Assembly (NCBI GenBank): GCA_029553475.1
Contig: JAKPKV010000020.1
Coordinates: 1 to 64,000 of the forward strand
Origin: Armatimonadota bacterium
Lineage (GTDB): Bacteria > Armatimonadota > Hebobacteria > CAIYQO01
Length of the DNA: 64,000 nt
Reading direction: 5' to 3'
The position numbers and the translations under genes were made by a program. The notes beneath the pieces are model-generated. The model saw only the letters and a program-made list of their open reading frames with translations, was not told the DNA's origin and made no database searches. Positions within the stretch are counted from its first letter, which is position 1. Each line of letters begins with the position of its first letter. Below are positions 1 through 64,000 of the stretch, in pieces.

Positions 1-1424
1 AGGCAGAAATTGCCCTTGGGCAGGCCGACGGCGCGGATGAGACCTTCCACCGAGAGGTAGCCGATGGAATCCACGCCCAGGTAGTCGCAGATGGCCTGCA
101 TGTCCGGCATGCGCGCGGCGAGGAGCTGTTTTTTCTCAAAGGTGTCAATCCCGTAGAAGCAGGGCCATTTATACGGCGGCGAGCTGATGCGCAGGTGAAT
201 CTCCCGCGCGCCCGCTTCGCGCAGCATCTTGATGGTGCCGCGGGTGGTGGTGCCGCGCACCACGGAATCCTCCACCACCACGATGCGCTGGCCGTGCAAG
301 GCGTCGCGCAGCGGATTGAACTTCATGCGCACGCCCAGCTCGCGCATGCGCTGGTCGGGCTGAATGAAGGTGCGGCCGATATAGCGGCTCTTGATGAGCC
401 CTTCGCCGTAGGGGATGCGCGCTTCTTCGGCGAAGCCGATGGCGGCGGGGGTGCCGGAATCGGGCACCGAGATCACCATGTCCGCCTTCACCGGGTGTTC
501 GCGTGCCAGCTCCTGCCCCATGCGGCGGCGGGAGAGATGCAGCGAGCGGTCGTAAATGTGGCTGTCCGGACGCGCGATGTAGATGAACTCGAACATGCAC
601 ATGGCGGGGTGGGTCTCGTGCGCGAGCGGGAGGAATTCCACCCCGTCGTCATTGATGATGACCAGCTCGCCGGCGCCGACTTCCTGCAGGTAGCGGGCGC
701 CCACCACGTCCAGCGCGCAGGTTTCCGAGGCGAGCACGTGGTGGTGGCCGTTCAGCCGCCCCAGGCTCAGCGGGCGGATGCCCCAGGGGTCGCGCAGGCC
801 GTAGAGCGCGTCCGGGGTCAGCAGGCACAGCGAATAGGCGCCTTGCAGGCGGCGCACGGCGGCGCGCAGCGCGTCCACCATGGTGTCCGCGTCCTTCGTC
901 TCCTGCGCGATGAGGTGGGCGATCACCTCGCTGTCCGAGGTGCCGCAGAAGACCACGCCGAACGCTTCCAGCTCGCGGCGCAGCACGCCGGTGTTGATGA
1001 TGTTGCCGTTGTGCGCCAGCGCCAGCGGGCCGAATCGCGTCTCGACGATGATCGGCTGGGCGTTGCAGAGCAGGCTGGAGCCGGTGGTGGAATAGCGGGT
1101 GTGCCCGACGGCGGCGGAGCCGACCAGGCTGAGCAGCGACGGCTCGTCGAAGACCTGGCTCACCAGCCCCATGTCGCGCACCATGGTGATGGCGCCGTCC
1201 TGGGTGACGGCGATGCCGGCGCTCTCCTGGCCGCGATGCTGCAGGGAGAAGAGGCCGAAATAGGTCAGGCGGGCGACATCTTCGCCGGGGGCGAAAATGC
1301 CGAACACGCCGCAGCCGTCCCGCACGGCGTCGTCATGATCCTGGGTAGGGTCAAGCGTTCCCGCCGCGCCGCCGCGCGAGCAGGAATCCGCCGGGAGGGA
1401 TGAAGGAGTGGTGCGCTGCTTCAT
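1..1424 (-). CDS. purF: Amidophosphoribosyltransferase, 3' end outside window
   Basis: PurF catalyses the first step of de novo purine synthesis, transferring glutamine-derived ammonia to PRPP in the cytoplasm. The minus strand is open from 1424 to the window edge, about 474 codons. After a roughly 37-residue N-terminal extension the protein has DGCGVFGI, where the Cys is the Ntn glutaminase nucleophile once the propeptide is removed. LQHRGQESAGI, GHTRYSTTG and NGNIIN follow. The phosphoribosyltransferase half shows ISVPDSGTPAAIGFA and the PRPP loop VVVEDSVVRGTTT. ATG 1424 lies only about 11 nt below the predicted transcription start and lacks a clear Shine-Dalgarno, so it may be nearly leaderless. 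It is divergent from the cytidylate-kinase-like gene. The family assignment is secure; the C-terminus is not visible. Confidence 0.95.
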   Translation of the reverse strand, partial: MKQRTTPSSLPADSCSRGGAAGTLDPTQDHDDAVRDGCGVFGIFAPGEDVARLTYFGLFSLQHRGQESAGIAVTQDGAITMVRDMGLVSQVFDEPSLLSLVGSAAVGHTRYSTTGSSLLCNAQPIIVETRFGPLALAHNGNIINTGVLRRELEAFGVVFCGTSDSEVIAHLIAQETKDADTMVDALRAAVRRLQGAYSLCLLTPDALYGLRDPWGIRPLSLGRLNGHHHVLASETCALDVVGARYLQEVGAGELVIINDDGVEFLPLAHETHPAMCMFEFIYIARPDSHIYDRSLHLSRRRMGQELAREHPVKADMVISVPDSGTPAAIGFAEEARIPYGEGLIKSRYIGRTFIQPDQRMRELGVRMKFNPLRDALHGQRIVVVEDSVVRGTTTRGTIKMLREAGAREIHLRISSPPYKWPCFYGIDTFEKKQLLAARMPDMQAICDYLGVDSIGYLSVEGLIRAVGLPKGNFC

Positions 1425-1441
1425 GGGCGTGTTTCCGATGT

Positions 1442-1470
1442 ATTGTACGCGGAATCGCCGTCGCTGGCAA
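1442..1470 (-). promoter_or_regulatory. purF promoter
   Basis: On the minus strand TTGCCA (1470-1465) and TACAAT (1447-1442) are 17 nt apart. The pair lies about 18 nt before the purF ATG. The same two hexamers with the same spacing occur before the rpsA-like gene at 63448-63476, which supports both. Confidence 0.6.
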
Positions 1471-1539
1471 GCCATTGCCGGCGGATGTGTCCGAAACGTT
1501 CCCTCCTGCTTCCGCGATGTTGCATCTCCGGTGATGTGG

Positions 1540-1545
1540 TATACT
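1540..1545 (+). promoter_or_regulatory. Extended -10 box before the cytidylate-kinase-like gene
   Basis: TGGTATACT ends at 1545, an extended -10 motif about 76 nt upstream of ATG 1621. The nearest -35-like hexamer, TTGCAT, is too close for normal spacing, so recognition would rest on the TGn extension. Confidence 0.35.
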
Positions 1546-1620
1546 GAGCGGGGGGATGGCGGGATGCCCGTATCGGCGCCGGCGCCGGCCAGGGCGCGGC
1601 CGGACCGGAGGAAGGAGGGG

Positions 1621-2328
1621 ATGATGATCATCACGATTTCACGCCAGGGGGGCGCGAACGGCGAACTCATCGGACGGCTGGTCGGCGCGCGGCTCGAGTA
1701 TCCGGTGTATGACCGCGAGCTGGTGGAGGAGGTCGCTCGCCGCCTGCAGATAGATCCCGACCTGGTGCGCCACTTCGATGAGGCGACCATCAGTCCCATC
1801 CAGTCCATCATTCAGGAATGGCGCACGTCGGTGAACGAACTGGTGTATGAACGCTACCTGCGCCAGGCGCTGCGCGATATCGCCGCGACCGATCGCGCGG
1901 TCATCATCGGGCGCGGGGCGAATTTCGTGCTGCGCGGCGCGCACATCCTCAACGTGCGCCTGGTGGCGCCGCTGGAGCTGCGGGTGGAGATTGTCCGCGC
2001 GCGCGACGGGGTGTCATTGGAGGGCGCGCGGCACACGGTGCGCCGGCTGGATGCGGAGCGCGCGCAGTTCGTGCGCGCCACCTACCATCACGATATCGAA
2101 GACGCGACTCAATACGATCTGGTCATCAATCTGGCGGAATTCCCCCCGGAATCGGCGACGGACCTCATCGTCCACGCCGCACGGGTGAACGCCGACGCCG
2201 GCCTGCCGGTTGATGCCCGCGCCACCCTGCCGCAGCATATCGCGCTGATGGCGCGCCATCGCCGCCCCACGCGGCCGGGGATGGTAGAAGAAGGGCGGAA
2301 ACCGAGGCGGGGACCGGGAACCGGCTAG
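1621..2328 (+). CDS. Cytidylate kinase-like family protein
   Basis: A 235-residue cytoplasmic protein of the cytidylate-kinase-like family (a P-loop kinase relative). It starts IITISRQGGANGELIG, where the glycine-rich stretch replaces the canonical Walker A. YDRELVEEVARR and AVIIGRGANFVL follow, as in this family. True CMP kinases are similar in size, but the family's substrate is often unknown, so nucleotide specificity is not claimed. ATG 1621 was chosen because GGAGGAAGGAGG lies just upstream; a longer open frame back to 1408 overlaps purF and has no such signal. The TAG stop is part of the CTAG duplicated around a palindromic element (2329-2486). It is convergent with the Rrf2 gene. Confidence 0.8.
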   Translation: MMIITISRQGGANGELIGRLVGARLEYPVYDRELVEEVARRLQIDPDLVRHFDEATISPIQSIIQEWRTSVNELVYERYLRQALRDIAATDRAVIIGRGANFVLRGAHILNVRLVAPLELRVEIVRARDGVSLEGARHTVRRLDAERAQFVRATYHHDIEDATQYDLVINLAEFPPESATDLIVHAARVNADAGLPVDARATLPQHIALMARHRRPTRPGMVEEGRKPRRGPGTG

Positions 2329-2490
2329 CAGCCCGCGGATACAGTCGTTACTCGCCTTGTTTGATCTTTTGCCGCCATGCCGCGTTGCAGATATAGCGTT
2401 TGCATTCTATGTGACACACTATATCCGCGCCTTGCCTGACGCCAAAATCTCGGCGCAATCCGAACAATGACTGTATCCGCGGGCTGCTAG
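2325..2490. mobile_element. Palindromic MITE-like element B1 with CTAG target duplication
   Basis: The 158-bp body (2329-2486) has perfect 18-bp inverted ends, CAGCCCGCGGATACAGTC and its complement, flanked on both sides by CTAG (2325-2328, 2487-2490). There is no coding capacity. The left CTAG contains the TAG stop of the cytidylate-kinase-like gene; the right CTAG, read on the other strand, contains the TAG stop of the Rrf2 gene. Removing the body plus one CTAG leaves two convergent genes whose stop codons overlap by two bases. Confidence 0.8.
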
Positions 2491-2912
2491 GCGGGGAGCT
2501 GATCCTTGCGCTGCGCGGCGATATCGGCCAGCGAATAGCGGCCCAGCACGGCCTGCACCGCGTCCTGCGCCTCACGCCAGACGGGACTGAGCGGGCACGC
2601 GATCTGCTGCGGGCAGCCGGTGGCGGTGAAACACTGGTTGAGCGCGAACGGGCCTTCCACCGCTTCGATGATCTGCGAGAGGGTGATCGCCATCGCCGGC
2701 CGGCCCAGCGTGAAGCCGCCGCCCGCGCCGCGGAACGACTTCACCAGCCCGGTCTTCGCCAGCGATTCGAGGATTTTGCGCACGAAGTTGACGGGAATGC
2801 GCTCCGCCTCGGCGACTTCGCTGGCCATCACGCGCGCATCAGGCGCTTGCGCCGCCAGGTAGACGAGGCTCTTGATGGCGTATTCCCCCGCGCGAGTGAG
2901 TTGCATGGCCAT
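2487..2912 (-). CDS. Rrf2-family Fe-S transcriptional regulator
   Basis: A 141-residue winged-helix regulator of the Rrf2 family (IscR, NsrR, RirA, CymR relatives). It opens MQLTRAGEYAIKSLVYLA, has the helix-turn-helix VNFVRKILESLAKTGLV and the wing SFRGAGGGFTLGRP. Three cysteines follow the dimerisation helix as CFTATGCPQQIAC (C-x5-C-x5-C), the usual Fe-S ligand set, so a redox, iron or NO-sensing role is likely. ATG 2912 is preceded by GAGGAG. No isc, suf or nitrosative-stress genes are in the window, so targets are unknown. Its TAG stop lies in the right-hand CTAG copy flanking element B1. Confidence 0.88.
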   Translation of the reverse strand: MAMQLTRAGEYAIKSLVYLAAQAPDARVMASEVAEAERIPVNFVRKILESLAKTGLVKSFRGAGGGFTLGRPAMAITLSQIIEAVEGPFALNQCFTATGCPQQIACPLSPVWREAQDAVQAVLGRYSLADIAAQRKDQLPA

Positions 2913-3150
2913 GATGGTCTCCTCAACGACGCGCAACGCCGGCACACGCGGAGCGGCGCCGTGCGCAAAACGGCCCATCGTTCCCCACAGCGTAACACGA
3001 GAAATAACCCGTCGTCAAGTCCCTTTGTCGTATTTGACCGGCCGCCCCGCAATGTCGGCCCCGTCGCCCGCGCATGTGCCAATTCCGTGCCGCCTCCCGC
3101 TCGCGGGCCTGCTAGGCTGAGATGATGTTGCAGCGAAGGAGGGGGAGGCG

Positions 3151-4005
3151 ATGCGACGAATCGGGCTCTGTCTTTGCGCGGCGCTGGCGGCGCTGGCGGC
3201 GCTGCTGGCGGGCTGTGACGGCGGCGCGGAAGAGGTGACGCGCGCCGGCACGGCGGTGCCGGTCTTCCGGGAGTTCAAAGGCCAGCAGGCGCCTTTCCCG
3301 GATCAGCAGTTCGTGGTGATTCAGACCCCGGAGGTCTGGCAGGCACTGTGGCGCCCGCGCGAGGCGCCGGCGGTGGATTTCGCCGCGAATACCGTGCTGG
3401 GCGTCACGCTGGGGCAACGCCCCACCGCCGGTTACGAGGTGACGATTGAGGACGTGCGCGCCACGGGGACGGAGATCATCGCCTACGTCAGCACGCTGCA
3501 GCCCGATCCGGATGATCCGGTGGCACAGGTCATCACCTACCCGTACCATTTCGTGGTGGTGCCGCGCCTCACCCAGCCGGTCAACTTCGCCATGGAAGGT
3601 CAGGAGACCATGCCCATCGCGCTGCAGCAGCAGTACCTGGGCGTCCAGGCCCGCGCCACCACCGCGCAGACGGCGGTGATCCGCGATGACGCCGCCTGGC
3701 GGAATTTTTGGGTGAATAACGTGGGCGCGGCGACGGACGCGCCGGCGGTGGACTTCACGCAATACATGGCGGTGGCGGTCTTCGCCGGCACGCGGCCCAC
3801 CACGGGGTATGCCGTGCGCATCATCGGCGTCGAGCAGGCGCCGCTGGAGCAACTCTCGGTGCTCTATCGCGTGACGGCCCCACAGCCGGGCGAGCAGGTG
3901 GGAGAAACGCCGACCTCGCCCTACGCCGTCGCGCTGGTGCGCGCCAGCGCCATGCCCGTCGCCTTCCGACAGCTGCCGACCGCGCCGGTCATCGCGGCGC
4001 GCTGA
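3151..4005 (+). CDS. Lipoprotein with two PrcB-like (protease complex) domains
   Basis: A 284-residue predicted lipoprotein. The signal peptide MRRIGLCLCAALAALAALL ends in the lipobox LAGC, with the acylated Cys near residue 22. Two tandem repeats of one fold follow, at about residues 35-150 and 170-275. Each carries the same pattern: a W in the first third (VWQALW, AWRNFW), then APAVDF, then RPT-x-GY (QRPTAGYEVTI, TRPTTGYAVRI). This matches the PrcB C-terminal domain described from a treponemal protease complex; function in other bacteria is unknown. ATG 3151 follows GAAGGAGGGGGAGG. It is monocistronic, and a 40-nt palindrome separates it from the convergent E1 gene. Confidence 0.75.
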   Translation: MRRIGLCLCAALAALAALLAGCDGGAEEVTRAGTAVPVFREFKGQQAPFPDQQFVVIQTPEVWQALWRPREAPAVDFAANTVLGVTLGQRPTAGYEVTIEDVRATGTEIIAYVSTLQPDPDDPVAQVITYPYHFVVVPRLTQPVNFAMEGQETMPIALQQQYLGVQARATTAQTAVIRDDAAWRNFWVNNVGAATDAPAVDFTQYMAVAVFAGTRPTTGYAVRIIGVEQAPLEQLSVLYRVTAPQPGEQVGETPTSPYAVALVRASAMPVAFRQLPTAPVIAAR

Positions 4006-4030
4006 CGATATTGGCGGAACGGAGCCGGAA

Positions 4031-4070
4031 AGTACGACACCCCCTCTCGCGCGAGAGGGGGTGTCGTACT
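4031..4070. terminator. Perfect 40-nt palindrome between convergent genes
   Basis: Twenty bases (4031-4050, beginning AGTACGACACCCCC) are followed at once by their exact complement (4051-4070), with no spacer. It sits between two convergent stop codons (4005 and 4092). It has no T run, so it may act as a bidirectional RNA hairpin or cruciform rather than a classical terminator. Confidence 0.6.
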
Positions 4071-4091
4071 GCTACCGGCCGGTGAGCGGAG

Positions 4092-6401
4092 TTACGCCGT
4101 CACCGTCGAGCCCATCGCCGCGCGGATGCCTTCCAGCACGCGGCGGGTGTTCGGCTGGAATTCGGCTTCCAGGGTGGCGGCCATCGGCGGCGGGCAGTCG
4201 GCGGCGGCGACGATCTGCGCCGGGCCTTTGAAGTAGGGGAAGCCGAGCTCGTACATGCGGGCGACAATGTGCTCGGCGAAGCAGCCGGTCTTCGGCGCCT
4301 GGTTCACGCAGAGGAGGCGGCCGGTCTTCTTGATGGAGGCGAGGACCGTCGCCTCGTCCAGCGGGATGAGCGTGCGCAGGTCAATCACCTCGCAGGAGAT
4401 GCCCTCCTGCGCGGCCAGTTCGGCGGCGTCCTGGGCGATGAGGATGGGCAGGGAGTAGCCGACGATCGTCACGTCGGTGCCCGCGCGGCGCACCGCGGCC
4501 TGGCCCAGCGGCACCAGGTAGTCCTCCTCCGGGCAGGCGCCGCGCAGGGTGTAGATGGACTGGTGCTCGATGAAGACCACCGGGTTGTTGTCGCGGATGG
4601 CGCTCTTCAGCAGGCCCTTGGCGTCGTAGGCGGTGCTGGGGGCCACCACCTTCAGGCCGGGGATCATCGTGCAGACGGCCTCCAGGCTCTGGCTGTGCTG
4701 GCCGGCGTAGCCCTTGCCGCCGCCCACCGTGGTGCGGATGACCATCGGCAGCTCGGCTTTCCCGCCGAACATGTAGCGGTTCTTCGCCGCCTGGTTGCCC
4801 ACCTGGTCCATCGCCATCAGGATGAAGTCAATATACATCAGCTCGCACACTGGGCGCAGGCCGGCGGCCGCCGCGCCCACTGCCGTGCCGACGATGGCGG
4901 CCTCGGAGATGGGGGTGTTGAAGACGCGCGCGCGGCCGAAGATGTCGAGGATGCCGCGGGTCACCTGGAAGGCGCCGCCGTAATCGGCCACGTCCTCGCC
5001 GTAGAGGATGACGCGGCGGTCACGCTGCATCTCCTCAATGAGCGCTTCCGCCACCGCCTGACGCACGAAGATGGCGCCCTCCTTGTCGCGGCGCACCTTG
5101 CGCGGCTCCTTCTCCAGCGCGGTCGCCCACTCCGGGCCGGGGGCCACGCAGCAGTTCGGCGAGAAGAGGCCGTCCAGCATCGCGGCGGGGTCGGGGTCGG
5201 TGCTCTCGGTGCCGGCCTTCACGCCGGCGGCCTGCACGCGCGCCTTCACGCCGGCGAGCAGCGCCCGGCATTCCTCCTCGGCGGCGAGGCCGGCGGCCAC
5301 CATCTGCGCGGCGAAGCCCTGGATGGCGTCGCAGGCTTTCCACGCCGCTTCTTCTTCCTTCGTGCGGTAGGTGTCGCGCAGGTCGGAGAGCGAGTGGCCG
5401 TAGTAGCGGTAGGTCTCGCACTCGATGAGCACCGGGCCGTCGCCGTCGCGGCAACGCCGCACCGCGCGGCCGATGGCGTCGCGCACGGCGAGCACGTCCA
5501 TGCCGTTCACCACCTCGGCGTGCATGGCGTCGCGGGCGAAGCCGGCGGCGCGCTGCGCCAGGTAGTCAATGCCCGTCACTTCCTTATCCTGCTGGCCGGT
5601 CATGCCGTACTGGTTGTTCTCGATGAGGAAGACCACCGGGCAGCCGCGCTCGAACTGGTCCATGGCGGCGAAATTCATCGCCTCGGCGCCGATGCCGTTG
5701 TTCACCGCGCCGTCGCCGACGAACGCCACGCATACCTGGCCGGTGCCCAGCTTCTCGGCGGCCATCGCCGCGCCCACCGCGATGGCAAACGAGCCGCCGA
5801 CGATGGCGTTGGCGCCTAGGTGCCCGACGTGGAAGTCGGCGATGTGCATGCCGCCGCCGCGCCCGCGGCAGTAGCCCTCTTCCTTGCCGAAGAGCTCGGC
5901 GAAGGTCTTGTAGAGGTGGATATCAATGCAGCGCTCCAGCAGCGTGTCGCGGTCGGCGGCTGCGCAGGCGCGCACGTCTTCCGCGCAGGCGCCGGAGGTT
6001 GCCATCCACGCCAGCAGCTCCTCCGCGGTCATCTCCAGCAGCGCACAATAGCCCTTGGCGATGCCGTGGCCGTGGCCGCGATGGGTGGAGGTGATGAAGT
6101 CGGCCTTGGTGATGGTGCTCAGCGCGCCCGCCGCCACCGCCTCCTGCCCGATGGACAGGTGGCTGGCGCCGATGAATGTGAAGCCCTCGCGCGGCGCCCA
6201 CTTGCCGTCCTTCATGTCCACGATGCATTCCTCGAAGGCGCGGATCGTCTGCATGAGGGTGAGCAGCGTGAAAGCCTGATCGCGGGTCATCGCCCCGGCG
6301 GCCACCTCGTCGGCCAGCGTGCGCTGGTACCGGAAGCGGGGGATCGCCGGCAGGGTGATCTCCCCGGGGGTGAAGATCGGCAGAACGCAAACCTCTTTCA
6401 T
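4092..6401 (-). CDS. Fused alpha/beta 2-oxoacid dehydrogenase E1 component
   Basis: A 769-residue thiamine-diphosphate enzyme joining E1-alpha and E1-beta in one chain. The alpha half (about 1-400) has GASHLSIGQEAVAAGAL, THRGHGHGIAKG, GRGGGMHIAD and the ThDP motif GDGAVNNG ending in ENNQYGMT. The beta half (about 445-769) begins FVRQAVAEALIEEM and has LYGEDVADYGGAFQVTRG, FNTPISEAAIVG and GGGKGYAGQHSQS. Such enzymes oxidatively decarboxylate pyruvate, branched-chain 2-oxoacids or acetoin; the substrate cannot be read here. No E2 or E3 gene is in the window. ATG 6401 follows AAAGGAGC; an upstream in-frame start at 6461 lacks a ribosome site. It is divergent from the DeoR gene, a possible regulator. 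Confidence 0.88.
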   Translation of the reverse strand: MKEVCVLPIFTPGEITLPAIPRFRYQRTLADEVAAGAMTRDQAFTLLTLMQTIRAFEECIVDMKDGKWAPREGFTFIGASHLSIGQEAVAAGALSTITKADFITSTHRGHGHGIAKGYCALLEMTAEELLAWMATSGACAEDVRACAAADRDTLLERCIDIHLYKTFAELFGKEEGYCRGRGGGMHIADFHVGHLGANAIVGGSFAIAVGAAMAAEKLGTGQVCVAFVGDGAVNNGIGAEAMNFAAMDQFERGCPVVFLIENNQYGMTGQQDKEVTGIDYLAQRAAGFARDAMHAEVVNGMDVLAVRDAIGRAVRRCRDGDGPVLIECETYRYYGHSLSDLRDTYRTKEEEAAWKACDAIQGFAAQMVAAGLAAEEECRALLAGVKARVQAAGVKAGTESTDPDPAAMLDGLFSPNCCVAPGPEWATALEKEPRKVRRDKEGAIFVRQAVAEALIEEMQRDRRVILYGEDVADYGGAFQVTRGILDIFGRARVFNTPISEAAIVGTAVGAAAAGLRPVCELMYIDFILMAMDQVGNQAAKNRYMFGGKAELPMVIRTTVGGGKGYAGQHSQSLEAVCTMIPGLKVVAPSTAYDAKGLLKSAIRDNNPVVFIEHQSIYTLRGACPEEDYLVPLGQAAVRRAGTDVTIVGYSLPILIAQDAAELAAQEGISCEVIDLRTLIPLDEATVLASIKKTGRLLCVNQAPKTGCFAEHIVARMYELGFPYFKGPAQIVAAADCPPPMAATLEAEFQPNTRRVLEGIRAAMGSTVTA

Positions 6402-6447
6402 CGAGCGAGCTCCTTTATATCGGTGCGCGTATGCGCTTGACAAGGAG

Positions 6448-6477
6448 AGTATATCCGACAATAATGAGCAGAGTCAA
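6448..6477 (-). promoter_or_regulatory. Promoter of the E1 gene
   Basis: On the minus strand TTGACT (6477-6472) and TATACT (6453-6448) are separated by 18 nt, about 47 nt before ATG 6401. A small CTTGACAAG palindrome lies just downstream, near 6436-6444, and could be an operator. Confidence 0.5.
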
Positions 6478-6504
6478 GCAGGAAACGCGCAAAAATGCGC
6501 AAGA

Positions 6505-6569
6505 GGGATCACCTCTCCCCCCTGCCCCCTCCCCTACATGGGGAGGGGGCAGGGGGGAGAGGTGATCCC
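6505..6569. repeat. Perfect 30-bp inverted repeat in the E1/DeoR divergent region
   Basis: Arms 6505-6534 (starting GGGATCACCTCTCCCCCC) and 6540-6569 are exact complements with a 5-nt loop, tacat. Shorter versions of this C/G-run palindrome occur at 12985-13013, 39935-39957 and inside the methyltransferase gene near 45400. It is therefore a dispersed repeat rather than a specific operator. Confidence 0.75.
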
Positions 6570-6595
6570 GGTACGCACAAACTGATTCTCGCATC

Positions 6596-7378
6596 ATGAC
6601 CATACCGACCGATACCTTCAAAGAAGAGCGCTGGCAGCGGATTCTGGCGCACCTGGCGCAGGCGGGGCGCATTCGCGTGGCGCGGCTGGCGGAACTACTC
6701 ACCGTCAGCGAGGCGACCGTGCGGCGGGACCTGGAGGCGATGCAGGCGCAGGGACTGCTGCAGCGCACGCACGGCGGGGCGGTGCCGGTGCGGCCGACGG
6801 CGTTCGAGGTGTCCTTCGACGAGGGGCTGTCGCGGGCGCGGGCGGAAAAACAGGCCATCGGGCGGCGGGCGGCGGGGCTGGTGCAGGAGGGGGACACTCT
6901 CATCATTGAATCCGGCTCGACCACGCTGGAATTCGCGCGCTTGCTGGCGGGGATGAAGGCGCTGACCGTGCTGACGAACTCATTGGCCATTGCCAGGGAA
7001 CTGGCGGAAAACGAGGGCATCGAGGTGCTGGTGCTGGGCGGCTCGCTGCGCCGGCGGAGCGCCAGCCTGGTCGGCCCGTGGGTATCGGAGATTCTGTGCA
7101 ACGTGCGCGCGGACACCGCCGTCCTCGGCGTCAACGGCCTCTCCGCCGCCTTCGGCCTCTCCGCGCCCAACCCCTTCACCGCGGAAAGCCGCGCCGCCAT
7201 GCTGCAGGCCGCGCGCACGCGCATCGCGCTGGCCGACCACAGCAAACTCGGCGTGGAAACCCTCTACCGCGTGGCCCCGCTCGACGCCCTCGATACCCTC
7301 GTCACCGACGCCGCCGCCAGCGAGGAGCAGCTCGCGCCCATCCGCGAAGCGGGGGTGGAGGTGCTGCTGGCGGAGTGA
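6596..7378 (+). CDS. DeoR/GlpR-family transcriptional regulator
   Basis: A 260-residue repressor-type regulator. The N-terminal winged helix reads EERWQRILAHLAQAGRIRV followed by RLAELLTVSEATVRRDLEAM and the wing RTHGGAV. The C-terminal sugar-phosphate-isomerase-like sensor domain has IIESGSTTLEFARLL, VLTNSLAIARELAE and LADHSKLG. Family members usually sense phosphorylated sugars or related metabolites. ATG 6596 has no obvious ribosome site; the gene could be leaderless or use weak initiation. Divergence from the E1 gene suggests local control of that gene, but this is inference from position only. It is followed by a strong GC hairpin and converges on the gene at 7472. Confidence 0.88.
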   Translation: MTIPTDTFKEERWQRILAHLAQAGRIRVARLAELLTVSEATVRRDLEAMQAQGLLQRTHGGAVPVRPTAFEVSFDEGLSRARAEKQAIGRRAAGLVQEGDTLIIESGSTTLEFARLLAGMKALTVLTNSLAIARELAENEGIEVLVLGGSLRRRSASLVGPWVSEILCNVRADTAVLGVNGLSAAFGLSAPNPFTAESRAAMLQAARTRIALADHSKLGVETLYRVAPLDALDTLVTDAAASEEQLAPIREAGVEVLLAE

Positions 7379-7412
7379 GCATCCCAGCGTACCCACATTC
7401 GCAGGCAGGTCT

Positions 7413-7462
7413 ACTGCGGCCCGCCCGCCCCCGGAGCCATCCGGGGGCGGGCGGGCCGCAGT
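7413..7462. terminator. GC-rich hairpin between convergent genes
   Basis: Arms 7413-7434 and 7441-7462 (ACTGCGGCCCGCCC at the tip) are exact 22-nt complements with a 6-nt loop. It lies 35 nt after the DeoR stop and just past the end of the minus-strand gene at 7472. There is no T run. Confidence 0.55.
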
Positions 7463-7471
7463 GAGACCGGT

Positions 7472-8164
7472 TCAGAACAGCGCTTTCGTGTACGCCGCGC
7501 CGATCCACTGGTGATCGCCGTAGGTGCCGGCCTTGAGGGTGAGGCCGGGGAGGCTCTGCGGCATGAAGGTGAGGCCGGTGATGAGGTCGGTGCCGTCGTG
7601 GATGGCGACCGCGCCGATCTGCGGGGTGATGAGGAACTGCGCGCCGCCGAAGAAGCCGTTGTGGCGCGCTTCGCCGAGCAGCGTCCAGTCGGCGTTGCCA
7701 TAGCTCAGGTGCAGGCGCGCCAGCGGCGGCCCCGGCTGCTCGCCGAGGAAGAACGTCTTCGCGGCGGAGACGAAAAAGGAGGTGTCTTCGGAGAGATTCG
7801 CTACCGCCGGGTTGTTCGTGGTCCGCTCGCCGGTGATGTTGCGCGCGCCGATCACCACGTCGGGGGTGGCCGCCGTCTCGGAGAGCACCTTCACGCTGGC
7901 GACGAGGACGGTGGAGACTTTGTCGTTATCCACGTCGGCGCGGTGCAGGTCCAGCTCCAGCCAGTCGGTGACGCCCACGTAGAGCGTCTGATACCAGACG
8001 TTTTGCGGGGCAGCGGGCGGCAGGTCCAGGTTCAGGTAGTAGGCGGCCACTTCCACCTCGCCCTTCTTCAACTGGTTGGCGGTGGGCATGGTCACGATGT
8101 CGGCGGCCAGCGCCAACCCCGCGCACAGCGCGAGGGCAAGGGTGATGAGCAATTTCCGCATCAT
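7472..8164 (-). CDS. Secreted protein, probable outer-membrane beta-barrel
   Basis: A 230-residue protein with a clear Sec signal peptide, MMRKLLITLALALCAGLALA, cleaved before ADIV. The mature part is rich in alternating polar/hydrophobic strands (EVEVAAYYLNLDL, WYQTLYVGVTDWLELDLH, ARLHLSYGNADWTLLGEARHNG). It ends in a strand closing with Phe (QWIGAAYTKALF), as expected for a small barrel porin or YjbH-like protein. No enzyme motif is visible. It is monocistronic and convergent with the DeoR gene. The function is not recognised; the barrel call is structural inference. Confidence 0.6.
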   Translation of the reverse strand: MMRKLLITLALALCAGLALAADIVTMPTANQLKKGEVEVAAYYLNLDLPPAAPQNVWYQTLYVGVTDWLELDLHRADVDNDKVSTVLVASVKVLSETAATPDVVIGARNITGERTTNNPAVANLSEDTSFFVSAAKTFFLGEQPGPPLARLHLSYGNADWTLLGEARHNGFFGGAQFLITPQIGAVAIHDGTDLITGLTFMPQSLPGLTLKAGTYGDHQWIGAAYTKALF

Positions 8165-8242
8165 CGGCTCCTTTCGGGGGTTGAGGATATTGGGTGTATT
8201 CTACGAGAGGGGATTATTACCTTCCGGTAAGTAACAGGTGTA

Positions 8243-9370
8243 TCAGCATAACCGGCCGAACATGATGCGCTCTTTCCGGCCATCGGAAGTATCGCCCTGG
8301 GTGACGGTCAGGTAGATCGTCCCGTCGTATTCGCGGAAGGTCGGATACTGAAAGGATTGCTCGGTGGCGAAGCGATACATGCGCGTCCAGTGGGCGCCGT
8401 CGGGCGACACGTCCAGATTGAAGACCGACCGGAAGGCGCCGTTCACGCGCGTCGCCTCCTGCCAGCCGAGATAATACAGCTCGCCGAAACGGTTGAAGGT
8501 CGGCTTCGAGTTCGTGCCGTTCCGAATCTCCTCCCGGTAGACGTGTTCGCTCCAGGTGAGGCCGTCCCGGCTGTGGGTGAACATGTAGTTGCCGTCGCGG
8601 TTCTCCTGGCGCGAGATAGCCGCCCACGTGCCGTCGGGCAGGCGTTCCACCGCCGACTCAGTCAATTTGGCCTCATTGGGCAGGAAATAGTCGCCAAGGA
8701 CGGTCAGGCGGTCCATCTCGCCGTTCAACGTCGCCCAGGCGTTTTGTCCGCCGGCAAAATTGTTCAGCACCGCGTAGACCTGCCCGTCAAAGCGCTTGAA
8801 GCCGTCAATCATATACAGCCCGTGCATGACCGGCGCGCCGCGAAAGCCTTTCGCGGCGGCGTGCCGGTGCAGGTACTGTGGCTGCATGGGGAAGACGCCC
8901 TGGTCGGTGGCCAGCTCCACCGGATGGATCGTCTCTAGGAAGGTCCCGCGAGTCAGATCATAATCACGGTACCACGTCTGCGATTCCCGCGCGCCCGGGT
9001 CCTCGCTGGCGAAAAAGCAGCGCAGCGTTCGCGCGTCCTGCTGAATGATGCGCGGCACGAAGCAGGCGCCGGCGGGCAGCGCGGCGTTGGCGTAGGCCAT
9101 CTCCGAGGCGGCGAAGGTGACGGTCTGCTCCACCTGCCCGCTCGCGAGGTTCACGATGGACAGCGCGGTATAGACGAACGGCCAATTCGGCGCCTCGCCG
9201 GGCTGCACGTCATTGGCCATGTAGACGATGTACGCGTTGCCGTCATGGAGGAGGAAATCGCTGTCGTGCGCCCCTTTCACCGTGGGCAGGCAGATATTGC
9301 GCAGCGACGCGAGCACGCGGCCGCCGGCGGCGGTCGGGTCCCAATCGGACGGCGGCAGGGGGGCCGGCAT
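8243..9370 (-). CDS. Sialidase-fold-like (beta-propeller) hypothetical protein
   Basis: A 375-residue protein with no signal peptide. It contains short blade-like repeats reminiscent of exo-sialidase and glycosidase propellers: FTHSRDGLTWSEHV, NLDVSPDGAHWTRMYRF, VKGAHDSDFLLHDGNAYIVY. The S-x-D-G-x-x-W repeats resemble Asp-boxes. Catalytic residues cannot be assigned with confidence. ATG 9370 was chosen because GGGAGCG lies 8 nt upstream; the frame extends to a GTG at 9406. It is monocistronic with no sugar-processing neighbours. It could be a non-enzymatic propeller. Confidence 0.5.
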   Translation of the reverse strand: MPAPLPPSDWDPTAAGGRVLASLRNICLPTVKGAHDSDFLLHDGNAYIVYMANDVQPGEAPNWPFVYTALSIVNLASGQVEQTVTFAASEMAYANAALPAGACFVPRIIQQDARTLRCFFASEDPGARESQTWYRDYDLTRGTFLETIHPVELATDQGVFPMQPQYLHRHAAAKGFRGAPVMHGLYMIDGFKRFDGQVYAVLNNFAGGQNAWATLNGEMDRLTVLGDYFLPNEAKLTESAVERLPDGTWAAISRQENRDGNYMFTHSRDGLTWSEHVYREEIRNGTNSKPTFNRFGELYYLGWQEATRVNGAFRSVFNLDVSPDGAHWTRMYRFATEQSFQYPTFREYDGTIYLTVTQGDTSDGRKERIMFGRLC

Positions 9371-9527
9371 GGTCTGGCACGCTCCCGATGACGATTTCAC
9401 CAGCACCGTCGCGCTGATGAGTTATCGTTGAGTTCTCTCGCGGGGGGATGATTCCTGCGAAATCTCCCGCGGTGAGGGGAGGAATAGGATAAAAGGTCGA
9501 AAACCCCGCGCCCGCGTGCCCAGTGTC

Positions 9528-9649
9528 TAACTGTAGTGGGCCGTCACGATGTACCTTGCTCTGCGCACCGACCGCTGGTAGGGAACGCCACGGCGGGTGT
9601 TCCCGACGATGGACGAGACAAGGTGCAACGTGACGACCCGCTACAGATA
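9528..9649. repeat. 122-bp inverted-repeat element, family D
   Basis: The left arm (9528-9558, starting TAACTGTAGTGGG) and right arm (9619-9649, ending CCGCTACAGATA) are complements with 5 mismatches over 31 nt. A smaller hairpin around GGGAACGCC/GGGTGTTCCC lies inside. An extra solo copy of the right arm (CAACGTGACGACCCGCTACA) is at 9777-9796, and a degenerate one lies near 25270-25295. With short GATAGGA repeats at 9645-9670, these fill the 9371-9806 gap; no gene is seen there. Confidence 0.65.
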
Positions 9650-9806
9650 GGAGATAGGAGATAGGAGTACGAGGTAGAGGAGATGATGTCATCCCGAAGG
9701 GATCACCCCCGCCGCCCGCGTCGGCGCCGTCCGATTCCCGTGGGGCGCCCCCGGTCAAGATGGCGAAGCGAGGCGCAACGTGACGACCCGCTACATCTAA
9801 CGGGTA

Positions 9807-12806
9807 TTACCTCTCTCCCCGCTCCCGCTTCTTCTGCAGCAGCTTGCCGGCGGTGCTGGCGGGCGGCGCCGGCGCGGCGGGCGGTGGAGCGGGTGCTGGA
9901 GCGGACGGCGGCGCGGCTTCGGCCGTGATGGGAGACGCGGACGGCGCGGCGGGGCTGCCGGCGGCGCGGGATTGCTCGCGCATCTCGCGCAGGCGCGCGG
10001 CGGCGGTCTCGGCGGGGGCGGTGCGCGCCGCCGTGCCCTTCGCGCCGAGCAGCGGGCCGAGGGTGGCGGAATGCCGCGGCGCGGAGGCCGGGGAGCTGCT
10101 CGTCCACGCGGGCAGGCGCCGCCGCATCGCCTCGCCCAGCAGGCCCATCACCTCGCGCCAGGGCAGCAGCACGCGCCGCACGGTGATATCGAGCATGAAG
10201 AGCAGCGTGAGGATGAGCAGCAGCAGCGGCCACAGGTCCTGCAGCGTGCGCGAGCCGAAGCGCAGCCGGCCAAAGATATCCGCCGCCTTGGGGCCGACCA
10301 CGCCTTGCGCGCGCTCCGCCAGCTCTGCCAGCAGGGCGCGGTTGGGGGTGACGTGCTGGAACTCCGGCGAGTAGGGGATGACTAGCGTGGCCATCTGCAT
10401 GCCCACCACGTCGCCGGCCGTGCCGCGTTCCTCAATGGTCACCACGTAGGGGCCGATTTTGCGCGTCTCGAAGGAGGCTTCGTAGCGGCCGGGGGCGGTC
10501 TGCTCCAGCATCACCAGCTCCTCGGTGGTCTGCGGACCGTCCGGCCCCACCGGCGCCACGTGGGCGACGTGCGCGCGCAGGTCCAGCAGGTTGCGGAACT
10601 CCCCTTCCTTCGTCACCGCCTCCACCACGATGGTGGCCCGCCCGTGCTGCTCCTGCACGGTGGTCTGGAAATTCGCCGTGCCCGTTTGGCGCAGCGTCCA
10701 GCGCATGGCCTGCGTCCAGAAGGCGGGATACCCCTCCCAGGCCAGCCAGTTCACCGCCCAGTGCGCGGAGGCGTCGGAGGTGAAGGCCAGCGAGCGGCCC
10801 AATCCGAAGGTCCACGCCGCCAGCAGCGGATCGTCCTTGTGCGATTTCAACAGCAGCCGCGCGCTGGGCGCGCCCTCGCGAAAACTCGCCGACACGTACC
10901 CTTGCAGCGGCGGCGCGCTCTCCCAGCCGACGCCGCCCATGATGGGGTGCGCGGTGTTCAGCGCGCGCGGGCGGAACGGCTCCTCCACCAGCAGCGATTT
11001 TGCCGCGTACATCACGTCGCGCGAGAAGATTTGCGGCAGATTGCTCATGCGCTCGGCCAGGTACCAGTTGCCGTTGTTCGCCTTCGCGATCTGCTGTTGC
11101 AGCGGCACGTGCGGGTCGTGGCGGGTGCCGAAGCCGATGACGCTCAGGCTGATCTTCTCCCGGCGCATGCGGCGGGCGGTCTCCATGCACGCCGCCGTAT
11201 CCGCCCCGGAGAACACCTCGGTGTCGGCGGCGTCCGCGCAGACGATGACGTGCTTCACCGCCGTGTTCGCGCCGCGAATCTCCTGGTAGGCGGCGTCCAG
11301 CGCCGGCTTGATGAGGATGCCGCCGCCGCCCGGCTGCAGCTTCTCGATCTGCCGGAGGATGCGCGACTTGCCTTCGCCCACCCGCGTCATCTTCACCACG
11401 GCGATTTTATCGGTGTCAAAACCCATCACGCAGACCTGGTCAATGGGCTGCAGCAGGTCCACCGCGGTCATCGCCGCCTCGGCGGCGAGGCGGATCTTCA
11501 TCACCCCGCCCTCGGTCATGCTCATCGAGCCGGAGACGTCAATGACGATCACCAGCGTCATGGACGGCAGCGATTTCTGCTTTTTCATCTCCATGGTGAC
11601 GGGCAGCGCCTCCTCGATGGCCGTCTTATAATAGCCGCCCGCGCCAAAACTCTCGTCGCCGCCCACCATGGCGAACCCCATGCCGGTGTCGCGCACGGCG
11701 GCGCGCAGGATGCTCATCTGCGCCGGCGACATCCGCCAGGCGGGCACGTTGGCGAAGAGCACGCTGTCATACTGCGCGCACTCGGCCAGCGAGGCGGGGA
11801 TGGCGTCCGGCCCGCCGGTGACCACCTGCACCCGGTGCGCCCGCAGCGCGGCGGCGACGTGCGCGCCGTCGCCCGGTACGTTCTCCACCACCAGCACCTT
11901 CGGCTTGCCGGCGACGCGGGTGAAGGCGGTGGCGGTGTTGTTGTCGGCGATGGTGTCGGCGCCGGGCTTCACGTTCAGCGCGGCGCGGTATTGGTAGAGG
12001 CCGCCCTTCGTGGTGGTCTGCTCAAAGGTGATGAGGGTGGCGCCGGGCTTCAGGTGGACGGGACGCGTCTCCACGGGCGCATCGTCGCGGTACAGCGTCA
12101 CCGTGCCGTCGGTCTCGTGCAGCGCTTCCGCCACCACCGTCACCGGGAAGGGCGCGCCCTCCTTCACCTCGCGCGGCGCCGTCATGTGGCGCAGCAGCGC
12201 CTCGCCGCGATGCAGGTCGCGCTCCAGCGGCACCACGGAAATGCGCACGTCGCTGGACACGGCCAGCGCGGTTTGGTCCAGCGCGTTGCCCAGGTTCTCG
12301 TTGCCGTCGCTGAAGAGCACGATCTGCTTGCCCGATTCCTGCGGGAAGCTGGCCATGGCGAGCTGGATGCCGGCGGCGATGTCGGAGCGCGAGGAGCCGG
12401 GGGTGGAGATGATGCTGCTGATTTGCGCGCGCGCGTCGAATTCTTCCGGCGCGCGGTCGAGCAGCGCCTCGGCGCCGAAGGCCACCAGCGCGAACTGGTC
12501 GCCGGGGCGCATCCGCGTGCGCGCTTCGTTGATGAAGGCGAACAGCGCCTTCTCCGCCTGCGGCGAGCGGGCCACGCTGTCTGAGCGGTCCACCACGAAG
12601 ATGGTGCACAGGGTCTGGGTGGGGCGCACGAGCTGGATGCCGGCCAGCGCCAGCACCAGCAGTGTGAGCAGCAGCAGGCGCAAGCCCGCCGCGAGCCGCC
12701 CCCGCTCGCGCCCGAGGTCCGCCAGGCTGCGGCGCATCACCCACAGCGTGTAGACCCACACCAGCGGCAGCAGGAGCAGAAAATGCGGATGTGAGAACCG
12801 GAGCAT
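9807..12806 (-). CDS. Large membrane protein with two von Willebrand A domains
   Basis: A 999-residue protein resembling BatA-type and glutamine-amidotransferase-like VWA membrane proteins. It starts with two hydrophobic helices (FLLLLPLVWVYTLWV; LLLLTLLVLALAGIQ). The first VWA domain (about 67-225) has the weakened metal site VVDRSDSV and VLFSDGNEN. A class-I amidotransferase-like segment (about 320-400) has GGDESFGAGGYY. The second VWA domain (about 425-580) has the intact MIDAS motif VIDVSGSMS. A Pro/Ala/Thr-rich tail follows a C-terminal helix near 870 (LWPLLLLILTLLFMLDI). Such proteins often work with MoxR ATPases, but none is nearby. ATG 12806 begins MLRFSHPHFL, typical of the family. 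Function is otherwise unknown. Confidence 0.8.
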   Translation of the reverse strand: MLRFSHPHFLLLLPLVWVYTLWVMRRSLADLGRERGRLAAGLRLLLLTLLVLALAGIQLVRPTQTLCTIFVVDRSDSVARSPQAEKALFAFINEARTRMRPGDQFALVAFGAEALLDRAPEEFDARAQISSIISTPGSSRSDIAAGIQLAMASFPQESGKQIVLFSDGNENLGNALDQTALAVSSDVRISVVPLERDLHRGEALLRHMTAPREVKEGAPFPVTVVAEALHETDGTVTLYRDDAPVETRPVHLKPGATLITFEQTTTKGGLYQYRAALNVKPGADTIADNNTATAFTRVAGKPKVLVVENVPGDGAHVAAALRAHRVQVVTGGPDAIPASLAECAQYDSVLFANVPAWRMSPAQMSILRAAVRDTGMGFAMVGGDESFGAGGYYKTAIEEALPVTMEMKKQKSLPSMTLVIVIDVSGSMSMTEGGVMKIRLAAEAAMTAVDLLQPIDQVCVMGFDTDKIAVVKMTRVGEGKSRILRQIEKLQPGGGGILIKPALDAAYQEIRGANTAVKHVIVCADAADTEVFSGADTAACMETARRMRREKISLSVIGFGTRHDPHVPLQQQIAKANNGNWYLAERMSNLPQIFSRDVMYAAKSLLVEEPFRPRALNTAHPIMGGVGWESAPPLQGYVSASFREGAPSARLLLKSHKDDPLLAAWTFGLGRSLAFTSDASAHWAVNWLAWEGYPAFWTQAMRWTLRQTGTANFQTTVQEQHGRATIVVEAVTKEGEFRNLLDLRAHVAHVAPVGPDGPQTTEELVMLEQTAPGRYEASFETRKIGPYVVTIEERGTAGDVVGMQMATLVIPYSPEFQHVTPNRALLAELAERAQGVVGPKAADIFGRLRFGSRTLQDLWPLLLLILTLLFMLDITVRRVLLPWREVMGLLGEAMRRRLPAWTSSSPASAPRHSATLGPLLGAKGTAARTAPAETAAARLREMREQSRAAGSPAAPSASPITAEAAPPSAPAPAPPPAAPAPPASTAGKLLQKKRERGER

Positions 12807-12849
12807 CCCTCACCGTCCCCGGCGGCGCCGTCCCGGCCCGCCGTCGTGT

Positions 12850-12926
12850 ATTATACCCGTTTCACCGGAGGATGTGCTATGGCGGGGCCGGCCCACCTTT
12901 CCACCGGACGATGTGTTTGCTATACT
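12850..12926 (+). promoter_or_regulatory. Duplicated motif and -10 box upstream of xerC
   Basis: CACCGGAGGATGTG and CACCGGACGATGTG occur about 47 nt apart. The second is followed by TTTGCTATACT, an extended -10 box ending at 12926, about 148 nt before xerC. No clear -35 is seen. Confidence 0.3.
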
Positions 12927-12984
12927 GTTGACAATCCTGTTGCTGTACCACGTAACGATCGTGGAGCAGCACGACCCTCACTCC

Positions 12985-13013
12985 CTCCCCCGCTCCCAGC
13001 GGGAGCGGGGGAG
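12985..13013. repeat. CTCCCCCGCTCCC hairpin
   Basis: A 13-nt perfect inverted repeat with loop AGC, one of the dispersed C/G-run palindromes in this window. It lies within the transcribed leader expected for xerC. Confidence 0.5.
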
Positions 13014-13074
13014 AGCTAACGTAGCGGTATTGATACTGTCGAGGGTCGCGTTGATGGCGTGAGCCGAGGCAGCG

Positions 13075-14046
13075 ATGACGACAGAGAGCCAACAGCCGAG
13101 AGCCGAGAGCCCACTGCCGACAGCGGACAGCCCGCTGCAGCCGTGGCTGGACGCCTACCTGGAGTACCTGGCGACGGTGCGCCGGGCGTCGCCGCACACG
13201 GTGAAGGGGTATACCGAGGATCTGCTGCAATTCCAGCGGTTCGCCGAGGGGCGGGGGTGCGGGTGCTGGACGCAGGTGACGACGCGTGACGTGCGGCGCT
13301 TCCTGGCGGCGCGCATGGGGGAGGGCGCGGCGCGCGCCTCGGTGGGACGAAAACTCTCCGCCGTGCGCGGCTTCTTCGGCTTCCTCGTCGCCCGCCGCCT
13401 GCGCGAGGACGACCCCACGGTGGGCCTGCGCGCGCCCAAACTGCACGAGCGCCTGCCGCATTTTCTGGAGGAGGACGAGATGGCGGCGCTGCTGGGCGCG
13501 CCCGACCTCTCCACTCCCGGCGGCCTGCGCGACCGGGCGATCCTGGAGACGCTGTATGCCTCCGGCATGCGCGTCTCCGAGCTGACGGCGCTGAACCTGG
13601 ACGCCCTCGACGCCGCGGACGGCACCGCCGGGCTGCTGGCGCTGCGCGTGCTGGGCAAGGGCCGCAAGCAGCGGGTGGTCCTGCTGGGCGAGGAGGCGGT
13701 GGCGGCGCTGCGGGCCTATCGCGACGGCGGCCGGCCGGCGCTGCTGGCGCGGCGGGAAGGGCCGGATGACGGCGCGCTCTTCCTCAATCGCTCCGGCACG
13801 CGGCTGACCGCCCGGAGCGTGGCGCGGATGCTGCATACGCACGTCATGCGCGCCTGCGCCCGCCACGGCATCAGCCCGCACGCCCTGCGCCACACCTTCG
13901 CCACCCACCTGCTCAACCACGGCGCCGACCTGCGCACCGTGCAGCAGTTGCTCGGCCACGTCTCGCTGGCGACCACGGAGGTCTACACCCACGTCTCCGC
14001 CCGCCGTCTGCGCGAAGTCTACGAGCAGGCCCACCCGCGGGCGTGA
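13075..14046 (+). CDS. xerC: Tyrosine recombinase XerC/XerD type
   Basis: A 323-residue site-specific recombinase that resolves chromosome dimers at dif. The N-terminal SAM-like core-binding domain runs about 20-105 (YLEYLATVRRASPHTVKGY). The catalytic domain contains the Arg in ASGMRVSELTAL, Lys in VLGKGRKQRVV, HALRHTFATHLL (H-x-x-R), LLGHVSLATTEVYTH and the nucleophile Tyr in that last motif. All catalytic positions are present. The length is normal for XerC/D rather than phage integrases, and no prophage or attachment site is adjacent. Whether it is XerC or XerD cannot be decided from one copy. Confidence 0.85.
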   Translation: MTTESQQPRAESPLPTADSPLQPWLDAYLEYLATVRRASPHTVKGYTEDLLQFQRFAEGRGCGCWTQVTTRDVRRFLAARMGEGAARASVGRKLSAVRGFFGFLVARRLREDDPTVGLRAPKLHERLPHFLEEDEMAALLGAPDLSTPGGLRDRAILETLYASGMRVSELTALNLDALDAADGTAGLLALRVLGKGRKQRVVLLGEEAVAALRAYRDGGRPALLARREGPDDGALFLNRSGTRLTARSVARMLHTHVMRACARHGISPHALRHTFATHLLNHGADLRTVQQLLGHVSLATTEVYTHVSARRLREVYEQAHPRA

Positions 14047-14051
14047 CCGTT

Positions 14052-14093
14052 ATCGGCAAAATAACGGCAATTCATCGGCATTTTAACGGCAAT
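14052..14093. repeat. Two 20-bp near-identical direct repeats
   Basis: ATCGGCAAAATAACGGCAAT (14052-14071) and ATCGGCATTTTAACGGCAAT (14074-14093) are spaced by 2 nt, between xerC and the rhomboid gene. The period of 22 bp (two helical turns) would suit cooperative protein binding. Confidence 0.6.
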
Positions 14094-14152
14094 GCCGACA
14101 TCAAACACCAACCCTGCCGCCGGCGGAGGGGGCAGATCAGGAGGATCAGGTC

Positions 14153-15442
14153 ATGGGGTTTCCGATTCCGGTTTCGTTGCTCTCATTCTGGGTGGATCGC
14201 AAGCGCAAACACCCTCCCTACGCGACCTACACGATTATCGCCATCTGCGTCCTGGTCTACGCGTTCTTCTGGATCCAGTCCATCGCGACGGCGCTGGGGG
14301 GCGGCGATTGGCAATTTTTTCAGCAGACGTATCTCACCAACAATGCGCTGGTGTTCAGCGATCCCTCGATACTCGGCTTCTTCATGCACGCCTTCACGCA
14401 TATCAGCTTTTATCATCTCTTTTTCAACATGCTGGAGTTGTGGCTCATCGGCTGCATCCTGGAAGACGCCATCGGCACGCCGCTGTATGTGCTGTTTTAT
14501 TTCACCAGCCTTATCGTCGCCATGCTCCTGACCGGCCTGGTGATGCATCTCTTCGTGCCCGATGACCTCGGCGTGTATAATATGGGCGCGTCCGGCGCGC
14601 TCTCCGGCGTGGTGGGCTGGGCGGCCTTCCGCCACTACCGCCTGCGCGTGCTGACGCTGCCGGCGATCCTCATTCCCCTCCCGTTCCCGCCGGGCATGTT
14701 CATCCTCCCGGTGTGGAAGCCGTTCTGGATGCCGTTCTGGATCAGCGCGGGGTATTTTACCGTGCAGGAAGTCTGGAATGGCGTGGCGCAGATCGTCTCC
14801 GGCGCATCCAGCGGCGTCGCGCATTGGGCGCACCTTGGGGGGCTCCTCATGGGCGTTGCCGCCGCCTGCCTGTTCAAATCCACGAAGGACGAGCAATATG
14901 ATTACGCCGTGGAAGACGCCAACCGGGTGATCAGCGGGCGGGCGTCGCGGGCGACGGTGCAGCAGAACCTGGAGCGGCTGAATCGCGAGCGTCCGGATGA
15001 TCCGCAGGCGCTGGAAGCGCTGGCGAAGCTGCATACGGCGCAGGGGCGGGTGGATGACGCGCGGCAGTGCTACATCGGGGCGATCAACAACTACCTGCGC
15101 GCGCACGACAACCGGGCGGCCGCCGACGCCTACATGCAGATGGTGCTGGCCCTGCCGCCCACGGCGCTGGACCCGCGCCTGCAGATCGGGGTGGGCAACG
15201 CGCTGGAGGCCATCGGTCGGTATCGGGACGCGCTGATGGCCTATGAGGAAGTCATCGAAAACCATCCCACCAGTGACGAAGCGCAGACCGCGCTGCTGCG
15301 CGGCGCGCAGCTCCGCCTGCGCCACCTGAACGACCCCGTGCAGGCCGAGTGGATGCTGCGCGCCCTCATCGAGGACCATCCCGCCTCGCCCTGGGTGCCG
15401 GTGGCGCGCCAGCGCCTGCAGGAGATGGGGAAGATGCCGTAG
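14153..15442 (+). CDS. Rhomboid intramembrane serine protease with C-terminal TPR region
   Basis: A 429-residue membrane protease. The rhomboid core (about 20-240) has HAFTHISFYHLFFNMLELW (the H-x-x-x-N helix), YNMGASGALSGVVGW with the catalytic Ser in GASG, and the catalytic His in GVAHWAHLGGLLMG. Six or seven transmembrane segments are evident. After about residue 250 comes a soluble helical region with tetratricopeptide-like repeats (DPQALEALAKLHTAQGRVDD; GRYRDALMAYEEVIENHP), often seen in Armatimonadota and Bacteroidota rhomboids and probably used for partner binding. ATG 14153 follows CAGGAGGATCAGGTC. It is convergent with the secreted-protein gene at 15868 across a repeat-filled gap. 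Confidence 0.88.
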   Translation: MGFPIPVSLLSFWVDRKRKHPPYATYTIIAICVLVYAFFWIQSIATALGGGDWQFFQQTYLTNNALVFSDPSILGFFMHAFTHISFYHLFFNMLELWLIGCILEDAIGTPLYVLFYFTSLIVAMLLTGLVMHLFVPDDLGVYNMGASGALSGVVGWAAFRHYRLRVLTLPAILIPLPFPPGMFILPVWKPFWMPFWISAGYFTVQEVWNGVAQIVSGASSGVAHWAHLGGLLMGVAAACLFKSTKDEQYDYAVEDANRVISGRASRATVQQNLERLNRERPDDPQALEALAKLHTAQGRVDDARQCYIGAINNYLRAHDNRAAADAYMQMVLALPPTALDPRLQIGVGNALEAIGRYRDALMAYEEVIENHPTSDEAQTALLRGAQLRLRHLNDPVQAEWMLRALIEDHPASPWVPVARQRLQEMGKMP

Positions 15443-15497
15443 GAATTGAGAATGGAGAATGGAGAATTGAGAATGGAGAATTGAGAATGGAGAATGG
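15443..15497. repeat. Short tandem repeat GAATTGAGAATGGA
   Basis: Three to four imperfect copies of a 12-20-nt unit built from GAATTGAGAATGGAGAAT directly follow the rhomboid stop codon. It is AT-rich against the background. Too short and too regular for a CRISPR array. Confidence 0.7.
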
Positions 15498-15550
15498 GGG
15501 TGCTCGGTATTGGGTGAAGCTAGGGCTTCATCACCGATTCCCATGAAACG

Positions 15551-15737
15551 GTATCACTGGGACTGACCGCGCATGGCCAGCTTGGCAAGCAGTGGCATCA
15601 CTGCGCACCCGTGTTGGGTTCAGCTTAGCCGTGCCATGCGTAGTCTGTCCCTTCAGCGCCGGGACCAAACTATCAAGATGTTCACCCGGAGATGGTGCCT
15701 CCGCCCGGACGGCGAGGAGGCATGGGATGATTGTCAC
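15551..15737 (+). repeat. Dispersed 187-bp repeat, copy C1
   Basis: This block is strongly similar to the reverse complement of 60082-60267. Shared landmarks in order are GGGACTGACYGCGCATGGCC, ATGCGTAGTCTGTCCCTTC and GGGACCAAACTATCAA. A hairpin (CACACGCCCGG / CCGGGCGTGTGTG, about 15803-15850) follows. Together with the tandem repeat these account for most of 15443-15867; no gene was recognised. Confidence 0.8.
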
Positions 15738-15867
15738 CGCATTATCCCGCACGAATACACGCTGGTGTAGACATGACGGAGTAGCAGCACTGTCCATGAA
15801 GCGCACACGCCCGGCTGACGCTTGAGCACGCGCCGCCGGGCGTGTGTGGTATTGCCATCGGGCTGGT

Positions 15868-17646
15868 CTATTCCTCTCCCCCTTCCTCTTCCGGCTCCGG
15901 TTTATTCGCCGCGCCTTTCGCCAGGTCGTTGATGAGCGTGAAGAGGAACTTCATCTGCTCGCCGGGGATGCGCAGCTCACCGTGCAGGGCGCCGTCTTTG
16001 ACCTCCTGGTAGGTGCTGATGACCGTTTGATGCGTGCCATACGCGGCCAGCTTCTGCATGATGTCGGCTTTCGCCTGCCCTTCCGGCATGAAGCTGATGC
16101 CCATGTTGATCATATCGAGCAGGGCATAAGTCTCGAAAGCGCGGGCAGTGGGCGGCACCACGGTCTCCAGCGCCTTGAAGCGCGCGGTGGCGGTGTAGAC
16201 GGCTTTCTTGTTCTGCACCCGGTCAATGAGCGCCGTCATCTGCTCTGTGCCGCCGCCGCCCAGCGTCACCAGCATGCGCTGGCCGACGTAGGCAAAGCGC
16301 GCCTCGATGACCATCGGCTTCGCGGCGGGCTCTTCGTCCGCGGGCGTCGGGGTCGGGCGCGTGAGGCGCAGCAGGTCTACCGATTGCTCGGCGATCTTCT
16401 CCGCATCCGGGGTGAAGACGTACTTCGGCCCGCCGTCGTCGTCATCCAGCATCTTCATCAGCGCCAGCGACTCGCGGATGAAGGCGCGCATGGCGTTTTT
16501 GCCCGCCTGCGGGTCGGGCACGCGGTAGACGGCCACCAGCGACGGCCCGAAGAGCGCCGCGTTCGGCGGCGACGGCGCGATGCCCAGGGCGCGGCCCTGG
16601 CTGCACTGCGCCATCACCGTATCCAGCGCGGCCGAGAACGCCTTCGCCCGGTCGGGCGGCAGGAACAGCGTCGCGAAGCCGCTGGCCATTTTGATGAGCA
16701 TCACGCCCAGTCCCGGCGACCCTTGCAGCATCGAACCGCTGGCATTGGCGTAGACGACATCCTCCGGGAGGTAGCCGGCCAGCTCCAGCGCCAGGGTTGC
16801 CGAGGAGGGGGTCAGCACGCTCTTCGCCAGCGGGCTGTTCGGCACCGGAATGACGAAGCCGTCAATGGACAGATCGTCGCCGATCATCGCCAGCCCGGCC
16901 TCGGTGCGCGCCATGTTCTGCTGCGATTCGGCGAAGACCTCGATGACCGGCCCCATGAACATCATCGCCATCGGTGGCACTGCGGCAAGGCCGTCCATCT
17001 GAAATTCGGAGATCTGGATGGAGACCGCCACGTCGCGCTGGGTGCGCAGCGGCAGGTCCAGCGCCACGGCTGTATAGTCCAGCGGCGCGTCATGCAAGGC
17101 GACCAGGCCGAGGTTGCCGAGCACCACGCCTTTCATCGGGTTTTCTTCCTCCGCCTGCATCGCCAGGAAACCGTTGAAAAGCTGCGGGTCGGCCAGCGGC
17201 AGGATCATGTAGCCGGGCATCGCCGGCGCGGCGGGCTCTGGCATCTCCTCCTCGTCGCCCGCGCCATCGTCCGCGTCGTCTTCTTCCGCCTCTTCCTCCA
17301 TCATCGGCGGCACGGCGCCCGCCGCCCGCATCATGAAGGCGAACCAGATATCGCCCTTCGCGTTGATGCCGGGCACTTCTTTCAGGTGGCCGACGATCTC
17401 CCGCAGGCCGGCGGTGGCCAGCGTTTTGGGCTTGCCGGGCACGTCCGGCGCCTGCGCGATGAGCTCGTCCAGCATGGTGAGCAGCGGGCCGAAGGCGGTG
17501 ATCTGCTTCTCGACGTCCGTCACCTTCACGGCGACGAGACTCTTTGAGAGCGCCAGGGTGGTCTCCGCATTGGGAGCTGGCGCTGGCTGGGCCAGCAGGC
17601 CGGCCATGGCGCCCAGCGCCAGCAACACGACGAGTAGACGACGCAT
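15868..17646 (-). CDS. Secreted hypothetical protein, 592 aa
   Basis: The signal peptide is MRRLLVVLLALGAMAGLLAQ, cleaved before PAPAP. The mature protein is mainly alpha/beta with long hydrophobic segments (GVMLIKMASGFATLFL). It has a low-complexity acidic stretch near residues 145-165 (EEEAEEDDADDGAGDEEE), a second acidic linker (MLDDDDGG) and an acidic tail. The layout, paired domains each containing VVYANASGS-like and LLVTLGG-like strands, recalls secreted DUF3352-type proteins, but this is only an impression. ATG 17646 is preceded by AAGGAGGACC; the frame runs further upstream without a ribosome site. The function is not recognised. Confidence 0.7.
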   Translation of the reverse strand: MRRLLVVLLALGAMAGLLAQPAPAPNAETTLALSKSLVAVKVTDVEKQITAFGPLLTMLDELIAQAPDVPGKPKTLATAGLREIVGHLKEVPGINAKGDIWFAFMMRAAGAVPPMMEEEAEEDDADDGAGDEEEMPEPAAPAMPGYMILPLADPQLFNGFLAMQAEEENPMKGVVLGNLGLVALHDAPLDYTAVALDLPLRTQRDVAVSIQISEFQMDGLAAVPPMAMMFMGPVIEVFAESQQNMARTEAGLAMIGDDLSIDGFVIPVPNSPLAKSVLTPSSATLALELAGYLPEDVVYANASGSMLQGSPGLGVMLIKMASGFATLFLPPDRAKAFSAALDTVMAQCSQGRALGIAPSPPNAALFGPSLVAVYRVPDPQAGKNAMRAFIRESLALMKMLDDDDGGPKYVFTPDAEKIAEQSVDLLRLTRPTPTPADEEPAAKPMVIEARFAYVGQRMLVTLGGGGTEQMTALIDRVQNKKAVYTATARFKALETVVPPTARAFETYALLDMINMGISFMPEGQAKADIMQKLAAYGTHQTVISTYQEVKDGALHGELRIPGEQMKFLFTLINDLAKGAANKPEPEEEGGEE

Positions 17647-17846
17647 ACGGTCCTCCTTGCAGCCGGCGGGGAATACGGAAACACCGACTGATATGCTCGT
17701 ATTCGCCGCCGTGCGGACAAGTCCTATCGGCCGCGTAGGCAAAATGCGGAAAGATCACACACGGGCTGGTCGGGCTGCCTGTTCGCTTGCCGCGCTGCCC
17801 GGCGCAGTGTATGATGGGCGTGATACACGTCAGAGAGGACGCGCGC

Positions 17847-18515
17847 ATGGCTCTCCCCGGCTGGCACGAGCGCCATCAGCACACGGTTCACAGCGAGGAG
17901 GATGTCGTCCGCTTCGTGAACGCCGTCGGGTGCTGCACGGTGAACGCGCTGGAGCGCTATCCGGATTTCCCCAGCGTGGCGGTGGCCATGGGCGAGGCGG
18001 AGGCGCTGTGGCACGCGTGGTTCTGGAAGGACGATCTGCACATCGCCAAGCGGCTCTATTACACGCGCCTTTTCGCCGGGCGGCCGGGCTTCATCGCGCT
18101 GGATTGGCTCCCGGCGTTCATCGCCGGAAGCGGCGCCGCCGCCGATGAGCTTTTCCTGTTGGGGGCGGTGCCCGCGGAGGCGCAGGCGCTGTACCGCCTC
18201 GTCGAGGAACGCGGCCCCCTCGCCAGCCGCGCGTTGAAAACGCTGCTGCCGCCCGACGCCCGCAAGGCCGCCACCGGCCACCTGTGGGAGTTGGAGCGCC
18301 GCTTCCTCGTCACGAAAACCGGCCTCACCGGTCGCGAGCGCGGCACCTACGGCTACATCTGGGACCTGGCCGACCGCTGGCTCCCCGACGCCTTCCCCGC
18401 CGCCGACCGCCTGAAGCGCGCCCCCGCCCGCGAGCAGATTACCGCCCACCTGGAGGCGCTGGGCGTGACGGTGAATGCAAAACTGCGTGAGCGCGTGCTC
18501 AAATGGGAGGAATGA
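17847..18515 (+). CDS. AlkZ-related winged-helix protein
   Basis: A 222-residue cytoplasmic protein. The layout matches the AlkZ-related family: an N-terminal helical region, then ALWHAWFWKDDLHIAKRLYY and LFAGRPGFIALDWLPAFIAG, a middle winged helix (LYRLVEERGPLASRALKTLL), and a C-terminal YIWDLADRWLPDAF. The family takes its name from similarity to the AlkZ (YcaQ) glycosylase that unhooks DNA crosslinks, but these short relatives have no proven activity. ATG 17847 was chosen for its position after GAGAGGAC; the frame is open back to 17787. A family-A element starts 20 bp after the stop. Confidence 0.6.
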   Translation: MALPGWHERHQHTVHSEEDVVRFVNAVGCCTVNALERYPDFPSVAVAMGEAEALWHAWFWKDDLHIAKRLYYTRLFAGRPGFIALDWLPAFIAGSGAAADELFLLGAVPAEAQALYRLVEERGPLASRALKTLLPPDARKAATGHLWELERRFLVTKTGLTGRERGTYGYIWDLADRWLPDAFPAADRLKRAPAREQITAHLEALGVTVNAKLRERVLKWEE

Positions 18516-18531
18516 AGCGCTTACGAACGGC

Positions 18532-18700
18532 TTAGAAATTGTCCGAAAAGTCTCGGTGTGGGGCTGCTGAGGGGATGCCGGCTTGGATCAAGGCGGACGG
18601 CCGAGGCGCTATCGAGAGAGATAGGGTGAGGACGGCCAACGCCGAGCCAAGCCGGAAGCCACCAGCAGGCACGCGCCGAGACTTCTCGGACAGTTTCTTA
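18532..18700. mobile_element. Palindromic element A1 with TTA target duplication
   Basis: The 163-bp body (18535-18697) begins GAAATTGTCCGA and ends TCGGACAGTTTC, flanked by TTA on both sides (18532-18534, 18698-18700). The interior is about 90% like A2 at 34208-34372 in the same orientation, including GGGGATGCCGGC and GGCGCTATCGAGAGAGA. There is no coding capacity. It abuts element B2, giving a nested or adjacent pair. Confidence 0.85.
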
Positions 18701-18864
18701 GAGCCTGTTGACGAAGAGGTGTTCGCCACCTCGCTTGCTCTCATCGCGCCAGGCTGTGGCACGATTGTGCGCCGTATCGGGCCGGGATACTGCCGACAAA
18801 TCGTGTCGCGCCTGCTACGACGATCTCGGCGCGATCTGACACACACCTCTTCGTCAACAGGCTC
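18701..18864. mobile_element. Palindromic MITE-like element B2
   Basis: A 164-bp element with perfect 22-bp ends, GAGCCTGTTGACGAAGAGG plus TGT and its complement. Outer flanks are CTTAG-like on the left and CTGAG on the right. Size, arm length and an internal GATCTCGGCGC near the right end resemble B1 (ATCTCGGCGC in the same place). Its right arm supplies the last codons and stop of the PIN-domain gene. Confidence 0.75.
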
Positions 18865-19291
18865 TGAGCAGCGTGGGATCAAAGAGCGGAACGCCGACTA
18901 TTGCCATGACTGATTGCATGCGGGCATCGAGTGAAGCGATGGGCAGGTTCTCTCTGAGCCCCAGTTCGAGATACGCCGCGTCATAACTGGTTATCGAGTA
19001 TGTCCGGCCGATATCAATGAGATGATCGGATATGGCGCCGGCGCTGGTAGTCTCGACAGTGATTGGTAGTTTCCGAAGCAGGCCCAGGAAGTTTTCCGTC
19101 ATGGCGATTGTCAGGCGCCCACGTCGTTCTGACACCAGCAGCACGTTGGCGACTTCAAGCGTCCAGATTGCCGGCACCATCGCTTGCATGGTGAGCAGCG
19201 CATCCAATACGCTATCCGCATAGGGAGTGTTTTCATCTTTCAGTGCCCATGTCAGCGTGACCGATGTATCCAGTACGAAACGCACACTCAT
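18854..19291 (-). CDS. PIN-domain toxin (VapC-like), 3' end formed by element B2
   Basis: A 145-residue PIN ribonuclease of a type II toxin-antitoxin pair. The acidic metal site is complete: the Asp of FVLDTSV, Glu of WTLEVANVLL, Asp of ITSYDAAYLELG and Asp of IASLDARM. It overlaps its antitoxin by 4 nt (ATGA). The final residues RAC and the TGA stop are encoded by the inverted repeat of B2, so the original C-terminus has been replaced. The PIN fold seems complete, so the protein may still work. Other VapC-type proteins are about 125-145 residues, so the truncation is probably slight. Confidence 0.88.
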   Translation of the reverse strand: MSVRFVLDTSVTLTWALKDENTPYADSVLDALLTMQAMVPAIWTLEVANVLLVSERRGRLTIAMTENFLGLLRKLPITVETTSAGAISDHLIDIGRTYSITSYDAAYLELGLRENLPIASLDARMQSVMAIVGVPLFDPTLLRAC

Positions 19292-19527
19292 CGTCGGCCT
19301 TCCTCGATCATTTCGCGAATCGCCGTGACGTCAGCAGGCTTTGTTGAACGAAACGCCTTGAGCTGTTCGATAGCCTCCTGGCGCTCGCTGGCGGAAGCGG
19401 TGTGCACGGGCTTCAATTCCGCCACCGCCACGCCGTGCCGGGTGATGATGATATGCTCTCCCTGCTCGACCTCGTCAAGCAAGCGAGGCAGGTGCGTTTT
19501 CGCTTCGTAAGCGCCGACCGTTTTCAT
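19288..19527 (-). CDS. Phd/YefM-type antitoxin
   Basis: A 79-residue antitoxin beginning MKTVGAYEAKTHLPRLLDEV, the classic Phd/YefM N-terminal DNA-binding and dimerisation pattern, then GEHIIITRHGVAVAELKPV. The C-terminal helix-rich tail should wrap and inhibit the PIN toxin encoded immediately downstream with a 4-nt overlap. It is probably autoregulated through the palindrome 15-29 nt upstream. The start ATG 19527 is preceded by GGGAGGGTCAC. Confidence 0.88.
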   Translation of the reverse strand: MKTVGAYEAKTHLPRLLDEVEQGEHIIITRHGVAVAELKPVHTASASERQEAIEQLKAFRSTKPADVTAIREMIEEGRR

Positions 19528-19541
19528 GTGACCCTCCCAGG

Positions 19542-19556
19542 CTAGTCTGAGACTAG
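19542..19556. promoter_or_regulatory. Probable autoregulatory operator of the toxin-antitoxin pair
   Basis: CTAGTCTGAGACTAG is a perfect 15-nt palindrome 15 nt upstream of the antitoxin start. A further half-site (TCTA) extends it to 19560. This is the expected place and form for a Phd/YefM operator. Confidence 0.6.
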
Positions 19557-19726
19557 TCTAAATGCATTTCCCGAGGCCGTCAACCCACCACCGCACCACC
19601 CCCGATATTGCCGTCGTCAGTTCCTCCAATAGGGTGCGCAAATGTGGATGATTGGCCGCCGCCAGCGCCAGGTTCGCCTCGACATCCGCGTGCGGTTGCA
19701 GTAGAACGTGTCCGGAGGTAGGATCT

Positions 19727-19936
19727 ATGGAACCGACACGGCGCGTCTGGTCTGGTCCGGTGCTCACCGAAGGCACGATACTCCGCTCCGTCACCGACGG
19801 GACGACCGTCTGGTCGGAAGTCTGGTCGCCCGAGCGCCGCGCGTTTGTGAAAGGAGCGACCATTGCCGACGTGATGGTCGGCCGCAAGCTCTCCCCCGAC
19901 GAACTCGCCGCCCGCGGCATCCCCACCACCGTCTGA
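19727..19936 (+). CDS. Small hypothetical protein, 69 aa
   Basis: The reading frame begins ATG GAA CCG after GGAGGTAGGATCT, a strong ribosome site. It encodes a hydrophilic protein containing WSGPVLTEGTILRSVTDG and KLSPDELAARGIPTTV. Base composition at third positions fits the genome. No family is recognised. It is divergent from the toxin-antitoxin pair and could be an antitoxin-like or orphan small protein. The opposite-strand frame here is longer but repetitive and less convincing. Confidence 0.45.
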   Translation: MEPTRRVWSGPVLTEGTILRSVTDGTTVWSEVWSPERRAFVKGATIADVMVGRKLSPDELAARGIPTTV

Positions 19937-20169
19937 TCCCCACCCGCGATAGGTCCTCGCGCGGCAGCAGCGTCACCGCGCCATCGGCCCGGCCGCTGTC
20001 CGCACATCCCCTGGATAGATGCCCTCTTCCGCCAGCGTAGCGCTGTAGATATGCTGGCCGGCCTGCGGCGGCGCCGGCGGCGGCCCACCACCGCGCCACT
20101 GTCGGCGCCAGACCCGACCACGCATTGCCGAAAACACCTCCCGTGGCCGTTTACGGGCGCGCCGTATCG

Positions 20170-20188
20170 GCGATACTTGAAGTATCGC
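20170..20188. promoter_or_regulatory. 19-nt palindrome upstream of a membrane gene
   Basis: GCGATACTTGAAGTATCGC is a perfect palindrome 18 nt before ATG 20207. It is a good candidate operator or 5' hairpin. The 19937-20169 stretch before it shows no gene I can support. Confidence 0.4.
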
Positions 20189-20206
20189 TAACGCGGGGAG
20201 CGTGCC

Positions 20207-20677
20207 ATGCGGTTGTATCACATCGTCGTGCCCGTGCTGCTGCTCGCCGGTGTCATATGCCTGGCAAACCCGATAGCGGCACCTGATATATTTCAGGCCG
20301 GTCATTCCGGCCTGGGCATCGGGGTGATCGTCTTTGCCCTGTTCGTAGAAGCCGGGGTGAATGCGTTCATGCTGCTGTTTGCCAGCATGAATTTTGGCGC
20401 GGTCTTCCTGGCGCTCGCGCTGTCAAACGTGCTCATTTACCCACTGATATTTTTCCCGCTGCACGGCATGATCGGCATCTGGCCGGCGGAGGCGGTGATC
20501 TTTTTATTGGACGCGGGGATCATCCTCTGGCTGGGTGGTCGTGAGGCGATGCAGGGCGATGGTTTTGTACGGCTGCGCTGGCAGCACGCCGTGCTGGCGT
20601 CCTTCTTCGGCAATCTCGCGTCCTACTTCATCGGGCAGTGGGGCGTCGGCAGATCAATCGAAGTTTTTGGTGCTTAG
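20207..20677 (+). CDS. Small integral membrane protein, 156 aa
   Basis: It has four or five predicted transmembrane helices: IVVPVLLLAGVICLA; GIGVIVFALFVEAGVNAFMLLF; LALALSNVLIYPLIFF; AVIFLLDAGIILWLGG; and AVLASFFGNLASYFIGQW. ATG 20207 follows GGGGAGCGTGCC. No catalytic motif is seen, and no family is recognised. It is convergent with the pirin gene 16 bp downstream. Confidence 0.7.
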   Translation: MRLYHIVVPVLLLAGVICLANPIAAPDIFQAGHSGLGIGVIVFALFVEAGVNAFMLLFASMNFGAVFLALALSNVLIYPLIFFPLHGMIGIWPAEAVIFLLDAGIILWLGGREAMQGDGFVRLRWQHAVLASFFGNLASYFIGQWGVGRSIEVFGA

Positions 20678-20693
20678 CCATGAAGAACGAGCC

Positions 20694-21398
20694 TCACGCC
20701 GGCGCGACGTCAATCAGCACGAAGTCGCAGGCCATCAGGGCGTTCAGATGGACCTGCGTGCCCTCCGGGTGCATGCGCCCCTGGTCGCCGGGGCCAAGCA
20801 CGGCATCCTCCACTGCCAGCACGCCGCTGGTGATGTAGAAGAAGAGGCGGCGGAAGGTGTGCGTCGCGAAGATATCCGCGACGCCTTCATCATAGGCGGC
20901 GCGATAGATGGTGGCATCGGCATGGATGGGCACGGCATCGGGGAGGCCCTGGCCGGATGCCAGCGGCGCCAGACGATTGTGCCACTGTGCGGGATCGAAA
21001 CGTTGCTGGGCATAACTGGGCGGCAAGCCGGCCTCGCGGGGATAGATCCAGATTTGATAGAGATGCACCGGTATGTCGCCGGCATTCATCTCGGCATGCC
21101 GCACGCCGGTGCCCGCCGACATGTGCTGCACCGCATTCGGCCCCACCGTGCCGTGGGCGCCGGTGCTGTCCGTGTGGGTGAGCGCGCCGGAGAGCGGCAG
21201 CGTGACGATCTCCATCTCGCGGTGCGAGTGTTCGGGAAATCCCCGCCCCGGCGCGATCACGTCATCATTGAAGACGCGCAACGCGCCGAACTGCACATTC
21301 TCCGGAGCGTGGTACGTATCAAAAGAGAACAGCCAGCACGTGCGCAGCCAGCCGTGATCCTCGCAATGGCGCGCCTCCGCCGGAATTCGCTGCAGCAT
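20694..21398 (-). CDS. Pirin-family bicupin protein (YhaK-like)
   Basis: A 234-residue bicupin. The N-terminal cupin carries the metal-site pattern FPEHSHREMEIVT followed by GTVGPNAVQHMSAGTGVRHAE, as in pirins and YhaK. The C-terminal cupin (FFYITSGVLAVED, LGPGDQGRM) has lost the histidines, as usual. Some pirins act as quercetin 2,3-dioxygenases; others are regulatory or redox sensors, so the reaction is unassigned. ATG 21398 begins MLQRIPAEARHCEDHGWLRT, close to family N-termini. It is monocistronic. Confidence 0.88.
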   Translation of the reverse strand: MLQRIPAEARHCEDHGWLRTCWLFSFDTYHAPENVQFGALRVFNDDVIAPGRGFPEHSHREMEIVTLPLSGALTHTDSTGAHGTVGPNAVQHMSAGTGVRHAEMNAGDIPVHLYQIWIYPREAGLPPSYAQQRFDPAQWHNRLAPLASGQGLPDAVPIHADATIYRAAYDEGVADIFATHTFRRLFFYITSGVLAVEDAVLGPGDQGRMHPEGTQVHLNALMACDFVLIDVAPA

Positions 21399-21484
21399 CG
21401 CATCCTCCCTTCGCGCGTCCTCTCCAGAAGCATACCCGCCGCAACGATGTGCGCGTGTCCGACGATGACGCCCCTCGCCACCAA

Positions 21485-21513
21485 TTGACCATGCCGCGGC
21501 GGTGTGCTATACT
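21485..21513 (+). promoter_or_regulatory. tRNA-Ser promoter
   Basis: TTGACC (21485-21490) and TATACT (21508-21513) are spaced by 17 nt and end 20 nt before the mature tRNA 5' end, a near-consensus vegetative promoter. Confidence 0.8.
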
Positions 21514-21533
21514 CATGCTCGCCTCACGAGCGC

Positions 21534-21630
21534 GGAGAGGTGGCCGAGTCCGGTTGATGGCGCACGACTCGAAATCGTGTGAGGGCCCTAAACCAGTCCT
21601 CCGGGGGTTCGAATCCCTCCCTCTCCGCCA
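21534..21630 (+). tRNA. tRNA-Ser (anticodon CGA), CCA encoded
   Basis: The acceptor stem GGAGAGG pairs with CCTCTCC, followed by discriminator G and encoded CCA. The anticodon stem-loop ACGACTCGAAATCGT gives anticodon CGA, reading UCG serine codons. A long variable arm (GAGGGCCCTAAACCAGTCCTC) and the T loop GGTTCGAATCC confirm a class II tRNA. Length is 97 nt. Confidence 0.97.
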
Positions 21631-21828
21631 GTATGCACCGCGACAATCGCCCAGGTTGTGCCTTGCCGACGCATCATGCGATGTTGGCGAGTCGCGGTAC
21701 GGTATCTGGCTGCATCCATTTTGCCGGAAGACACCGTGATCGTGCTCGGCCTGATGATCCCCCTGACTGACCGGCAGCGCGTGACCGGGTGCCTTGCCCT
21801 CCCGACCGCCGCGCGGTATGATCCTTCC

Positions 21829-22641
21829 ATGCCGATCATCATCAGCGCGCTGCATTACCCCTGGGAGACGATTGACGACTGCTGCCGGCTGGCGCGGGAA
21901 GCGTTGGGGCTGGACGGCATCGAGCTGTCGCTGCACGAGAGCTTCGCGCACTCCCACTGCACGCGGGAGGACGTGGCGCGGCTGCCGGCGTTGAAAGATC
22001 GGTACGGGCTGACGCTGGCCGCCCATGTCTGGGAAGACCTGGCGCGCCTGGGCGAAGACGCGGGGGCGACGGCGCTGCTGGAGTGGCTGGCGGTGTGCGA
22101 ACGCGCGGGTATCGAGGGGCTGGTCATCCACGGCGGCAGCTTTGACGACCGCCGGGACGGCCTCGCGCGTACCCGGAACGCCTGCGCGCGGGTGCTGCCC
22201 CGTTTTGAGCGCGCCGGCGTGGTCATCATGCTGGAAAACCATTACGCGTACGATTACCACGACGGCCATGAACTGTTCAGCGAGCCGTGGGAGTTCCTGG
22301 AGGTGCTCCCGTATTGTGACAGCCCGGCGCTGCGCGCGTGCTTCGACACCGGCCATGGGCACATGACGCGCAACTGGGAGGGACTGCTGCGCGCGCTCGC
22401 GCCGTATCTCGTCCACGTGCACCTGGCGGATAACGGCGGGGTGGATGATGACCATTGCCCCTATCGCCTGGGCACCGTGCCGTGGGACGGCATGTTCGAT
22501 CTGCTGGCGGCGGTCGGGTTCGCCGGGACGTTTTGCGTGGAGTTCCCCGTCCGCGATGATCGCGCGCCCTTCGCGCGCTGCGTGGCGGAGCTGGCCGCGC
22601 GCTGGCCGCACTGCCGTCAATTGCCAGATACCGTCGAGTAA
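21829..22641 (+). CDS. Sugar phosphate isomerase/epimerase-like TIM-barrel protein
   Basis: A 270-residue protein of the xylose-isomerase-like TIM barrel superfamily. Strands carry the usual metal ligands: GIELSLHE near the start, LVIHGGSFDD, VVIMLENHYAYDYHD (Glu), CFDTGHGHM (Asp and His), VHVHLADNGG (His) and a final FCVEFPV (Glu). Substrates in this superfamily range from sugars to inositol and hydroxypyruvate; none can be chosen. ATG 21829 begins MPIIISALHYPW, a normal first strand; the longer frame to 21658 lacks a good start. It stands alone after the tRNA. Confidence 0.85.
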   Translation: MPIIISALHYPWETIDDCCRLAREALGLDGIELSLHESFAHSHCTREDVARLPALKDRYGLTLAAHVWEDLARLGEDAGATALLEWLAVCERAGIEGLVIHGGSFDDRRDGLARTRNACARVLPRFERAGVVIMLENHYAYDYHDGHELFSEPWEFLEVLPYCDSPALRACFDTGHGHMTRNWEGLLRALAPYLVHVHLADNGGVDDDHCPYRLGTVPWDGMFDLLAAVGFAGTFCVEFPVRDDRAPFARCVAELAARWPHCRQLPDTVE

Positions 22642-22713
22642 GTTATAGTATACGCACGTAATCGGTCAGGGCTTCCCATTTCCGGTACCCGTCATGTCCG
22701 AAGGAGCCCCTTC

Positions 22714-23316
22714 ATGAAGCAATGCGTGGCCTGCGGGCGGCGGTACGGCGACAACGAAGTGGCATGTCCCAAATGCTACTGCGCCGACTGGGTGACGCCG
22801 CAGAATGCTGTCAGTACGCATATCGCCAGTACGTCCTTCGTCTGCCGCCACTGCATCACGCTGGTGGAAGGCGGGACCGCGCGCTGCCCGAACTGTGACA
22901 AGCCGCTGGCGCCCGGCCTGCTCACCTTCTTCTGCATGATCGGCATCATTGGCATCCCGCTGGTGCTGGCCTACATCGCCGTCAGCTTCTTCGTCCTCGA
23001 AGCCGACCTGTCGCTCTATGCGAAAGATTCGTTCTGGCTGCTGCCGGACGCCGCCCTCTGTCTCTTCGCCGCGCCGATCATCTACGGCCTGATGCAGGCG
23101 AAAACCTGGGGCTGGTATCTGGCGCGCTGGCTGCTCGTCTTCAGCCTGCTGGCGGTGGCGGCGATGGTTTTTGTCTCCGCCAGCATGGAGCAGACGGACA
23201 CCTCCGCCAATCTCGCCGGCATGCTCATCTTCCGCTTCGTCGGCGTGCTGCCGCTCTGGCTGTACCTGGATACCCGCGACCTGCGCGAATACTGCGGCGT
23301 GGTCTTTCACGGGTGA
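22714..23316 (+). CDS. Zinc-ribbon membrane protein
   Basis: A 200-residue protein. The N-terminal part has two zinc ribbons: CVACGRRYGDNEVACPKC and FVCRHCITLVEGGTARCPNC. Four hydrophobic helices follow: LLTFFCMIGIIGIPLVLAYI; LPDAALCLFAAPIIYGLM; WLLVFSLLAVAAMVFV; and LIFRFVGVLPLWLYL. ATG 22714 follows AAGGAGCCCCTTC. The function is unknown; such proteins are usually membrane anchors or assembly factors. It is convergent with the gene at 23332. Confidence 0.75.
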   Translation: MKQCVACGRRYGDNEVACPKCYCADWVTPQNAVSTHIASTSFVCRHCITLVEGGTARCPNCDKPLAPGLLTFFCMIGIIGIPLVLAYIAVSFFVLEADLSLYAKDSFWLLPDAALCLFAAPIIYGLMQAKTWGWYLARWLLVFSLLAVAAMVFVSASMEQTDTSANLAGMLIFRFVGVLPLWLYLDTRDLREYCGVVFHG

Positions 23317-23331
23317 TGCGCGGCACGCCGA

Positions 23332-24057
23332 TTAGAAATCGAACAGCAGCAGGCTGCCGCGCACCTTCCAGTCGCCGTTGTGCTTCACCAGCACCAGGCC
23401 GCCTTTGAAGTCCATCGAGTAGGAGAGGATGCCGAAGCGATAGGTGATCTTCGCGCTGTATTTCACCAGCGGCTCCCCGCCGGTGGTGGTGGAGTTGGAC
23501 AGGGTGATATTCGTCAGTGACAGGCCCTTGATCGGGTCTTTATTCACCAGCTGCCATTTGTAGGTCAGCTCGTCCATGCGCGCCACGTCCTTGCGGCGCC
23601 AGGCCTCCAGGAAGCGCTGGGCCACGGCTTTCACCACCGACTCTTGCGCTCGGTCGGCATTGGTGATGCTCCGCGACGGCAGGTTGAGCAGGCGGGGCAC
23701 TTTGTCGTAGAAGAGGACCTGGCGCACCTTCCAGTCATTGCCGTCCCGGCGCATCAGCACGCCACCCTTCGGCGGCAGGTTGCGGTCCGCCACGTTCCCG
23801 GTGAATTCGACCAGGGCCTGCCCGTCGTCCACCTTGGGCGTGGTGAACGTGTAGGCGCCGGTGAACGGGTACGCGCCGAACATCGCTTCCAGCGATGTCG
23901 GGACATAGTTGCGCACGGTGGCAATATCCTGCCGCACGTACGCCTGCAGGAATCGCATGGCGGTCTGCCGCTGCTCCTCGGCATCGCCCGCCCACGTCGC
24001 CGGCGCCGCCAGCAGCATCAGACCGATCAGAACGCTCAAGGCGCGGACACGAGACAT
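23332..24057 (-). CDS. Secreted hypothetical protein, two NTF2/DUF-like repeats
   Basis: A 241-residue protein with signal peptide MSRVRALSVLIGLMLLAAPATWA. The mature part holds two similar halves, each a helix pair followed by a beta sheet: QTAMRFLQAYVRQDIATVRNYVP with GNDWKVRQVLFYD, and KAVAQRFLEAWRRKDVARMDEL with NGDWKVRGSLLLFDF. This is the pattern of NTF2-like or lumazine-binding-like domains that bind small ligands. No catalytic residues are identified. ATG 24057 follows GCAGGAGGGAGT; longer upstream frame is ignored. It is divergent from the thioesterase gene. Confidence 0.65.
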   Translation of the reverse strand: MSRVRALSVLIGLMLLAAPATWAGDAEEQRQTAMRFLQAYVRQDIATVRNYVPTSLEAMFGAYPFTGAYTFTTPKVDDGQALVEFTGNVADRNLPPKGGVLMRRDGNDWKVRQVLFYDKVPRLLNLPSRSITNADRAQESVVKAVAQRFLEAWRRKDVARMDELTYKWQLVNKDPIKGLSLTNITLSNSTTTGGEPLVKYSAKITYRFGILSYSMDFKGGLVLVKHNGDWKVRGSLLLFDF

Positions 24058-24237
24058 ACTCCCTCCTGCGTGGAGATCCTCCGGCGATCTCCCCTGTTTG
24101 GACACCGGAGGCCGCCGGGGGTTTCTTCGACGGCTCCGGGAGGAGTATACCCCTCCCCGGCTCCCGGTAATGCTTCCGCGGTGTCCCGCGTTGTCAGGCC
24201 GCGAAAAGTGGTGTATCGTGTTCCGGGAGGTCAACGG

Positions 24238-24753
24238 ATGCGCGTATCTGCACCATCATTGTCGCCGAAACCGGTCTCCGCGTCCCGCACCGTCATCTCG
24301 GTGGTGGCGCTGCCGCGCGACAGCAACCACTACGGCTTCGTCTACGGCGGCACGGTGATGGGGCTGGTGGATCAGGCCGCGTACGCCGCCGCCATCCGCC
24401 ACGCCCGGCAAACGGTGGTGACCGTCTGCGTGGAACAGATCACCTTCCTCCGGCGCATTTACGTCGGCGATGTCATCACCGTGCGCGCCGCGGTGAACTA
24501 CGTCGGCCGCACTTCGATGGAAGTGGGGGTGCGCATCGAGACCGAGCGCATGCGCACCGGCGCGGTGGAGCACGTCGGGTCGGCCTATGTGACGATGGTG
24601 GCGCTGGATGCCGACGGCACGCCGATACCGGTGCCGCCGCTCGAGCTGGAGACGGATGATGACCGGCGCCGCCGCGGCGAGGCGGCGGCACGCCGGCGGA
24701 CGCGGGTGGCGCGAGTCCGCCGCGCGGAACGGCGCGGGCATGACGGGCGCTGA
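24238..24753 (+). CDS. Acyl-CoA thioesterase, hotdog fold
   Basis: A 171-residue hotdog protein of the YciA/BFIT-like acyl-CoA hydrolase family. It has LPRDSNHYGFVYGGTVMGLVDQAAYAAA, where the Asn-His and the Asp on the long helix are the typical catalytic region, then VEQITFLRRIYVGDVITV. It would hydrolyse acyl-CoA in the cytoplasm. The tail after about residue 140 is Arg-rich and low complexity (RRRRGEAAARRRTRVARVRR). ATG 24238 follows CGGGAGGTCAACGG. It overlaps the YkgJ-like gene by 14 nt, implying translational coupling. Confidence 0.85.
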   Translation: MRVSAPSLSPKPVSASRTVISVVALPRDSNHYGFVYGGTVMGLVDQAAYAAAIRHARQTVVTVCVEQITFLRRIYVGDVITVRAAVNYVGRTSMEVGVRIETERMRTGAVEHVGSAYVTMVALDADGTPIPVPPLELETDDDRRRRGEAAARRRTRVARVRRAERRGHDGR

Positions 24754-25177
24754 CGCCCGCTGCAACGGCTGCACCCGCTGCGCGATGCGCTGCACCGACG
24801 GCATCGTCATCTCGGCATTCGAGCTGCAGCGTATCCGCGCCTACCTGCGCGAACTGCCGCCGGCGCAGGTCCTGCGCGTGCTGGCGCAGGAGAAGCGGCA
24901 TCCCTGGGGTGAGGAGGCGTCCTATACCGCCTGCCTCTTCCTCGACGTGGAGACGGAGCGCTGCCTGGTGTATCCCGCGCGCCCGCTTATCTGCCGTCTT
25001 TTTGGCCGGGTGCGCCACCTCCCCTGTCCCGCCGGGCTGGTACCCGCCGACCTGGATGCGGACCGCATACTGGAAGCCTACGCCGCGCAGCCACGCGGTA
25101 CCTTCCAGCACTGGATGGCGCGGCATGGCGTCTTCAGCGTCACCGACCTGCTGGGCGGCGCCCGGTTGTCGCGATAG
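24740..25177 (+). CDS. YkgJ-family cysteine cluster protein
   Basis: A 145-residue protein with the N-terminal cluster CNGCTRCAMRC (C-x2-C-x2-C-x3-C) followed by TACLFLDVETERCLVYPARPLICRLFG, the second half of the metal-binding signature of the YkgJ (zinc/iron-chelating) family. Its biochemical role is unknown. The start ATG 24740 lies inside the 3' end of the thioesterase gene, so the two are probably co-translated. A run of nine or ten G bases follows at about 25201-25210. Confidence 0.8.
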   Translation: MTGADARCNGCTRCAMRCTDGIVISAFELQRIRAYLRELPPAQVLRVLAQEKRHPWGEEASYTACLFLDVETERCLVYPARPLICRLFGRVRHLPCPAGLVPADLDADRILEAYAAQPRGTFQHWMARHGVFSVTDLLGGARLSR

Positions 25178-25200
25178 TGCCCGCCTGCTATGGAACGCCG

Positions 25201-25380
25201 GGGGGGGGGAGCCGGGGCAGGCGGCGGGCGCGCGCGACAGACGGAGACGGTTACGCTGATACGCACACGATGACGTGACAACCCGGTACAGCTAACCAAA
25301 CAGGGACAGGAAATAGGGGACAGCCCCCGGTGTCCCCTATTTCCCCTATTTCGATTTCGCGCCTGTGTCGTGTTGGCGGC
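25201..25380. repeat. Poly-G run and GGGGACA/TGTCCCC inverted repeat
   Basis: This gap (25178-25504) holds a G9-10 run, a degenerate family-D arm (near 25270-25295) and AAATAGGGGACAGCC...GTGTCCCCTATTT, an inverted repeat around 25312-25343. A related GGGGACA inverted repeat occurs near 36549-36572 and 55136-55202. No gene is seen. Confidence 0.55.
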
Positions 25381-25504
25381 AGGGATTGCGCGCCGTGACG
25401 GGGAATCAGCACGCTGAAGCGGAACGAGAGGCGCCGCGCGCCGGGTATCACGGGAGTGCGAGGGACCGGGCTGGTCCCCCACGTCGTGGCCGGGAGGGCG
25501 CGCG

Positions 25505-27595
25505 GTGGATCCGATACTGATGCGGCGAATCGGGTATGGCACGGTGATGATGTTGCTCCTGCTGCTGATGCTCGCGTGGACGATGAGCATCGCCGCCCCG
25601 CCGCGCCCCATCCCCGCCGGCGCGGCGGCGCTGACGGGCAGGACGCTGGCCGCGCAGCTCGTCCGCTATCATCAGCGGGTCATTGTCGAGGCCTTCCGCG
25701 CCGGTGGCCCGCGCAATCCCGCCTGGGATGAGGACGCGGAGCGCTACCTGGACGACTACGTGCGCGCCATCAACCGTCTCCCCGGCGCCCCCACCTTCGC
25801 CGCATTGGTGCCGCGCGGGGCGATCCTGGCGGAGATGGGGTGTGACGACCCGCAGGTGCTGTACGTATACGGCACCGCGCTGCACCAGGTGGAGCGCTAT
25901 GACGACGCGGAAGCGGTGCTCCGCCGGGCGGTGACGGCGTTCGCCGCGGGCGCCGCCCCGCGCAGCCGCGCCCGCCTCGCCCCCCGCCGCCTGCTGGAAG
26001 TCTGCGACGTCACTGGCGGCGGGGGGCCGGAGGAGCGCGCGCGCTGGCAGGAGCTGGCCATCCGGTGGACGGCGGAGGCGCTGGCCGATGGCAGTTACCG
26101 ACCGGATGAAAGCCGGCTGGCGCTGGCCGAGCTGGAGAAGAGCTGGACGCCGTTCTACAGCGAGCGGTTCGCCCAGCTCACCGCCGCGCTGTCCGCGCTG
26201 CCCCAGGCGGATCCGTATGTGGTGCACATGCTCACGGGCCGTGATGCCGCGGCGCGGGCCTGGGCGGCGCGGGGCGAGGCCCGGGAGCCTGCTCCCGAGG
26301 CGCAGCAGGTTTTCGCCGCGCGGATGGCCGTCGCGCGAACCTGCTTTACCGCGGCGTGGCAACTCCACCCCGCGTATCCGGAAGCCGCCGCGGCGATGAT
26401 CCCGCTGGCGATGGCCGGCGTCGCCGGCCATCTGGAGACGCCGCGCCGCTGGTTCGACCGTGCGGTGAGCGCGCAGTTCGATTACCTGCCCGCCTACGCC
26501 GCCTACCGCAAGGCGCTGCAGCCGCGGTGGGGCGGCAGCGCCGAGGCGCTCTACGCGTTCGGGCTGGAGTGCGTGCGGACCCGGCGTTTTGATACCGACG
26601 TGCCGCTGGAGTTCATCCAGGCGCTGCGTGATATCGAGACCGTCACCGGCACGCGCGCCTATTGGCGCAAGGTGGATGCCTACCTGGCGGTGAAGGCGCT
26701 CTGCACGGGGTACGCGCAGCACCGTCCCGGTGATGCCGCCTGGTATCGCACGCTCTGCGCCGCCGCCGCCTGGTACGGCGGCAATTATCCCGAAGCGCGC
26801 CGGCTGCTCGACGCGCTGGGCAATACAGCGCAGGCGGCCGTCTTCACCCGCTACTTCGGCGCGCGCTACGAGCAGGTACGCGTGGAAATCTCCGCGTTCA
26901 CCAGCCCCGCCGCGAAGAAAATCGCGCTGGCGCGGGAGTTGGAAGCGCGCAGCCAGGCGGAGGCACTGCGCGCGTATGAAGCGGCGTATGCCGGGCTGAC
27001 CGACAGCCTGGCCAAACGCTATGTCGAGCAGCGCATCAGGGCCTTGCGCGCCCAGGCGAAATTCGCCGCCGGCGAGTGGATAGACATCACGCCGGACGCG
27101 ACCTTCACCGGCTGGCGGCGGGTGGCGGGCACCTGGTCGGTGAGCGCGGACGGCACGCTGAAGGGGGCCTCGAGCCGCGACGGCCTGCTCCTCATCTGCG
27201 ACCGTGCATTCGGCGAACAGGTGGAGATCCGCGGCGAGATCGTCTTCCTGCGCAGCCCGTATACGCAGTTCAACGCCGCCGTGGTGGTGGGGGCGCGGCG
27301 CGACGGCGGGGAGTTTCGCTCGGTGACGCTGTTTGCCCGCGAGCGGCGCGCGCTGCTGCGCCGCGGCTTCGCCGACACCGGCGCCGTGGAGCTCGTCGCG
27401 CCGGTGACGGATGTCAATACCCTGCTCATGCAGGCCCGGCGCGGGCTGCTGACGATCAGCATCAACGGCATGGTGGTGGCACAGGACGTGCCCTGTATCG
27501 GGGATGCTGGCCCGTATATCGGCGTGGGCGGCCACTATTGGTATGCCGGCGCCGAGGTGGCCTTCCGCCGCTTGCAGGCGCGGCGCGTGCCATAA
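25505..27595 (+). CDS. Large anchored protein with helical repeats and a C-terminal lectin-like domain
   Basis: A 696-residue protein. It starts with a signal anchor (MMLLLLLMLAWTMSIAA). A long alpha-helical TPR-like region (about 40-510) includes VLYVYGTALHQVERYDDAEAVLRRAV and CFTAAWQLHPAYPEAAAAMIPLA. The last 170 residues form a beta sandwich like the concanavalin/DUF1080 glucanase-like domain (WIDITPDATFTGWRRVAGTW, LLICDRAFGEQVEIRGEI, GGHYWYAGAEVAFRRL). It may bind a glycan at the cell surface. GTG 25505 follows GGGAGGGCGCGCG; ATG 25520 is an alternative. Its TAA stop abuts the family-A element A3. Confidence 0.65.
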   Translation: MDPILMRRIGYGTVMMLLLLLMLAWTMSIAAPPRPIPAGAAALTGRTLAAQLVRYHQRVIVEAFRAGGPRNPAWDEDAERYLDDYVRAINRLPGAPTFAALVPRGAILAEMGCDDPQVLYVYGTALHQVERYDDAEAVLRRAVTAFAAGAAPRSRARLAPRRLLEVCDVTGGGGPEERARWQELAIRWTAEALADGSYRPDESRLALAELEKSWTPFYSERFAQLTAALSALPQADPYVVHMLTGRDAAARAWAARGEAREPAPEAQQVFAARMAVARTCFTAAWQLHPAYPEAAAAMIPLAMAGVAGHLETPRRWFDRAVSAQFDYLPAYAAYRKALQPRWGGSAEALYAFGLECVRTRRFDTDVPLEFIQALRDIETVTGTRAYWRKVDAYLAVKALCTGYAQHRPGDAAWYRTLCAAAAWYGGNYPEARRLLDALGNTAQAAVFTRYFGARYEQVRVEISAFTSPAAKKIALARELEARSQAEALRAYEAAYAGLTDSLAKRYVEQRIRALRAQAKFAAGEWIDITPDATFTGWRRVAGTWSVSADGTLKGASSRDGLLLICDRAFGEQVEIRGEIVFLRSPYTQFNAAVVVGARRDGGEFRSVTLFARERRALLRRGFADTGAVELVAPVTDVNTLLMQARRGLLTISINGMVVAQDVPCIGDAGPYIGVGGHYWYAGAEVAFRRLQARRVP

Positions 27596-27800
27596 GAAAC
27601 AGTACGAAACGTCTCGGCGCGCGCCTGCCGGGGGCTTCCCGCCTGGCGCGGCGTCCCGCTGGGTGCATTCTTGTGCGACGCCATCGGGACTGGCCATCCT
27701 GACGGCGCTGGCCGCCCTCACTCGATCTCTCGCTCGATAGCGCCGCGGGCGTCCGCCGTGATCCAGGCCGGCATCCCCGGTTCTTGCCGATCTCCCACGG
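27596..27800 (-). mobile_element. Degenerate palindromic element A3 (reverse orientation)
   Basis: The left end GAAACAGTACGAAACGTCTCGG follows the TAA stop of the preceding gene (target TNA, as in A1 and A2). The stretch CGATAGCGCC to GATCCAGGCCGGCATCCCC matches A2 on the other strand. About 60 bp of unrelated sequence interrupts the middle (about 27650-27710), and the right arm is lost. It is an old, decayed copy. Confidence 0.6.
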
Positions 27801-27815
27801 CGGTCGCGCTAGAGC

Positions 27816-28020
27816 TTCCGGGAATACAATGTTCTCGGAAGTCAGTATACACAGCAGGGACCTTTTTTGTCAAGTATTGTGAGCCGTTGCCCCCCAATGC
27901 CCCCAGGACCGCCCCAGAACAACAGCCCTCTGGGGCATAGAGTGCCCCATTCAGGCCCGGAGAAGCGCCCGGCAGCACGATTATCGCCCGCTGGTTTCCG
28001 GAAACATTGTATTTTCGGAA
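27816..28020. mobile_element. 205-bp element with 25-bp palindromic ends
   Basis: The left end 27816-27840 (TTCCGGGAATACAATG...) and right end 27996-28020 are complements at 21 of 25 positions, core AATACAATGTT. Each end itself opens TTCCG and closes CGGAA. The interior contains CTGGGGC/GCCCCAG-type hairpins and a minus-strand promoter. It lies between A3 and the pseudopilin genes. Confidence 0.6.
27844..27873 (-). promoter_or_regulatory. Outward-facing promoter on the minus strand
   Basis: On the minus strand TTGACA (27873-27868) and TATACT (27849-27844) are separated by 18 nt with a TG next to the -10. It points away from the pseudopilins, toward the 3' end of the 25505-27595 gene, where no minus-strand gene exists. 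Confidence 0.5.
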
Positions 28021-28066
28021 TCTGTCGCGTTGGCCATCCGACTCCATTGTGAAAGGAGCGTGGGAG

Positions 28067-29299
28067 ATGTCTCACATACGGAGCAGGGGCACCCGTCGCG
28101 CGGGCTTCACCCTCATCGAACTCTTGGTCGTGATCGCCATTATTGCTATTCTGGCCGCCATCCTCTTCCCGGTGTTCGCCAAAGCGCGGGAAAAAGCCCG
28201 GCAGAATTCCTGCATCAACAACCAGCGGCAGATCGCCATCGCCATGACGATGTACGTGCAGGACAACGCGGAAACGTTCATGCCGGACACCGGCACTACC
28301 GCCTGGTCCTCGCTGCTGAAGGACTACAACGAGCCGAGCATCTACGACTGCCCGTCGAAAGACGGCGCGGGCACCGGCGCCCGACCGGAGTACTGCATGA
28401 ACAGTTTCCTCTTCGGACAGGCCCTCGGTGATGTGGAAGATCCGGCGTCCGCCCTGCTGCTGACCGACCTGAACATGTCGAATCCGGCCCGCAACTTTTC
28501 CCTGCGCGGCGGCGGTGATATTGACCCGCGCCACAACGGCGGGGCCGTCGTCGCCTGTCTGGATGGTCATGTCGTCTACGACCCGCTCACCGGCTCCACG
28601 ACGAAGATCGGCGCGCTGGCCAGGCGCGGGATGACCTTCGTCTGCGTGCCCGGGAAGAAGATCTCGGACGACGCGGCGCTGGCCGGCCCCTATAATACCT
28701 ATTATGGGTATTACGACGAGCGACCGCAATATACCGGTCATATGCAGGCCGTGCATGGCGGCACCGGCAATGTGATCTGTTGCCGGAACGGCGCGATGAT
28801 CCCGATGCCGGTGGGCAGCTACAAGGATGCCACGCATGCGTTCCCCACCGCCGTCCAGGTGGAATTTGAGATGATGGGCGCCGGCACGCTCTCCAATGAC
28901 TGGTTCACCCTCTTTGCGCCGGAGACGGCGACCTGTCACAGCACCACCGGCTACTCCGATGCCATTCCCGCCACCGATTCGATCGTCGTCGGCCATACCG
29001 TGGGCAGCGAGGCGCACTTCGGCGGGCTGGGGGTCAATGTCTTCATCGGGAGTACCGTCGCCGCCGGCACCACCGGGCCCAGCCTGGCCGGTGGCACCTG
29101 GTATCGCTATGTCGTCAGCGTGGTCGGCGCCAAAGATGTCTTCGTTGACGTCTACAACGGCACCTCGAAAGTGGCGTCCGCCGCCGGCAGCGCCGCGTTG
29201 AGCAGCTCCATTCAGGACAACGGCTTCATGGCGGTGTACTGCGGTGACAACCATAATACCTATGCCCAGGCGCGCAATATCACAGTCCGCGTCTGGTAA
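28067..29299 (+). CDS. Pseudopilin-like secreted protein 1 (DUF1559 type, H-x9-DG)
   Basis: A 410-residue exported protein. The type IV prepilin motif [20 protein letters not shown] has the cleavage Gly before Phe and Glu at mature position 5. [23 protein letters not shown] and the H-x9-DG signature [13 protein letters not shown] follow, typical of DUF1559 proteins, an expanded family in Armatimonadota and Planctomycetota. After about residue 200 comes a beta-rich domain ([35 protein letters not shown]) of LamG-like character. Processing needs a prepilin peptidase, not in this window. ATG 28067 follows AAAGGAGCG. First of three tandem paralogues. Confidence 0.88.
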
Positions 29300-29329
29300 G
29301 GGAGAACGATCATCGGGAGGAGAGATCAT

Positions 29330-30574
29330 ATGCCTGCTCGTGCATCTGACCGGGGCTTTACCCTCATTGAACTCCTGGTCGTCATCGCGATCATCGCGAT
29401 GCTCGCGGCCATCCTGTTTCCGGTGTTCGCCAAAGCGCGGGAAAAGGCGAATCAAAATACCTGCCTGAGCAATCAGCGGCAGATCAACATCGCCATCCTG
29501 ATGTGGGCGCAGGATCATGGCGAAACGCTGCCCACCGCCGCCGTCGCCGGGCGCGCGCTGGCCGGCAATCTGACCCCGGTGCGCATCGCGCAAGCGCCGG
29601 GCGGCGGCAACCTCTGGTCGGAACTGAATCTGGAAAAAGGGCTGCTCACCTGCCCGACGGCGGCGAAGCAACTCGCCGGACGCGGTTACGGGTATGCGAA
29701 ATACTTGTCCGGGGTCACCGTGGGCGCGCTCCCCGATCCCATGACCCAGGTGGTGACGGCGGATGGCGGTGACGAGAACATGCTGCTCAACACCGGCGCC
29801 GATGTCGAGAAGCGCCACGGCAGATACGCGGTGGTGAGCTACGCCGATGGGCACGTGGGGCAGATCTCCGCGTTGGGCATGGATGCCACCCTCTTTCAAT
29901 CAGATATTTCGTCGCAGCTCTTCGACGGCCAGGAAGCATGGACCGCCGACGCGCGAACGGGCGGCGTCGTCATTGACGCGGGCGCGAAATCCATCCAGAT
30001 CAATACCGTCACCAGCGCCACGCCCTACGGGCGCGGCCTGCTGCTCGACTTCGACCCCATAGCGGATGGTCTGCAACCCCTCACCGCCGGCCAACTGGTC
30101 TTCAGGGCGACCGTGCCGGGCGGTCAGAACTCCATGCATGGCAATCAGCCCTCCATCATGGTCGTCTTCCCCTCGGTCACCGACCTGTCCGCGTATGAGA
30201 TCGCGTTCCCCCCCTATTCGGGCGGTTTCACGAACTGCGGCTCCCTCAATGGCGCCATCCCGAATAAATGGCAGGGATTCATTGATTATGGCACCTGGTC
30301 ACCCACCTTCGAGGGCGGCAGCACCTCGCCGGCTTCGCAAAACAGCGATGGCAGCAAGATGATGCCCATCGCCACCACGTTCACCCTGACGCTGTCGCTC
30401 GCGATCGGCACGGGAAAATCGTCCCTGATCTGCGACTTCGGCGCGGGACAGCGCTTTTCGTGGACCGGCAACGCCGTCACCGGCCCGGTCACCGGCATCT
30501 GGTGCGGGATGGGGAAGATCCACAGCAGCAAGATGAAGTTCACCAATATCACACTCGGCCGCTATGTCTTTTAG
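29330..30574 (+). CDS. Pseudopilin-like secreted protein 2
   Basis: A 414-residue paralogue beginning 30 nt after the first gene. It has [43 protein letters not shown] and HGRYAVVSYADGH (H-x9-DG). The C-terminal half (about 195-414) is a beta-rich domain (GRGLLLDFDPIADGLQPL, FRATVPGG, GIWCGMGKIHSSKMKFTNITL) resembling that of the third protein. ATG 29330 follows GGGAGGAGAG. The TAG stop touches the left end of element B3. The spacing implies one transcript with gene 1. Confidence 0.88.
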   Translation: MPARASDRGFTLIELLVVIAIIAMLAAILFPVFAKAREKANQNTCLSNQRQINIAILMWAQDHGETLPTAAVAGRALAGNLTPVRIAQAPGGGNLWSELNLEKGLLTCPTAAKQLAGRGYGYAKYLSGVTVGALPDPMTQVVTADGGDENMLLNTGADVEKRHGRYAVVSYADGHVGQISALGMDATLFQSDISSQLFDGQEAWTADARTGGVVIDAGAKSIQINTVTSATPYGRGLLLDFDPIADGLQPLTAGQLVFRATVPGGQNSMHGNQPSIMVVFPSVTDLSAYEIAFPPYSGGFTNCGSLNGAIPNKWQGFIDYGTWSPTFEGGSTSPASQNSDGSKMMPIATTFTLTLSLAIGTGKSSLICDFGAGQRFSWTGNAVTGPVTGIWCGMGKIHSSKMKFTNITLGRYVF

Positions 30575-30735
30575 GGCGTGCTCACACTATCGGCGATGCC
30601 CAGCTTTTGTGGGGATTTTTCGCCAGACAAGGCGGAAAAATGCCGCTGTGGCCGGGACCACAGCAAATTTTGACAACGCTGTATGGCGGAAAATACGCCA
30701 AAAGCTGGGCGTTGAGCGGTAGTGTGAACACGCCC
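30574..30735. mobile_element. Palindromic element B3 between pseudopilins 2 and 3
   Basis: A 162-bp element whose 35-36-bp ends (GGGCGTGCTCACACTA... and ...TAGTGTGAACACGCCC) are complementary with several mismatches. The interior has further hairpins (CGCCAGACAAGGCG, CTGTGGCCGGGACCACAG). No target duplication is clear. The preceding gene's TAG overlaps its first base. Size and layout match B1 and B2, but the sequence is diverged. Any read-through transcript to pseudopilin 3 must cross this structure. Confidence 0.65.
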
Positions 30736-30788
30736 GAAACGGGCAGTCGGCTTCTCGGCATCCGCGCTCACTGATGAAGGGAGAGATT

Positions 30789-31967
<1,179 letters not shown>

Positions 31968-31994
31968 AACGCCGCGCTCACCGCATCACCGCGA

Positions 31995-32023
31995 CGCCCC
32001 CGCCGCCCGGCGGGGGCGGTTTT
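31995..32023 (+). terminator. Rho-independent terminator of the pseudopilin cluster
   Basis: CGCCCCCGCC and GGCGGGGGCG form a 10-bp GC stem with a 4-nt loop, followed by GTTTTG. It lies 28 nt after the stop codon of pseudopilin 3. The remaining gap to 32313 has no supportable gene. Confidence 0.75.
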
Positions 32024-32313
32024 GTCAGGGATGTCCGTACAAATGGGGGGTTCTCCCATCCGGCGCTGGTCGGCCTGTGTTTTATCAGCGTTTACGCGCG
32101 CGGGCCGGGCAGGAAAGGCCGGACGGGAAGGGAAATCTGCGATATGATGCGTCAGCGCCATGTGATGGGCGCGGACGACCGCGGACGGGACGGCGCGCTG
32201 CCCCGCGCCAGCGAGCAGCGCCGGGCGGCGCGGGGACAGGTGGCCGGGATGCCGACAGCCGGGCCGGGACAGCGGGGCGCGCCGGGAAACGCATCGGGTA
32301 GAAGGAGTGACCA

Positions 32314-32730
32314 TTGGTTCATCAACAGGAGCTGCACCTGAACACCGCGCGCCACGGCGAGCTGCACGATCTGACCCACCGCATCAGCGAGATCGTGCGC
32401 GCGGCCGGCGTGACGGTGGGCCTCGTGAACGTCTTCGCGGTGGGCAGCACCGCCGCCATCGGCTGCATCGAGTTCGAGCCCGGCCTGGCGATGGACCTGC
32501 CCGCCGCCCTCGACCGCCTGCTGCCGCCCGGGCGCGACTACGCCCACGAAGAGGCCTGGCATGACGGCAACGGCCACGCCCACCTGCAGGCCACCCTGCA
32601 GGGGCAGTCGCTGACGCTGCCCGTCGCCGGCGGCAAGCCCATCCTCGGCACCTGGCAGCAAGTCTTCTTCCTGGAGTGCGACATCAAGCCGCGTCATCGG
32701 ACGGTGGTGGTGACGGTCTACGGGGAATAG
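32314..32730 (+). CDS. YjbQ-family (UPF0047) protein, TTG start
   Basis: A 138-residue protein of the YjbQ family, named a secondary thiamine-phosphate synthase from weak activity; the physiological role is uncertain. It has the characteristic VNVFAVGSTAAIGCIEFEPGL, then RDYAHEEAWHDGNGHAHLQATLQG with clustered histidines, and GTWQQVFFLECD. The start appears to be TTG 32314, 9 nt after GAAGGAG; no ATG fits the conserved N-terminus (LNTARHGELHDLTHRI). It is convergent with queE, only 3 nt apart. Confidence 0.9.
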   Translation: MVHQQELHLNTARHGELHDLTHRISEIVRAAGVTVGLVNVFAVGSTAAIGCIEFEPGLAMDLPAALDRLLPPGRDYAHEEAWHDGNGHAHLQATLQGQSLTLPVAGGKPILGTWQQVFFLECDIKPRHRTVVVTVYGE

Positions 32731-32733
32731 CGG

Positions 32734-33525
32734 TTACCGCTGTCCCAGCATCACGTGCGTCTGCGGGATCACCCGCACGTCGCAGAGCGCGGCGGCGGCG
32801 AGGCGCTGGGCCTCCAGCGTTTCCCCCGGCGGCGGGGCGGGCGGACCGCCGGGGCGCGGGGTGACGGGCTGCAGCACGGTGGGGAGGTCGCGGCGGCGGT
32901 CGGCGATGAGCGCGGCGGCGCGGGCGATCTCTCCCAGGCAGCCGGCGGCGAAGACCAGCTTCACCTGCAGCGCGCCGGGGGGGCGCAGGTCCATGCGCTC
33001 CAGCGCGGCGTCCAGGAAGGCGGCGTGGTCATCCCACAGCGCCGGCCCGCCGGTCGCGCCGGGCAGCTTGATATCCATCGCCAGGTGGGTCGGCGGCTCA
33101 TCCAGCCGCCGCAGCGCGTCCGCCAGGGCGCCGTTCGTCTCCAGATAGGTGGCGATGCCCTCGCGGTGCAGCGCGGGCAGCAGCGCGTTCAGCGCGTCGC
33201 CGTGCAGCAGCGGCTCGCCGCCGGTGACGGCGACCGAGTGGTGTGGATACCCGCCGGACAACGCGCGGATGAGGTCGAGCACATCCGCCACGTCGAGGGG
33301 GTTGGACAGCGCGGTGAACTCGCGGGCGCCGGGCGCGTTTTCTACCAGACAGACGGCGGGGAAGGCGCGGCGGCTGGCCGGGGTATCGCAGTAGGCGCAG
33401 GCCAGTTGGCAGCCGTGAAAGCGCACGAAGAGCTGGCGCACGCCCACCAGCACGCCCTCGCCCTGGATGCCGGAGAAGATCTCGTGCAGCGTGGCCACCA
33501 GCCGGCCGGCGCCGGCGCCGCCCAT
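32734..33525 (-). CDS. queE: 7-carboxy-7-deazaguanine synthase
   Basis: QueE is a radical SAM enzyme that makes 7-carboxy-7-deazaguanine from carboxytetrahydropterin for queuosine or preQ0-derived bases. The 263-residue protein has the family N-terminus IFSGIQGEG and the cluster motif CQLACAYC (C-x3-C-x2-C), then VAVTGGEPLLH for SAM binding. The last third is rich in Pro/Gly. No other que genes are in the window. Its ATG overlaps the TGA of the upstream lipoprotein gene (TGATG), so the HTH-TPR, lipoprotein and queE genes form one minus-strand unit. Confidence 0.92.
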   Translation of the reverse strand: MGGAGAGRLVATLHEIFSGIQGEGVLVGVRQLFVRFHGCQLACAYCDTPASRRAFPAVCLVENAPGAREFTALSNPLDVADVLDLIRALSGGYPHHSVAVTGGEPLLHGDALNALLPALHREGIATYLETNGALADALRRLDEPPTHLAMDIKLPGATGGPALWDDHAAFLDAALERMDLRPPGALQVKLVFAAGCLGEIARAAALIADRRRDLPTVLQPVTPRPGGPPAPPPGETLEAQRLAAAALCDVRVIPQTHVMLGQR

Positions 33526-34208
33526 CACGGGGTCACCCCCGCCGGCAGCACGGTGATGGGCGCCATCGCCACCAGTCCCGCGTATTGCGCGATGACGCGG
33601 CCCGTGCCCGGCGCCGCGGCGCGGAACAGGCCGCCCGGCGTCACGCTGCCGGCGGGCAGCCGCGGCGCGAGGGAGCCCATCCCGCCCTTCAGCACCCAGC
33701 TGGCCGGCACGGGAACGAGTTGTCCGGCAGGGGTGATCCCCTGCGCGGTGAAGACAATTTCGTCGCCGGGATGCGCGTGCCCCACCGCCGCCGGCGTGAT
33801 GAGCAGGCTGGCCACGGCGTCCGCCATCTCCGGCGCCAGCATCAGCGCCACCCCCACGCGGTCACCGTGGCGCTCCACCTCCGCCTGCACTTCGGCATAG
33901 AGGGCGGCCGGCTGCCCGGCGCGGATGCGCACCGGCCCTTGCGGCACGGTGCGGAAGATGAAGTAGCCGTCGGCGTCGGTCGTCGCGCGCAGCACCGGGC
34001 CGCTTTCGGGCGCCAGCTCCACGGTGATGCCGCTCACCGCCTGCAGCTCCGCCGCCCGGCGCGTGAAGCCCTCCAGCGGCACGGCGCGATAGACCCAGCC
34101 GTCAATGGTGCCGATGGGCACGCTGCCGCCGGTGAGGCCGTTGCCGCCGGCGCAGCCCGTCAGCCACCCCGCGATGAGCGCCAGCATGAGCAGCAGCGCG
34201 AGTCTCAG
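33525..34208 (-). CDS. Lipoprotein with carboxypeptidase-regulatory-like domain; start altered by element A2
   Basis: The mature protein begins at the lipobox Cys in AGWLTGCAGG. It has a carboxypeptidase-regulatory-like beta sandwich (YRAVPLEGFTRRAAELQ, VTDADGYFIFRTVPQGPVRIRAG-like pattern) and a C-terminal Ig-like segment ending ITVLPAGVTP. The natural start seems to have been ATG AGA CTC GCG CTG CTG, overlapping the TGA of the preceding gene; element A2 has separated ATGA from this sequence, leaving CTG at 34208. Options now are CTG 34208, internal ATG 34187, or read-through from ATG 34376 across the element, which keeps the frame. Expression may be reduced. Confidence 0.6.
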   Translation of the reverse strand: MRLALLLMLALIAGWLTGCAGGNGLTGGSVPIGTIDGWVYRAVPLEGFTRRAAELQAVSGITVELAPESGPVLRATTDADGYFIFRTVPQGPVRIRAGQPAALYAEVQAEVERHGDRVGVALMLAPEMADAVASLLITPAAVGHAHPGDEIVFTAQGITPAGQLVPVPASWVLKGGMGSLAPRLPAGSVTPGGLFRAAAPGTGRVIAQYAGLVAMAPITVLPAGVTP

Positions 34209-34375
34209 AAACTGTCCGAGCCGTCTCGGTGTGGGGCTGCTGAGGGGATGCCGGCCTGGATCACGGCGGACGTTCGAGGCGCTATCGAGAGAGAGATAGG
34301 GTGAGGACGGCCAACGCGGAGCCAGGCCGGAAGCCACCAGTAGGCACGCGCCGAGACTGCTCGGACAGTTTCTCA
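34205..34375. mobile_element. Palindromic element A2 with TCA target duplication
   Basis: The 165-bp body 34208-34372 begins GAAACTGTCCGAG and ends CTCGGACAGTTTC, flanked by TCA on both sides (34205-34207, 34373-34375; TGA on the minus strand). It is about 90% like A1. The right-hand TCA is the stop codon TGA of the HTH-TPR gene. It carries no stop in the lipoprotein frame. Confidence 0.88.
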
Positions 34376-36088
34376 TAATGCCTGGGCCTCCAACGCGTCC
34401 AGGGGCGGCCACGCCGCGCCGGCGATGACCGCCTGCGCGCGCGCGGAGTCGCCGCGCAGCCGGCACACGCGCGCCAGCCGCAGGTAGGGTTCCCAGGCCA
34501 GCTGGTATTCCAGATAGGTATCGCCGCCCACCTCATCCGCCAGGCTCGCGCGCAGCGTGCGAATGACGGCAATGGCGTCGGCGTAGCAGCCCTCGGCGGC
34601 ATCCAGGTCATCCGCTTCCGCGCGCTGGCCGGCGCGCAGCAGCGTCGCCCACAGCCAGCGCGGGGCGCCGAGGTCGCGGGCGCGGGTGAGGAGATCGGCG
34701 ATGGTCACGCCCGCGTCATCCAGCGCCGCCAATCCCAGCGCGGCGCGCAGCGCGGGCAGGCGGGCGCCCAGCGATTCCGCCAGGTCGAAGGCGGGGGCAT
34801 AGGCGGTGCGCGCCTCCTCCCACTCCGCGCGCGCCAGCGCGGCGTCGCCGAGGGCGATTAAGGCGACGGCCTGCGCATACGGCTGTCCCAGCAGGGTGCT
34901 GATCTCCCACGCCTGCGCGGCGTGATAGCGGGCGTCCTGCGGCAGGCCGGCGCGGTCATACGCGGCGGTGAGCGCCAGGTGCGCGGTCAGCTCGGCGCGG
35001 CGCGTGCCGGTGGCGATGCCCTGCCGCAGGGCGTCTTTGGCCAGCGCGCGCGCCGCGTCGTAGCGGCCCATCTCCACCAGCGTGGCGGCCAGCTCCGCCC
35101 AGGCCATCGCTTCGCGGCCGCGGTCGTCCGCCAACCGCGCCCAGCGCGCGGCGCCTTCCAGCGTGGCGCGGGCGGCGCCCAGCGTACCGGATTCCCGCCG
35201 ACACACCCCCAGCGTGAGCAGCGACTCGGCGTATTGATCGCGGTTGGCGGCCTGCACCGCCAGCTCGCCGGCCTGCTCGGCCGCGCGGGCGGCGCGGGCG
35301 AAATCCCCGCAGGCCAGCTGAACGTTCGCGACGTTGCCGGCGACATAGAGCCGCGGTAGCAGCGCCGCGCGGGGATCGGGCGCGGCGGCTTCCAGCGCCA
35401 GCGCCTGGTCCAGCCACGCCAGCGCGCGGGCATACTGCCCCCGGTGCTCGGCCACCGCCGCCAGGGAGACGTAGCCCTGCCAGCGCGCGACCCACTCCCC
35501 GGTCTCGACCACGCGCTGGAAACAGAGTTCGGCCTCCTCTACGCGGCCTAACGCCAGCAGCGCGTGGCCGCGGTTTTGCTCGGCGGCGGGCAGGCACGCG
35601 TCCAGTCCATGCTGGCACAGGACGGGAATGGCGATGTCGAGGGCCGCCAGCGCGCGCGCCGGCTCGCCCTGCTGCAAGAGCACCGTGGCCAGCCGCAACC
35701 GCGTGGACACTTCCAACCGCGCGTCACCCGCCTGGCGCGCGAGCGCGAGAATCTGCTCGCAGGAGGACAGCGCCCCCGGCAGATCCGGCGGGGTGAGCTG
35801 GGCCGTCAGCAAGTGCCGCAGCCCGTGCAGCCGTTCGCCCAGGTTATCCGGCACGGCGTCGCCGCCGTAGAAGTAGATGAGCGGCTTGCCGGTCAGCGCG
35901 GCGATCTGCTGGATGCGGTCCGGCTGCGCGAGGGTGGCGCCGGAGACGTACTGGTAGATGAGCGCGCGCGAGCAGCCGATCTGCCGCGCCAGCCCTTCCA
36001 GCGACAGCCCGGCGTCTTCCGCCGCGCGCTGAATCAGCGTGCCCTGTTCCTTCCGCCCCTCGCGTGTCGAGAAATCCATCGCCGTCAT
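34373..36088 (-). CDS. HTH-TPR regulatory protein
   Basis: A 571-residue cytoplasmic protein. The N-terminal helix-turn-helix (about 10-75) reads LIQRAAEDAGLSLEGLARQ followed by IGCSRALIYQYVSGATLAQP, an XRE-like fold. The rest is Ala/Leu/Arg-rich tetratricopeptide repeats (ARALAALDIAIPVLCQHG; AWLDQALALEAAAPDP; ATLEGAARWARLADDRGR). Such proteins act as sensor-regulators, some responding to peptides. It heads a minus-strand unit with the lipoprotein gene and queE. ATG 36088 is preceded by GGGGCGGC, ATG 36079 by no better site. Its TGA belongs to the target duplication of A2. Confidence 0.78.
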   Translation of the reverse strand: MTAMDFSTREGRKEQGTLIQRAAEDAGLSLEGLARQIGCSRALIYQYVSGATLAQPDRIQQIAALTGKPLIYFYGGDAVPDNLGERLHGLRHLLTAQLTPPDLPGALSSCEQILALARQAGDARLEVSTRLRLATVLLQQGEPARALAALDIAIPVLCQHGLDACLPAAEQNRGHALLALGRVEEAELCFQRVVETGEWVARWQGYVSLAAVAEHRGQYARALAWLDQALALEAAAPDPRAALLPRLYVAGNVANVQLACGDFARAARAAEQAGELAVQAANRDQYAESLLTLGVCRRESGTLGAARATLEGAARWARLADDRGREAMAWAELAATLVEMGRYDAARALAKDALRQGIATGTRRAELTAHLALTAAYDRAGLPQDARYHAAQAWEISTLLGQPYAQAVALIALGDAALARAEWEEARTAYAPAFDLAESLGARLPALRAALGLAALDDAGVTIADLLTRARDLGAPRWLWATLLRAGQRAEADDLDAAEGCYADAIAVIRTLRASLADEVGGDTYLEYQLAWEPYLRLARVCRLRGDSARAQAVIAGAAWPPLDALEAQAL

Positions 36089-36781
36089 GCCGCCCCGCGG
36101 AGCCCCCCGCCGTCTGCCGATAGCGGACGGGGTTTCCGCTCGCCAGTATAGCAAAACTAGACGCATCGCGCAATGGCGATTGTCGGCGTCGCCGCGCAAA
36201 GTTGCGCGTGTGTCGCGCCAGTACGACATCGCGACGCCTCACGCCTTGCCGTGCGCTGTATGTGTCGGGAGCCAGCACAGCGGCCGACGAGAGGCGGGCG
36301 ACTCGCCGGAGCCGGGCGGGGGCGTCGTGTTGCCGAATGGTCTCACGCCACGGCGCCACGGCGCAAAGACGCGAGAAAATACCCAAAAGAGTGGTTTCGG
36401 CAAAAAGTAGGGGGAAGACCACCGATGCGGGCGTATTGCGGCGGGCGGGCGCTCTGCGATGGTCACGGTACGAGCGGCAGTATGGAATAAATACCCATGT
36501 TCGCCAATTCCATATTTGTGTTGCCGTGATATGCGGGAGTGAAAAAATCGGGGACACCGGAGGCTGTCCCCGATTATCCCATGTAGCTGTTCAACACCGT
36601 TATATCTTGTTTTTCAGCCTATTCCTTGCACTTACTGAGCTGCCCTTCAATACTTTCCTTGCGTTGTGAATCGCTCGAATATCGGGCGTAAATTACGGCT
36701 TTTATATCGGTTCACCTACCTTTAATTGGGTGTGGAAAATGCGTATACGATGCTTTCCTAATTGTGTAGTATCTCTGGTTA
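36089..36781. other. Gene-poor AT-richer region with short repeats
   Basis: No gene could be supported. It contains CTCACGCCACGGCGCCACGG (near 36341), a repeat with a relative near 63282-63312, and GGGGACACCGGAGGCTGTCCCC (36551-36572), an inverted repeat. From about 36580 base composition falls well below the window average, joining the low-GC GNAT gene next to it. Confidence 0.6.
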
Positions 36782-37369
36782 CTATTTCAATGCCTTTCGC
36801 ACAACTACTTTGCCTTCTCGTTCCGCGTGTTTGCTAAACCCGCATTTTTCATACATCGCCAGAGGCCCTCTGAAATCATGGGCTACATCAATGATATTCT
36901 TGTCGACATAGGCCTCGACAAAGTCAAAACCGTCAGCGGCGGCGTCCTGGCAAACGCGCTCCAGTAATTGCGTGGCCACGCCCATTCTTCGCATCTCCGG
37001 CGTTATCACAAAGCAAAATATGGATTTCACCTTGATGCCCGCACGGTACTCCTCTATCGGCCAATACGAACGCAGATAATTGACACAGCCCTGGCAATCC
37101 GCGTTGGCGTTGCACCATCCCACGATCTCATCGCCGCGATAGGCAAGATAGCCCTGTAGGCTGCCGGCCCTGACAAATTGGATGGCATGATCCCTTCTTT
37201 CCTCCCGTGATGGAAACCAATGGCCCCCGCTGACATAGGAATCGTCGCTACGCCAGGTCACACAATAGCATTTACGTTCATCTATGTTGACGTCGTGAGG
37301 TGTTACATCAAAAAAGTGTACATAATCTTCCGCAAGGTCGGGTATCAATTTTCGGATTTCGATGTGCAT
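36782..37369 (-). CDS. GNAT-family N-acetyltransferase (low GC)
   Basis: A 195-residue acetyltransferase. The acetyl-CoA site is IFCFVITPEMRRMGVATQLLER, containing the R/Q-x-x-G-x-A pyrophosphate loop, followed by AMYEKCGFSKHAEREGKVVV, the typical final strand. The substrate is unknown; Cys residues near CNANADCQGCVNYL are unusual. ATG 37369 follows AGGAAG. Its codons are visibly more AT-rich than those of neighbours, and it sits next to an IS remnant, suggesting recent acquisition. No promoter was identified. Confidence 0.8.
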   Translation of the reverse strand: MHIEIRKLIPDLAEDYVHFFDVTPHDVNIDERKCYCVTWRSDDSYVSGGHWFPSREERRDHAIQFVRAGSLQGYLAYRGDEIVGWCNANADCQGCVNYLRSYWPIEEYRAGIKVKSIFCFVITPEMRRMGVATQLLERVCQDAAADGFDFVEAYVDKNIIDVAHDFRGPLAMYEKCGFSKHAEREGKVVVRKALK

Positions 37370-37418
37370 TGAGAAGCACTTCCTGTACCGCGCCCGGTTG
37401 TTTGGACACGGGTTTAGC

Positions 37419-37975
37419 TTATGCCGCTGCCTGTCGTAAGCGCTCGTTTTCATAGCGTTGCCGGGCTTCCCGCGGCGTCATGAAGCCCAGCTTTTCCAAC
37501 CGCCACGAGCGGTTGTATGTCTGTCGAAACGATAGCACCGCCTCCCGCACTTCGTCAAGGGTGCGAAAGGCCCGCCCGTAAATAGCTTGTTCCTTCAGTG
37601 TCCGATTGAACCGTTCGACGACCCCATTGGTCTGCGGCTCCTCCACGAAGCTGAAGCTGGGCGTGATGCCCAGACGGGTGAGTTCTCCTTGAAAGTGCCC
37701 CGAGCAATTGGCCGCGCCGTGATCCAGGCGCACGGCCAGCCCCTGCGCCACGCCGCGCGCGACGCTCCCATCGATCGCCTGCACGCCCTCCAGCACCGGC
37801 TGCACCGCGTTGACGCGCGTGCCGCGTTTGCAGACGTACATCCCCACACACTCGCCGTTCCAGTGCTCCACGGCGCTGAACACCCACACGGAGCCAGCCT
37901 CGATGGTGAGCACCTGCGTCGTTCGGCCCAGAGGCTCTCGACGGGCGCCTGGGCCGAGACCGGCCCCCCACCATC
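37419..37975 (-). pseudogene. Degraded transposase, integrase-core fragment
   Basis: The open frame (to about 37913) encodes the C-terminal part of a DDE integrase-core transposase like those of IS3/IS481-type elements: WVFSAVEHWNGECVGMYVCK, then RLDHGAANCSGHFQGELTRLG with the second Asp, then EEPQTNGVVERFNRTLKEQ with the catalytic Glu, and a tail LSFRQTYNRSWRLEKLGFMTP. The first catalytic Asp and the N-terminal helix-turn-helix part are missing; just upstream the frame shifts (frame change near 37920) and homology ends. No terminal repeats are found, so this is a remnant. Confidence 0.75.
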
Positions 37976-38111
37976 ATGCCGCTTGCTTCCCATGAACACA
38001 GTTTACCTCAATTCTGTGGCCAAGAAAAACCGGGGGCGGGGCAACAGCCTCTTCTTTGCAGATGTACCTTTACCAATGCGGGGGCCGCCTCCGCGCATTT
38101 GGGGGGTGCTG

Positions 38112-38140
38112 TTGCCCCGGCAAACGGTTCTCCGTATAAT
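38112..38140 (+). promoter_or_regulatory. iorA promoter
   Basis: TTGCCC (38112-38117) and TATAAT (38135-38140) are spaced by 17 nt. The -10 ends 21 nt before GTG 38162, leaving a leader of about 15 nt. Confidence 0.7.
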
Positions 38141-38161
38141 GTGGCGCGGGGAGTAGCAGAC

Positions 38162-39904
38162 GTGGAACTCATCTTAACCGGGAATGCGGCCATCGCGTTG
38201 GCGGCGCGGGATGCGGGGGTGGCGTTGGGGGTGGGGTACCCCGGGACGCCGAGCACGGAGACGCTGGAGAATCTGGCGCGGCTGGAGGGGGGCGTCGCGC
38301 AGTGGGCGCCGAACGAGAAGGTGGCGCTGGAAGTGGGCGTGGGGGTGGCCTTCGGCGGCCGCCGGGCGCTGGTGACGATGAAGCACGTGGGGCTGAACGT
38401 CGCCGCCGATCCGCTCTTCACCGCCTCCTACACCGGCGTGGCCGGCGGGCTGGCCGTGCTGGTGGCGGACGACCCCGGCATGCACAGTTCGCAAAACGAG
38501 CAGGATAGCCGCCACTACGCGCGCGCGGCGAAAGTGCCGATGCTGGAGCCGTCCGATTCGCAGGAAGCGTACGAATTCACCCGCCTCGCCTTCCAGCTTT
38601 CCGAGCAGTTTGATACCCCGGTGCTGCTGCGCACCACCACGCGCCTCTCGCACGGCAAGAGCACGGTGACGCCGGGCCAGCGCGAGACCGCGCTCCCCGC
38701 GCCGCAGCCGCCGATGAACCCGGCGAAATACGTGATGGTGCCCGCCTTCGCCCGCGTGCGCCACCGCCTGGTTGAGGAGCGGCAACGGCGGGTGCGGGAG
38801 TGGGCGAACGCCGCCCCGCTGACCCGCGCGGAGCTGCGCGACACGGCGGTCGGCATCATCACCAGCGGCATCAATTACCAGTACGTGCGCGAAGTCGCCC
38901 CAACCGCGAGCGTGCTGAAGCTGGGCCTGGTGTATCCGCTGCCGCTGGAGGCCATCCGCGCCTTCGCCGCGCGGGTGGAGACGCTCTACGTGGTGGAGGA
39001 GCTGGACCCGATCATCGAGGAGCAGCTCGCGGCGGCGGGCATCGCCGTCATCGGCAAGGAGCGCTTCCCGCCCCTCGGCGAGTTCACCCCGGCGGTGGTG
39101 GCGACGGGGCTGGGGCTGCCGGCGGCGGAGCTGCCGACGCTGGAGCTGCCGACCCGCCCGCCGGCGATGTGCCCGGGCTGCCCGCACCGCGGCGTCTTCT
39201 GGACGCTGAAGAAGCTCGGCGTCACCGTGGCGGGGGACATCGGCTGCTATACGCTGGGGGTGGCGCCGCCGCTCTCGGCGATGGATACCTGCGTCTGCAT
39301 GGGGGCATCCATCGGCGTGGCGCACGGGCTGGAGAGAGCGGGCATCAACCCGGCCACAGTGGTGGGCGTCATCGGCGATTCCACCTTCCTCCACTCCGGC
39401 ATCACCCCGCTGCTGGACATGGTGTATAACGGCTCGCGTGGCACCATCCTCATCCTGGACAACGGCACCACGGCCATGACCGGCCGGCAGGAACACGCCG
39501 GCACCGGCAAAACGCTCACCGGCGCAGAGGCGCCGCGGGTGGACCTGGAGGCGCTGTGCCGGGTGCTGGGCGTCCCCGACGTAGACGTGATTGATCCGTA
39601 CGCGCTGGACGCGATGGAAGCGCGCATCAAGCAGGCGCTGGCGTTCGAGGGCGTCTCCGTCATCATCGCCCGCCGCCCGTGTATGCTCATCCCGCACGAG
39701 GACTACCCCGCGCAGCAGGTGAACGAGGAGCTGTGCAAGCTCTGCGGGCGCTGCCTGCGCATCGGCTGCCCGGCGATCACGAAGACGCCGGTGGGCGAGG
39801 GGGAACAGCCGCGCTCCCGACCGGAGATCAACGCGCTGCTCTGCGAAGGCTGCGCGGTCTGCGCGCAGCTCTGCCCGTTTGCGGTGATTACGAATACGGT
39901 GTAA
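38162..39904 (+). CDS. iorA: Indolepyruvate:ferredoxin oxidoreductase, alpha subunit
   Basis: IorA forms with IorB a ThDP/Fe-S enzyme converting arylpyruvates and CoA to aryl-acetyl-CoA, reducing ferredoxin. The 580-residue protein begins LILTGNAAIALAARDAGVAL and has GYPGTPSTETLE and EWxxNE-like WAPNEKVALEVG. The ThDP domain has CPGCPHRGVFW, DIGCYTLG and MGASIGVAHGLE, with GDSTFLHSG. Two C-terminal 4Fe-4S motifs are complete: CKLCGRCLRIGCP and CEGCAVCAQLCP. GTG 38162 is 9 nt after GGGGAG; the frame extends upstream without a better start. iorB lies 3 kb downstream, separated by two sugar-type genes. Confidence 0.93.
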   Translation: MELILTGNAAIALAARDAGVALGVGYPGTPSTETLENLARLEGGVAQWAPNEKVALEVGVGVAFGGRRALVTMKHVGLNVAADPLFTASYTGVAGGLAVLVADDPGMHSSQNEQDSRHYARAAKVPMLEPSDSQEAYEFTRLAFQLSEQFDTPVLLRTTTRLSHGKSTVTPGQRETALPAPQPPMNPAKYVMVPAFARVRHRLVEERQRRVREWANAAPLTRAELRDTAVGIITSGINYQYVREVAPTASVLKLGLVYPLPLEAIRAFAARVETLYVVEELDPIIEEQLAAAGIAVIGKERFPPLGEFTPAVVATGLGLPAAELPTLELPTRPPAMCPGCPHRGVFWTLKKLGVTVAGDIGCYTLGVAPPLSAMDTCVCMGASIGVAHGLERAGINPATVVGVIGDSTFLHSGITPLLDMVYNGSRGTILILDNGTTAMTGRQEHAGTGKTLTGAEAPRVDLEALCRVLGVPDVDVIDPYALDAMEARIKQALAFEGVSVIIARRPCMLIPHEDYPAQQVNEELCKLCGRCLRIGCPAITKTPVGEGEQPRSRPEINALLCEGCAVCAQLCPFAVITNTV

Positions 39905-39934
39905 GCGCGCGCTCGCGCGCTCCCTCACCCCCAA

Positions 39935-39957
39935 CCCCTCTCCCAGCGGGAGAGGGG
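39935..39957. repeat. CCCCTCTCCC hairpin
   Basis: A perfect 10-nt inverted repeat with loop AGC, 30 nt after the iorA stop. It is a member of the dispersed C/G-run palindromes. Confidence 0.5.
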
Positions 39958-39979
39958 AGTGGTCTGGAAGCAGGTATCA

Positions 39980-41287
39980 GTGGCTGTGTACACTCCCGAA
40001 CATTCTGCACGCGTGATGCGCTGGTATGCGCCGGCCCGGTTGGGGTTATTTTACCACTGGGGGCAGTATACCGGGGGCGGCTGCTCGGCGCCGCCGGATT
40101 GGGGGGCGCCCTGGCATCAGCCGTTCGTGCATCCCACGGTGGAGGCATTCGAGGCGGCGGCGGCTGATCCGGACGGTATCGCGCGCAACATGGTGGACCT
40201 GGCGGTCTATGTGGGGGCGCGCTACATCATCTACACGGTGATGCACCCGGACGACCACTACCTGCCGATGTACCCGAGCGCGGTAGACGGCTTTGTGGTG
40301 ACGGTGACGAAGGATTACCTGGGGGCGTTCCTGCGCGAGTGCGCCCGGCAGGGAGTGCGGGCCATTCTCTATATCCCGGGCAGCCCGCAATACTGGCATT
40401 GCCAAGACGGCGACTGGCTGAAAGCGGGCTATCGCGACGCCGGCTACCGCGTGCTGCTGCGCGGCGTGGTGGCGGAGCTGGCGGAGCGGTACGGCACGCT
40501 CATCAGCGGCTTCTGGTTCGATATCCACGACCGGGAGAGCGGGGCGTCGGAGTTGGCGCGGCGCCTGTTGCCGGACGCCATCATCACGGTGAACTGCGAT
40601 ACCGCTTTCGCGACGCCGGAGGTGGATTACGGCACCTCGGAGGTGACCACGGGCCCGCTGGACCCGCCGTATAGCCGGCCCAGCGGGCTGCGGACAGTCA
40701 ACCCGTGGGGGGCGATGCCGCCGAAGAAGGATTTCAACGAGGACATCCCCACCTGCAACCAGTGGTGGCACGGATCGCCCTTCATCAGCGAGGAGCAGAT
40801 GCTGGCCGGACCGTATGTGCAGGACCCGACCTTCCTGGTGAAGGAGATGGTCACCTCGCTGGGGCAGCGCGGGCAGTGGAATTACGCGCTGGGCATCGGG
40901 CCGACGATTGACGGCACGCCGCCGGCGATTTTTCGGCCGATGTTGGAAAACCTGCACCGCTTCATGGCGTGGGCGGGCACGGCGATCTATCGCACCACCG
41001 GCGGCGAGGGCGCGCCGCTGGAGCAGGGGTGGACAGGGGGCGACGGCTTCTTCTCCATCACCGCGTCGCTGGACGACCCCACCGTGCTCTATCTGCACGT
41101 GACCACCGCGCCGTCGGTGGATCACCTGGTGGTGCAGCACTACGGTCGCCCGGTGAAAGCTGTGACGGATGTGCGCACGGGGGCGGAGCACCCATTCCAT
41201 TACGCCGGCTATCTGGTGATTGATAGCCTGGAGTGGGGGGACGTGGCGGAATACGGGGCGAAAGTCTTGCGGGTGGAATTGGCGTAA
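39980..41287 (+). CDS. GH29-like alpha-L-fucosidase family protein
   Basis: About 435 residues with the GH29 barrel layout. It opens RWYAPARLGLFYHWGQYT, the usual WF-x-x-x-K/RFGIF-x-HWG region, then YVGARYIIYTVMHPDDHYLP and RAILYIPGSPQYW. FWFDIHD carries the expected nucleophile Asp. NYALGIGPTIDG resembles the family LLNIGPxxDG. It lacks a signal peptide, so it would act inside the cell. Substrate may not be fucose, since divergent members exist. The start is uncertain: GTG 39980 or 39986 is preferred because 39959 lies in a palindrome. Its TAA stop lies within an inverted repeat (41283-41466). Confidence 0.75.
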   Translation: MAVYTPEHSARVMRWYAPARLGLFYHWGQYTGGGCSAPPDWGAPWHQPFVHPTVEAFEAAAADPDGIARNMVDLAVYVGARYIIYTVMHPDDHYLPMYPSAVDGFVVTVTKDYLGAFLRECARQGVRAILYIPGSPQYWHCQDGDWLKAGYRDAGYRVLLRGVVAELAERYGTLISGFWFDIHDRESGASELARRLLPDAIITVNCDTAFATPEVDYGTSEVTTGPLDPPYSRPSGLRTVNPWGAMPPKKDFNEDIPTCNQWWHGSPFISEEQMLAGPYVQDPTFLVKEMVTSLGQRGQWNYALGIGPTIDGTPPAIFRPMLENLHRFMAWAGTAIYRTTGGEGAPLEQGWTGGDGFFSITASLDDPTVLYLHVTTAPSVDHLVVQHYGRPVKAVTDVRTGAEHPFHYAGYLVIDSLEWGDVAEYGAKVLRVELA

Positions 41288-41466
41288 GGGGGTTCACCCC
41301 CTCCCCACCCCCCCATATGCGTCACAATTAGGGTTCGCGTATCCTTCGTACTCGTGCTCATCGGAGCGCGGACATCCTGTCCGCACGTAGCTGATTTCGA
41401 GTACGAAACGAGCGCTGACGCGCTGATGACGCGTATGGGCCGGGGGGAGAGGTGAACCCCCTTACG
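41283..41466. mobile_element. 184-bp inverted-repeat element
   Basis: The left arm 41283-41324 (CGTAAGGGGGTTCACC...) and right arm 41427-41466 (...GGTGAACCCCCTTACG) are complements with few mismatches. An inner pair, TTCGTACTCG/CGAGTACGAA, and a GCGGACAnnnTGTCCGC hairpin lie between. The left tip includes the TAA stop of the GH29-like gene; the right tip ends 21 nt before the Gfo/Idh start. Confidence 0.65.
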
Positions 41467-41487
41467 CGGAGATAAACGGAGGTTGTC

Positions 41488-42753
<1,266 letters not shown>

Positions 42754-42759
42754 TGGCGG

Positions 42760-42832
42760 CAGATTCGCCCGCGGCCCCCCTCCCCGGCGTGGCGCATCGC
42801 CAGACCGACCACGGGAGCCGCGGGCGAATTTG
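42760..42832. terminator. Inverted repeat between Gfo/Idh gene and iorB
   Basis: ATTCGCCCGCGGC (near 42764) and GCCGCGGGCGAAT (near 42817) are exact complements separated by about 40 nt. It may terminate the upstream transcript or be another dispersed repeat. Confidence 0.4.
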
Positions 42833-42886
42833 GCAGGGGGAAGGATTTTCCGACGGTAACGCTAATTAAGTAGAAGCGGATCGTGT

Positions 42887-43486
42887 ATGACACAGACCAT
42901 GAACATACTCATCGTCGGCGTCGGCGGGCAGGGGATTGTGCTGGCCGGGGACGTGATCGGCATGGCGGCGCGGCTGGCGGGGCTGGAGGCGAAGGCGTCC
43001 GAGGTGCACGGCATGTCGCAGCGCGGCGGGAGCGTCGTCTCCGAGGTGCGCTTCGGGGAGACGGTCTACTCGCCGCTCATCCCGCCGCCGGGGGCGGACT
43101 ACCTGCTGGCGTTCGAGACGCTGGAGGGCTTGCGCGGGCTGGAGCGGCTGCGCCCGGGCGGCGTGGCCATCGTGAACACCCAGCGCATCATTCCGTCGTC
43201 CGTCACCTACGGCACGGCGGTCTACCCGGCGGACGCCGAGGCGCAGATCGCCGCGCGCTGCCCGAACGCGGTGCTGCTGGATGCCATCGCCGTCGCCATT
43301 GCGCTGGGCACTCCGCGGGCGGTGAACAGCGTGCTGATGGGCGCGCTGGCCGGCCACGGGGTGCTGCCGACGGCCTGCTGGGAGCGGGCCATCCGGCACG
43401 TCGTGAAGCCGCGATTCGTGGAGTTGAACATCACCGCTTTCCGGCGGGGGCTGGAGCTGGCGCCCGCCGGCACGAGGAGGGCGTAA
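42887..43486 (+). CDS. iorB: Indolepyruvate oxidoreductase, beta subunit
   Basis: A 199-residue gamma/beta-type subunit of the 2-oxoacid:acceptor oxidoreductase family. It has [19 protein letters not shown], the typical G-x-G-x-x-G opening, then [22 protein letters not shown] and [15 protein letters not shown]. It completes IorA (38162-39904). The ATG at 42887 (or 42899) has only a weak ribosome site. It overlaps nothing and sits 1 nt before the paaK-like gene, so those two are co-transcribed. Confidence 0.92.
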
Positions 43487-43487
43487 C

Positions 43488-44807
43488 ATGCCGACGTCGT
43501 CGCTGGCCGCTACCATTTACAACCCGCTGTACGAGTGCATGCCGCGCGCGGAGCTGAGCGCGCTGCAGCTTCGGCGGCTGAAGGACGTGATTTCCCGCGC
43601 CTTCAACCACGTGCCGGCCTATCGCGAAAAATGCCGCGCGGCGGGGGTGACGCCGCTGGACCTGCGGGCGCTGGATGACCTGCGCCACTTCCCCTGCACG
43701 GTCAAAGGCGATTTCCGCGAGAACTATCCCTACGGCATGTTCGCCGTGCCGATGGAAGAGGTGGTGCGCATCCACGCCTCCAGCGGCACCACCGGCAAAT
43801 CCACGGTGGTGGGCTATACGGCGAATGACGTGGCCACCTGGGCGGAGGTAATGGCGCGCACCATGGGCTGCGCGGGCATCACCCGCAAGGACGTGGTGCA
43901 GGTGTGCTACGGCTACGGCCTCTTCACCGGCGGCCTGGGCGTGCACTACGGCGCCGAACGCATCGGCGCCACCGTCATCCCCATCTCCGGCGGCAACACC
44001 AGGCGCCAGGTGACGGTGATGGAAGATTTCGGCAGCACCGCGCTGGCCTCCACCCCCAGCTACGCGCTGCACATGGCGGAGGTGGCGCAGGAGATGGGCA
44101 TCCTCGATGACCTGAAGCTGCGCGTGGGCATCTTCGGCGCCGAGCCGTGGTCGGAAGGGATGCGCGTTGATCTGGAGCGCAACCTGCACGTGACGGCGAT
44201 TGACATCTACGGCATGTCCGAGCTCATCGGGCCGGGCGTCTCCAGCGAGTGCGAGTGCCAGTGCGGCCTGCACATGTTCGAGGATCACTTCTACCCGGAG
44301 ATCATTGACCCGGACACCGGCGACGTGCTGCCGCCGGGCAGCCGCGGCGAGCTGGTGGTGACCACGCTGACGAAAGAGGCGCTGCCGGTGATCCGCTACC
44401 GCACGCGCGACATCTCCGCGCTCACCTACGAGACGTGCGAGTGCGGCCGCACCCTGGTGCGCATGGACCGCGTCACCGGGCGCTCCGACGACATGCTCAT
44501 CATCCGCGGCGTCAACGTCTTCCCTTCGCAAATCGAAGAAGTGCTCACCGGCATCGAAGGCACCGCCCCGCACTATCAGCTTCACGTCCGCCGCGAAGGC
44601 ACCCTCGACGAGCTGGAGCTGTGGGTAGAGGTGACCGAAGCGGTGCTGAAAGACGATATCCGCTCGCTGGAAACCCTCTCCCGCCGCATCATGGCCGATA
44701 TCCACTCCATCCTCAGCCTCACCTGCCGCGTGAAACTGGTGGAACCCAAGACCATCGAACGCAGCGAAGGCAAGGCGAAGCGGGTGATTGACCATCGGAA
44801 GCTGTAG
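43488..44807 (+). CDS. paaK: Phenylacetate-CoA ligase family protein
   Basis: A 439-residue adenylate-forming ligase. The P-loop is [21 protein letters not shown]-site residues are in [17 protein letters not shown] and [11 protein letters not shown]; and the C-terminal lobe follows [29 protein letters not shown]. It activates phenylacetate-type acids with ATP and CoA. With IorAB it forms the known arylpyruvate/aryl-acid set found in archaea and anaerobes; in reverse it could make ATP from aryl-CoA. ATG 43488 follows GAGGAGGGCG. The exact aryl substrate is inferred. Confidence 0.88.
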
Positions 44808-44819
44808 TGGCAGAGTCCT

Positions 44820-45070
44820 ATCGGCCTGAAAGGCCACCGGATGCGAAAACGCATCAGGCGCATAGGCCCGAAGGGCCGCCAGCCGTTAGCCACGGGTGAA
44901 ACCCGTGGAACGGTTGTTGAAGAAGAACACCCAGCCCCAACGGGGCGGCAGCAGCAGTTGACGTCTGTCGCCCCGTTGGGGCTCATTGTTTTTATGCCAC
45001 GCTCCCACGGGTTCCGCTGCGCTGCACCCGTGGCTAACGGCTTCGACCCCTTCGGGGTGGGGATGGGCGC
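44820..45070. repeat. Nested palindromic repeat region
   Basis: The outer arms GCCGTTAGCCACGGGT (44882-44897) and ACCCGTGGCTAACGGC (45026-45041) enclose inner arms AGCCCCAACGGGGCG (44933-44947) and CGCCCCGTTGGGGCT (44967-44981). Small hairpins (GGCCTGAAAGGCC, GGGCCGAAGGGCC-like) precede. This fills the 44808-45156 gap; no gene is seen. Confidence 0.7.
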
Positions 45071-45156
45071 ATTTCACGATAGGCGGACTCTCACCTAACG
45101 GATGGATTGGCGCTTTCCCTTTACAACCCGTCCCCTTCTCCCTTAGACTGTGCGCG

Positions 45157-46728
45157 ATGAGCGACGACTATGACGCCAGCCTGACGATGGCGGAGCGCAA
45201 GCGGCACGGGGTGTTTTACACGCCGGGGCCGGTGGTGCGCTATCTGCTGCGGGCGACGGCGCCGGCGGGACCGGTGGCGGATTTGAGCTGCGGAGACGGG
45301 GCGTTTCTGGCGGAAGCGGCGGGGCTGGGGCTGCCGGTGATGGGCATCGAGCAGGACGCTGCGGCGCTGGCGCGTGCGGAGGAACGATTATCCGTAATCA
45401 TCCCCCCTCTCATCGGGGAGAGGGGGCAAGGGGGTGAGGGGGCGCGTTACCATCTCCATTGCGGCGACGGCCTCATCCCCGATCTGCCGTGGACGCCCGA
45501 CGTGGTGCTCGGCAATCCGCCGTATCTGGAGGCGAAGAAGGCGGCGGCGGCGCTGAAGGCATGCTGCCGGCGGCTGTTCCCCGATATCGCGCGCGGCGGC
45601 TTCGATGTCTTCATCTGCTTTCTCAAGGCCGGGCTGGATGTGCTGCCCTCCGGCGGGCGGCTGGGGTACATCGTGCCGAACAAGGTGCTGGTGGCGGAGT
45701 ACGCGCGGCCGCTGCGCGAGCTGCTGCTGCGCGAGACGACGATTCTGGAGGTGGTGGACGTCTCCGACCTGCCCACCTTCCGCGACGCCGCCGTCTACCC
45801 GGTGCTGCTGGTGCTGCGCAAGGCGCCGCCGCCGGCGGGGCACCGGGTGCGGGCCGGCCAAGTGACCGATCTCGCGCAACTGGAGACGGGCGATTTTCCC
45901 AGGGCGGAGATTCCGCAGGCACGCTGGGCGGCGACGGCGCGGAGCGTCTGCTGGCTGCCGCCCGTTGACCCCGTCGCGCGCGGGCTGGTGGACCGCCTCA
46001 CCGCCGACCCGCGGGCCGTGCGCCTGGGCGCGCTGCTGGCGCTGCGCTGGGCCGTCTCCTTCCACCGCGCCGGGCTGCGCGACCGCTTCATCTTCCCGTC
46101 GCCGCGCGGGCGCTGCCCGCGCCCGCTCATCGGCGGCAAGCGCTACCACGGCAACGCCGACGTGGCGCGCTACCGGCTGGCGTGGAGCGGCTGGTGGATT
46201 GACTACGATGAAGACCGCGCCCGCGCGGAGGGCAACGCGCTGCCGCCCGCCCGCCTCTTCGCCGGCCCCAAGCTACTCATCGCGCAGAACGCCCGCCGCA
46301 TCGTCGCCACGCTGGACGCCTCGGACAGCGCGTGCAAGGATACCTTCCTCGTGGGACATCAGCGCGGCGACGCGCCGCTCGCCTACCTCCTCGCCCTCCT
46401 CAACAGCGCGCTGCTGAGCTACCTCTACGGCGTGCTCTTCAAAGCCACCCACGTGGGCGGCGGCTACCTGCACTACCTCGGCAGCTATTTGGAAAGCCTG
46501 CCCATCCGCCTGGCCGACCCCGCGCCGCTCGGCGCCCTCGCGGCGCGCCTGCTCGACCCCGACCTCCCCGGCGCCGACCGCCGCGCCCTCGACCGCGCGG
46601 TGGACGAGGCGGTGTTCGACCTATATGAGCTGACGCCGGCGGAGCGCGCGCTGGTGACGGCGGCGGTGCCCTACGCCTGGGGTGAGCCGGGGCAGCGGAG
46701 AGGGCGGTGGAAGGCGGAGGACTGGTGA
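45157..46728 (+). CDS. Orphan N6-adenine DNA methyltransferase with target recognition region
   Basis: A 523-residue enzyme of the TaqI/Eco57I-like class. The N-terminal ERKRHGVFYTPGPVVRYLL is the usual class opener. SAM motif I is VADLSCGDGAFLAEA, and the catalytic motif IV is DVVLGNPPYLEAKK. The C-terminal half (about 260-450) is the likely DNA-recognition region, ending with LLNSALLSYLY and HYLGSYLESLPI, typical of this group. No endonuclease gene is adjacent, so it may be a solitary methyltransferase. Residues about 80-95 (VIIPPLIGERGQGGEG) are encoded by a dispersed palindrome lying in frame. Confidence 0.85.
   Translation: MSDDYDASLTMAERKRHGVFYTPGPVVRYLLRATAPAGPVADLSCGDGAFLAEAAGLGLPVMGIEQDAAALARAEERLSVIIPPLIGERGQGGEGARYHLHCGDGLIPDLPWTPDVVLGNPPYLEAKKAAAALKACCRRLFPDIARGGFDVFICFLKAGLDVLPSGGRLGYIVPNKVLVAEYARPLRELLLRETTILEVVDVSDLPTFRDAAVYPVLLVLRKAPPPAGHRVRAGQVTDLAQLETGDFPRAEIPQARWAATARSVCWLPPVDPVARGLVDRLTADPRAVRLGALLALRWAVSFHRAGLRDRFIFPSPRGRCPRPLIGGKRYHGNADVARYRLAWSGWWIDYDEDRARAEGNALPPARLFAGPKLLIAQNARRIVATLDASDSACKDTFLVGHQRGDAPLAYLLALLNSALLSYLYGVLFKATHVGGGYLHYLGSYLESLPIRLADPAPLGALAARLLDPDLPGADRRALDRAVDEAVFDLYELTPAERALVTAAVPYAWGEPGQRRGRWKAEDW
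45400..45452. repeat. Dispersed C/G-run palindrome inside the methyltransferase gene
   Basis: CCCCCCTCTC and GAGAGGGGG flank a short loop, followed by CAAGGGGGTGAGGGGG. The sequence is like the intergenic palindromes at 6505 and 39935, and it is read in frame as extra residues between SAM motif regions. Confidence 0.6.
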
Positions 46729-46773
46729 AGGGGCATGGCGCAGACCGGGGCCGCGGCGTTGCACTCCGCCTAT

Positions 46774-46871
46774 ACTGGGGCCGCGGAATTGCATTCCGCA
46801 CGAGTGACCTCACCCTGTCGTTGAACAAAGAGCGTGCAAACTCGTGCGGAGTACAACTCCGCGGCCCCAGT
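46774..46871. mobile_element. 98-bp inverted-repeat element between convergent genes
   Basis: Arms 46774-46805 (ACTGGGGCCGCGGAATTG...) and 46840-46871 are complementary with 3 mismatches in 32. A third partial copy of the arm (GGGGCCGCGGCGTTGCACTCCGC) precedes at 46747-46769. It may serve as a bidirectional terminator for the methyltransferase and DUF547 genes. Confidence 0.65.
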
Positions 46872-46882
46872 GTGCCCCTGGC

Positions 46883-47785
46883 TCACGCCGCCTCCTGCAT
46901 CGTCTCCGTCGCGCGGGGGCTGGCGTTCAGCCGCCAATCGTAGGCGCGGTAGCGGAGGGGGTAGTTGTCGTCAATCACCACGGTGCGGCCGACGTCGGAG
47001 AGATAGGGGAGCATCATGGTGATGAGGTCGTTGGGCTGATCGGGCGCGGTGTCGCGCAGCCAGGTGGTGAAATCGTCGGCGAACCAGGTGAAGATGGGGC
47101 TCACCAGCAGGGCGCGGTTCATCACGTCCACGCGCACCTTCTCATCATCGGTGAGGAAGCGGCGCATCTGGTCCCCCAACTGCTCCTCTAGCCGCTCCGG
47201 CAGGTAGGCTTCCCGGCGCAGGCGCGGGCCGCCACGGGCGGCGGGGGAGAGGGCGAAATGGGTGCGCGCGTCATGGAACACCGGGCGGATGACGCCGTGC
47301 TCGATCTCCTCCAGCGTCATCAGTGTGCCGCCCACGGGGAAGCGCAGCGCGTAGAAGACACGGCCCACCGGGCGCACCTGCAGGATGCTCGCCACCGGGT
47401 ACGCGTCACACACCGCCAAAAGCGCCAATGCGTTGTAGGCGTTCAGCCAGTAGGCGAGCCGATCCGCGTCAGCGGGGAAGAAGGCGGGCGTGTTCTGCGG
47501 GCTGTACGCCTCAATCCACGCCACGAAGCGGTAGAGGCCCATCGGATCGCGGCGCAGCGCCGCGTAATCCACCAGGCCGTCCTCATCCACGATGGCCCGC
47601 AGCACCGGCGAAAAATCCTCGTGCGGGAAGCGGGCGCCGGGCGGCAGCGGCTCCGGCGGCACGCGCGTGGGGGTATGCAGCACCCGCGGGCGCAGCTGCG
47701 CCGCCACCACCAGCGCCGTCGCCGCCCCCACGGCCGCCCCCGCCACCGTCGCGCCGATGCGCGCCCAGGGAATCCGGTTACTCAT
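46883..47785 (-). CDS. DUF547-domain protein, membrane-anchored
   Basis: A 300-residue protein with an N-terminal anchor (IGATVAGAAVGAATALVVAAQL). The DUF547 core runs about 55-260: FSPVLRAIVDEDGLVDYAAL, the signature ADRLAYWLNAYNALALLAVC, LMTLEEIEHGVIRPVF and DARTHFALSPAARGGPRLRR. The family is widespread and likely enzymatic (transglutaminase-like fold suggested), but has no proven reaction. ATG 47785 follows GGAGGTGCGAC. It is divergent from the nitroreductase gene. Confidence 0.85.
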   Translation of the reverse strand: MSNRIPWARIGATVAGAAVGAATALVVAAQLRPRVLHTPTRVPPEPLPPGARFPHEDFSPVLRAIVDEDGLVDYAALRRDPMGLYRFVAWIEAYSPQNTPAFFPADADRLAYWLNAYNALALLAVCDAYPVASILQVRPVGRVFYALRFPVGGTLMTLEEIEHGVIRPVFHDARTHFALSPAARGGPRLRREAYLPERLEEQLGDQMRRFLTDDEKVRVDVMNRALLVSPIFTWFADDFTTWLRDTAPDQPNDLITMMLPYLSDVGRTVVIDDNYPLRYRAYDWRLNASPRATETMQEAA

Positions 47786-47894
47786 GTCGCACCTCCGTTA
47801 CTCACGATATTCCCGGCGCGGGAGAGGCCGCGGGGTGGAAGTCGCGACAGGGGCGTTTTTGCGCGCTTCCCGCGCCGCCGTGTAGAATGGGGCC

Positions 47895-48737
47895 ATGCGT
47901 ATGACCATTGACCACATCCGCTGCACGCGCTGTCAGGCGTGCGTGGCCGCCTGCCCGGAACGGCTGATCGGCGCGGGGCCGGTGACGGACCCGGACCTGG
48001 CGACGTACTGCCTGCGCTGCGGGCATTGCCTGGCGGCGTGCCCGGCGGGGGCGATTGCCGTCGAAGGGGTGGGGGAGGCGCCGGCGGGCGCCGGCGTTTC
48101 GTCGGCAGCCCTGCTGGCGCTGCTGCGCGCGCGGCGCAGCGGACGGCAATACACGAATGAGCCGGTCGCGCGGGAGCATCTGCGGGCGCTGCTCGACGCG
48201 GCGGCGACGGCGCCCAGCGCGAAGAATTTTCGCGCGGTGAAGGTGTATGTCTATACCGACGCCGCGACGATTACGGCTCTCCGCGCGGCTACCGTCGCCT
48301 GCTACCGCCGCCTGCGCGGGCTGCTGCGGCTGCCCGGCCACCGGGTGCTCTACCGCCTGCTGGGCGTACCGGCGGCGCTGCATGAAAAGCTCGATCACGA
48401 TGCCCGCTTCCTGACGGCGACGGACGGCGACCCGCTGCTGCACGGGGCGCGGACGCTGCTCGCGTTCACCGCCCCGCGCGGCTGGGCACAGGGTGTGGGC
48501 GATGCCTGGCTGGCCGCGCACAGCGCCGTCCTCTACGCGGAAACGATCCCCCTCGCCACCTGCTACAACGGCTTCGTCGCCCAGGCGGCGGGTATGGATG
48601 GGCGCGTGCGTCGCGCGCTGGGCGTGCCGGCGCGCGAGACGACCGTGGCGGTGCTCACCCTCGGCTACCCGGCGGCACGTCCCCACCGCGCGCTGGTGCG
48701 GGAGGGATTGGCGGCAGCGTGGGATCTCGAGGGGTGA
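47895..48737 (+). CDS. Ferredoxin-nitroreductase fusion protein
   Basis: A 280-residue protein. The N-terminal bacterial ferredoxin domain has two 4Fe-4S motifs, CTRCQACVAACP and CLRCGHCLAACP. The nitroreductase domain starts at about residue 75 (LRARRSGRQYTNEPV, the FMN phosphate-binding region) with AATAPSAKNFRAVKVYVY, a middle segment with little conservation, and TVAVLTLGYPAARP at the end. It would transfer electrons from ferredoxin-type clusters to FMN and an unknown acceptor. A -10-like TAGAAT lies just before ATG 47895. Confidence 0.88.
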   Translation: MRMTIDHIRCTRCQACVAACPERLIGAGPVTDPDLATYCLRCGHCLAACPAGAIAVEGVGEAPAGAGVSSAALLALLRARRSGRQYTNEPVAREHLRALLDAAATAPSAKNFRAVKVYVYTDAATITALRAATVACYRRLRGLLRLPGHRVLYRLLGVPAALHEKLDHDARFLTATDGDPLLHGARTLLAFTAPRGWAQGVGDAWLAAHSAVLYAETIPLATCYNGFVAQAAGMDGRVRRALGVPARETTVAVLTLGYPAARPHRALVREGLAAAWDLEG

Positions 48738-48770
48738 CTCCGGGCGGGAGTACGGTGGCATCGGGACGGG

Positions 48771-48845
48771 CGTTCCCTCCGTACAACGTTCCCTCCGTAC
48801 AAACGGCTCGCGGGGACGCTCGCCCGCCCATATGGCTCGCTGGGA
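48771..48845. repeat. Short tandem and imperfect direct repeats
   Basis: CGTTCCCTCCGTACAA occurs twice in tandem (48771-48786, 48787-48802). It is followed by two imperfect 25-30-nt copies beginning GGCTCGC (GGGACGCTCGCCCGCCC; GGGACGCGTCCCCGCCC). Only two units exist, so it is not a CRISPR array. Confidence 0.6.
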
Positions 48846-48868
48846 CGCGTCCCCGCCCGGCATACGTC

Positions 48869-48898
48869 GTGACATTCCCCGGGGTTATCAGGTACAAT
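48869..48898 (+). promoter_or_regulatory. Promoter of the CPA2 antiporter gene
   Basis: GTGACA (48869-48874) and TACAAT (48893-48898) with 18-nt spacing, 29 nt before ATG 48928. Confidence 0.5.
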
Positions 48899-48927
48899 AG
48901 CGTTCCCACGCATGTGCGGGATACGCG

Positions 48928-51291
48928 ATGGTTGATCTCTACCGTGAAATTGTGGTGCTGTTGATGATCGCGGCGGCCCTGGGGGTCGTCGCGGTGCGGC
49001 TGCGCCAGCCGTTGATTATCGGGTTCATCGCGGTGGGGGTGATTGCCGGGCCGCTGGTGCTGAACGGGATCCAGGCCAAGGAGCAATTGCACCTGATGGC
49101 CGAGATGGGGTTGGCGCTGCTGCTCTTCGTGGTCGGGCTGCGGCTGGACGTGCAGTTGCTGCGCAGCATGGGGATGGTGGCGCTCACCGCCGGCCTCGGG
49201 CAGGTGCTGGCCACCACGGGCGTCGGGTATCTGCTGGCGCTGCTCTTCGGGCAGCCGCCGCTCACCGCGCTGTATATCGCGCTGGCGCTCACCTTCTCCA
49301 GCACCATCATCGTGGTGAAGCTGCTCTCCGATAAGCACGAAGCGGAGGCGCTGCACGGGCGTATCGCGCTGAGCATCCTCATCGTGCAGGACCTGGTGGT
49401 CATCGTCGCCATGATGCTGCTGACCGCCCACGGCGGCGCGGCGGGGAATCCCGGCTGGCCGGCGGTGGTGATGATCGGCAAGGGCGTCATCTTCCTCGCC
49501 GTGCTGTGGGCGACGGCCTATTTCGTGCTGCCGCGGCTGCTGCCGCTCCTGGCGCGCTCCACGGAGCTGCTGCTGTTGTTCGCCATCGCCTGGGCGCTGC
49601 TGCTGGCCTTCGTCGGTGACTGGCTCGGTTTCGGCAAAGAGGTGGGGGCGTTTCTGGGCGGGGTGTCGCTCGCCTCGACGATGGTGCGCGACACCATCGC
49701 CGCCAAGCTGGTGAGCCTGCGCGACTTCCTGCTGCTCTTTTTCTTCATCGAGATGGGCAGCCGGCTGGAGGTCTCCACGCTCGGCGGGCAGCTCGGGATC
49801 GCGCTGGCGCTGTCCGCCTTCGTGCTCTTCGTCAAGCCGCTCATCGTGATGCTGCTGGTGGCGGCGATGGGGTATCGCCGGCGCACGAGTTTTATGACCG
49901 GCATCAGCCTGGCGCAGGTCAGCGAGTTCTCGCTCATCCTGGTGGCGATGGGCGTGACCACCGGGTTAGCGCCGGATACGCTGGGGCTGATGACGCTGGT
50001 CGCGCTCATCACCATCGGTTTCTCCAGCTCCGCGATTCAATACGCGCAGGGGCTTTACGAGCGGCTGGCGCCCGGCCTGCGGTTCCTGGATTGGCGGGGG
50101 CGGCACCGCGAGGACGCCACGCTGGCGGCGCTGCCGATGGGTCCGCACGTCATCCTCTTCGGCGTCGGGCGCTATGGCACGAGCATTGCCGAGGAGCTGA
50201 TCGCGCGCGGGCGGACGGTGTTGGGGGTAGATTTTGACCCGCAGGCGGTGAACGCGTGGACGGCGCGCGGGTGGCCGGCGGTGTTCGGCGACGCCGAAGA
50301 CCCGGAGTTCACCGAGACGCTGCCGCTGGCGACCGCGCCCTGGGTGGTGAGCTCGATTCGCGACGCGCGGCTGAACGGCGCGCTGGCGCGCGCGGTGCGC
50401 CACGGCGGATATCAGGGTAACCTCGCCGTCGCCGCGGGTGATCGCGAGGAAGGCGAGGACGTGCTCCGCGAGATGCCGGGGCTGCTGTTTGTCCCCTTCG
50501 AGGATGCCGCCGTCCAGGCGGTAGACATGCTGGTGCTGACGGAAGACTCTATTGCGAGGGATACGATGGATACTTTAATCGCCTCTCTGTCACGACATTA
50601 TGTGATCTGCGGGTTTGGCCGCATGGGCCAGCAGATCGCCACGGATTTCCTGCGCGAAGGCGTGCCCTTCGTGGTGGTGGAAGACAACCCCGAGCAGCTG
50701 CCGCGGCTGCGGGCGCAGAATGTGCCGCACCTGGTCGGGCCGGCGAGCAACGACGAGGTGCTGCAGCAGGCGGGCATCGCCCGCGCGAAAGGGCTGATTG
50801 CCGTCGCCTCGACGGACGAGGCGAACGTCTTCATCGTGCTCACCGCGCGCGGGATGAACCGTGAGCTGTATATCGTGGCGCGCTCCATCCGCGAGGAGAA
50901 CGAGGACAAGCTGCTGCGCGCCGGCGCGGACCGGGTGATGTCGCCGTATATCCTGGGCGGGCGGCGCATGGCGGCGGCGGTGACGAAGCCGGGGGTGATG
51001 GATTTCCTCGATCTGGTGCTGCACAGCGAGCACTTCAGCACCGACATCGCGCACATCACCGTGCCGACGGACTCCACGAGCGCGGGACGCTCGCTGGAAG
51101 AGCTGGGCCTCTGGCAGGCCTGCGGCGTCACCGTGCTGGCGGTGCAGCGCCCCGGCGAGGAGCTCCTCGCCAATCCCTGCCCCGATTACGTCATCCACCC
51201 CGGCGACGACCTGATCGTGATGGGCACTCCGCAGCAAATCGCCGCCACCGCCGCGTATTTCGCCGCCGTGCCGGTGCGTGACGGGGGGTAG
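48928..51291 (+). CDS. CPA2-family cation:proton antiporter with two RCK domains
   Basis: A 787-residue KefB/YbaL-like transporter. About 12 transmembrane helices occupy residues 1-385, including LTFSSTIIVVKLLSDK and ILIVQDLVVIVAMMLL (family Asp), and WLGFGKEVGAFLGGVSLA. Two RCK N domains follow: HVILFGVGRYGTSIAEELI (about 400) and HYVICGFGRMGQQIATDFL (about 552), both with G-x-G-x-x-G. A TrkA C domain ends the chain (ELGLWQACGVTVLAVQRPGE, HPGDDLIVMG). It probably exchanges K+ or Na+ for protons under nucleotide control. A repeated RCK unit within one polypeptide is unusual but known. The start lacks a strong ribosome site. Confidence 0.88.
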   Translation: MVDLYREIVVLLMIAAALGVVAVRLRQPLIIGFIAVGVIAGPLVLNGIQAKEQLHLMAEMGLALLLFVVGLRLDVQLLRSMGMVALTAGLGQVLATTGVGYLLALLFGQPPLTALYIALALTFSSTIIVVKLLSDKHEAEALHGRIALSILIVQDLVVIVAMMLLTAHGGAAGNPGWPAVVMIGKGVIFLAVLWATAYFVLPRLLPLLARSTELLLLFAIAWALLLAFVGDWLGFGKEVGAFLGGVSLASTMVRDTIAAKLVSLRDFLLLFFFIEMGSRLEVSTLGGQLGIALALSAFVLFVKPLIVMLLVAAMGYRRRTSFMTGISLAQVSEFSLILVAMGVTTGLAPDTLGLMTLVALITIGFSSSAIQYAQGLYERLAPGLRFLDWRGRHREDATLAALPMGPHVILFGVGRYGTSIAEELIARGRTVLGVDFDPQAVNAWTARGWPAVFGDAEDPEFTETLPLATAPWVVSSIRDARLNGALARAVRHGGYQGNLAVAAGDREEGEDVLREMPGLLFVPFEDAAVQAVDMLVLTEDSIARDTMDTLIASLSRHYVICGFGRMGQQIATDFLREGVPFVVVEDNPEQLPRLRAQNVPHLVGPASNDEVLQQAGIARAKGLIAVASTDEANVFIVLTARGMNRELYIVARSIREENEDKLLRAGADRVMSPYILGGRRMAAAVTKPGVMDFLDLVLHSEHFSTDIAHITVPTDSTSAGRSLEELGLWQACGVTVLAVQRPGEELLANPCPDYVIHPGDDLIVMGTPQQIAATAAYFAAVPVRDGG

Positions 51292-51366
51292 GAGGGGTGC
51301 CGGGGAGTGGCGGCCGTCCCGGTGTGCTGGAGGAGTCACGAGCACGAGTTACGAGTACGAGTACGA

Positions 51367-52155
51367 TTATGGGGCATACATCTCGCCGGGCACCAGGCGG
51401 TCCTGAATGCCGAGGAAGCGTTCGATCTCCTGCTCCACAAAGCGAGCCTGGTTGGGCTGCTCGAAGTTGGAGACGAGGGTGAGGCGCTCGCCGCTTTTCA
51501 ACTGCACGCCGACCGCGTAGGAGCGCGACTCCTTGCGTCCCCGCTTCTCCTTACAGAAGAGCTGGTCAATCCCCTCGGTGCCGATGGCGCGGCCGCCGGG
51601 CCACCACAGCGGGTAGTGCCGCACGGTGAGGGTGTAGTTGGACAGGCGGAACTCGGTGGTGTTCAGCAGCCCGGCCAGCGCGCTGTAGCCGATGCAGATG
51701 CCCGTGGCGAGGTGAAGCATCGGGAAGAGGGCGGTGTGCCACGGCGCCGACCCCCCCACGATGTCGGGGATCATCACCGCGTAAATCGTGAAGATGATGC
51801 CGTTCCAGAAGAGGCTGAACACGAGCAGGGGGATGACCGCGCAGGAAATCCAGCGGCGGGTGATGACCAGGGTGCCGGCGGCGCGGTGCATCGCGAAGCC
51901 GCGCGGCATCTCCACCTCGCTCTTTGGCATCGGCTGAAAATAGCCGCGCACGCGCTCGACGATGCCGCCGAGGATGCCGCCGGCCGCGGGCGTCACGGTG
52001 GTGAGCACGTGCGGCGTGGGCGCGGACGGCGCGGCGGGCAGCAGGTGCGCGAAGCTGAAAATTTCATGGCACGCCGTGCACTTGGCGATGGCGCTTTTGA
52101 CATTGATGTCGTCCGCCGGGATGACGCGCCGGCATGACGGGCAGGTGATGTGCAT
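51367..52155 (-). CDS. Zinc-finger membrane protein (MJ0042-like finger)
   Basis: A 262-residue protein. The N-terminal finger ITCPSCRRVIPADD ... AKCTACHEIFSF has the C-x2-C-x19-C-x2-C spacing of MJ0042-type fingers. Two hydrophobic helices (ISCAVIPLLVFSLFWNGIIFTIY; ALFPMLHLATGICIGYSALAGLL) precede a PH-like beta domain (FRLSNYTLTVRHYPLWW, YAVGVQLKSGERLTLVSNF). The function is unknown. ATG 52155 is 7 nt after GGAGG; a second ATG at 52161 is too near that site. It is divergent from the GNAT cassette. Confidence 0.75.
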   Translation of the reverse strand: MHITCPSCRRVIPADDINVKSAIAKCTACHEIFSFAHLLPAAPSAPTPHVLTTVTPAAGGILGGIVERVRGYFQPMPKSEVEMPRGFAMHRAAGTLVITRRWISCAVIPLLVFSLFWNGIIFTIYAVMIPDIVGGSAPWHTALFPMLHLATGICIGYSALAGLLNTTEFRLSNYTLTVRHYPLWWPGGRAIGTEGIDQLFCKEKRGRKESRSYAVGVQLKSGERLTLVSNFEQPNQARFVEQEIERFLGIQDRLVPGEMYAP

Positions 52156-52369
52156 GGTCATCCTCCGAAAGCATCCTGTGTGTAGAAAATTCGCGGAACG
52201 TGCGTGTGGCTCCTGCCGCCGGCAGGAACGCGAAGATGGCAGAGAGCGGGTCAGCGTGTCGAGTACGCGTTCGGCGTGCGCGCCCACTGCGCGAGCTCCG
52301 GCGAGCTCAGACGGAGCGCATGCCCGGACTCTTCGTGCGGCAGTATAGCGAGTGACGGCGCTGTTCGTG

Positions 52370-53253
52370 TTGCCGATACTCGTTCGTCGTCGCGCCGCGG
52401 CGGAGCACGGCACGTCCGATTAGGCAATCCGGCGGCGAAAAGCCGCCAATGGAGCGTCGTCCACATGGAGAACAAGACCGAAACCTGGCAGCAACAGTGC
52501 CTGGCAGCATTGGAAAACAACCTTGCGTCACATTGGGATATTCCTGCTGACGCCTTTTACAGCAGATCCGTTCAACGCATGGCAGGGAAACATCAGCAAG
52601 CGATCTGGTCACCCTTTGGCGGCATAATCCGAACCGACGATGAGGTTTCTGCCCGCATACTGCAGGCCATTATCAGCAGCCATTATCTCAAGAAGGATAC
52701 CGGCGCCATTTCAGATGACTTTCCATTATTTCAGCATCTTGGCAGCATCGGCATCACCACATTCGATATCCTGCACTACCTGCACACACCTCGTGAAATA
52801 TCGCACACCGACGAGATTATCGTGGAGCTAGCGGACGACGATCCATTTCGCGCATCATTACCGCCGGCCGTCGAGCATATTTTTGCCGTGCGGAATGCGG
52901 CTGAAATCATTACGTATGCCTATAGTTTGCCGCAAATATCATGTGGCAGCTCGACGATCTACGCCGTTGGCGCAATGACTCACGCCGCATATCGGCGTCG
53001 GGGGTTGGGCAAAGGGGTTGTTGCCGCGCTGGTGAAGCAGTTATCCGCCGAGAAAAACCTGGCATTGTGGAACTGCGATGCCCGGAATGAAGCCTCTTTA
53101 CGGCTTGCCCGTGCCACCGGTTTCATCCGCCATATCTGGCACCTCGCATGGCGCACGATATAAGGAGCAGTGCTCTGCCGTCCATGGTCTGCTTGTCGCC
53201 GCCGGATGGCCGATCCGGACGCGCCGCGGCGCGACGACGGACGGCTACCGGCA
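52370..53253. mobile_element. GNAT gene flanked by long inverted repeats
   Basis: The left repeat 52370-52438 and right repeat 53196-53253 are inverted copies of one another. Shared blocks are CGTCGTCGCGCCGCGGCG, CGTCC-GATnnGGCnATCCGGC and GCCGGCGGCGA-like ends; the left copy has about 8 extra bases. The enclosed gene is lower in GC than its surroundings. The structure resembles a small non-autonomous cassette with cargo. Confidence 0.6.
52465..53163 (+). CDS. GNAT-family N-acetyltransferase in an inverted-repeat cassette
   Basis: A 232-residue protein. The C-terminal acetyltransferase core has STIYAVGAMTHAAYRRRGLGKGVVAALVKQL, including the R-R-x-x-G-x-G/A acetyl-CoA loop, and LWNCDARNEASLRLARATGF. 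The N-terminal half (MENKTETWQQQCLAALENNL) is family-specific and unrecognised. Substrate is unknown. Codon usage is more AT-rich than neighbouring genes. GGAG lies 13 nt before ATG 52465, a loose fit. Inverted repeats flank the gene. Confidence 0.8.
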   Translation: MENKTETWQQQCLAALENNLASHWDIPADAFYSRSVQRMAGKHQQAIWSPFGGIIRTDDEVSARILQAIISSHYLKKDTGAISDDFPLFQHLGSIGITTFDILHYLHTPREISHTDEIIVELADDDPFRASLPPAVEHIFAVRNAAEIITYAYSLPQISCGSSTIYAVGAMTHAAYRRRGLGKGVVAALVKQLSAEKNLALWNCDARNEASLRLARATGFIRHIWHLAWRTI

Positions 53254-53269
53254 CCCCGGCGCCGGCGGC

Positions 53270-54043
53270 TCATTTTGCCGTATACCCCCCATCCACCGGG
53301 ATGTTCGTCCCCGTGATGTAGGCCGAGGCGTCCGAGGCCAGGAAGACGATGATGCCCTTCACGTCAGTGTCATTCGCCAGCCGGCCCAGCAGCGTGCGTT
53401 CGCTGTACTGGCGCACGAAGGGTTCGGGCATGTCGTCCGTCCCGAACCCGCCGGGGCTCACGCAGTTGACGCGCACGCCGAAGCGGCCGTAGTAGCTGGC
53501 GAGGAAGCGGGTGAAGTTGAGCAGGCCGCCTTTGTGAAAGAAGTAGTCGGGATACCAGCCGTGCAGCGGCGTGTCGCGGTAGATGAAGGGGTCCGGCCCG
53601 ACCATGCCCTGGATGGAGCCGATATTGATGATGGCGCCCCGCCCGCGCGCGGCCATGCCGTCGCCGAACGCGCGCGAGATGAGGAAGAGGCCGGTGGCAT
53701 TGGCGTCCATGCTCGCGGCGAAGCGCGCGGCGCTGTCCGCGTACCCGTCGCGCATCGGCCGCAGCACGGCGTTGTTCACCAGCACATCCACCGGCCCGGC
53801 GGCGTCGCGCAGCGCCAGGATGGATGCCTCCTCCGCCTGGTCATACGCGAGCGCCGTCACGTCGTAGCCCCGTCCCCGCATCTCCTCGGCGCAGGCGGTC
53901 AGCGCGTCCAGTTGTCGCGAGGCGACGACCACCCGCGCCCCCGCCTCCGCCAGCGCCTCCGCCATCTGCCGCCCATAGCGGCCCGCCGCGCCCGTCACCA
54001 GCGCCGTCTTCCCGGTCAACGAAAAATGGTCGAGGATGGACAT
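53270..54043 (-). CDS. Short-chain dehydrogenase/reductase
   Basis: A 257-residue SDR. NAD(P) binding is by TALVTGAAGRYGRQMAEAL (T-G-x3-G-x-G), VDVLVNNAVLRP is the N-N-A motif, the catalytic Ser is in IINIGSIQG, and YFFHKGGLL gives Y-x3-K. The end, ITGTNIPVDGGYTAK, is typical. The substrate is unknown. ATG 54043 follows GGGAGTACGGC. It is divergent from the accB gene across a 240-bp palindromic element. Confidence 0.9.
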   Translation of the reverse strand: MSILDHFSLTGKTALVTGAAGRYGRQMAEALAEAGARVVVASRQLDALTACAEEMRGRGYDVTALAYDQAEEASILALRDAAGPVDVLVNNAVLRPMRDGYADSAARFAASMDANATGLFLISRAFGDGMAARGRGAIINIGSIQGMVGPDPFIYRDTPLHGWYPDYFFHKGGLLNFTRFLASYYGRFGVRVNCVSPGGFGTDDMPEPFVRQYSERTLLGRLANDTDVKGIIVFLASDASAYITGTNIPVDGGYTAK

Positions 54044-54145
54044 GCCGTACTCCCACACATCAATTACCGTTGCATTCGCCCCACGCGGGCCTCATCCTCC
54101 AACGCGTGCTCGTGCTCGTACTCGTATTCTTACTCCAACTCCTAC

Positions 54146-54385
54146 ATCACGCCGGCGGAACCGCGTTTGCGCGATTCCATCGCTTTCAGGCCCACCTCTG
54201 CCTCGCCTCCTGCGATGATTGCGCCGACATCCCTGTCCGCGCTGATATTTGTGCGGCGTCTGTTCCACGGGTCGCCTCCTGCGACCCGTGGCTCATCGCT
54301 TCTCGCCACTGCGTGGCTGGATTCCGCATCCATGCGGAATTGACCACACGATGGCCTTGCGCAAACGCGGTTCCGCCGGCGTGAT
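54146..54385. mobile_element. 240-bp element with perfect 27-bp inverted ends
   Basis: The ends ATCACGCCGGCGGAACCG plus CGTTTGCGC (54146-54172) and its exact complement (54359-54385) bound a GC-variable interior with hairpins GGGTCGC...GCGACCC and ATTCCGCATCCATGCGGAAT. It lies between the divergent SDR and accB genes. Simple TCGTACTCG/CTACTCC-type repeats adjoin both outer edges. No coding capacity is seen. Confidence 0.8.
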
Positions 54386-54493
54386 CTACTCCTACTCGAA
54401 AAACCGTCCCCCGGAGGGCGAGACGCCGCCGAGCCGCGCGTATGAGCCGCGTACGATCTGTCACATACGTCCCGCGCGTCCCGCCTCCCCGGT

Positions 54494-54524
54494 TTGACAT
54501 CGCCGGCCCGCCCTGTGGTATAAT
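54494..54524 (+). promoter_or_regulatory. accB promoter
   Basis: TTGACA (54494-54499) and TATAAT (54519-54524) are both consensus hexamers, 19 nt apart, 41 nt before ATG 54565. Confidence 0.7.
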
Positions 54525-54564
54525 CGCCGGACAGATTTTGACAGGCGGAGAGACCGGAAGCGGT

Positions 54565-55005
54565 ATGGACGAAGAACTCTTCATCGAGCTACAGCGCCTT
54601 TTCAGGCTGATGCACGACCGCGGCATCCGCGAGCTGGCGATCACCCAGCCGGAATTTTCCGTGCGGGCGACCGCCATGGAGACGGGCGCCGTCATCGTCA
54701 TGCCGCGGCCCGCCGGCGCGACGCCGGGCACGCCCGCCGCCCCGGAAGCGCCCGCCGCCCCGTCCGGCCACGTCATCGCCTCGCCGCTGGTGGGCACCTT
54801 CTATCGCACCCCCGCCCCGGATTCCCCGCCCTTCGTCGAGGTAGGCGACATGGTGGAAACCGGGCAGACGGTGGCCATCGTGGAGGCGATGAAGGTCTTC
54901 AACGAGATCACCGCCGATGTCACCGGCCGCGTCATCGCCATCCCCGCCGTGAACGGGAAACTGGTGCAGCTGGACCAGCCGCTGGTCATTATCGAACCCG
55001 TATAA
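54565..55005 (+). CDS. accB: Biotin carboxyl carrier protein of acetyl-CoA carboxylase
   Basis: AccB carries biotin between the carboxylase and transferase of acetyl-CoA carboxylase, the first step of fatty acid synthesis. The 146-residue protein has an N-terminal helix region, an Ala/Pro linker (TPGTPAAPEAPAAPSG), and the biotinyl domain with SPLVGTFYRTPAPDSPPFVE and VEAMKVFNEI, the Lys of EAMKV being biotinylated. ATG 54565 follows GGAGAGACCGGAAG. accC is not adjacent, which departs from the common accBC operon. Confidence 0.92.
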   Translation: MDEELFIELQRLFRLMHDRGIRELAITQPEFSVRATAMETGAVIVMPRPAGATPGTPAAPEAPAAPSGHVIASPLVGTFYRTPAPDSPPFVEVGDMVETGQTVAIVEAMKVFNEITADVTGRVIAIPAVNGKLVQLDQPLVIIEPV

Positions 55006-55033
55006 TCCTTCTCGAAGACACATTCGGCATCAC

Positions 55034-55110
55034 CAAAACCCGTTCGTAGTCAGGCACGCAGCACAGCGGCTTGTCCCCCGTAGCTTTAGCGAAGGGGGGA
55101 GTGCCGTGCA
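55034..55110 (+). repeat. Dispersed repeat E1
   Basis: AAAACCCGTTCGTAGTCAGG... through TTGTCCCCCGTAGCTTTAGC and GAAGGGGGGAGTGCC. It matches the reverse complement of 63147-63230 but lacks its right-hand end. The 55112-55205 remainder contains GGGGACAGTCCC and GGGACAGTCCCC, inverted repeats. Confidence 0.7.
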
Positions 55111-55221
55111 GGGGTACGGTTGCAGACACGCACACTGGGGACAGTCCCGGTGAGGCCCCTGTGGATCAACGAGCTACGGCGTTCAGGGGGACAGTCCCCA
55201 GTGGATCGGGAAAGAGCGCAT

Positions 55222-56520
55222 ATGTCACGAGAGCAAATCAACGTCGGGGTCATCGGGTTCGGCACGGTGGGTGTCGGGGCGGTGCAACTGCTGGAGACGA
55301 ACGCGGACTGGATCGCCCAGCGCGTCGGCTCGCGCGTGGTGGTGAAGCGCGTGATGGACGTGGACTGGTCGCGCCCGCGCGCCTACCCCGTGCGCCCGGA
55401 GCAGCAGGCCACCGCGGTGCAGGACATCCTCGACGACCCGGAGATTGATATCGTCATCGAGGCGGTGGGCGGCGTCACGCACGCGAAAGACGCCGTGGTC
55501 GGGGCGCTCACCCGGCGCAAATCGGTGGTCACCCCGAATAAGGAGCTCATCGCCAAGCACGGCGCCGAGCTGCTGAACCTCGCCGCCGAGGCGAAGGTGG
55601 ACCTGATGTTCGAAGGCGCGGTGGGCGGCGGCATCCCCATCATCCGCCCGCTGAAGGAGAGCCTCGCCGGCGACCGCATCCTGCGGCTGGTGGGCATCGT
55701 CAACGGCACCACGAATTTCATCCTCACCGCCATGTCGCAGGAGGGGCGCGACTTCGCCGACGTGCTGAAGGACGCCCAGGCGCACGGCTACGCCGAGGCC
55801 GACCCCACCGCCGACGTGGAGGGATTCGACGCGATGTATAAGATCGCCATCCTCTCCTCCATCGCCTACGGCGGCCACATTGACGTGCAGACGATCTATC
55901 ACGAGGGGATCACGAAGATCACCGCCGCGGATATCGAATATGCACACCAGTTGGGTTTTGAGATCAAGCTGCTGGCCATCGGCGCGCGCGCCGGGCAGGC
56001 CCTCGATCTGCGCGTCCACCCCGCCTTCGTGCCGATGGAGCACCCGCTGGCCTCGGTGCACGGCGTCTTCAACGCCATCTTCGTGCAGGGCGATCCCGTC
56101 GGCGACCTGATGTTCTACGGCCGCGGCGCGGGCGCCGGCCCCACCGGCAGCGCGGTGGTCGGCGATGTCATTGACTGCGCGCGCAACATCAACCACGGCG
56201 CCGCCGGCCGCGTGCCCTGCCGCTGCTACCAGACGCTGCCCATCCAGCCCATCAGCGAGGTGGTCACCGGCTACTACATCCGCACCTGCGTGCAGGACCG
56301 CCCCGGCGTCGTCGGCAAGATGGCCACCATCTTCGGCGACCACGGCGTCAGCCTCACCTCCGTCTTCCAGCCCCAGCAGGCGGAAGAGGAAACCGGCGCC
56401 GCCGAGGTGGTGTGGATCACCCACCGCGTGCAGGAAGCCAAACTGCAGGCCGCCCTCAAAGAGATCGCCACACTCGACGTGGTGGAGGCGATCGCGTCGG
56501 TAATTCGGGTGGAAGGGTAA
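55222..56520 (+). CDS. hom: Homoserine dehydrogenase
   Basis: A 432-residue NAD(P)-dependent enzyme converting aspartate semialdehyde to homoserine for threonine and methionine. It has the Rossmann motif VGVIGFGTVGVGAVQLL, the VVTPNKELIAKHG segment, the catalytic GGGIPIIRPLKESL and GIVNGTTNFILTAM, and AHGYAEADPTADVEG. A C-terminal ACT domain (about 350-432, TCVQDRPGVVGKMATIFGDH) indicates allosteric threonine feedback. ATG 55222 follows GGGAAAGAG. A long leader contains repeat E1 and hairpins. It ends in a strong terminator. Confidence 0.95.
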   Translation: MSREQINVGVIGFGTVGVGAVQLLETNADWIAQRVGSRVVVKRVMDVDWSRPRAYPVRPEQQATAVQDILDDPEIDIVIEAVGGVTHAKDAVVGALTRRKSVVTPNKELIAKHGAELLNLAAEAKVDLMFEGAVGGGIPIIRPLKESLAGDRILRLVGIVNGTTNFILTAMSQEGRDFADVLKDAQAHGYAEADPTADVEGFDAMYKIAILSSIAYGGHIDVQTIYHEGITKITAADIEYAHQLGFEIKLLAIGARAGQALDLRVHPAFVPMEHPLASVHGVFNAIFVQGDPVGDLMFYGRGAGAGPTGSAVVGDVIDCARNINHGAAGRVPCRCYQTLPIQPISEVVTGYYIRTCVQDRPGVVGKMATIFGDHGVSLTSVFQPQQAEEETGAAEVVWITHRVQEAKLQAALKEIATLDVVEAIASVIRVEG

Positions 56521-56553
56521 GTCTGGAGACCGCGGACCGATGAATCGCCTGGG

Positions 56554-56592
56554 CTCCCGCATGCGTGTTGTGACGCATGCGGGAGTTTTTTT
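56554..56592 (+). terminator. Rho-independent terminator of hom
   Basis: CTCCCGCATGCGT (56554-56566) pairs with ACGCATGCGGGAG (56573-56585), loop GTTGTG, followed by seven T bases. A textbook intrinsic terminator. Confidence 0.92.
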
Positions 56593-56710
56593 GTTCGGAT
56601 ATGTTCTGTAGTGATACGTGACAATTGTCAACGGCCATATCCGCCGATGTCTGAGAAGTGCCAAGCGAGCTCACCGAGAGCATACACAGAAAAAAGTCGT
56701 GCGTAACGTA

Positions 56711-56738
56711 TTGACAACGAGTAAGTACGTGGTACGCT
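56711..56738 (+). promoter_or_regulatory. Possible promoter of the lipase-like gene
   Basis: TTGACA (56711-56716) and TACGCT (56733-56738) with 16-nt spacing, in the AT-richer stretch after the hom terminator. Confidence 0.35.
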
Positions 56739-56798
56739 GATTTCGCATGCAATGCTTCGCCCTGGTCACCAGGGCCGCTGCTCACCTTCGAACCAAAG

Positions 56799-56969
56799 AT
56801 GTTGTTGCCGCTACACCCCATCAGTACGAGGCGTTCAACGGCACGAGGCTGCCCAAAGACACGGCAGGACATCATCCGGAGCTGCGACGCCGCCATTCGC
56901 GCAGCGCACGCCACGCCAGAGATCGTTGACGAGGGGCGCTGGCTGCCTATCGGGTTGTACCAGGCCTAA
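56799..56969 (+). CDS. Possible small ORF, 56 aa
   Basis: The frame from ATG 56799 to TAA 56967-56969 reads ...KTRQDIIRSCDAAIRAAHA then TPEIVDEGRWLPIGLYQA at the end. The second half has codons and amino acids more like a real protein than a random GC-rich frame; the first third is less convincing, and there is no clear ribosome site. It ends 32 nt before the lipase-like gene. It could be the 3' remnant of a longer lost gene. Confidence 0.3.
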   Translation: MLLPLHPISTRRSTARGCPKTRQDIIRSCDAAIRAAHATPEIVDEGRWLPIGLYQA

Positions 56970-57001
56970 CGGTGTGCGGCCATGCGATGAAGGGAGGAAC
57001 G

Positions 57002-58501
57002 ATGGGAACGGAATTTATGCCCATTGTGTTCGTGCATGGTTGGGGCGGCGTCTCCGACCTGTTCCGCGATTTCGATGACCATGATGAACGCGACCCGTAT
57101 ATTGGTTGGAATGATGGGCATCGCTACAATGATCCTGATGGATGGGTGAAGCTTCGCGAGACACCGAATTATGAGGGCATGGTGTTTCGCCTCGTGAAGG
57201 ATTATCATTATTATGATGTTGCCAACGACGAGAGTCTGACACGCCTCACCGAGCTGCGCGCGGCGTATCCAGCGCCCATCCCAGCGGGCATGCCGTATCA
57301 CGCCCCGGAAAAAACCCTCTGGATTTTTCGCTACTACGAATACAATGCCGATCATCTGCAGCTGTCGCAGGCCGTGCATACCGCCCTGCGGCACGAGCTG
57401 CAGGCGCGCGGGTATGACGGACCGCTGACCGGCATCCCCTATTACGCGGCGCTCCTCGCGCTCATGATCCGGCGGATCGCGGGGGAGACGTGCTACACCC
57501 TGGAAGAACTCTGCCCGGGGGCTCTCCCAACGGCCACCGGCCTTGGATTGCAGAAAGTGGCGCTGGTCGGGCACTCGATGGGCGGATTGATCGCGCGGTT
57601 CGCCATCCAGTATGACCTGTTCGGCGCGCAGGAGTACGTCGGAAAGCTGGCGACGTTTGCCACTCCTCATGGCGGCGCCCGCTATGCGGTCGCCTCGCGC
57701 CTGCTGCGGTGGCTGCCGGGCCTGAAACAGGATGATGTGATGTTTCTCGATCCCGCCTGGGTGAACACATACCTTGGCGGGCAGGACCCGCGCGCGTTTC
57801 ACAAGCCGCTGCCGGCGTCACTGACGGAGAGGGATGTCTTCTGTCTGATCGGGACACGCCATGAGGGATACTTCCCGGTTGCCCGGCGGTTACCGCGCAC
57901 CGATGGCATCGTGCATCAGGAGGAAGCGTATCTGCGGGGATTCCCCTATGCGTATTTCTATCAGACGCATAGCGGCATCTTCGGCATTCGGGAGAATCTC
58001 GCCCCTTACGAGGCCCTGCGCCGCTTCCTCTTCGGCGACCTGCACGTGAAGATCCAGGTGGAATCGGTGCGGTTCAGCGCAACGGCCCACCACGCGAACG
58101 CGCGTGATCGCTTCTTCTTCCGCTACGGGATCAAGCCTCGCGGCATTAATATCTATCTCAATGAGATTTCTGAAGTATGCGAAAATCAGCCGCAGCCGCG
58201 TACGCTCGCGGCATTGCAGGAGGCAGTGACCGCCGGTCGCTATGTCGTGTACGATGGTTTTGCTGATTCCGCGGCGTTGATCCCGATTGCCGGGATGCAG
58301 ATGCCCGGCGTGGCGGCGGAGAGGGCGGAAGTCCCCCATCTCCAGATCGAGCACCGATCATACCTGTACAACGCATTTGTGGGCGGCATGCCGGTGGGCA
58401 GCAACTACACGATGGTTCCGCTGACCGCCGGCGTGTCGCACGTCAATCTGGGTGATCAGGAGTTCGACTTCACGCTGGCGGTATCGGTCACGCACCGTTA
58501 A
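57002..58501 (+). CDS. Lipase-like alpha/beta hydrolase
   Basis: A 499-residue protein with no signal peptide. The lipase core has PIVFVHGWGGVSDLF (oxyanion loop HGWGG), the nucleophile elbow VALVGHSMGGLIARF (G-H-S-M-G), and FATPHGGARYAV. A likely catalytic His lies in LPRTDGIVHQEEAYL or YFYQTHSGIFG. The extra C-terminal beta-rich region after about 360 (VKIQVESVRFSATAHHANARD; SYLYNAFVGGMP) is not part of the fold and may bind substrate. The substrate is unknown. ATG 57002 follows GGGAGGAAC. GC is slightly lower than average. Confidence 0.8.
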   Translation: MGTEFMPIVFVHGWGGVSDLFRDFDDHDERDPYIGWNDGHRYNDPDGWVKLRETPNYEGMVFRLVKDYHYYDVANDESLTRLTELRAAYPAPIPAGMPYHAPEKTLWIFRYYEYNADHLQLSQAVHTALRHELQARGYDGPLTGIPYYAALLALMIRRIAGETCYTLEELCPGALPTATGLGLQKVALVGHSMGGLIARFAIQYDLFGAQEYVGKLATFATPHGGARYAVASRLLRWLPGLKQDDVMFLDPAWVNTYLGGQDPRAFHKPLPASLTERDVFCLIGTRHEGYFPVARRLPRTDGIVHQEEAYLRGFPYAYFYQTHSGIFGIRENLAPYEALRRFLFGDLHVKIQVESVRFSATAHHANARDRFFFRYGIKPRGINIYLNEISEVCENQPQPRTLAALQEAVTAGRYVVYDGFADSAALIPIAGMQMPGVAAERAEVPHLQIEHRSYLYNAFVGGMPVGSNYTMVPLTAGVSHVNLGDQEFDFTLAVSVTHR

Positions 58502-58609
58502 TGCCAGGCACGTAACCGGAGATGCACCGTGACAGGACCAGGATCGCGGTGAGATGCCTTCGGCGACGCCTATTGCGCCCGTGGCGCGGTTTCCCGTATC
58601 CTTAAGCCC

Positions 58610-59254
58610 ATGTCATCCACCGTATCCCTGGTGGTCTTCGATCTCGGCGGCGTGATGATTCGCCTGGCCGACGGCTGGGAGGGCGCCTGCCGCGCGGCGG
58701 GGGTGCCGTTCCGGCCTCCCGCGCGCCCGCGCGAGGAGATTATCCGCGACTGGCGCGCGCTGGATGCCGAGCTCGGCGCCGGGCGCATGGGCGACGACGC
58801 CTTCTTCACGGCGTTCCACCGGGTGCATGACGGCCGCTACACCATCCCGGAGCTGCGCGCCGCCTTCCGGGCCATCATTCAAGAGGAGTTCCCCGGCATC
58901 TACGACACGGTGGCCGCGCTGAAAGCCGCCGGCTACCGCACCGCCTGCCTGTCCAACACTTCGGCGCTGCACTGGGCGGACCTGGAGAACCCGGCGACAT
59001 ACCCCGCCATCGCCCTGCTCGACGTCCGCCACGCCAGCCATCTCCTCGGCTGCATGAAACCGGACGCCGTCATCTACCGGAAATTCGAAGCCGCCATGGG
59101 CGCCCGCCCGGCGGAGATGCTCTTCTTCGACGATTACGCCGACAACGTCGCCGGCGCCCGCGCCCGCGGCTGGCACGCCGAGCAGATCGTGCAAGACACC
59201 CCGGTGGTGGAGCAAATTCACGCAGGATTACGCCGGTATGGGGTGAACTTGTAG
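58610..59254 (+). CDS. HAD-family hydrolase
   Basis: A 214-residue HAD hydrolase. Motif I is VVFDLGGVMI (nucleophile Asp, with Gly-Gly in place of the second Asp's normal neighbour), motif II ACLSNTSALH, motif III Lys in GCMKPDAVIYRKF, and motif IV LFFDDYADNVAGARARGW. The fold matches the HAD-IA/epoxide-hydrolase-like phosphatases. The second Asp of motif I (usually two residues on) is Gly here, consistent with FDLGG-type members such as YihX. Substrate is unknown. It is separated from the AAC(3)-like gene by 46 nt. Confidence 0.88.
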   Translation: MSSTVSLVVFDLGGVMIRLADGWEGACRAAGVPFRPPARPREEIIRDWRALDAELGAGRMGDDAFFTAFHRVHDGRYTIPELRAAFRAIIQEEFPGIYDTVAALKAAGYRTACLSNTSALHWADLENPATYPAIALLDVRHASHLLGCMKPDAVIYRKFEAAMGARPAEMLFFDDYADNVAGARARGWHAEQIVQDTPVVEQIHAGLRRYGVNL

Positions 59255-59300
59255 ACAGAGCCGCGTGTTGGTAGTGCGCCACGCAGCCGGAGTGCAGACC

Positions 59301-60062
59301 ATGCTCACCAAATCCGATCTCATCGCCGCCTTCCGCGCCGTCGGCCTCGCCGCGGGCGATCTCGTGCTCGTCCACAGCGCGCTGCGCACCCTCGGTCCGG
59401 TGGCGGGCGGGGCGGAGGCCGTCATTGACGCCCTGCTGGAGACCGTTGGGCCTGCCGGCACGGTGGCGGTGCCCACGCATACCTGGAAGATCGTCAACGG
59501 CGCCCAGCCCGTCTTCCACCAGACGCTCTCCCCGGCCAACGTCGGCGCGCTCACCAATGTCTTCCGCCAACGCCCGCAGGCCCTGCGCAATCTGCATCCC
59601 ACCCACAGCGTCGCCGCCATCGGCCCGCGGGCGGCCGAGTTCATCGCCTGCCCCGACATGACCACGCCCGCGCCGGCGAGCAGCCCCTACGGCAAGCTGC
59701 GCGACTGGGGCGGCAAGGTGCTCATCATCGGCCCGGGCCTGGAATGCTGCACCTTCTTCCACGGCTGCGAGCAGTGGGCGGGCATGCCCTGGGCGGTCTC
59801 CGCGCAGCCCGTGCAGGTGTACAGCATCGCCGCCGACGGCCAGGTCACCCCCGTGCTGCTGCATCACCACGTGGTCAATACCTGGGATCAATACCCGAAG
59901 CTGGAGCCTTGCCTCATCGCCATCGGCGCCCTGACGCGGGGCACAGCGGGCGGTTGCGACCTCCGCCTCCTCGACGCCGCCCGCGCCGCCGCCTGGCTCG
60001 TCCCGCACCTGCAACACGACCCGAGCATCATCCTGCCCGAACAATCGTCATCGTCATCGTAA
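59301..60062 (+). CDS. Aminoglycoside 3-N-acetyltransferase family protein
   Basis: A 253-residue AAC(3)-like enzyme. It has DLVLVHSALRTLGPVAGGAEAVIDAL, GTVAVPTHTWK, LRNLHPTHSVAAIGPRA (His and Thr at the acetyl-CoA site) and SSPYGKLRDWGGKVLIIG followed by CTFFHGCE. Chromosomal relatives are widespread in non-resistant bacteria and may act on other amines, so resistance cannot be concluded. ATG 59301 follows GGAGTGCAGACC; the frame extends to 59265. The C-terminus is SSSSS, generated by a TCATCG repeat. Confidence 0.85.
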   Translation: MLTKSDLIAAFRAVGLAAGDLVLVHSALRTLGPVAGGAEAVIDALLETVGPAGTVAVPTHTWKIVNGAQPVFHQTLSPANVGALTNVFRQRPQALRNLHPTHSVAAIGPRAAEFIACPDMTTPAPASSPYGKLRDWGGKVLIIGPGLECCTFFHGCEQWAGMPWAVSAQPVQVYSIAADGQVTPVLLHHHVVNTWDQYPKLEPCLIAIGALTRGTAGGCDLRLLDAARAAAWLVPHLQHDPSIILPEQSSSSS

Positions 60063-60081
60063 TCGTCATTGGGTGGGAAGG

Positions 60082-60267
60082 GACAATCATGCAATGCCTC
60101 CCTGCCGTCGTGGCGGAGGCACGATCCCGGGGTGACAATTTTGATAGTTTGGTCCCAGCGCTGAAGGGACAGACTACGCATGGCATGGCTGAGCTGGACC
60201 CAGCACGGGGGCGCATTGATGCCACGGCTTGCTGAGCTGGCCATGCGCAGTCAGTCCCGGTGGTACC
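60082..60267 (-). repeat. Dispersed 186-bp repeat, copy C2
   Basis: The reverse complement aligns along its whole length with 15551-15737, sharing GCGTAGTCTGTCCCTTCAGC and GGGACCAAACTATCAA and ending at GATTGTC. About 85% identical by eye. It lies between the AAC(3)-like gene and polA, 5' of polA. A TACACT box (60305-60310) lies 30 nt before the polA start. Confidence 0.8.
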
Positions 60268-60339
60268 GGAGCGCCTCGCGCTCCGCGAATTCCCCCATCT
60301 GTGATACACTAGACAGCATCACGCACCGGGAAACGTACC

Positions 60340-63090
60340 ATGCCAAAACCGAAAGTCGCCATCATTGATGCCTACAGCCTCCTCTACCGCGCCTTCTTCG
60401 CGCTGCCCGCGCTCACCAATAAGCAGGGGGAGGTCACGAACGCCGTCTACGGTTTCACGCAGATGGTGATGATGCTGCTGGAGAAGGTGCGGCCGGACTA
60501 CATCGTCGTCGCCTTCGATATGCCCGCCGCCACCTTCCGCCACGAGGCATATGAGGCGTACAAGGCGCATCGCAAACCGATGCCCGATGAGCTGCGGCCG
60601 CAGATTCCCCTGGCGCGTGAGGTGCTGGAGGCGATGCGCATCCCCATGCTCGGCGTCGAGGGATTTGAGGCGGACGACGTCATCGGCACGCTCGCCCGCC
60701 GCGCCGCCGCCGAAGGCTGGGAGGCGCTCATCGTCACCGCCGACCGTGACGCCCTGCAGCTCGTGGATGATGCCGTGCACGTGCTGGCGAATAAGAAAGG
60801 CCTCACCGAGACGGTCGAGTATGATCCGGCTGGCGTGATGGCGCGCTACGGCGTCACCCCAGCGCAAATCCCCGATATGAAAGCGCTCACCGGCGACGCC
60901 TCCGACAATATCCCCGGCGTGCCCGGCATCGGCGACAAGACCGCGGCGAAACTCCTCGTGCAGTACGGCACGCTGGAAAACCTGCTCGACCACGCCGAAG
61001 AGGTCCCCGGCAAAACCGGCGCCGCCCTCGTCGCCTATGCCGAGCAGGCACGCCAATCGAAGCACCTGGCGACCATTGACACCGACGTGCCGCTGCCCGA
61101 CTTCACCTGGGAGTGCTGCCGGGTGCAGCCGTGGGAGCAGCCGCGCCTGCTCGAGCTCTTCCGCCACCTCGATTTCCGCAGTCTCATCGGCCGGTTGGCG
61201 ACCGTCCCCGCCGCCGTGACGCCCGCCGCGGACGCGCCGCCCGTCATGCCGGCGCGCGTGGTGGAAGCCGTGCCCGAGCTGGCGAAGCTGGCGGCGGATA
61301 TCCGCGCACGCGGCGCCGTCGCCGTCATACCGGTGGGCAGCGATCCCGACCCGTTGCGCGGGCAGCTCGCGGGCCTGGCGCTGTTCACCGGCGGCGATGG
61401 CGGCATCTACGTCCCGCTTCTCGGCCCGCCGCCGGCGCAGGCCAGCCTTTTCGAAGCGGAATCGCCCGCCCAGACCCTGGAGCTCGACCGCCTGCGCGCC
61501 CTGGCGCCGGTGTTCGAGGACGCGGGGGTGAAGAAGGTGGGGCACGATCTGAAGGCGCTGGCGCTGCTGCTGCGCGGCGCGGGGGTCGCCCTGCGCGGCG
61601 TCAATTTCGACGCGCGCATCGCCGGCTACCTGGTAGACCCGGTCGCCCGCCATACGCTGGCCGACCTCGCGCTCGATTTCCTGCACGAGCACGCGGAAAT
61701 GCCGGACCTGACCGCCGGCTGGCGCGCGAACAACCTCCCCGCGCTGGCCGAGGCCGCCGGCGCCGCCGTCCAGCTCGTCCGCCGGTTGGAGGAACCGCTG
61801 CGCGCCGCCCTCGCTGCCTGCGACCTCATGCCCCTCTTCCGCGACCTGGAGATGCCGTTGGTCGCGATCCTGGCTGACATGGAATGGCGCGGCGTCGCCC
61901 TCGATTGCGCGCGCCTGGAAGAGCTCTCCGCCGACCTCGGCAAGCAGATCTTCGACGTGGAGCGCGACATCTACGCCCTCGCCGGCGAGCAGTTCACCAT
62001 CAACTCGCCGAAACAGCTGCAGGTCATCCTCTTTGACAAGCTCAACCTGCCGAAGGGGCGCAAGACGAAGACCGGCTACTCCACCGACGCCGACACCCTC
62101 GCCGGCCTCGCGGCACGGCACGAGATCGTGCGGAAGATCCTCCTCTATCGCGAGCTGACGAAGCTGAAATCCACCTATGTGGACGCCCTGCCGCGCCTCA
62201 TCAATCCGCGTGACGGCCGCGTGCATACCCACTTTAACCAGACGGTGACCGCCACCGGGCGGTTGAGCAGCAGCGACCCGAACCTGCAAAATATCCCCAT
62301 CCGCACCCCGGAGGGGCGCGAAATCCGCGGCGCCTTCATCCCCGCCGAGCCTGGGTGGCTGCTGCTGGCGGCCGACTACTCGCAGATCGAGCTGCGCGTA
62401 CTGGCGCACATCACCGGCGACGAGGCGCTCATTGAGGTCTTCCGGCGCGGCGAGGATCTGCACACCGCCACCGCCATCCGCGTCTTCGGCGTCGGGCCGG
62501 AGCAGGTCACCCGCGAGATGCGCCGAATGGCGAAGATCGTCAACTTTTCCATCCCGTACGGCACCACCGCGTTCGGCCTCGCCGGACAGATCGGCTGCTC
62601 GCGCGAGATGGCCGCCGACCTGATGCGCACCTACCTGTCGCGCTTCCCCGGCGTGGCGCGCTACATGGCGGAGATCGTCGGCGACGCCCGCCGCCAGGGC
62701 TACGTCACCACGCTGCTCCATCGCCGCCGCCCCATCCCCGACCTGCACGCGGGCAATCCCACCCTGCGCCAGGCCGCCGAGCGCGCCGCGATCAACACCC
62801 CCATCCAGGGCAGCGCCGCCGACATCATGAAATTGGCGATGCTGAAGCTCGACCGCGCCCTCGCCGCGTCCACCCTGCGCGCGCGCCTGCTGCTGCAGGT
62901 GCATGACGAAGTGGTGCTGGAAACCCCGCCCGACGAGGTGGACGCCCTCCGCGACATCGTCACCGCCGCCCTGCGCGACGCCTATCACCTCGTCGTCCCG
63001 CTGGAAGTCGAGGTGAAAATCGGCCCGAACTGGCGCGACGTCACCCCGGTGCTGGAAGCGCTGCCCCAACTGGAGGCGTTGGACGGCTGA
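60340..63090 (+). CDS. polA: DNA polymerase I
   Basis: A 916-residue PolA for Okazaki fragment maturation and repair. The 5'-3' exonuclease (1-290) shows IIDAYSLLYRAFFAL, GFEADDVIGTLA, VTADRDALQLV and GDASDNIPGVPGIGDKTA. The middle domain (310-520) looks inactive as a proofreading exonuclease: where active enzymes have DTET the protein has VAVIPVGSDPDP, and the second motif is reduced to GHDLKALALLLRG and NFDARIAGYLVDP. The polymerase domain has motif A DYSQIELRVLAHI, motif B RRMAKIVNFSIPYGTTAFGL and motif C QVHDEVVLE. ATG 60340 begins MPKPKVAIIDAY, the usual start. Confidence 0.95.
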   Translation: MPKPKVAIIDAYSLLYRAFFALPALTNKQGEVTNAVYGFTQMVMMLLEKVRPDYIVVAFDMPAATFRHEAYEAYKAHRKPMPDELRPQIPLAREVLEAMRIPMLGVEGFEADDVIGTLARRAAAEGWEALIVTADRDALQLVDDAVHVLANKKGLTETVEYDPAGVMARYGVTPAQIPDMKALTGDASDNIPGVPGIGDKTAAKLLVQYGTLENLLDHAEEVPGKTGAALVAYAEQARQSKHLATIDTDVPLPDFTWECCRVQPWEQPRLLELFRHLDFRSLIGRLATVPAAVTPAADAPPVMPARVVEAVPELAKLAADIRARGAVAVIPVGSDPDPLRGQLAGLALFTGGDGGIYVPLLGPPPAQASLFEAESPAQTLELDRLRALAPVFEDAGVKKVGHDLKALALLLRGAGVALRGVNFDARIAGYLVDPVARHTLADLALDFLHEHAEMPDLTAGWRANNLPALAEAAGAAVQLVRRLEEPLRAALAACDLMPLFRDLEMPLVAILADMEWRGVALDCARLEELSADLGKQIFDVERDIYALAGEQFTINSPKQLQVILFDKLNLPKGRKTKTGYSTDADTLAGLAARHEIVRKILLYRELTKLKSTYVDALPRLINPRDGRVHTHFNQTVTATGRLSSSDPNLQNIPIRTPEGREIRGAFIPAEPGWLLLAADYSQIELRVLAHITGDEALIEVFRRGEDLHTATAIRVFGVGPEQVTREMRRMAKIVNFSIPYGTTAFGLAGQIGCSREMAADLMRTYLSRFPGVARYMAEIVGDARRQGYVTTLLHRRRPIPDLHAGNPTLRQAAERAAINTPIQGSAADIMKLAMLKLDRALAASTLRARLLLQVHDEVVLETPPDEVDALRDIVTAALRDAYHLVVPLEVEVKIGPNWRDVTPVLEALPQLEALDG

Positions 63091-63146
63091 CGCCCCCGCC
63101 GGGGGGGATGGCGTGCCGTGCGCGACTCCGCATCCCGGCGCGGCCA

Positions 63147-63230
63147 AAACCCGTTCGTCGTCAGGCACTCCCCCCTTCGCTAAAGCTACGGGGGACAAGC
63201 CGCGCCGCTGCGTGCCGCACTACGAACGGG
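63147..63230 (-). repeat. Dispersed repeat E2
   Basis: AAAACCCGTTCGTCGTCAGGCAC at the left and GTGCCGCACTACGAACGGG at the right form inverted ends around CCTTCGCTAAAGCTACGGGG. It is the reverse of repeat E1 at 55034 and is complete here. It follows polA directly. Confidence 0.75.
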
Positions 63231-63281
63231 ATGGTTTGGTGAGCTTGCCGAAGTTCGCATCGCGGTGGAGTGCTGCCTCCG

Positions 63282-63312
63282 CTGTGCGCCTTGGCGCCTC
63301 GGCGTGAGACTA
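63282..63312. repeat. Short repeat GCGCCTTGGCGCCTCGGCGTGAGAC
   Basis: Related, in inverse orientation, to 36341-36370 (GTCTCACGCCACGGCGCCAC). The rest of 63091-63447 has no supportable gene. Confidence 0.5.
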
Positions 63313-63447
63313 TCCGCCCATCCGACTCCCTCGTTTCGCCGCCCATTGGGGAGGCGGCCGGGGGACCGGGAAGCGCGGAGCGCGCGCCGGTTCGGTGCCA
63401 TGCCGTTGCATCTTGCGCGGAAATGCGGCCAACACGGCGCAATCCCC

Positions 63448-63476
63448 TTGCCAGACGATGGGAAAATGCGTACAAT
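63448..63476 (+). promoter_or_regulatory. rpsA-like gene promoter
   Basis: TTGCCA (63448-63453) and TACAAT (63471-63476), spaced by 17 nt, identical in hexamers and spacing to the purF promoter. It leaves an untranslated leader of roughly 180 nt before ATG 63664. Confidence 0.65.
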
Positions 63477-63663
63477 ATTCACTCCAAGAAGGAACACATC
63501 TGTATCGTCGCATTCGGGGGACGCTTCCGGGACGCACGTACGGTTCGGAGGCGTCTTTCCTGTCCGGCGGCACGGCGGAAGACCGCGGGCGTGCGCCGGA
63601 TGGGGCGGACAGGTCAGGGCGAGGGGGTGGCCCTCGCAAAAAATTTCGACTGTGAGAGGGTAT

Positions 63664-64000
63664 ATGACAATGGTAGAGCAGGACCGTACGGCGCAGACCG
63701 GCACTGATGAGGTGCGCGACGCGGCCGATGTGCAGGAGGTCGAGGGTGGCTTCCTGAGCATGGAACAGTTGCTTGAGCAGGAAGAAGCCGGCTTTGCCGG
63801 GCTCAAGATGGGGACGATCGTCACCGGCACCATCGAGCGCATTGACGAACACGGCGCGCTGGTGAATGTCGGCGCGAAGTCGGAGGGCCTGATTCCCCCC
63901 GAGGAGCTGGGGTCGCGGAAAGATGCGCCGTTGAGCGTGGGCGACGAGATCGCCGTCTACGTGATGGACAACGGCGCGCGGGACGGGAACATCATCCTGT
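63664..64000 (+). CDS. rpsA: Ribosomal protein S1-like gene, 3' end outside window
   Basis: The first 112 codons are visible. After an acidic N-terminal segment (MTMVEQDRTAQTGTDEVRDA, MEQLLEQEEAGFAGLK) an S1 RNA-binding domain begins: GTIVTGTIERIDEHGALVNVGAKSEGLIPPEEL, the consensus for first repeats of bacterial S1. It would bind mRNA at the ribosome. ATG 63664 follows GAGAGGGTAT. The long leader, with an AT-rich segment before the start, could be an autoregulatory site as in other S1 genes. Another S1-domain protein cannot be excluded from this portion. Confidence 0.8.
   Translation, partial: MTMVEQDRTAQTGTDEVRDAADVQEVEGGFLSMEQLLEQEEAGFAGLKMGTIVTGTIERIDEHGALVNVGAKSEGLIPPEELGSRKDAPLSVGDEIAVYVMDNGARDGNIIL

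Follow-up and report, generated by a model that had tools for sequence, protein, structure and literature searches.

The stretch of DNA analysed here, referred to as the window, covers positions 1 to 64,000 of contig JAKPKV010000020.1 from an Armatimonadota bacterium (GCA_029553475.1, here called G000). Near its start, a cytidylate-kinase-like gene and a gene for an Rrf2 family regulator face each other across a mobile hairpin of 166 bp, here called B1, which consists of an imperfect palindrome of 158 bp and the tetranucleotide CTAG on either side (table 1). The Pfam searches identified the product of the first gene as Cytidylate_kin2 (PF13189, 1.8e-41) and that of the minus-strand ORF as Rrf2 (PF02082, 1.7e-37). 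The original prediction, that CTAG bounds the palindrome on both sides and supplies the TAG stop codons of the 2 genes, was exact with regard to both the coordinates and the ends of the ORFs at positions 2328 and 2487. It also held that neither protein had been disrupted, and this was borne out when the flanks were joined in silico at a single CTAG, whereby both proteins kept their last residues and the 2 TAG codons overlapped.

Table 1. Positions in the window of B1, its target-site copies and the flanking genes
Feature	Start	End	Strand	Remarks
Cytidylate-kinase-like gene	1621	2328	+	TAG stop at 2326-2328, inside the left CTAG; PF13189
Left target-site copy, CTAG	2325	2328	.	Single 4-mer in the sister species G001
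B1 MITE, palindromic, 158 bp	2329	2486	+	Imperfect palindrome along its entire length
Left terminal inverted repeat, CAGCCCGCGGATACAGTC	2329	2346	+	
Right terminal inverted repeat, CAGCCCGCGGATACAGTC on the minus strand	2469	2486	-	
Right target-site copy, CTAG	2487	2490	.	
Rrf2 family regulator	2487	2978	-	TAG stop at 2487-2489, inside the right CTAG; PF02082; coordinates are those of the listed ORF, whose start is probably at 2909 or close to it

The terminal inverted repeats of B1 are perfect over 18 bp, or 22 bp if the CTAGs are counted. The 22-nucleotide end sequence CTAGCAGCCCGCGGATACAGTC matched only the 2 ends of B1 in the window, in opposite orientation, and no further copies were found there with up to 3 mismatches allowed; by chance, 0 matches were obtained in 100 shuffles of the window. 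B1 is, as is typical of MITEs, a short element with terminal inverted repeats that is too short to encode a transposase.

Empty Sites and Additional Copies

In the sister species G001, the genes for the kinase and the Rrf2 regulator are adjacent to each other without the element, and the junction reads ...GAACCGG-CTAA-GCGAG..., with one CTAA in place of the 2 CTAGs. The element-free locus agrees with the expectation of an empty site in relatives, but the 4-mer differs from CTAG by one base. The kinase gene in G001 ends with a TAG located 7 nucleotides further upstream, and only the Rrf2 stop codon overlaps the 4-mer, so that the step in which both genes ended in a shared CTAG is not seen in this relative. 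Insertion at a single CTAG-type site, together with the duplication of that site, is supported by the empty sites in G001 and by the additional copies described below, whereas for the 2 overlapping TAG codons we infer that, if the duplication at B1 was perfect, an ancestor in the lineage had both stop codons in one CTAG.

A total of 4 copies belonging to 2 subtypes were identified in G000, each of which abuts a TAG stop codon. The second copy (C13:133692-133857) is 96% identical to B1, and its site in G001 is the cleanest of the empty sites, with a single CTAG (TGGCA-CTAG-CGCG) and the remainder aligned. The diverged subtype was collapsed at 4 contig ends, which synteny with G001 paired into 2 copies, C112/C158 and C94/C121. 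The single-copy counterpart of the former in G001 is CTAC. The latter is flanked by CTAG on one side and by CGAG, which is also present in G001, on the other; hence, no duplication is evident for this fourth copy, which has probably lost its right flank. Elsewhere, copies of the element occur in intergenic DNA or separate genes that run in the same direction. It was also noted that a different insertion-like palindrome, GCTCTTTGATTC..GAATCAAAGAGC with CTGAG on both sides, occupies the intergenic spot on contig C204 of G001 (L074) that corresponds to the C94/C121 flanks, where G000 contains the B1-type copy.

Distribution Across the Armatimonadota

A covariance model was built from 3 sequences in G000 and one in G002, a family-level relative. 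It identified full-length homologs of 164-170 bp, 5 in G002 and 6 in G056, which represents another family within the phylum, as well as one further homolog in G056 with an extra insert. Matches to the generalised ends, CTAGCAGCCnnCGGATAAAGTC, amounted to 20 in G056, 20 in G234, 37 in G235, and 26 in G241, and to zero in the reversed controls for these 4 genomes. Many of the elements with the same ends are shorter (128-148 bp) and have different interiors. Several CTAG-type elements in G235 (L303, L306, L308, L311, L314) contained, in their interiors, hairpin repeats of the CCTCCCCCTAACCCCCTCCTAA type, as if other repeats had been captured by the end repeats.

Among the 41 two-ended elements identified outside G000, 26 are flanked by CTAG on both sides, one by CAAG on both sides (G002 C440) and one by CTAA on both sides (G056 C44). 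The CTAA and CAAG pairs indicate that all 4 bases were duplicated, and a 4-bp YTAR duplication of this kind is characteristic of IS5-type elements. Target-site duplications, empty sites in relatives, and several copies per genome are likewise features of MITEs. We conclude that the B1 locus represents a genuine, well-supported transposition event and that the MITE family is spread across the phylum.

The exact end pattern gave 3 matches in the GTDB genomes, one of which was G002, while the other 2 look like chance matches. The matches to parts of B1 in G050 and G083 were unrelated. The ends were found neither in plasmids nor in viral contigs, where a looser pattern yielded only a flood of chance matches, and the Rfam search identified no family, as the highest score, 15.6 bits, did not reach the gathering threshold of 45. 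Within the literature searched, the family is apparently undescribed.

Other palindromes were also observed. The elements at positions 18531-18698 and 34204-34373 of the window are palindromes of about 170 bp that are about 90-95% alike, with the ends GAAA(C/T)TGTCCGA and apparent 3-bp TNA duplications (TTA and TCA). The first of these adjoins a palindrome of 172 bp at positions 18697-18868 with different ends, GAGCCTGTTGACGAAGAGG, which scored 65.6 bits (E 7e-13) with the B1 covariance model, and the interior is apparently common to elements with different ends. A 170-bp palindrome at positions 30570-30739 scored 42.8 bits (E 1.7e-7) with the B1 model and has no CTAG ends. In G002, the element at positions 1501-1671 of C440 (L141) has AGAG..CTGA ends and end sequences like those of the 18531 family in the window, and its interior motifs TTTGATCTTTT and AAAATCTACGGCGCGATCC resemble those of B1; the families may exchange ends. 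Finally, a family of near-perfect palindromes of 121-151 bp with the ends (G)TAGTCCGCGCCCTCCGCGGCGCG is present in at least 3 copies in G000 (L099, 3793-3943; L109, 14280-14400; L111, 10337-10457).

CTAG Scarcity and Association With Stop Codons

The CTAG motif occurred 130 times in 747 kb of G000, as compared to 567 expected occurrences, which corresponds to a 4-fold avoidance. The TAG stop codon of a gene called by a simple codon-usage script was located inside CTAG in 15 of these 130 cases, 5 of which were element flanks. Of the 8 flanks, 5 contain within the CTAG the TAG that terminates an ORF, these ORFs ranging from 175 to 546 codons, and each insertion has at least one such flank. All 4 insertions abut a stop codon as compared to 10 of the 123 other CTAGs (Fisher 1e-4), and the difference was retained when only non-coding CTAGs were considered (Fisher 6e-4). 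No CTAG that ends 2 genes simultaneously was found in the 747 kb of G000 as now assembled.

Outside G000, mechanically defined ORFs of at least 100 codons had their stop codon in the 4-mer of 12 of the 41 two-ended elements. The stretches that contain these elements have 122 other CTAGs, 13 of which hold such a stop codon (P = 0.006). The enrichment was also observed when the limit was set to 150 codons (P = 0.03) or 200 codons (P = 0.01). Of the individual genomes, G241 and G235 showed it clearly, whereas it was weak in G002 (1/5) and G056 (1/9).

CTAG is self-complementary, and its duplication therefore leaves C-TAG on the left side for a gene on the plus strand and on the right side for a gene on the minus strand. 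Because C-TAG is re-created on both sides, a gene that ends in C-TAG is unharmed by an insertion into its last codon. Insertions at such gene ends would survive, while those in CTAGs within coding sequences or promoters would be lost, and the excess of stop codons may thus reflect a survival bias. B1 would be the limiting case, in which the target CTAG ended 2 facing genes together. Targeting of gene ends as such, or a benefit of the hairpin, may also lie behind the location at stop codons.

The duplication of a self-complementary 4-mer that holds a stop codon provides entry at the gene end on either strand at no cost to the protein. This is a simple rule that can be tested in any genome, and it would explain the accumulation of such elements at 3' ends with no need to assume that terminators are targeted.

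Hairpin Structure and Covariation

The folding energy of the B1 RNA deviated from that of shuffled sequences with z-scores of -6.8 for the plus strand and -9.2 for the minus strand. An alignment of 14 copies from 3 genomes yielded 32 consensus pairs, with standard pairs in 93% of the cells. Changes on both sides were observed in 14 of the 32 pairs, and in 45 cells as compared to 16.5 in shuffles. When the partner was slid by 1 to 3 columns, pairing fell to 32-42%, a comparison that is biased in favor of the structure since this was derived from the same sequences. Variation such as that at columns 35-138 (C-G, G-C and U-A) would hardly be expected if pairing were of no importance and the arms had not been copied from each other. 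The same mismatched positions recur among the copies.

No terminator-like site with a stem and a T-run was found on either strand of B1. The longest T run inside the element is 4 nucleotides, none follows it, and B1 thus lacks the U-tract that succeeds the G+C-rich stem in an intrinsic terminator. The strong bidirectional hairpin of the original prediction is real on both strands, but its suggested use in termination was left unsupported, since there is no U-tract. Transcription of either gene probably copies B1 into the 3' end of its mRNA, where it would form a long hairpin. This hairpin would more probably shield or mark the 3' UTR than act as an intrinsic terminator, and stabilization of the 3' UTR, as proposed for YPAL in Yersinia, is no less likely than termination.

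Mode of Insertion and Alternative Explanations

We consider it very probable that B1 belongs to a family of MITEs that target YTAR in the manner of IS5, and that it was inserted with a 4-bp target duplication. The elements are mobile, duplicate 4 bp, prefer CTAG, recur at TAG stop codons, and conserve their pairing; the transposase presumably acts in trans and would be IS5-like. Most of the genomes are incomplete drafts, and the stretches of them that were read revealed no transposase accompanied by matching ends. Among G000, G001, and G002, PF13546 was absent, PF01609 gave weak matches in G000 and G001 only, with no matching ends nearby, and PF13358 was present in G001 and G002 only, with no B1-type ends nearby. 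No IS5-type transposase could be connected with the family in these searches. Distant pairs of ends in G235 and G234 were considered as autonomous elements and rejected, as the ends mismatch and the ORFs resemble host genes. That a palindrome ended by CTAG separates the 2 stop codons by chance, with no insertion, is next to inconceivable: beyond the palindromic nature of CTAG itself nothing speaks for it, and there are repeated copies, empty sites, and ends common to many genomes. A MITE of the IS630/Tc1-mariner type, starting with G and ending with C, in which the TA within CTAG is duplicated, would accord with the CTAG preference for which IS630 is cited, and sites with CTAG on both sides cannot separate a duplication of TA from one of 4 bp. 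We regard it as improbable, since at the CTAA site in G056 the nucleotide that adjoins the element differs according to the target, as it should for a 4-bp duplication, and the CAAG pair in G002 likewise fits IS5-like YTAR better than the TA of IS630. Nor did any of the PF13358 loci carry B1-type ends.

The position between convergent genes, the stability of the hairpin on both strands, and the covariation of its pairs could also suggest that selection has maintained the hairpin because it terminates transcription of the 2 facing genes in both directions. This is still less probable, given the lack of a terminator-like site and U-tract, the gene pair without the element in G001, and the location of the other copies. 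A further explanation, which is compatible with a MITE and which we view as a possibility of some weight though short of even, is that the full-length hairpin is needed for the life of the element, either in the 3' UTR, where the RNA structure would be a stabilizer or a site for RNase III, or during transposition, in the form of single-stranded DNA that has folded, such that the pairs are under selection. The retention of both pairing and a length of about 168 bp despite diverged interiors, the two-sided changes, the loss of pairing in the slid controls, the recurrent mismatches, and the parallel with YPAL all point in this direction. On the other hand, template switching during replication can also equalize the arms of a palindrome, related sequences may exceed shuffles without selection, and elements of 128-148 bp with the same ends and other interiors have also spread. 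More doubtful is the composite picture of a phylum-wide family of mobile hairpins of about 168 bp with selected pairs and a preference for TAG stop codons, which add a removable structure to 3' UTRs and leave the proteins untouched. The covarying hairpin provides a good case for asking whether the palindromes of MITEs serve transposition or RNA.

Comparison With Known Systems

Like YPAL/RU-2, members of the B1 family are about 168 bp long (164-170 bp in G000, G002, and G056), palindromic throughout and intergenic, with both empty and filled sites. YPAL, according to what De Gregorio et al. reportedly described in 2006, inserts just downstream of stop codons. It is an intergenic palindrome of 168 bp with empty and filled sites and a proposed effect on the stability of the upstream mRNA, and its inverted repeats are internal rather than terminal, with duplications of 3 to 26 bp (PMC2229807). 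This description sets it apart from B1, which has perfect terminal repeats and a fixed 4-bp CTAG duplication. SPRITE, which is named in PMC10969869, is a pneumococcal repeat described as resembling Rho-independent terminators; like B1, it is a hairpin that moves and may have a role at the ends of transcripts, but B1 contains no such site.

The MITEs derived from IS630, such as RUP and Correia/NEMIS, share with B1 a small size and a palindromic structure, and a preference of IS630 itself for TA in CTAG is cited (Tenzen and Ohtsubo 1991, from the references of PMC2170065). However, these elements duplicate TA, whereas the sites of the B1 family indicate 4 bp. IS5 duplicates YTAR, with CTAG in 15 of 24 listed sites and also CTAA and CAAG (PMC5493358), and MITEPsy1 duplicates CTAG or YTAA (PMC3189936). 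The B1 family resembles both in its 4-bp duplication, which is mostly CTAG and sometimes CTAA or CAAG, and is distinguished from MITEPsy1, with the terminal repeats GGAAGGTCTGAAAAAGCC, by its own ends, CAGCC..CGGATAAAGTC.
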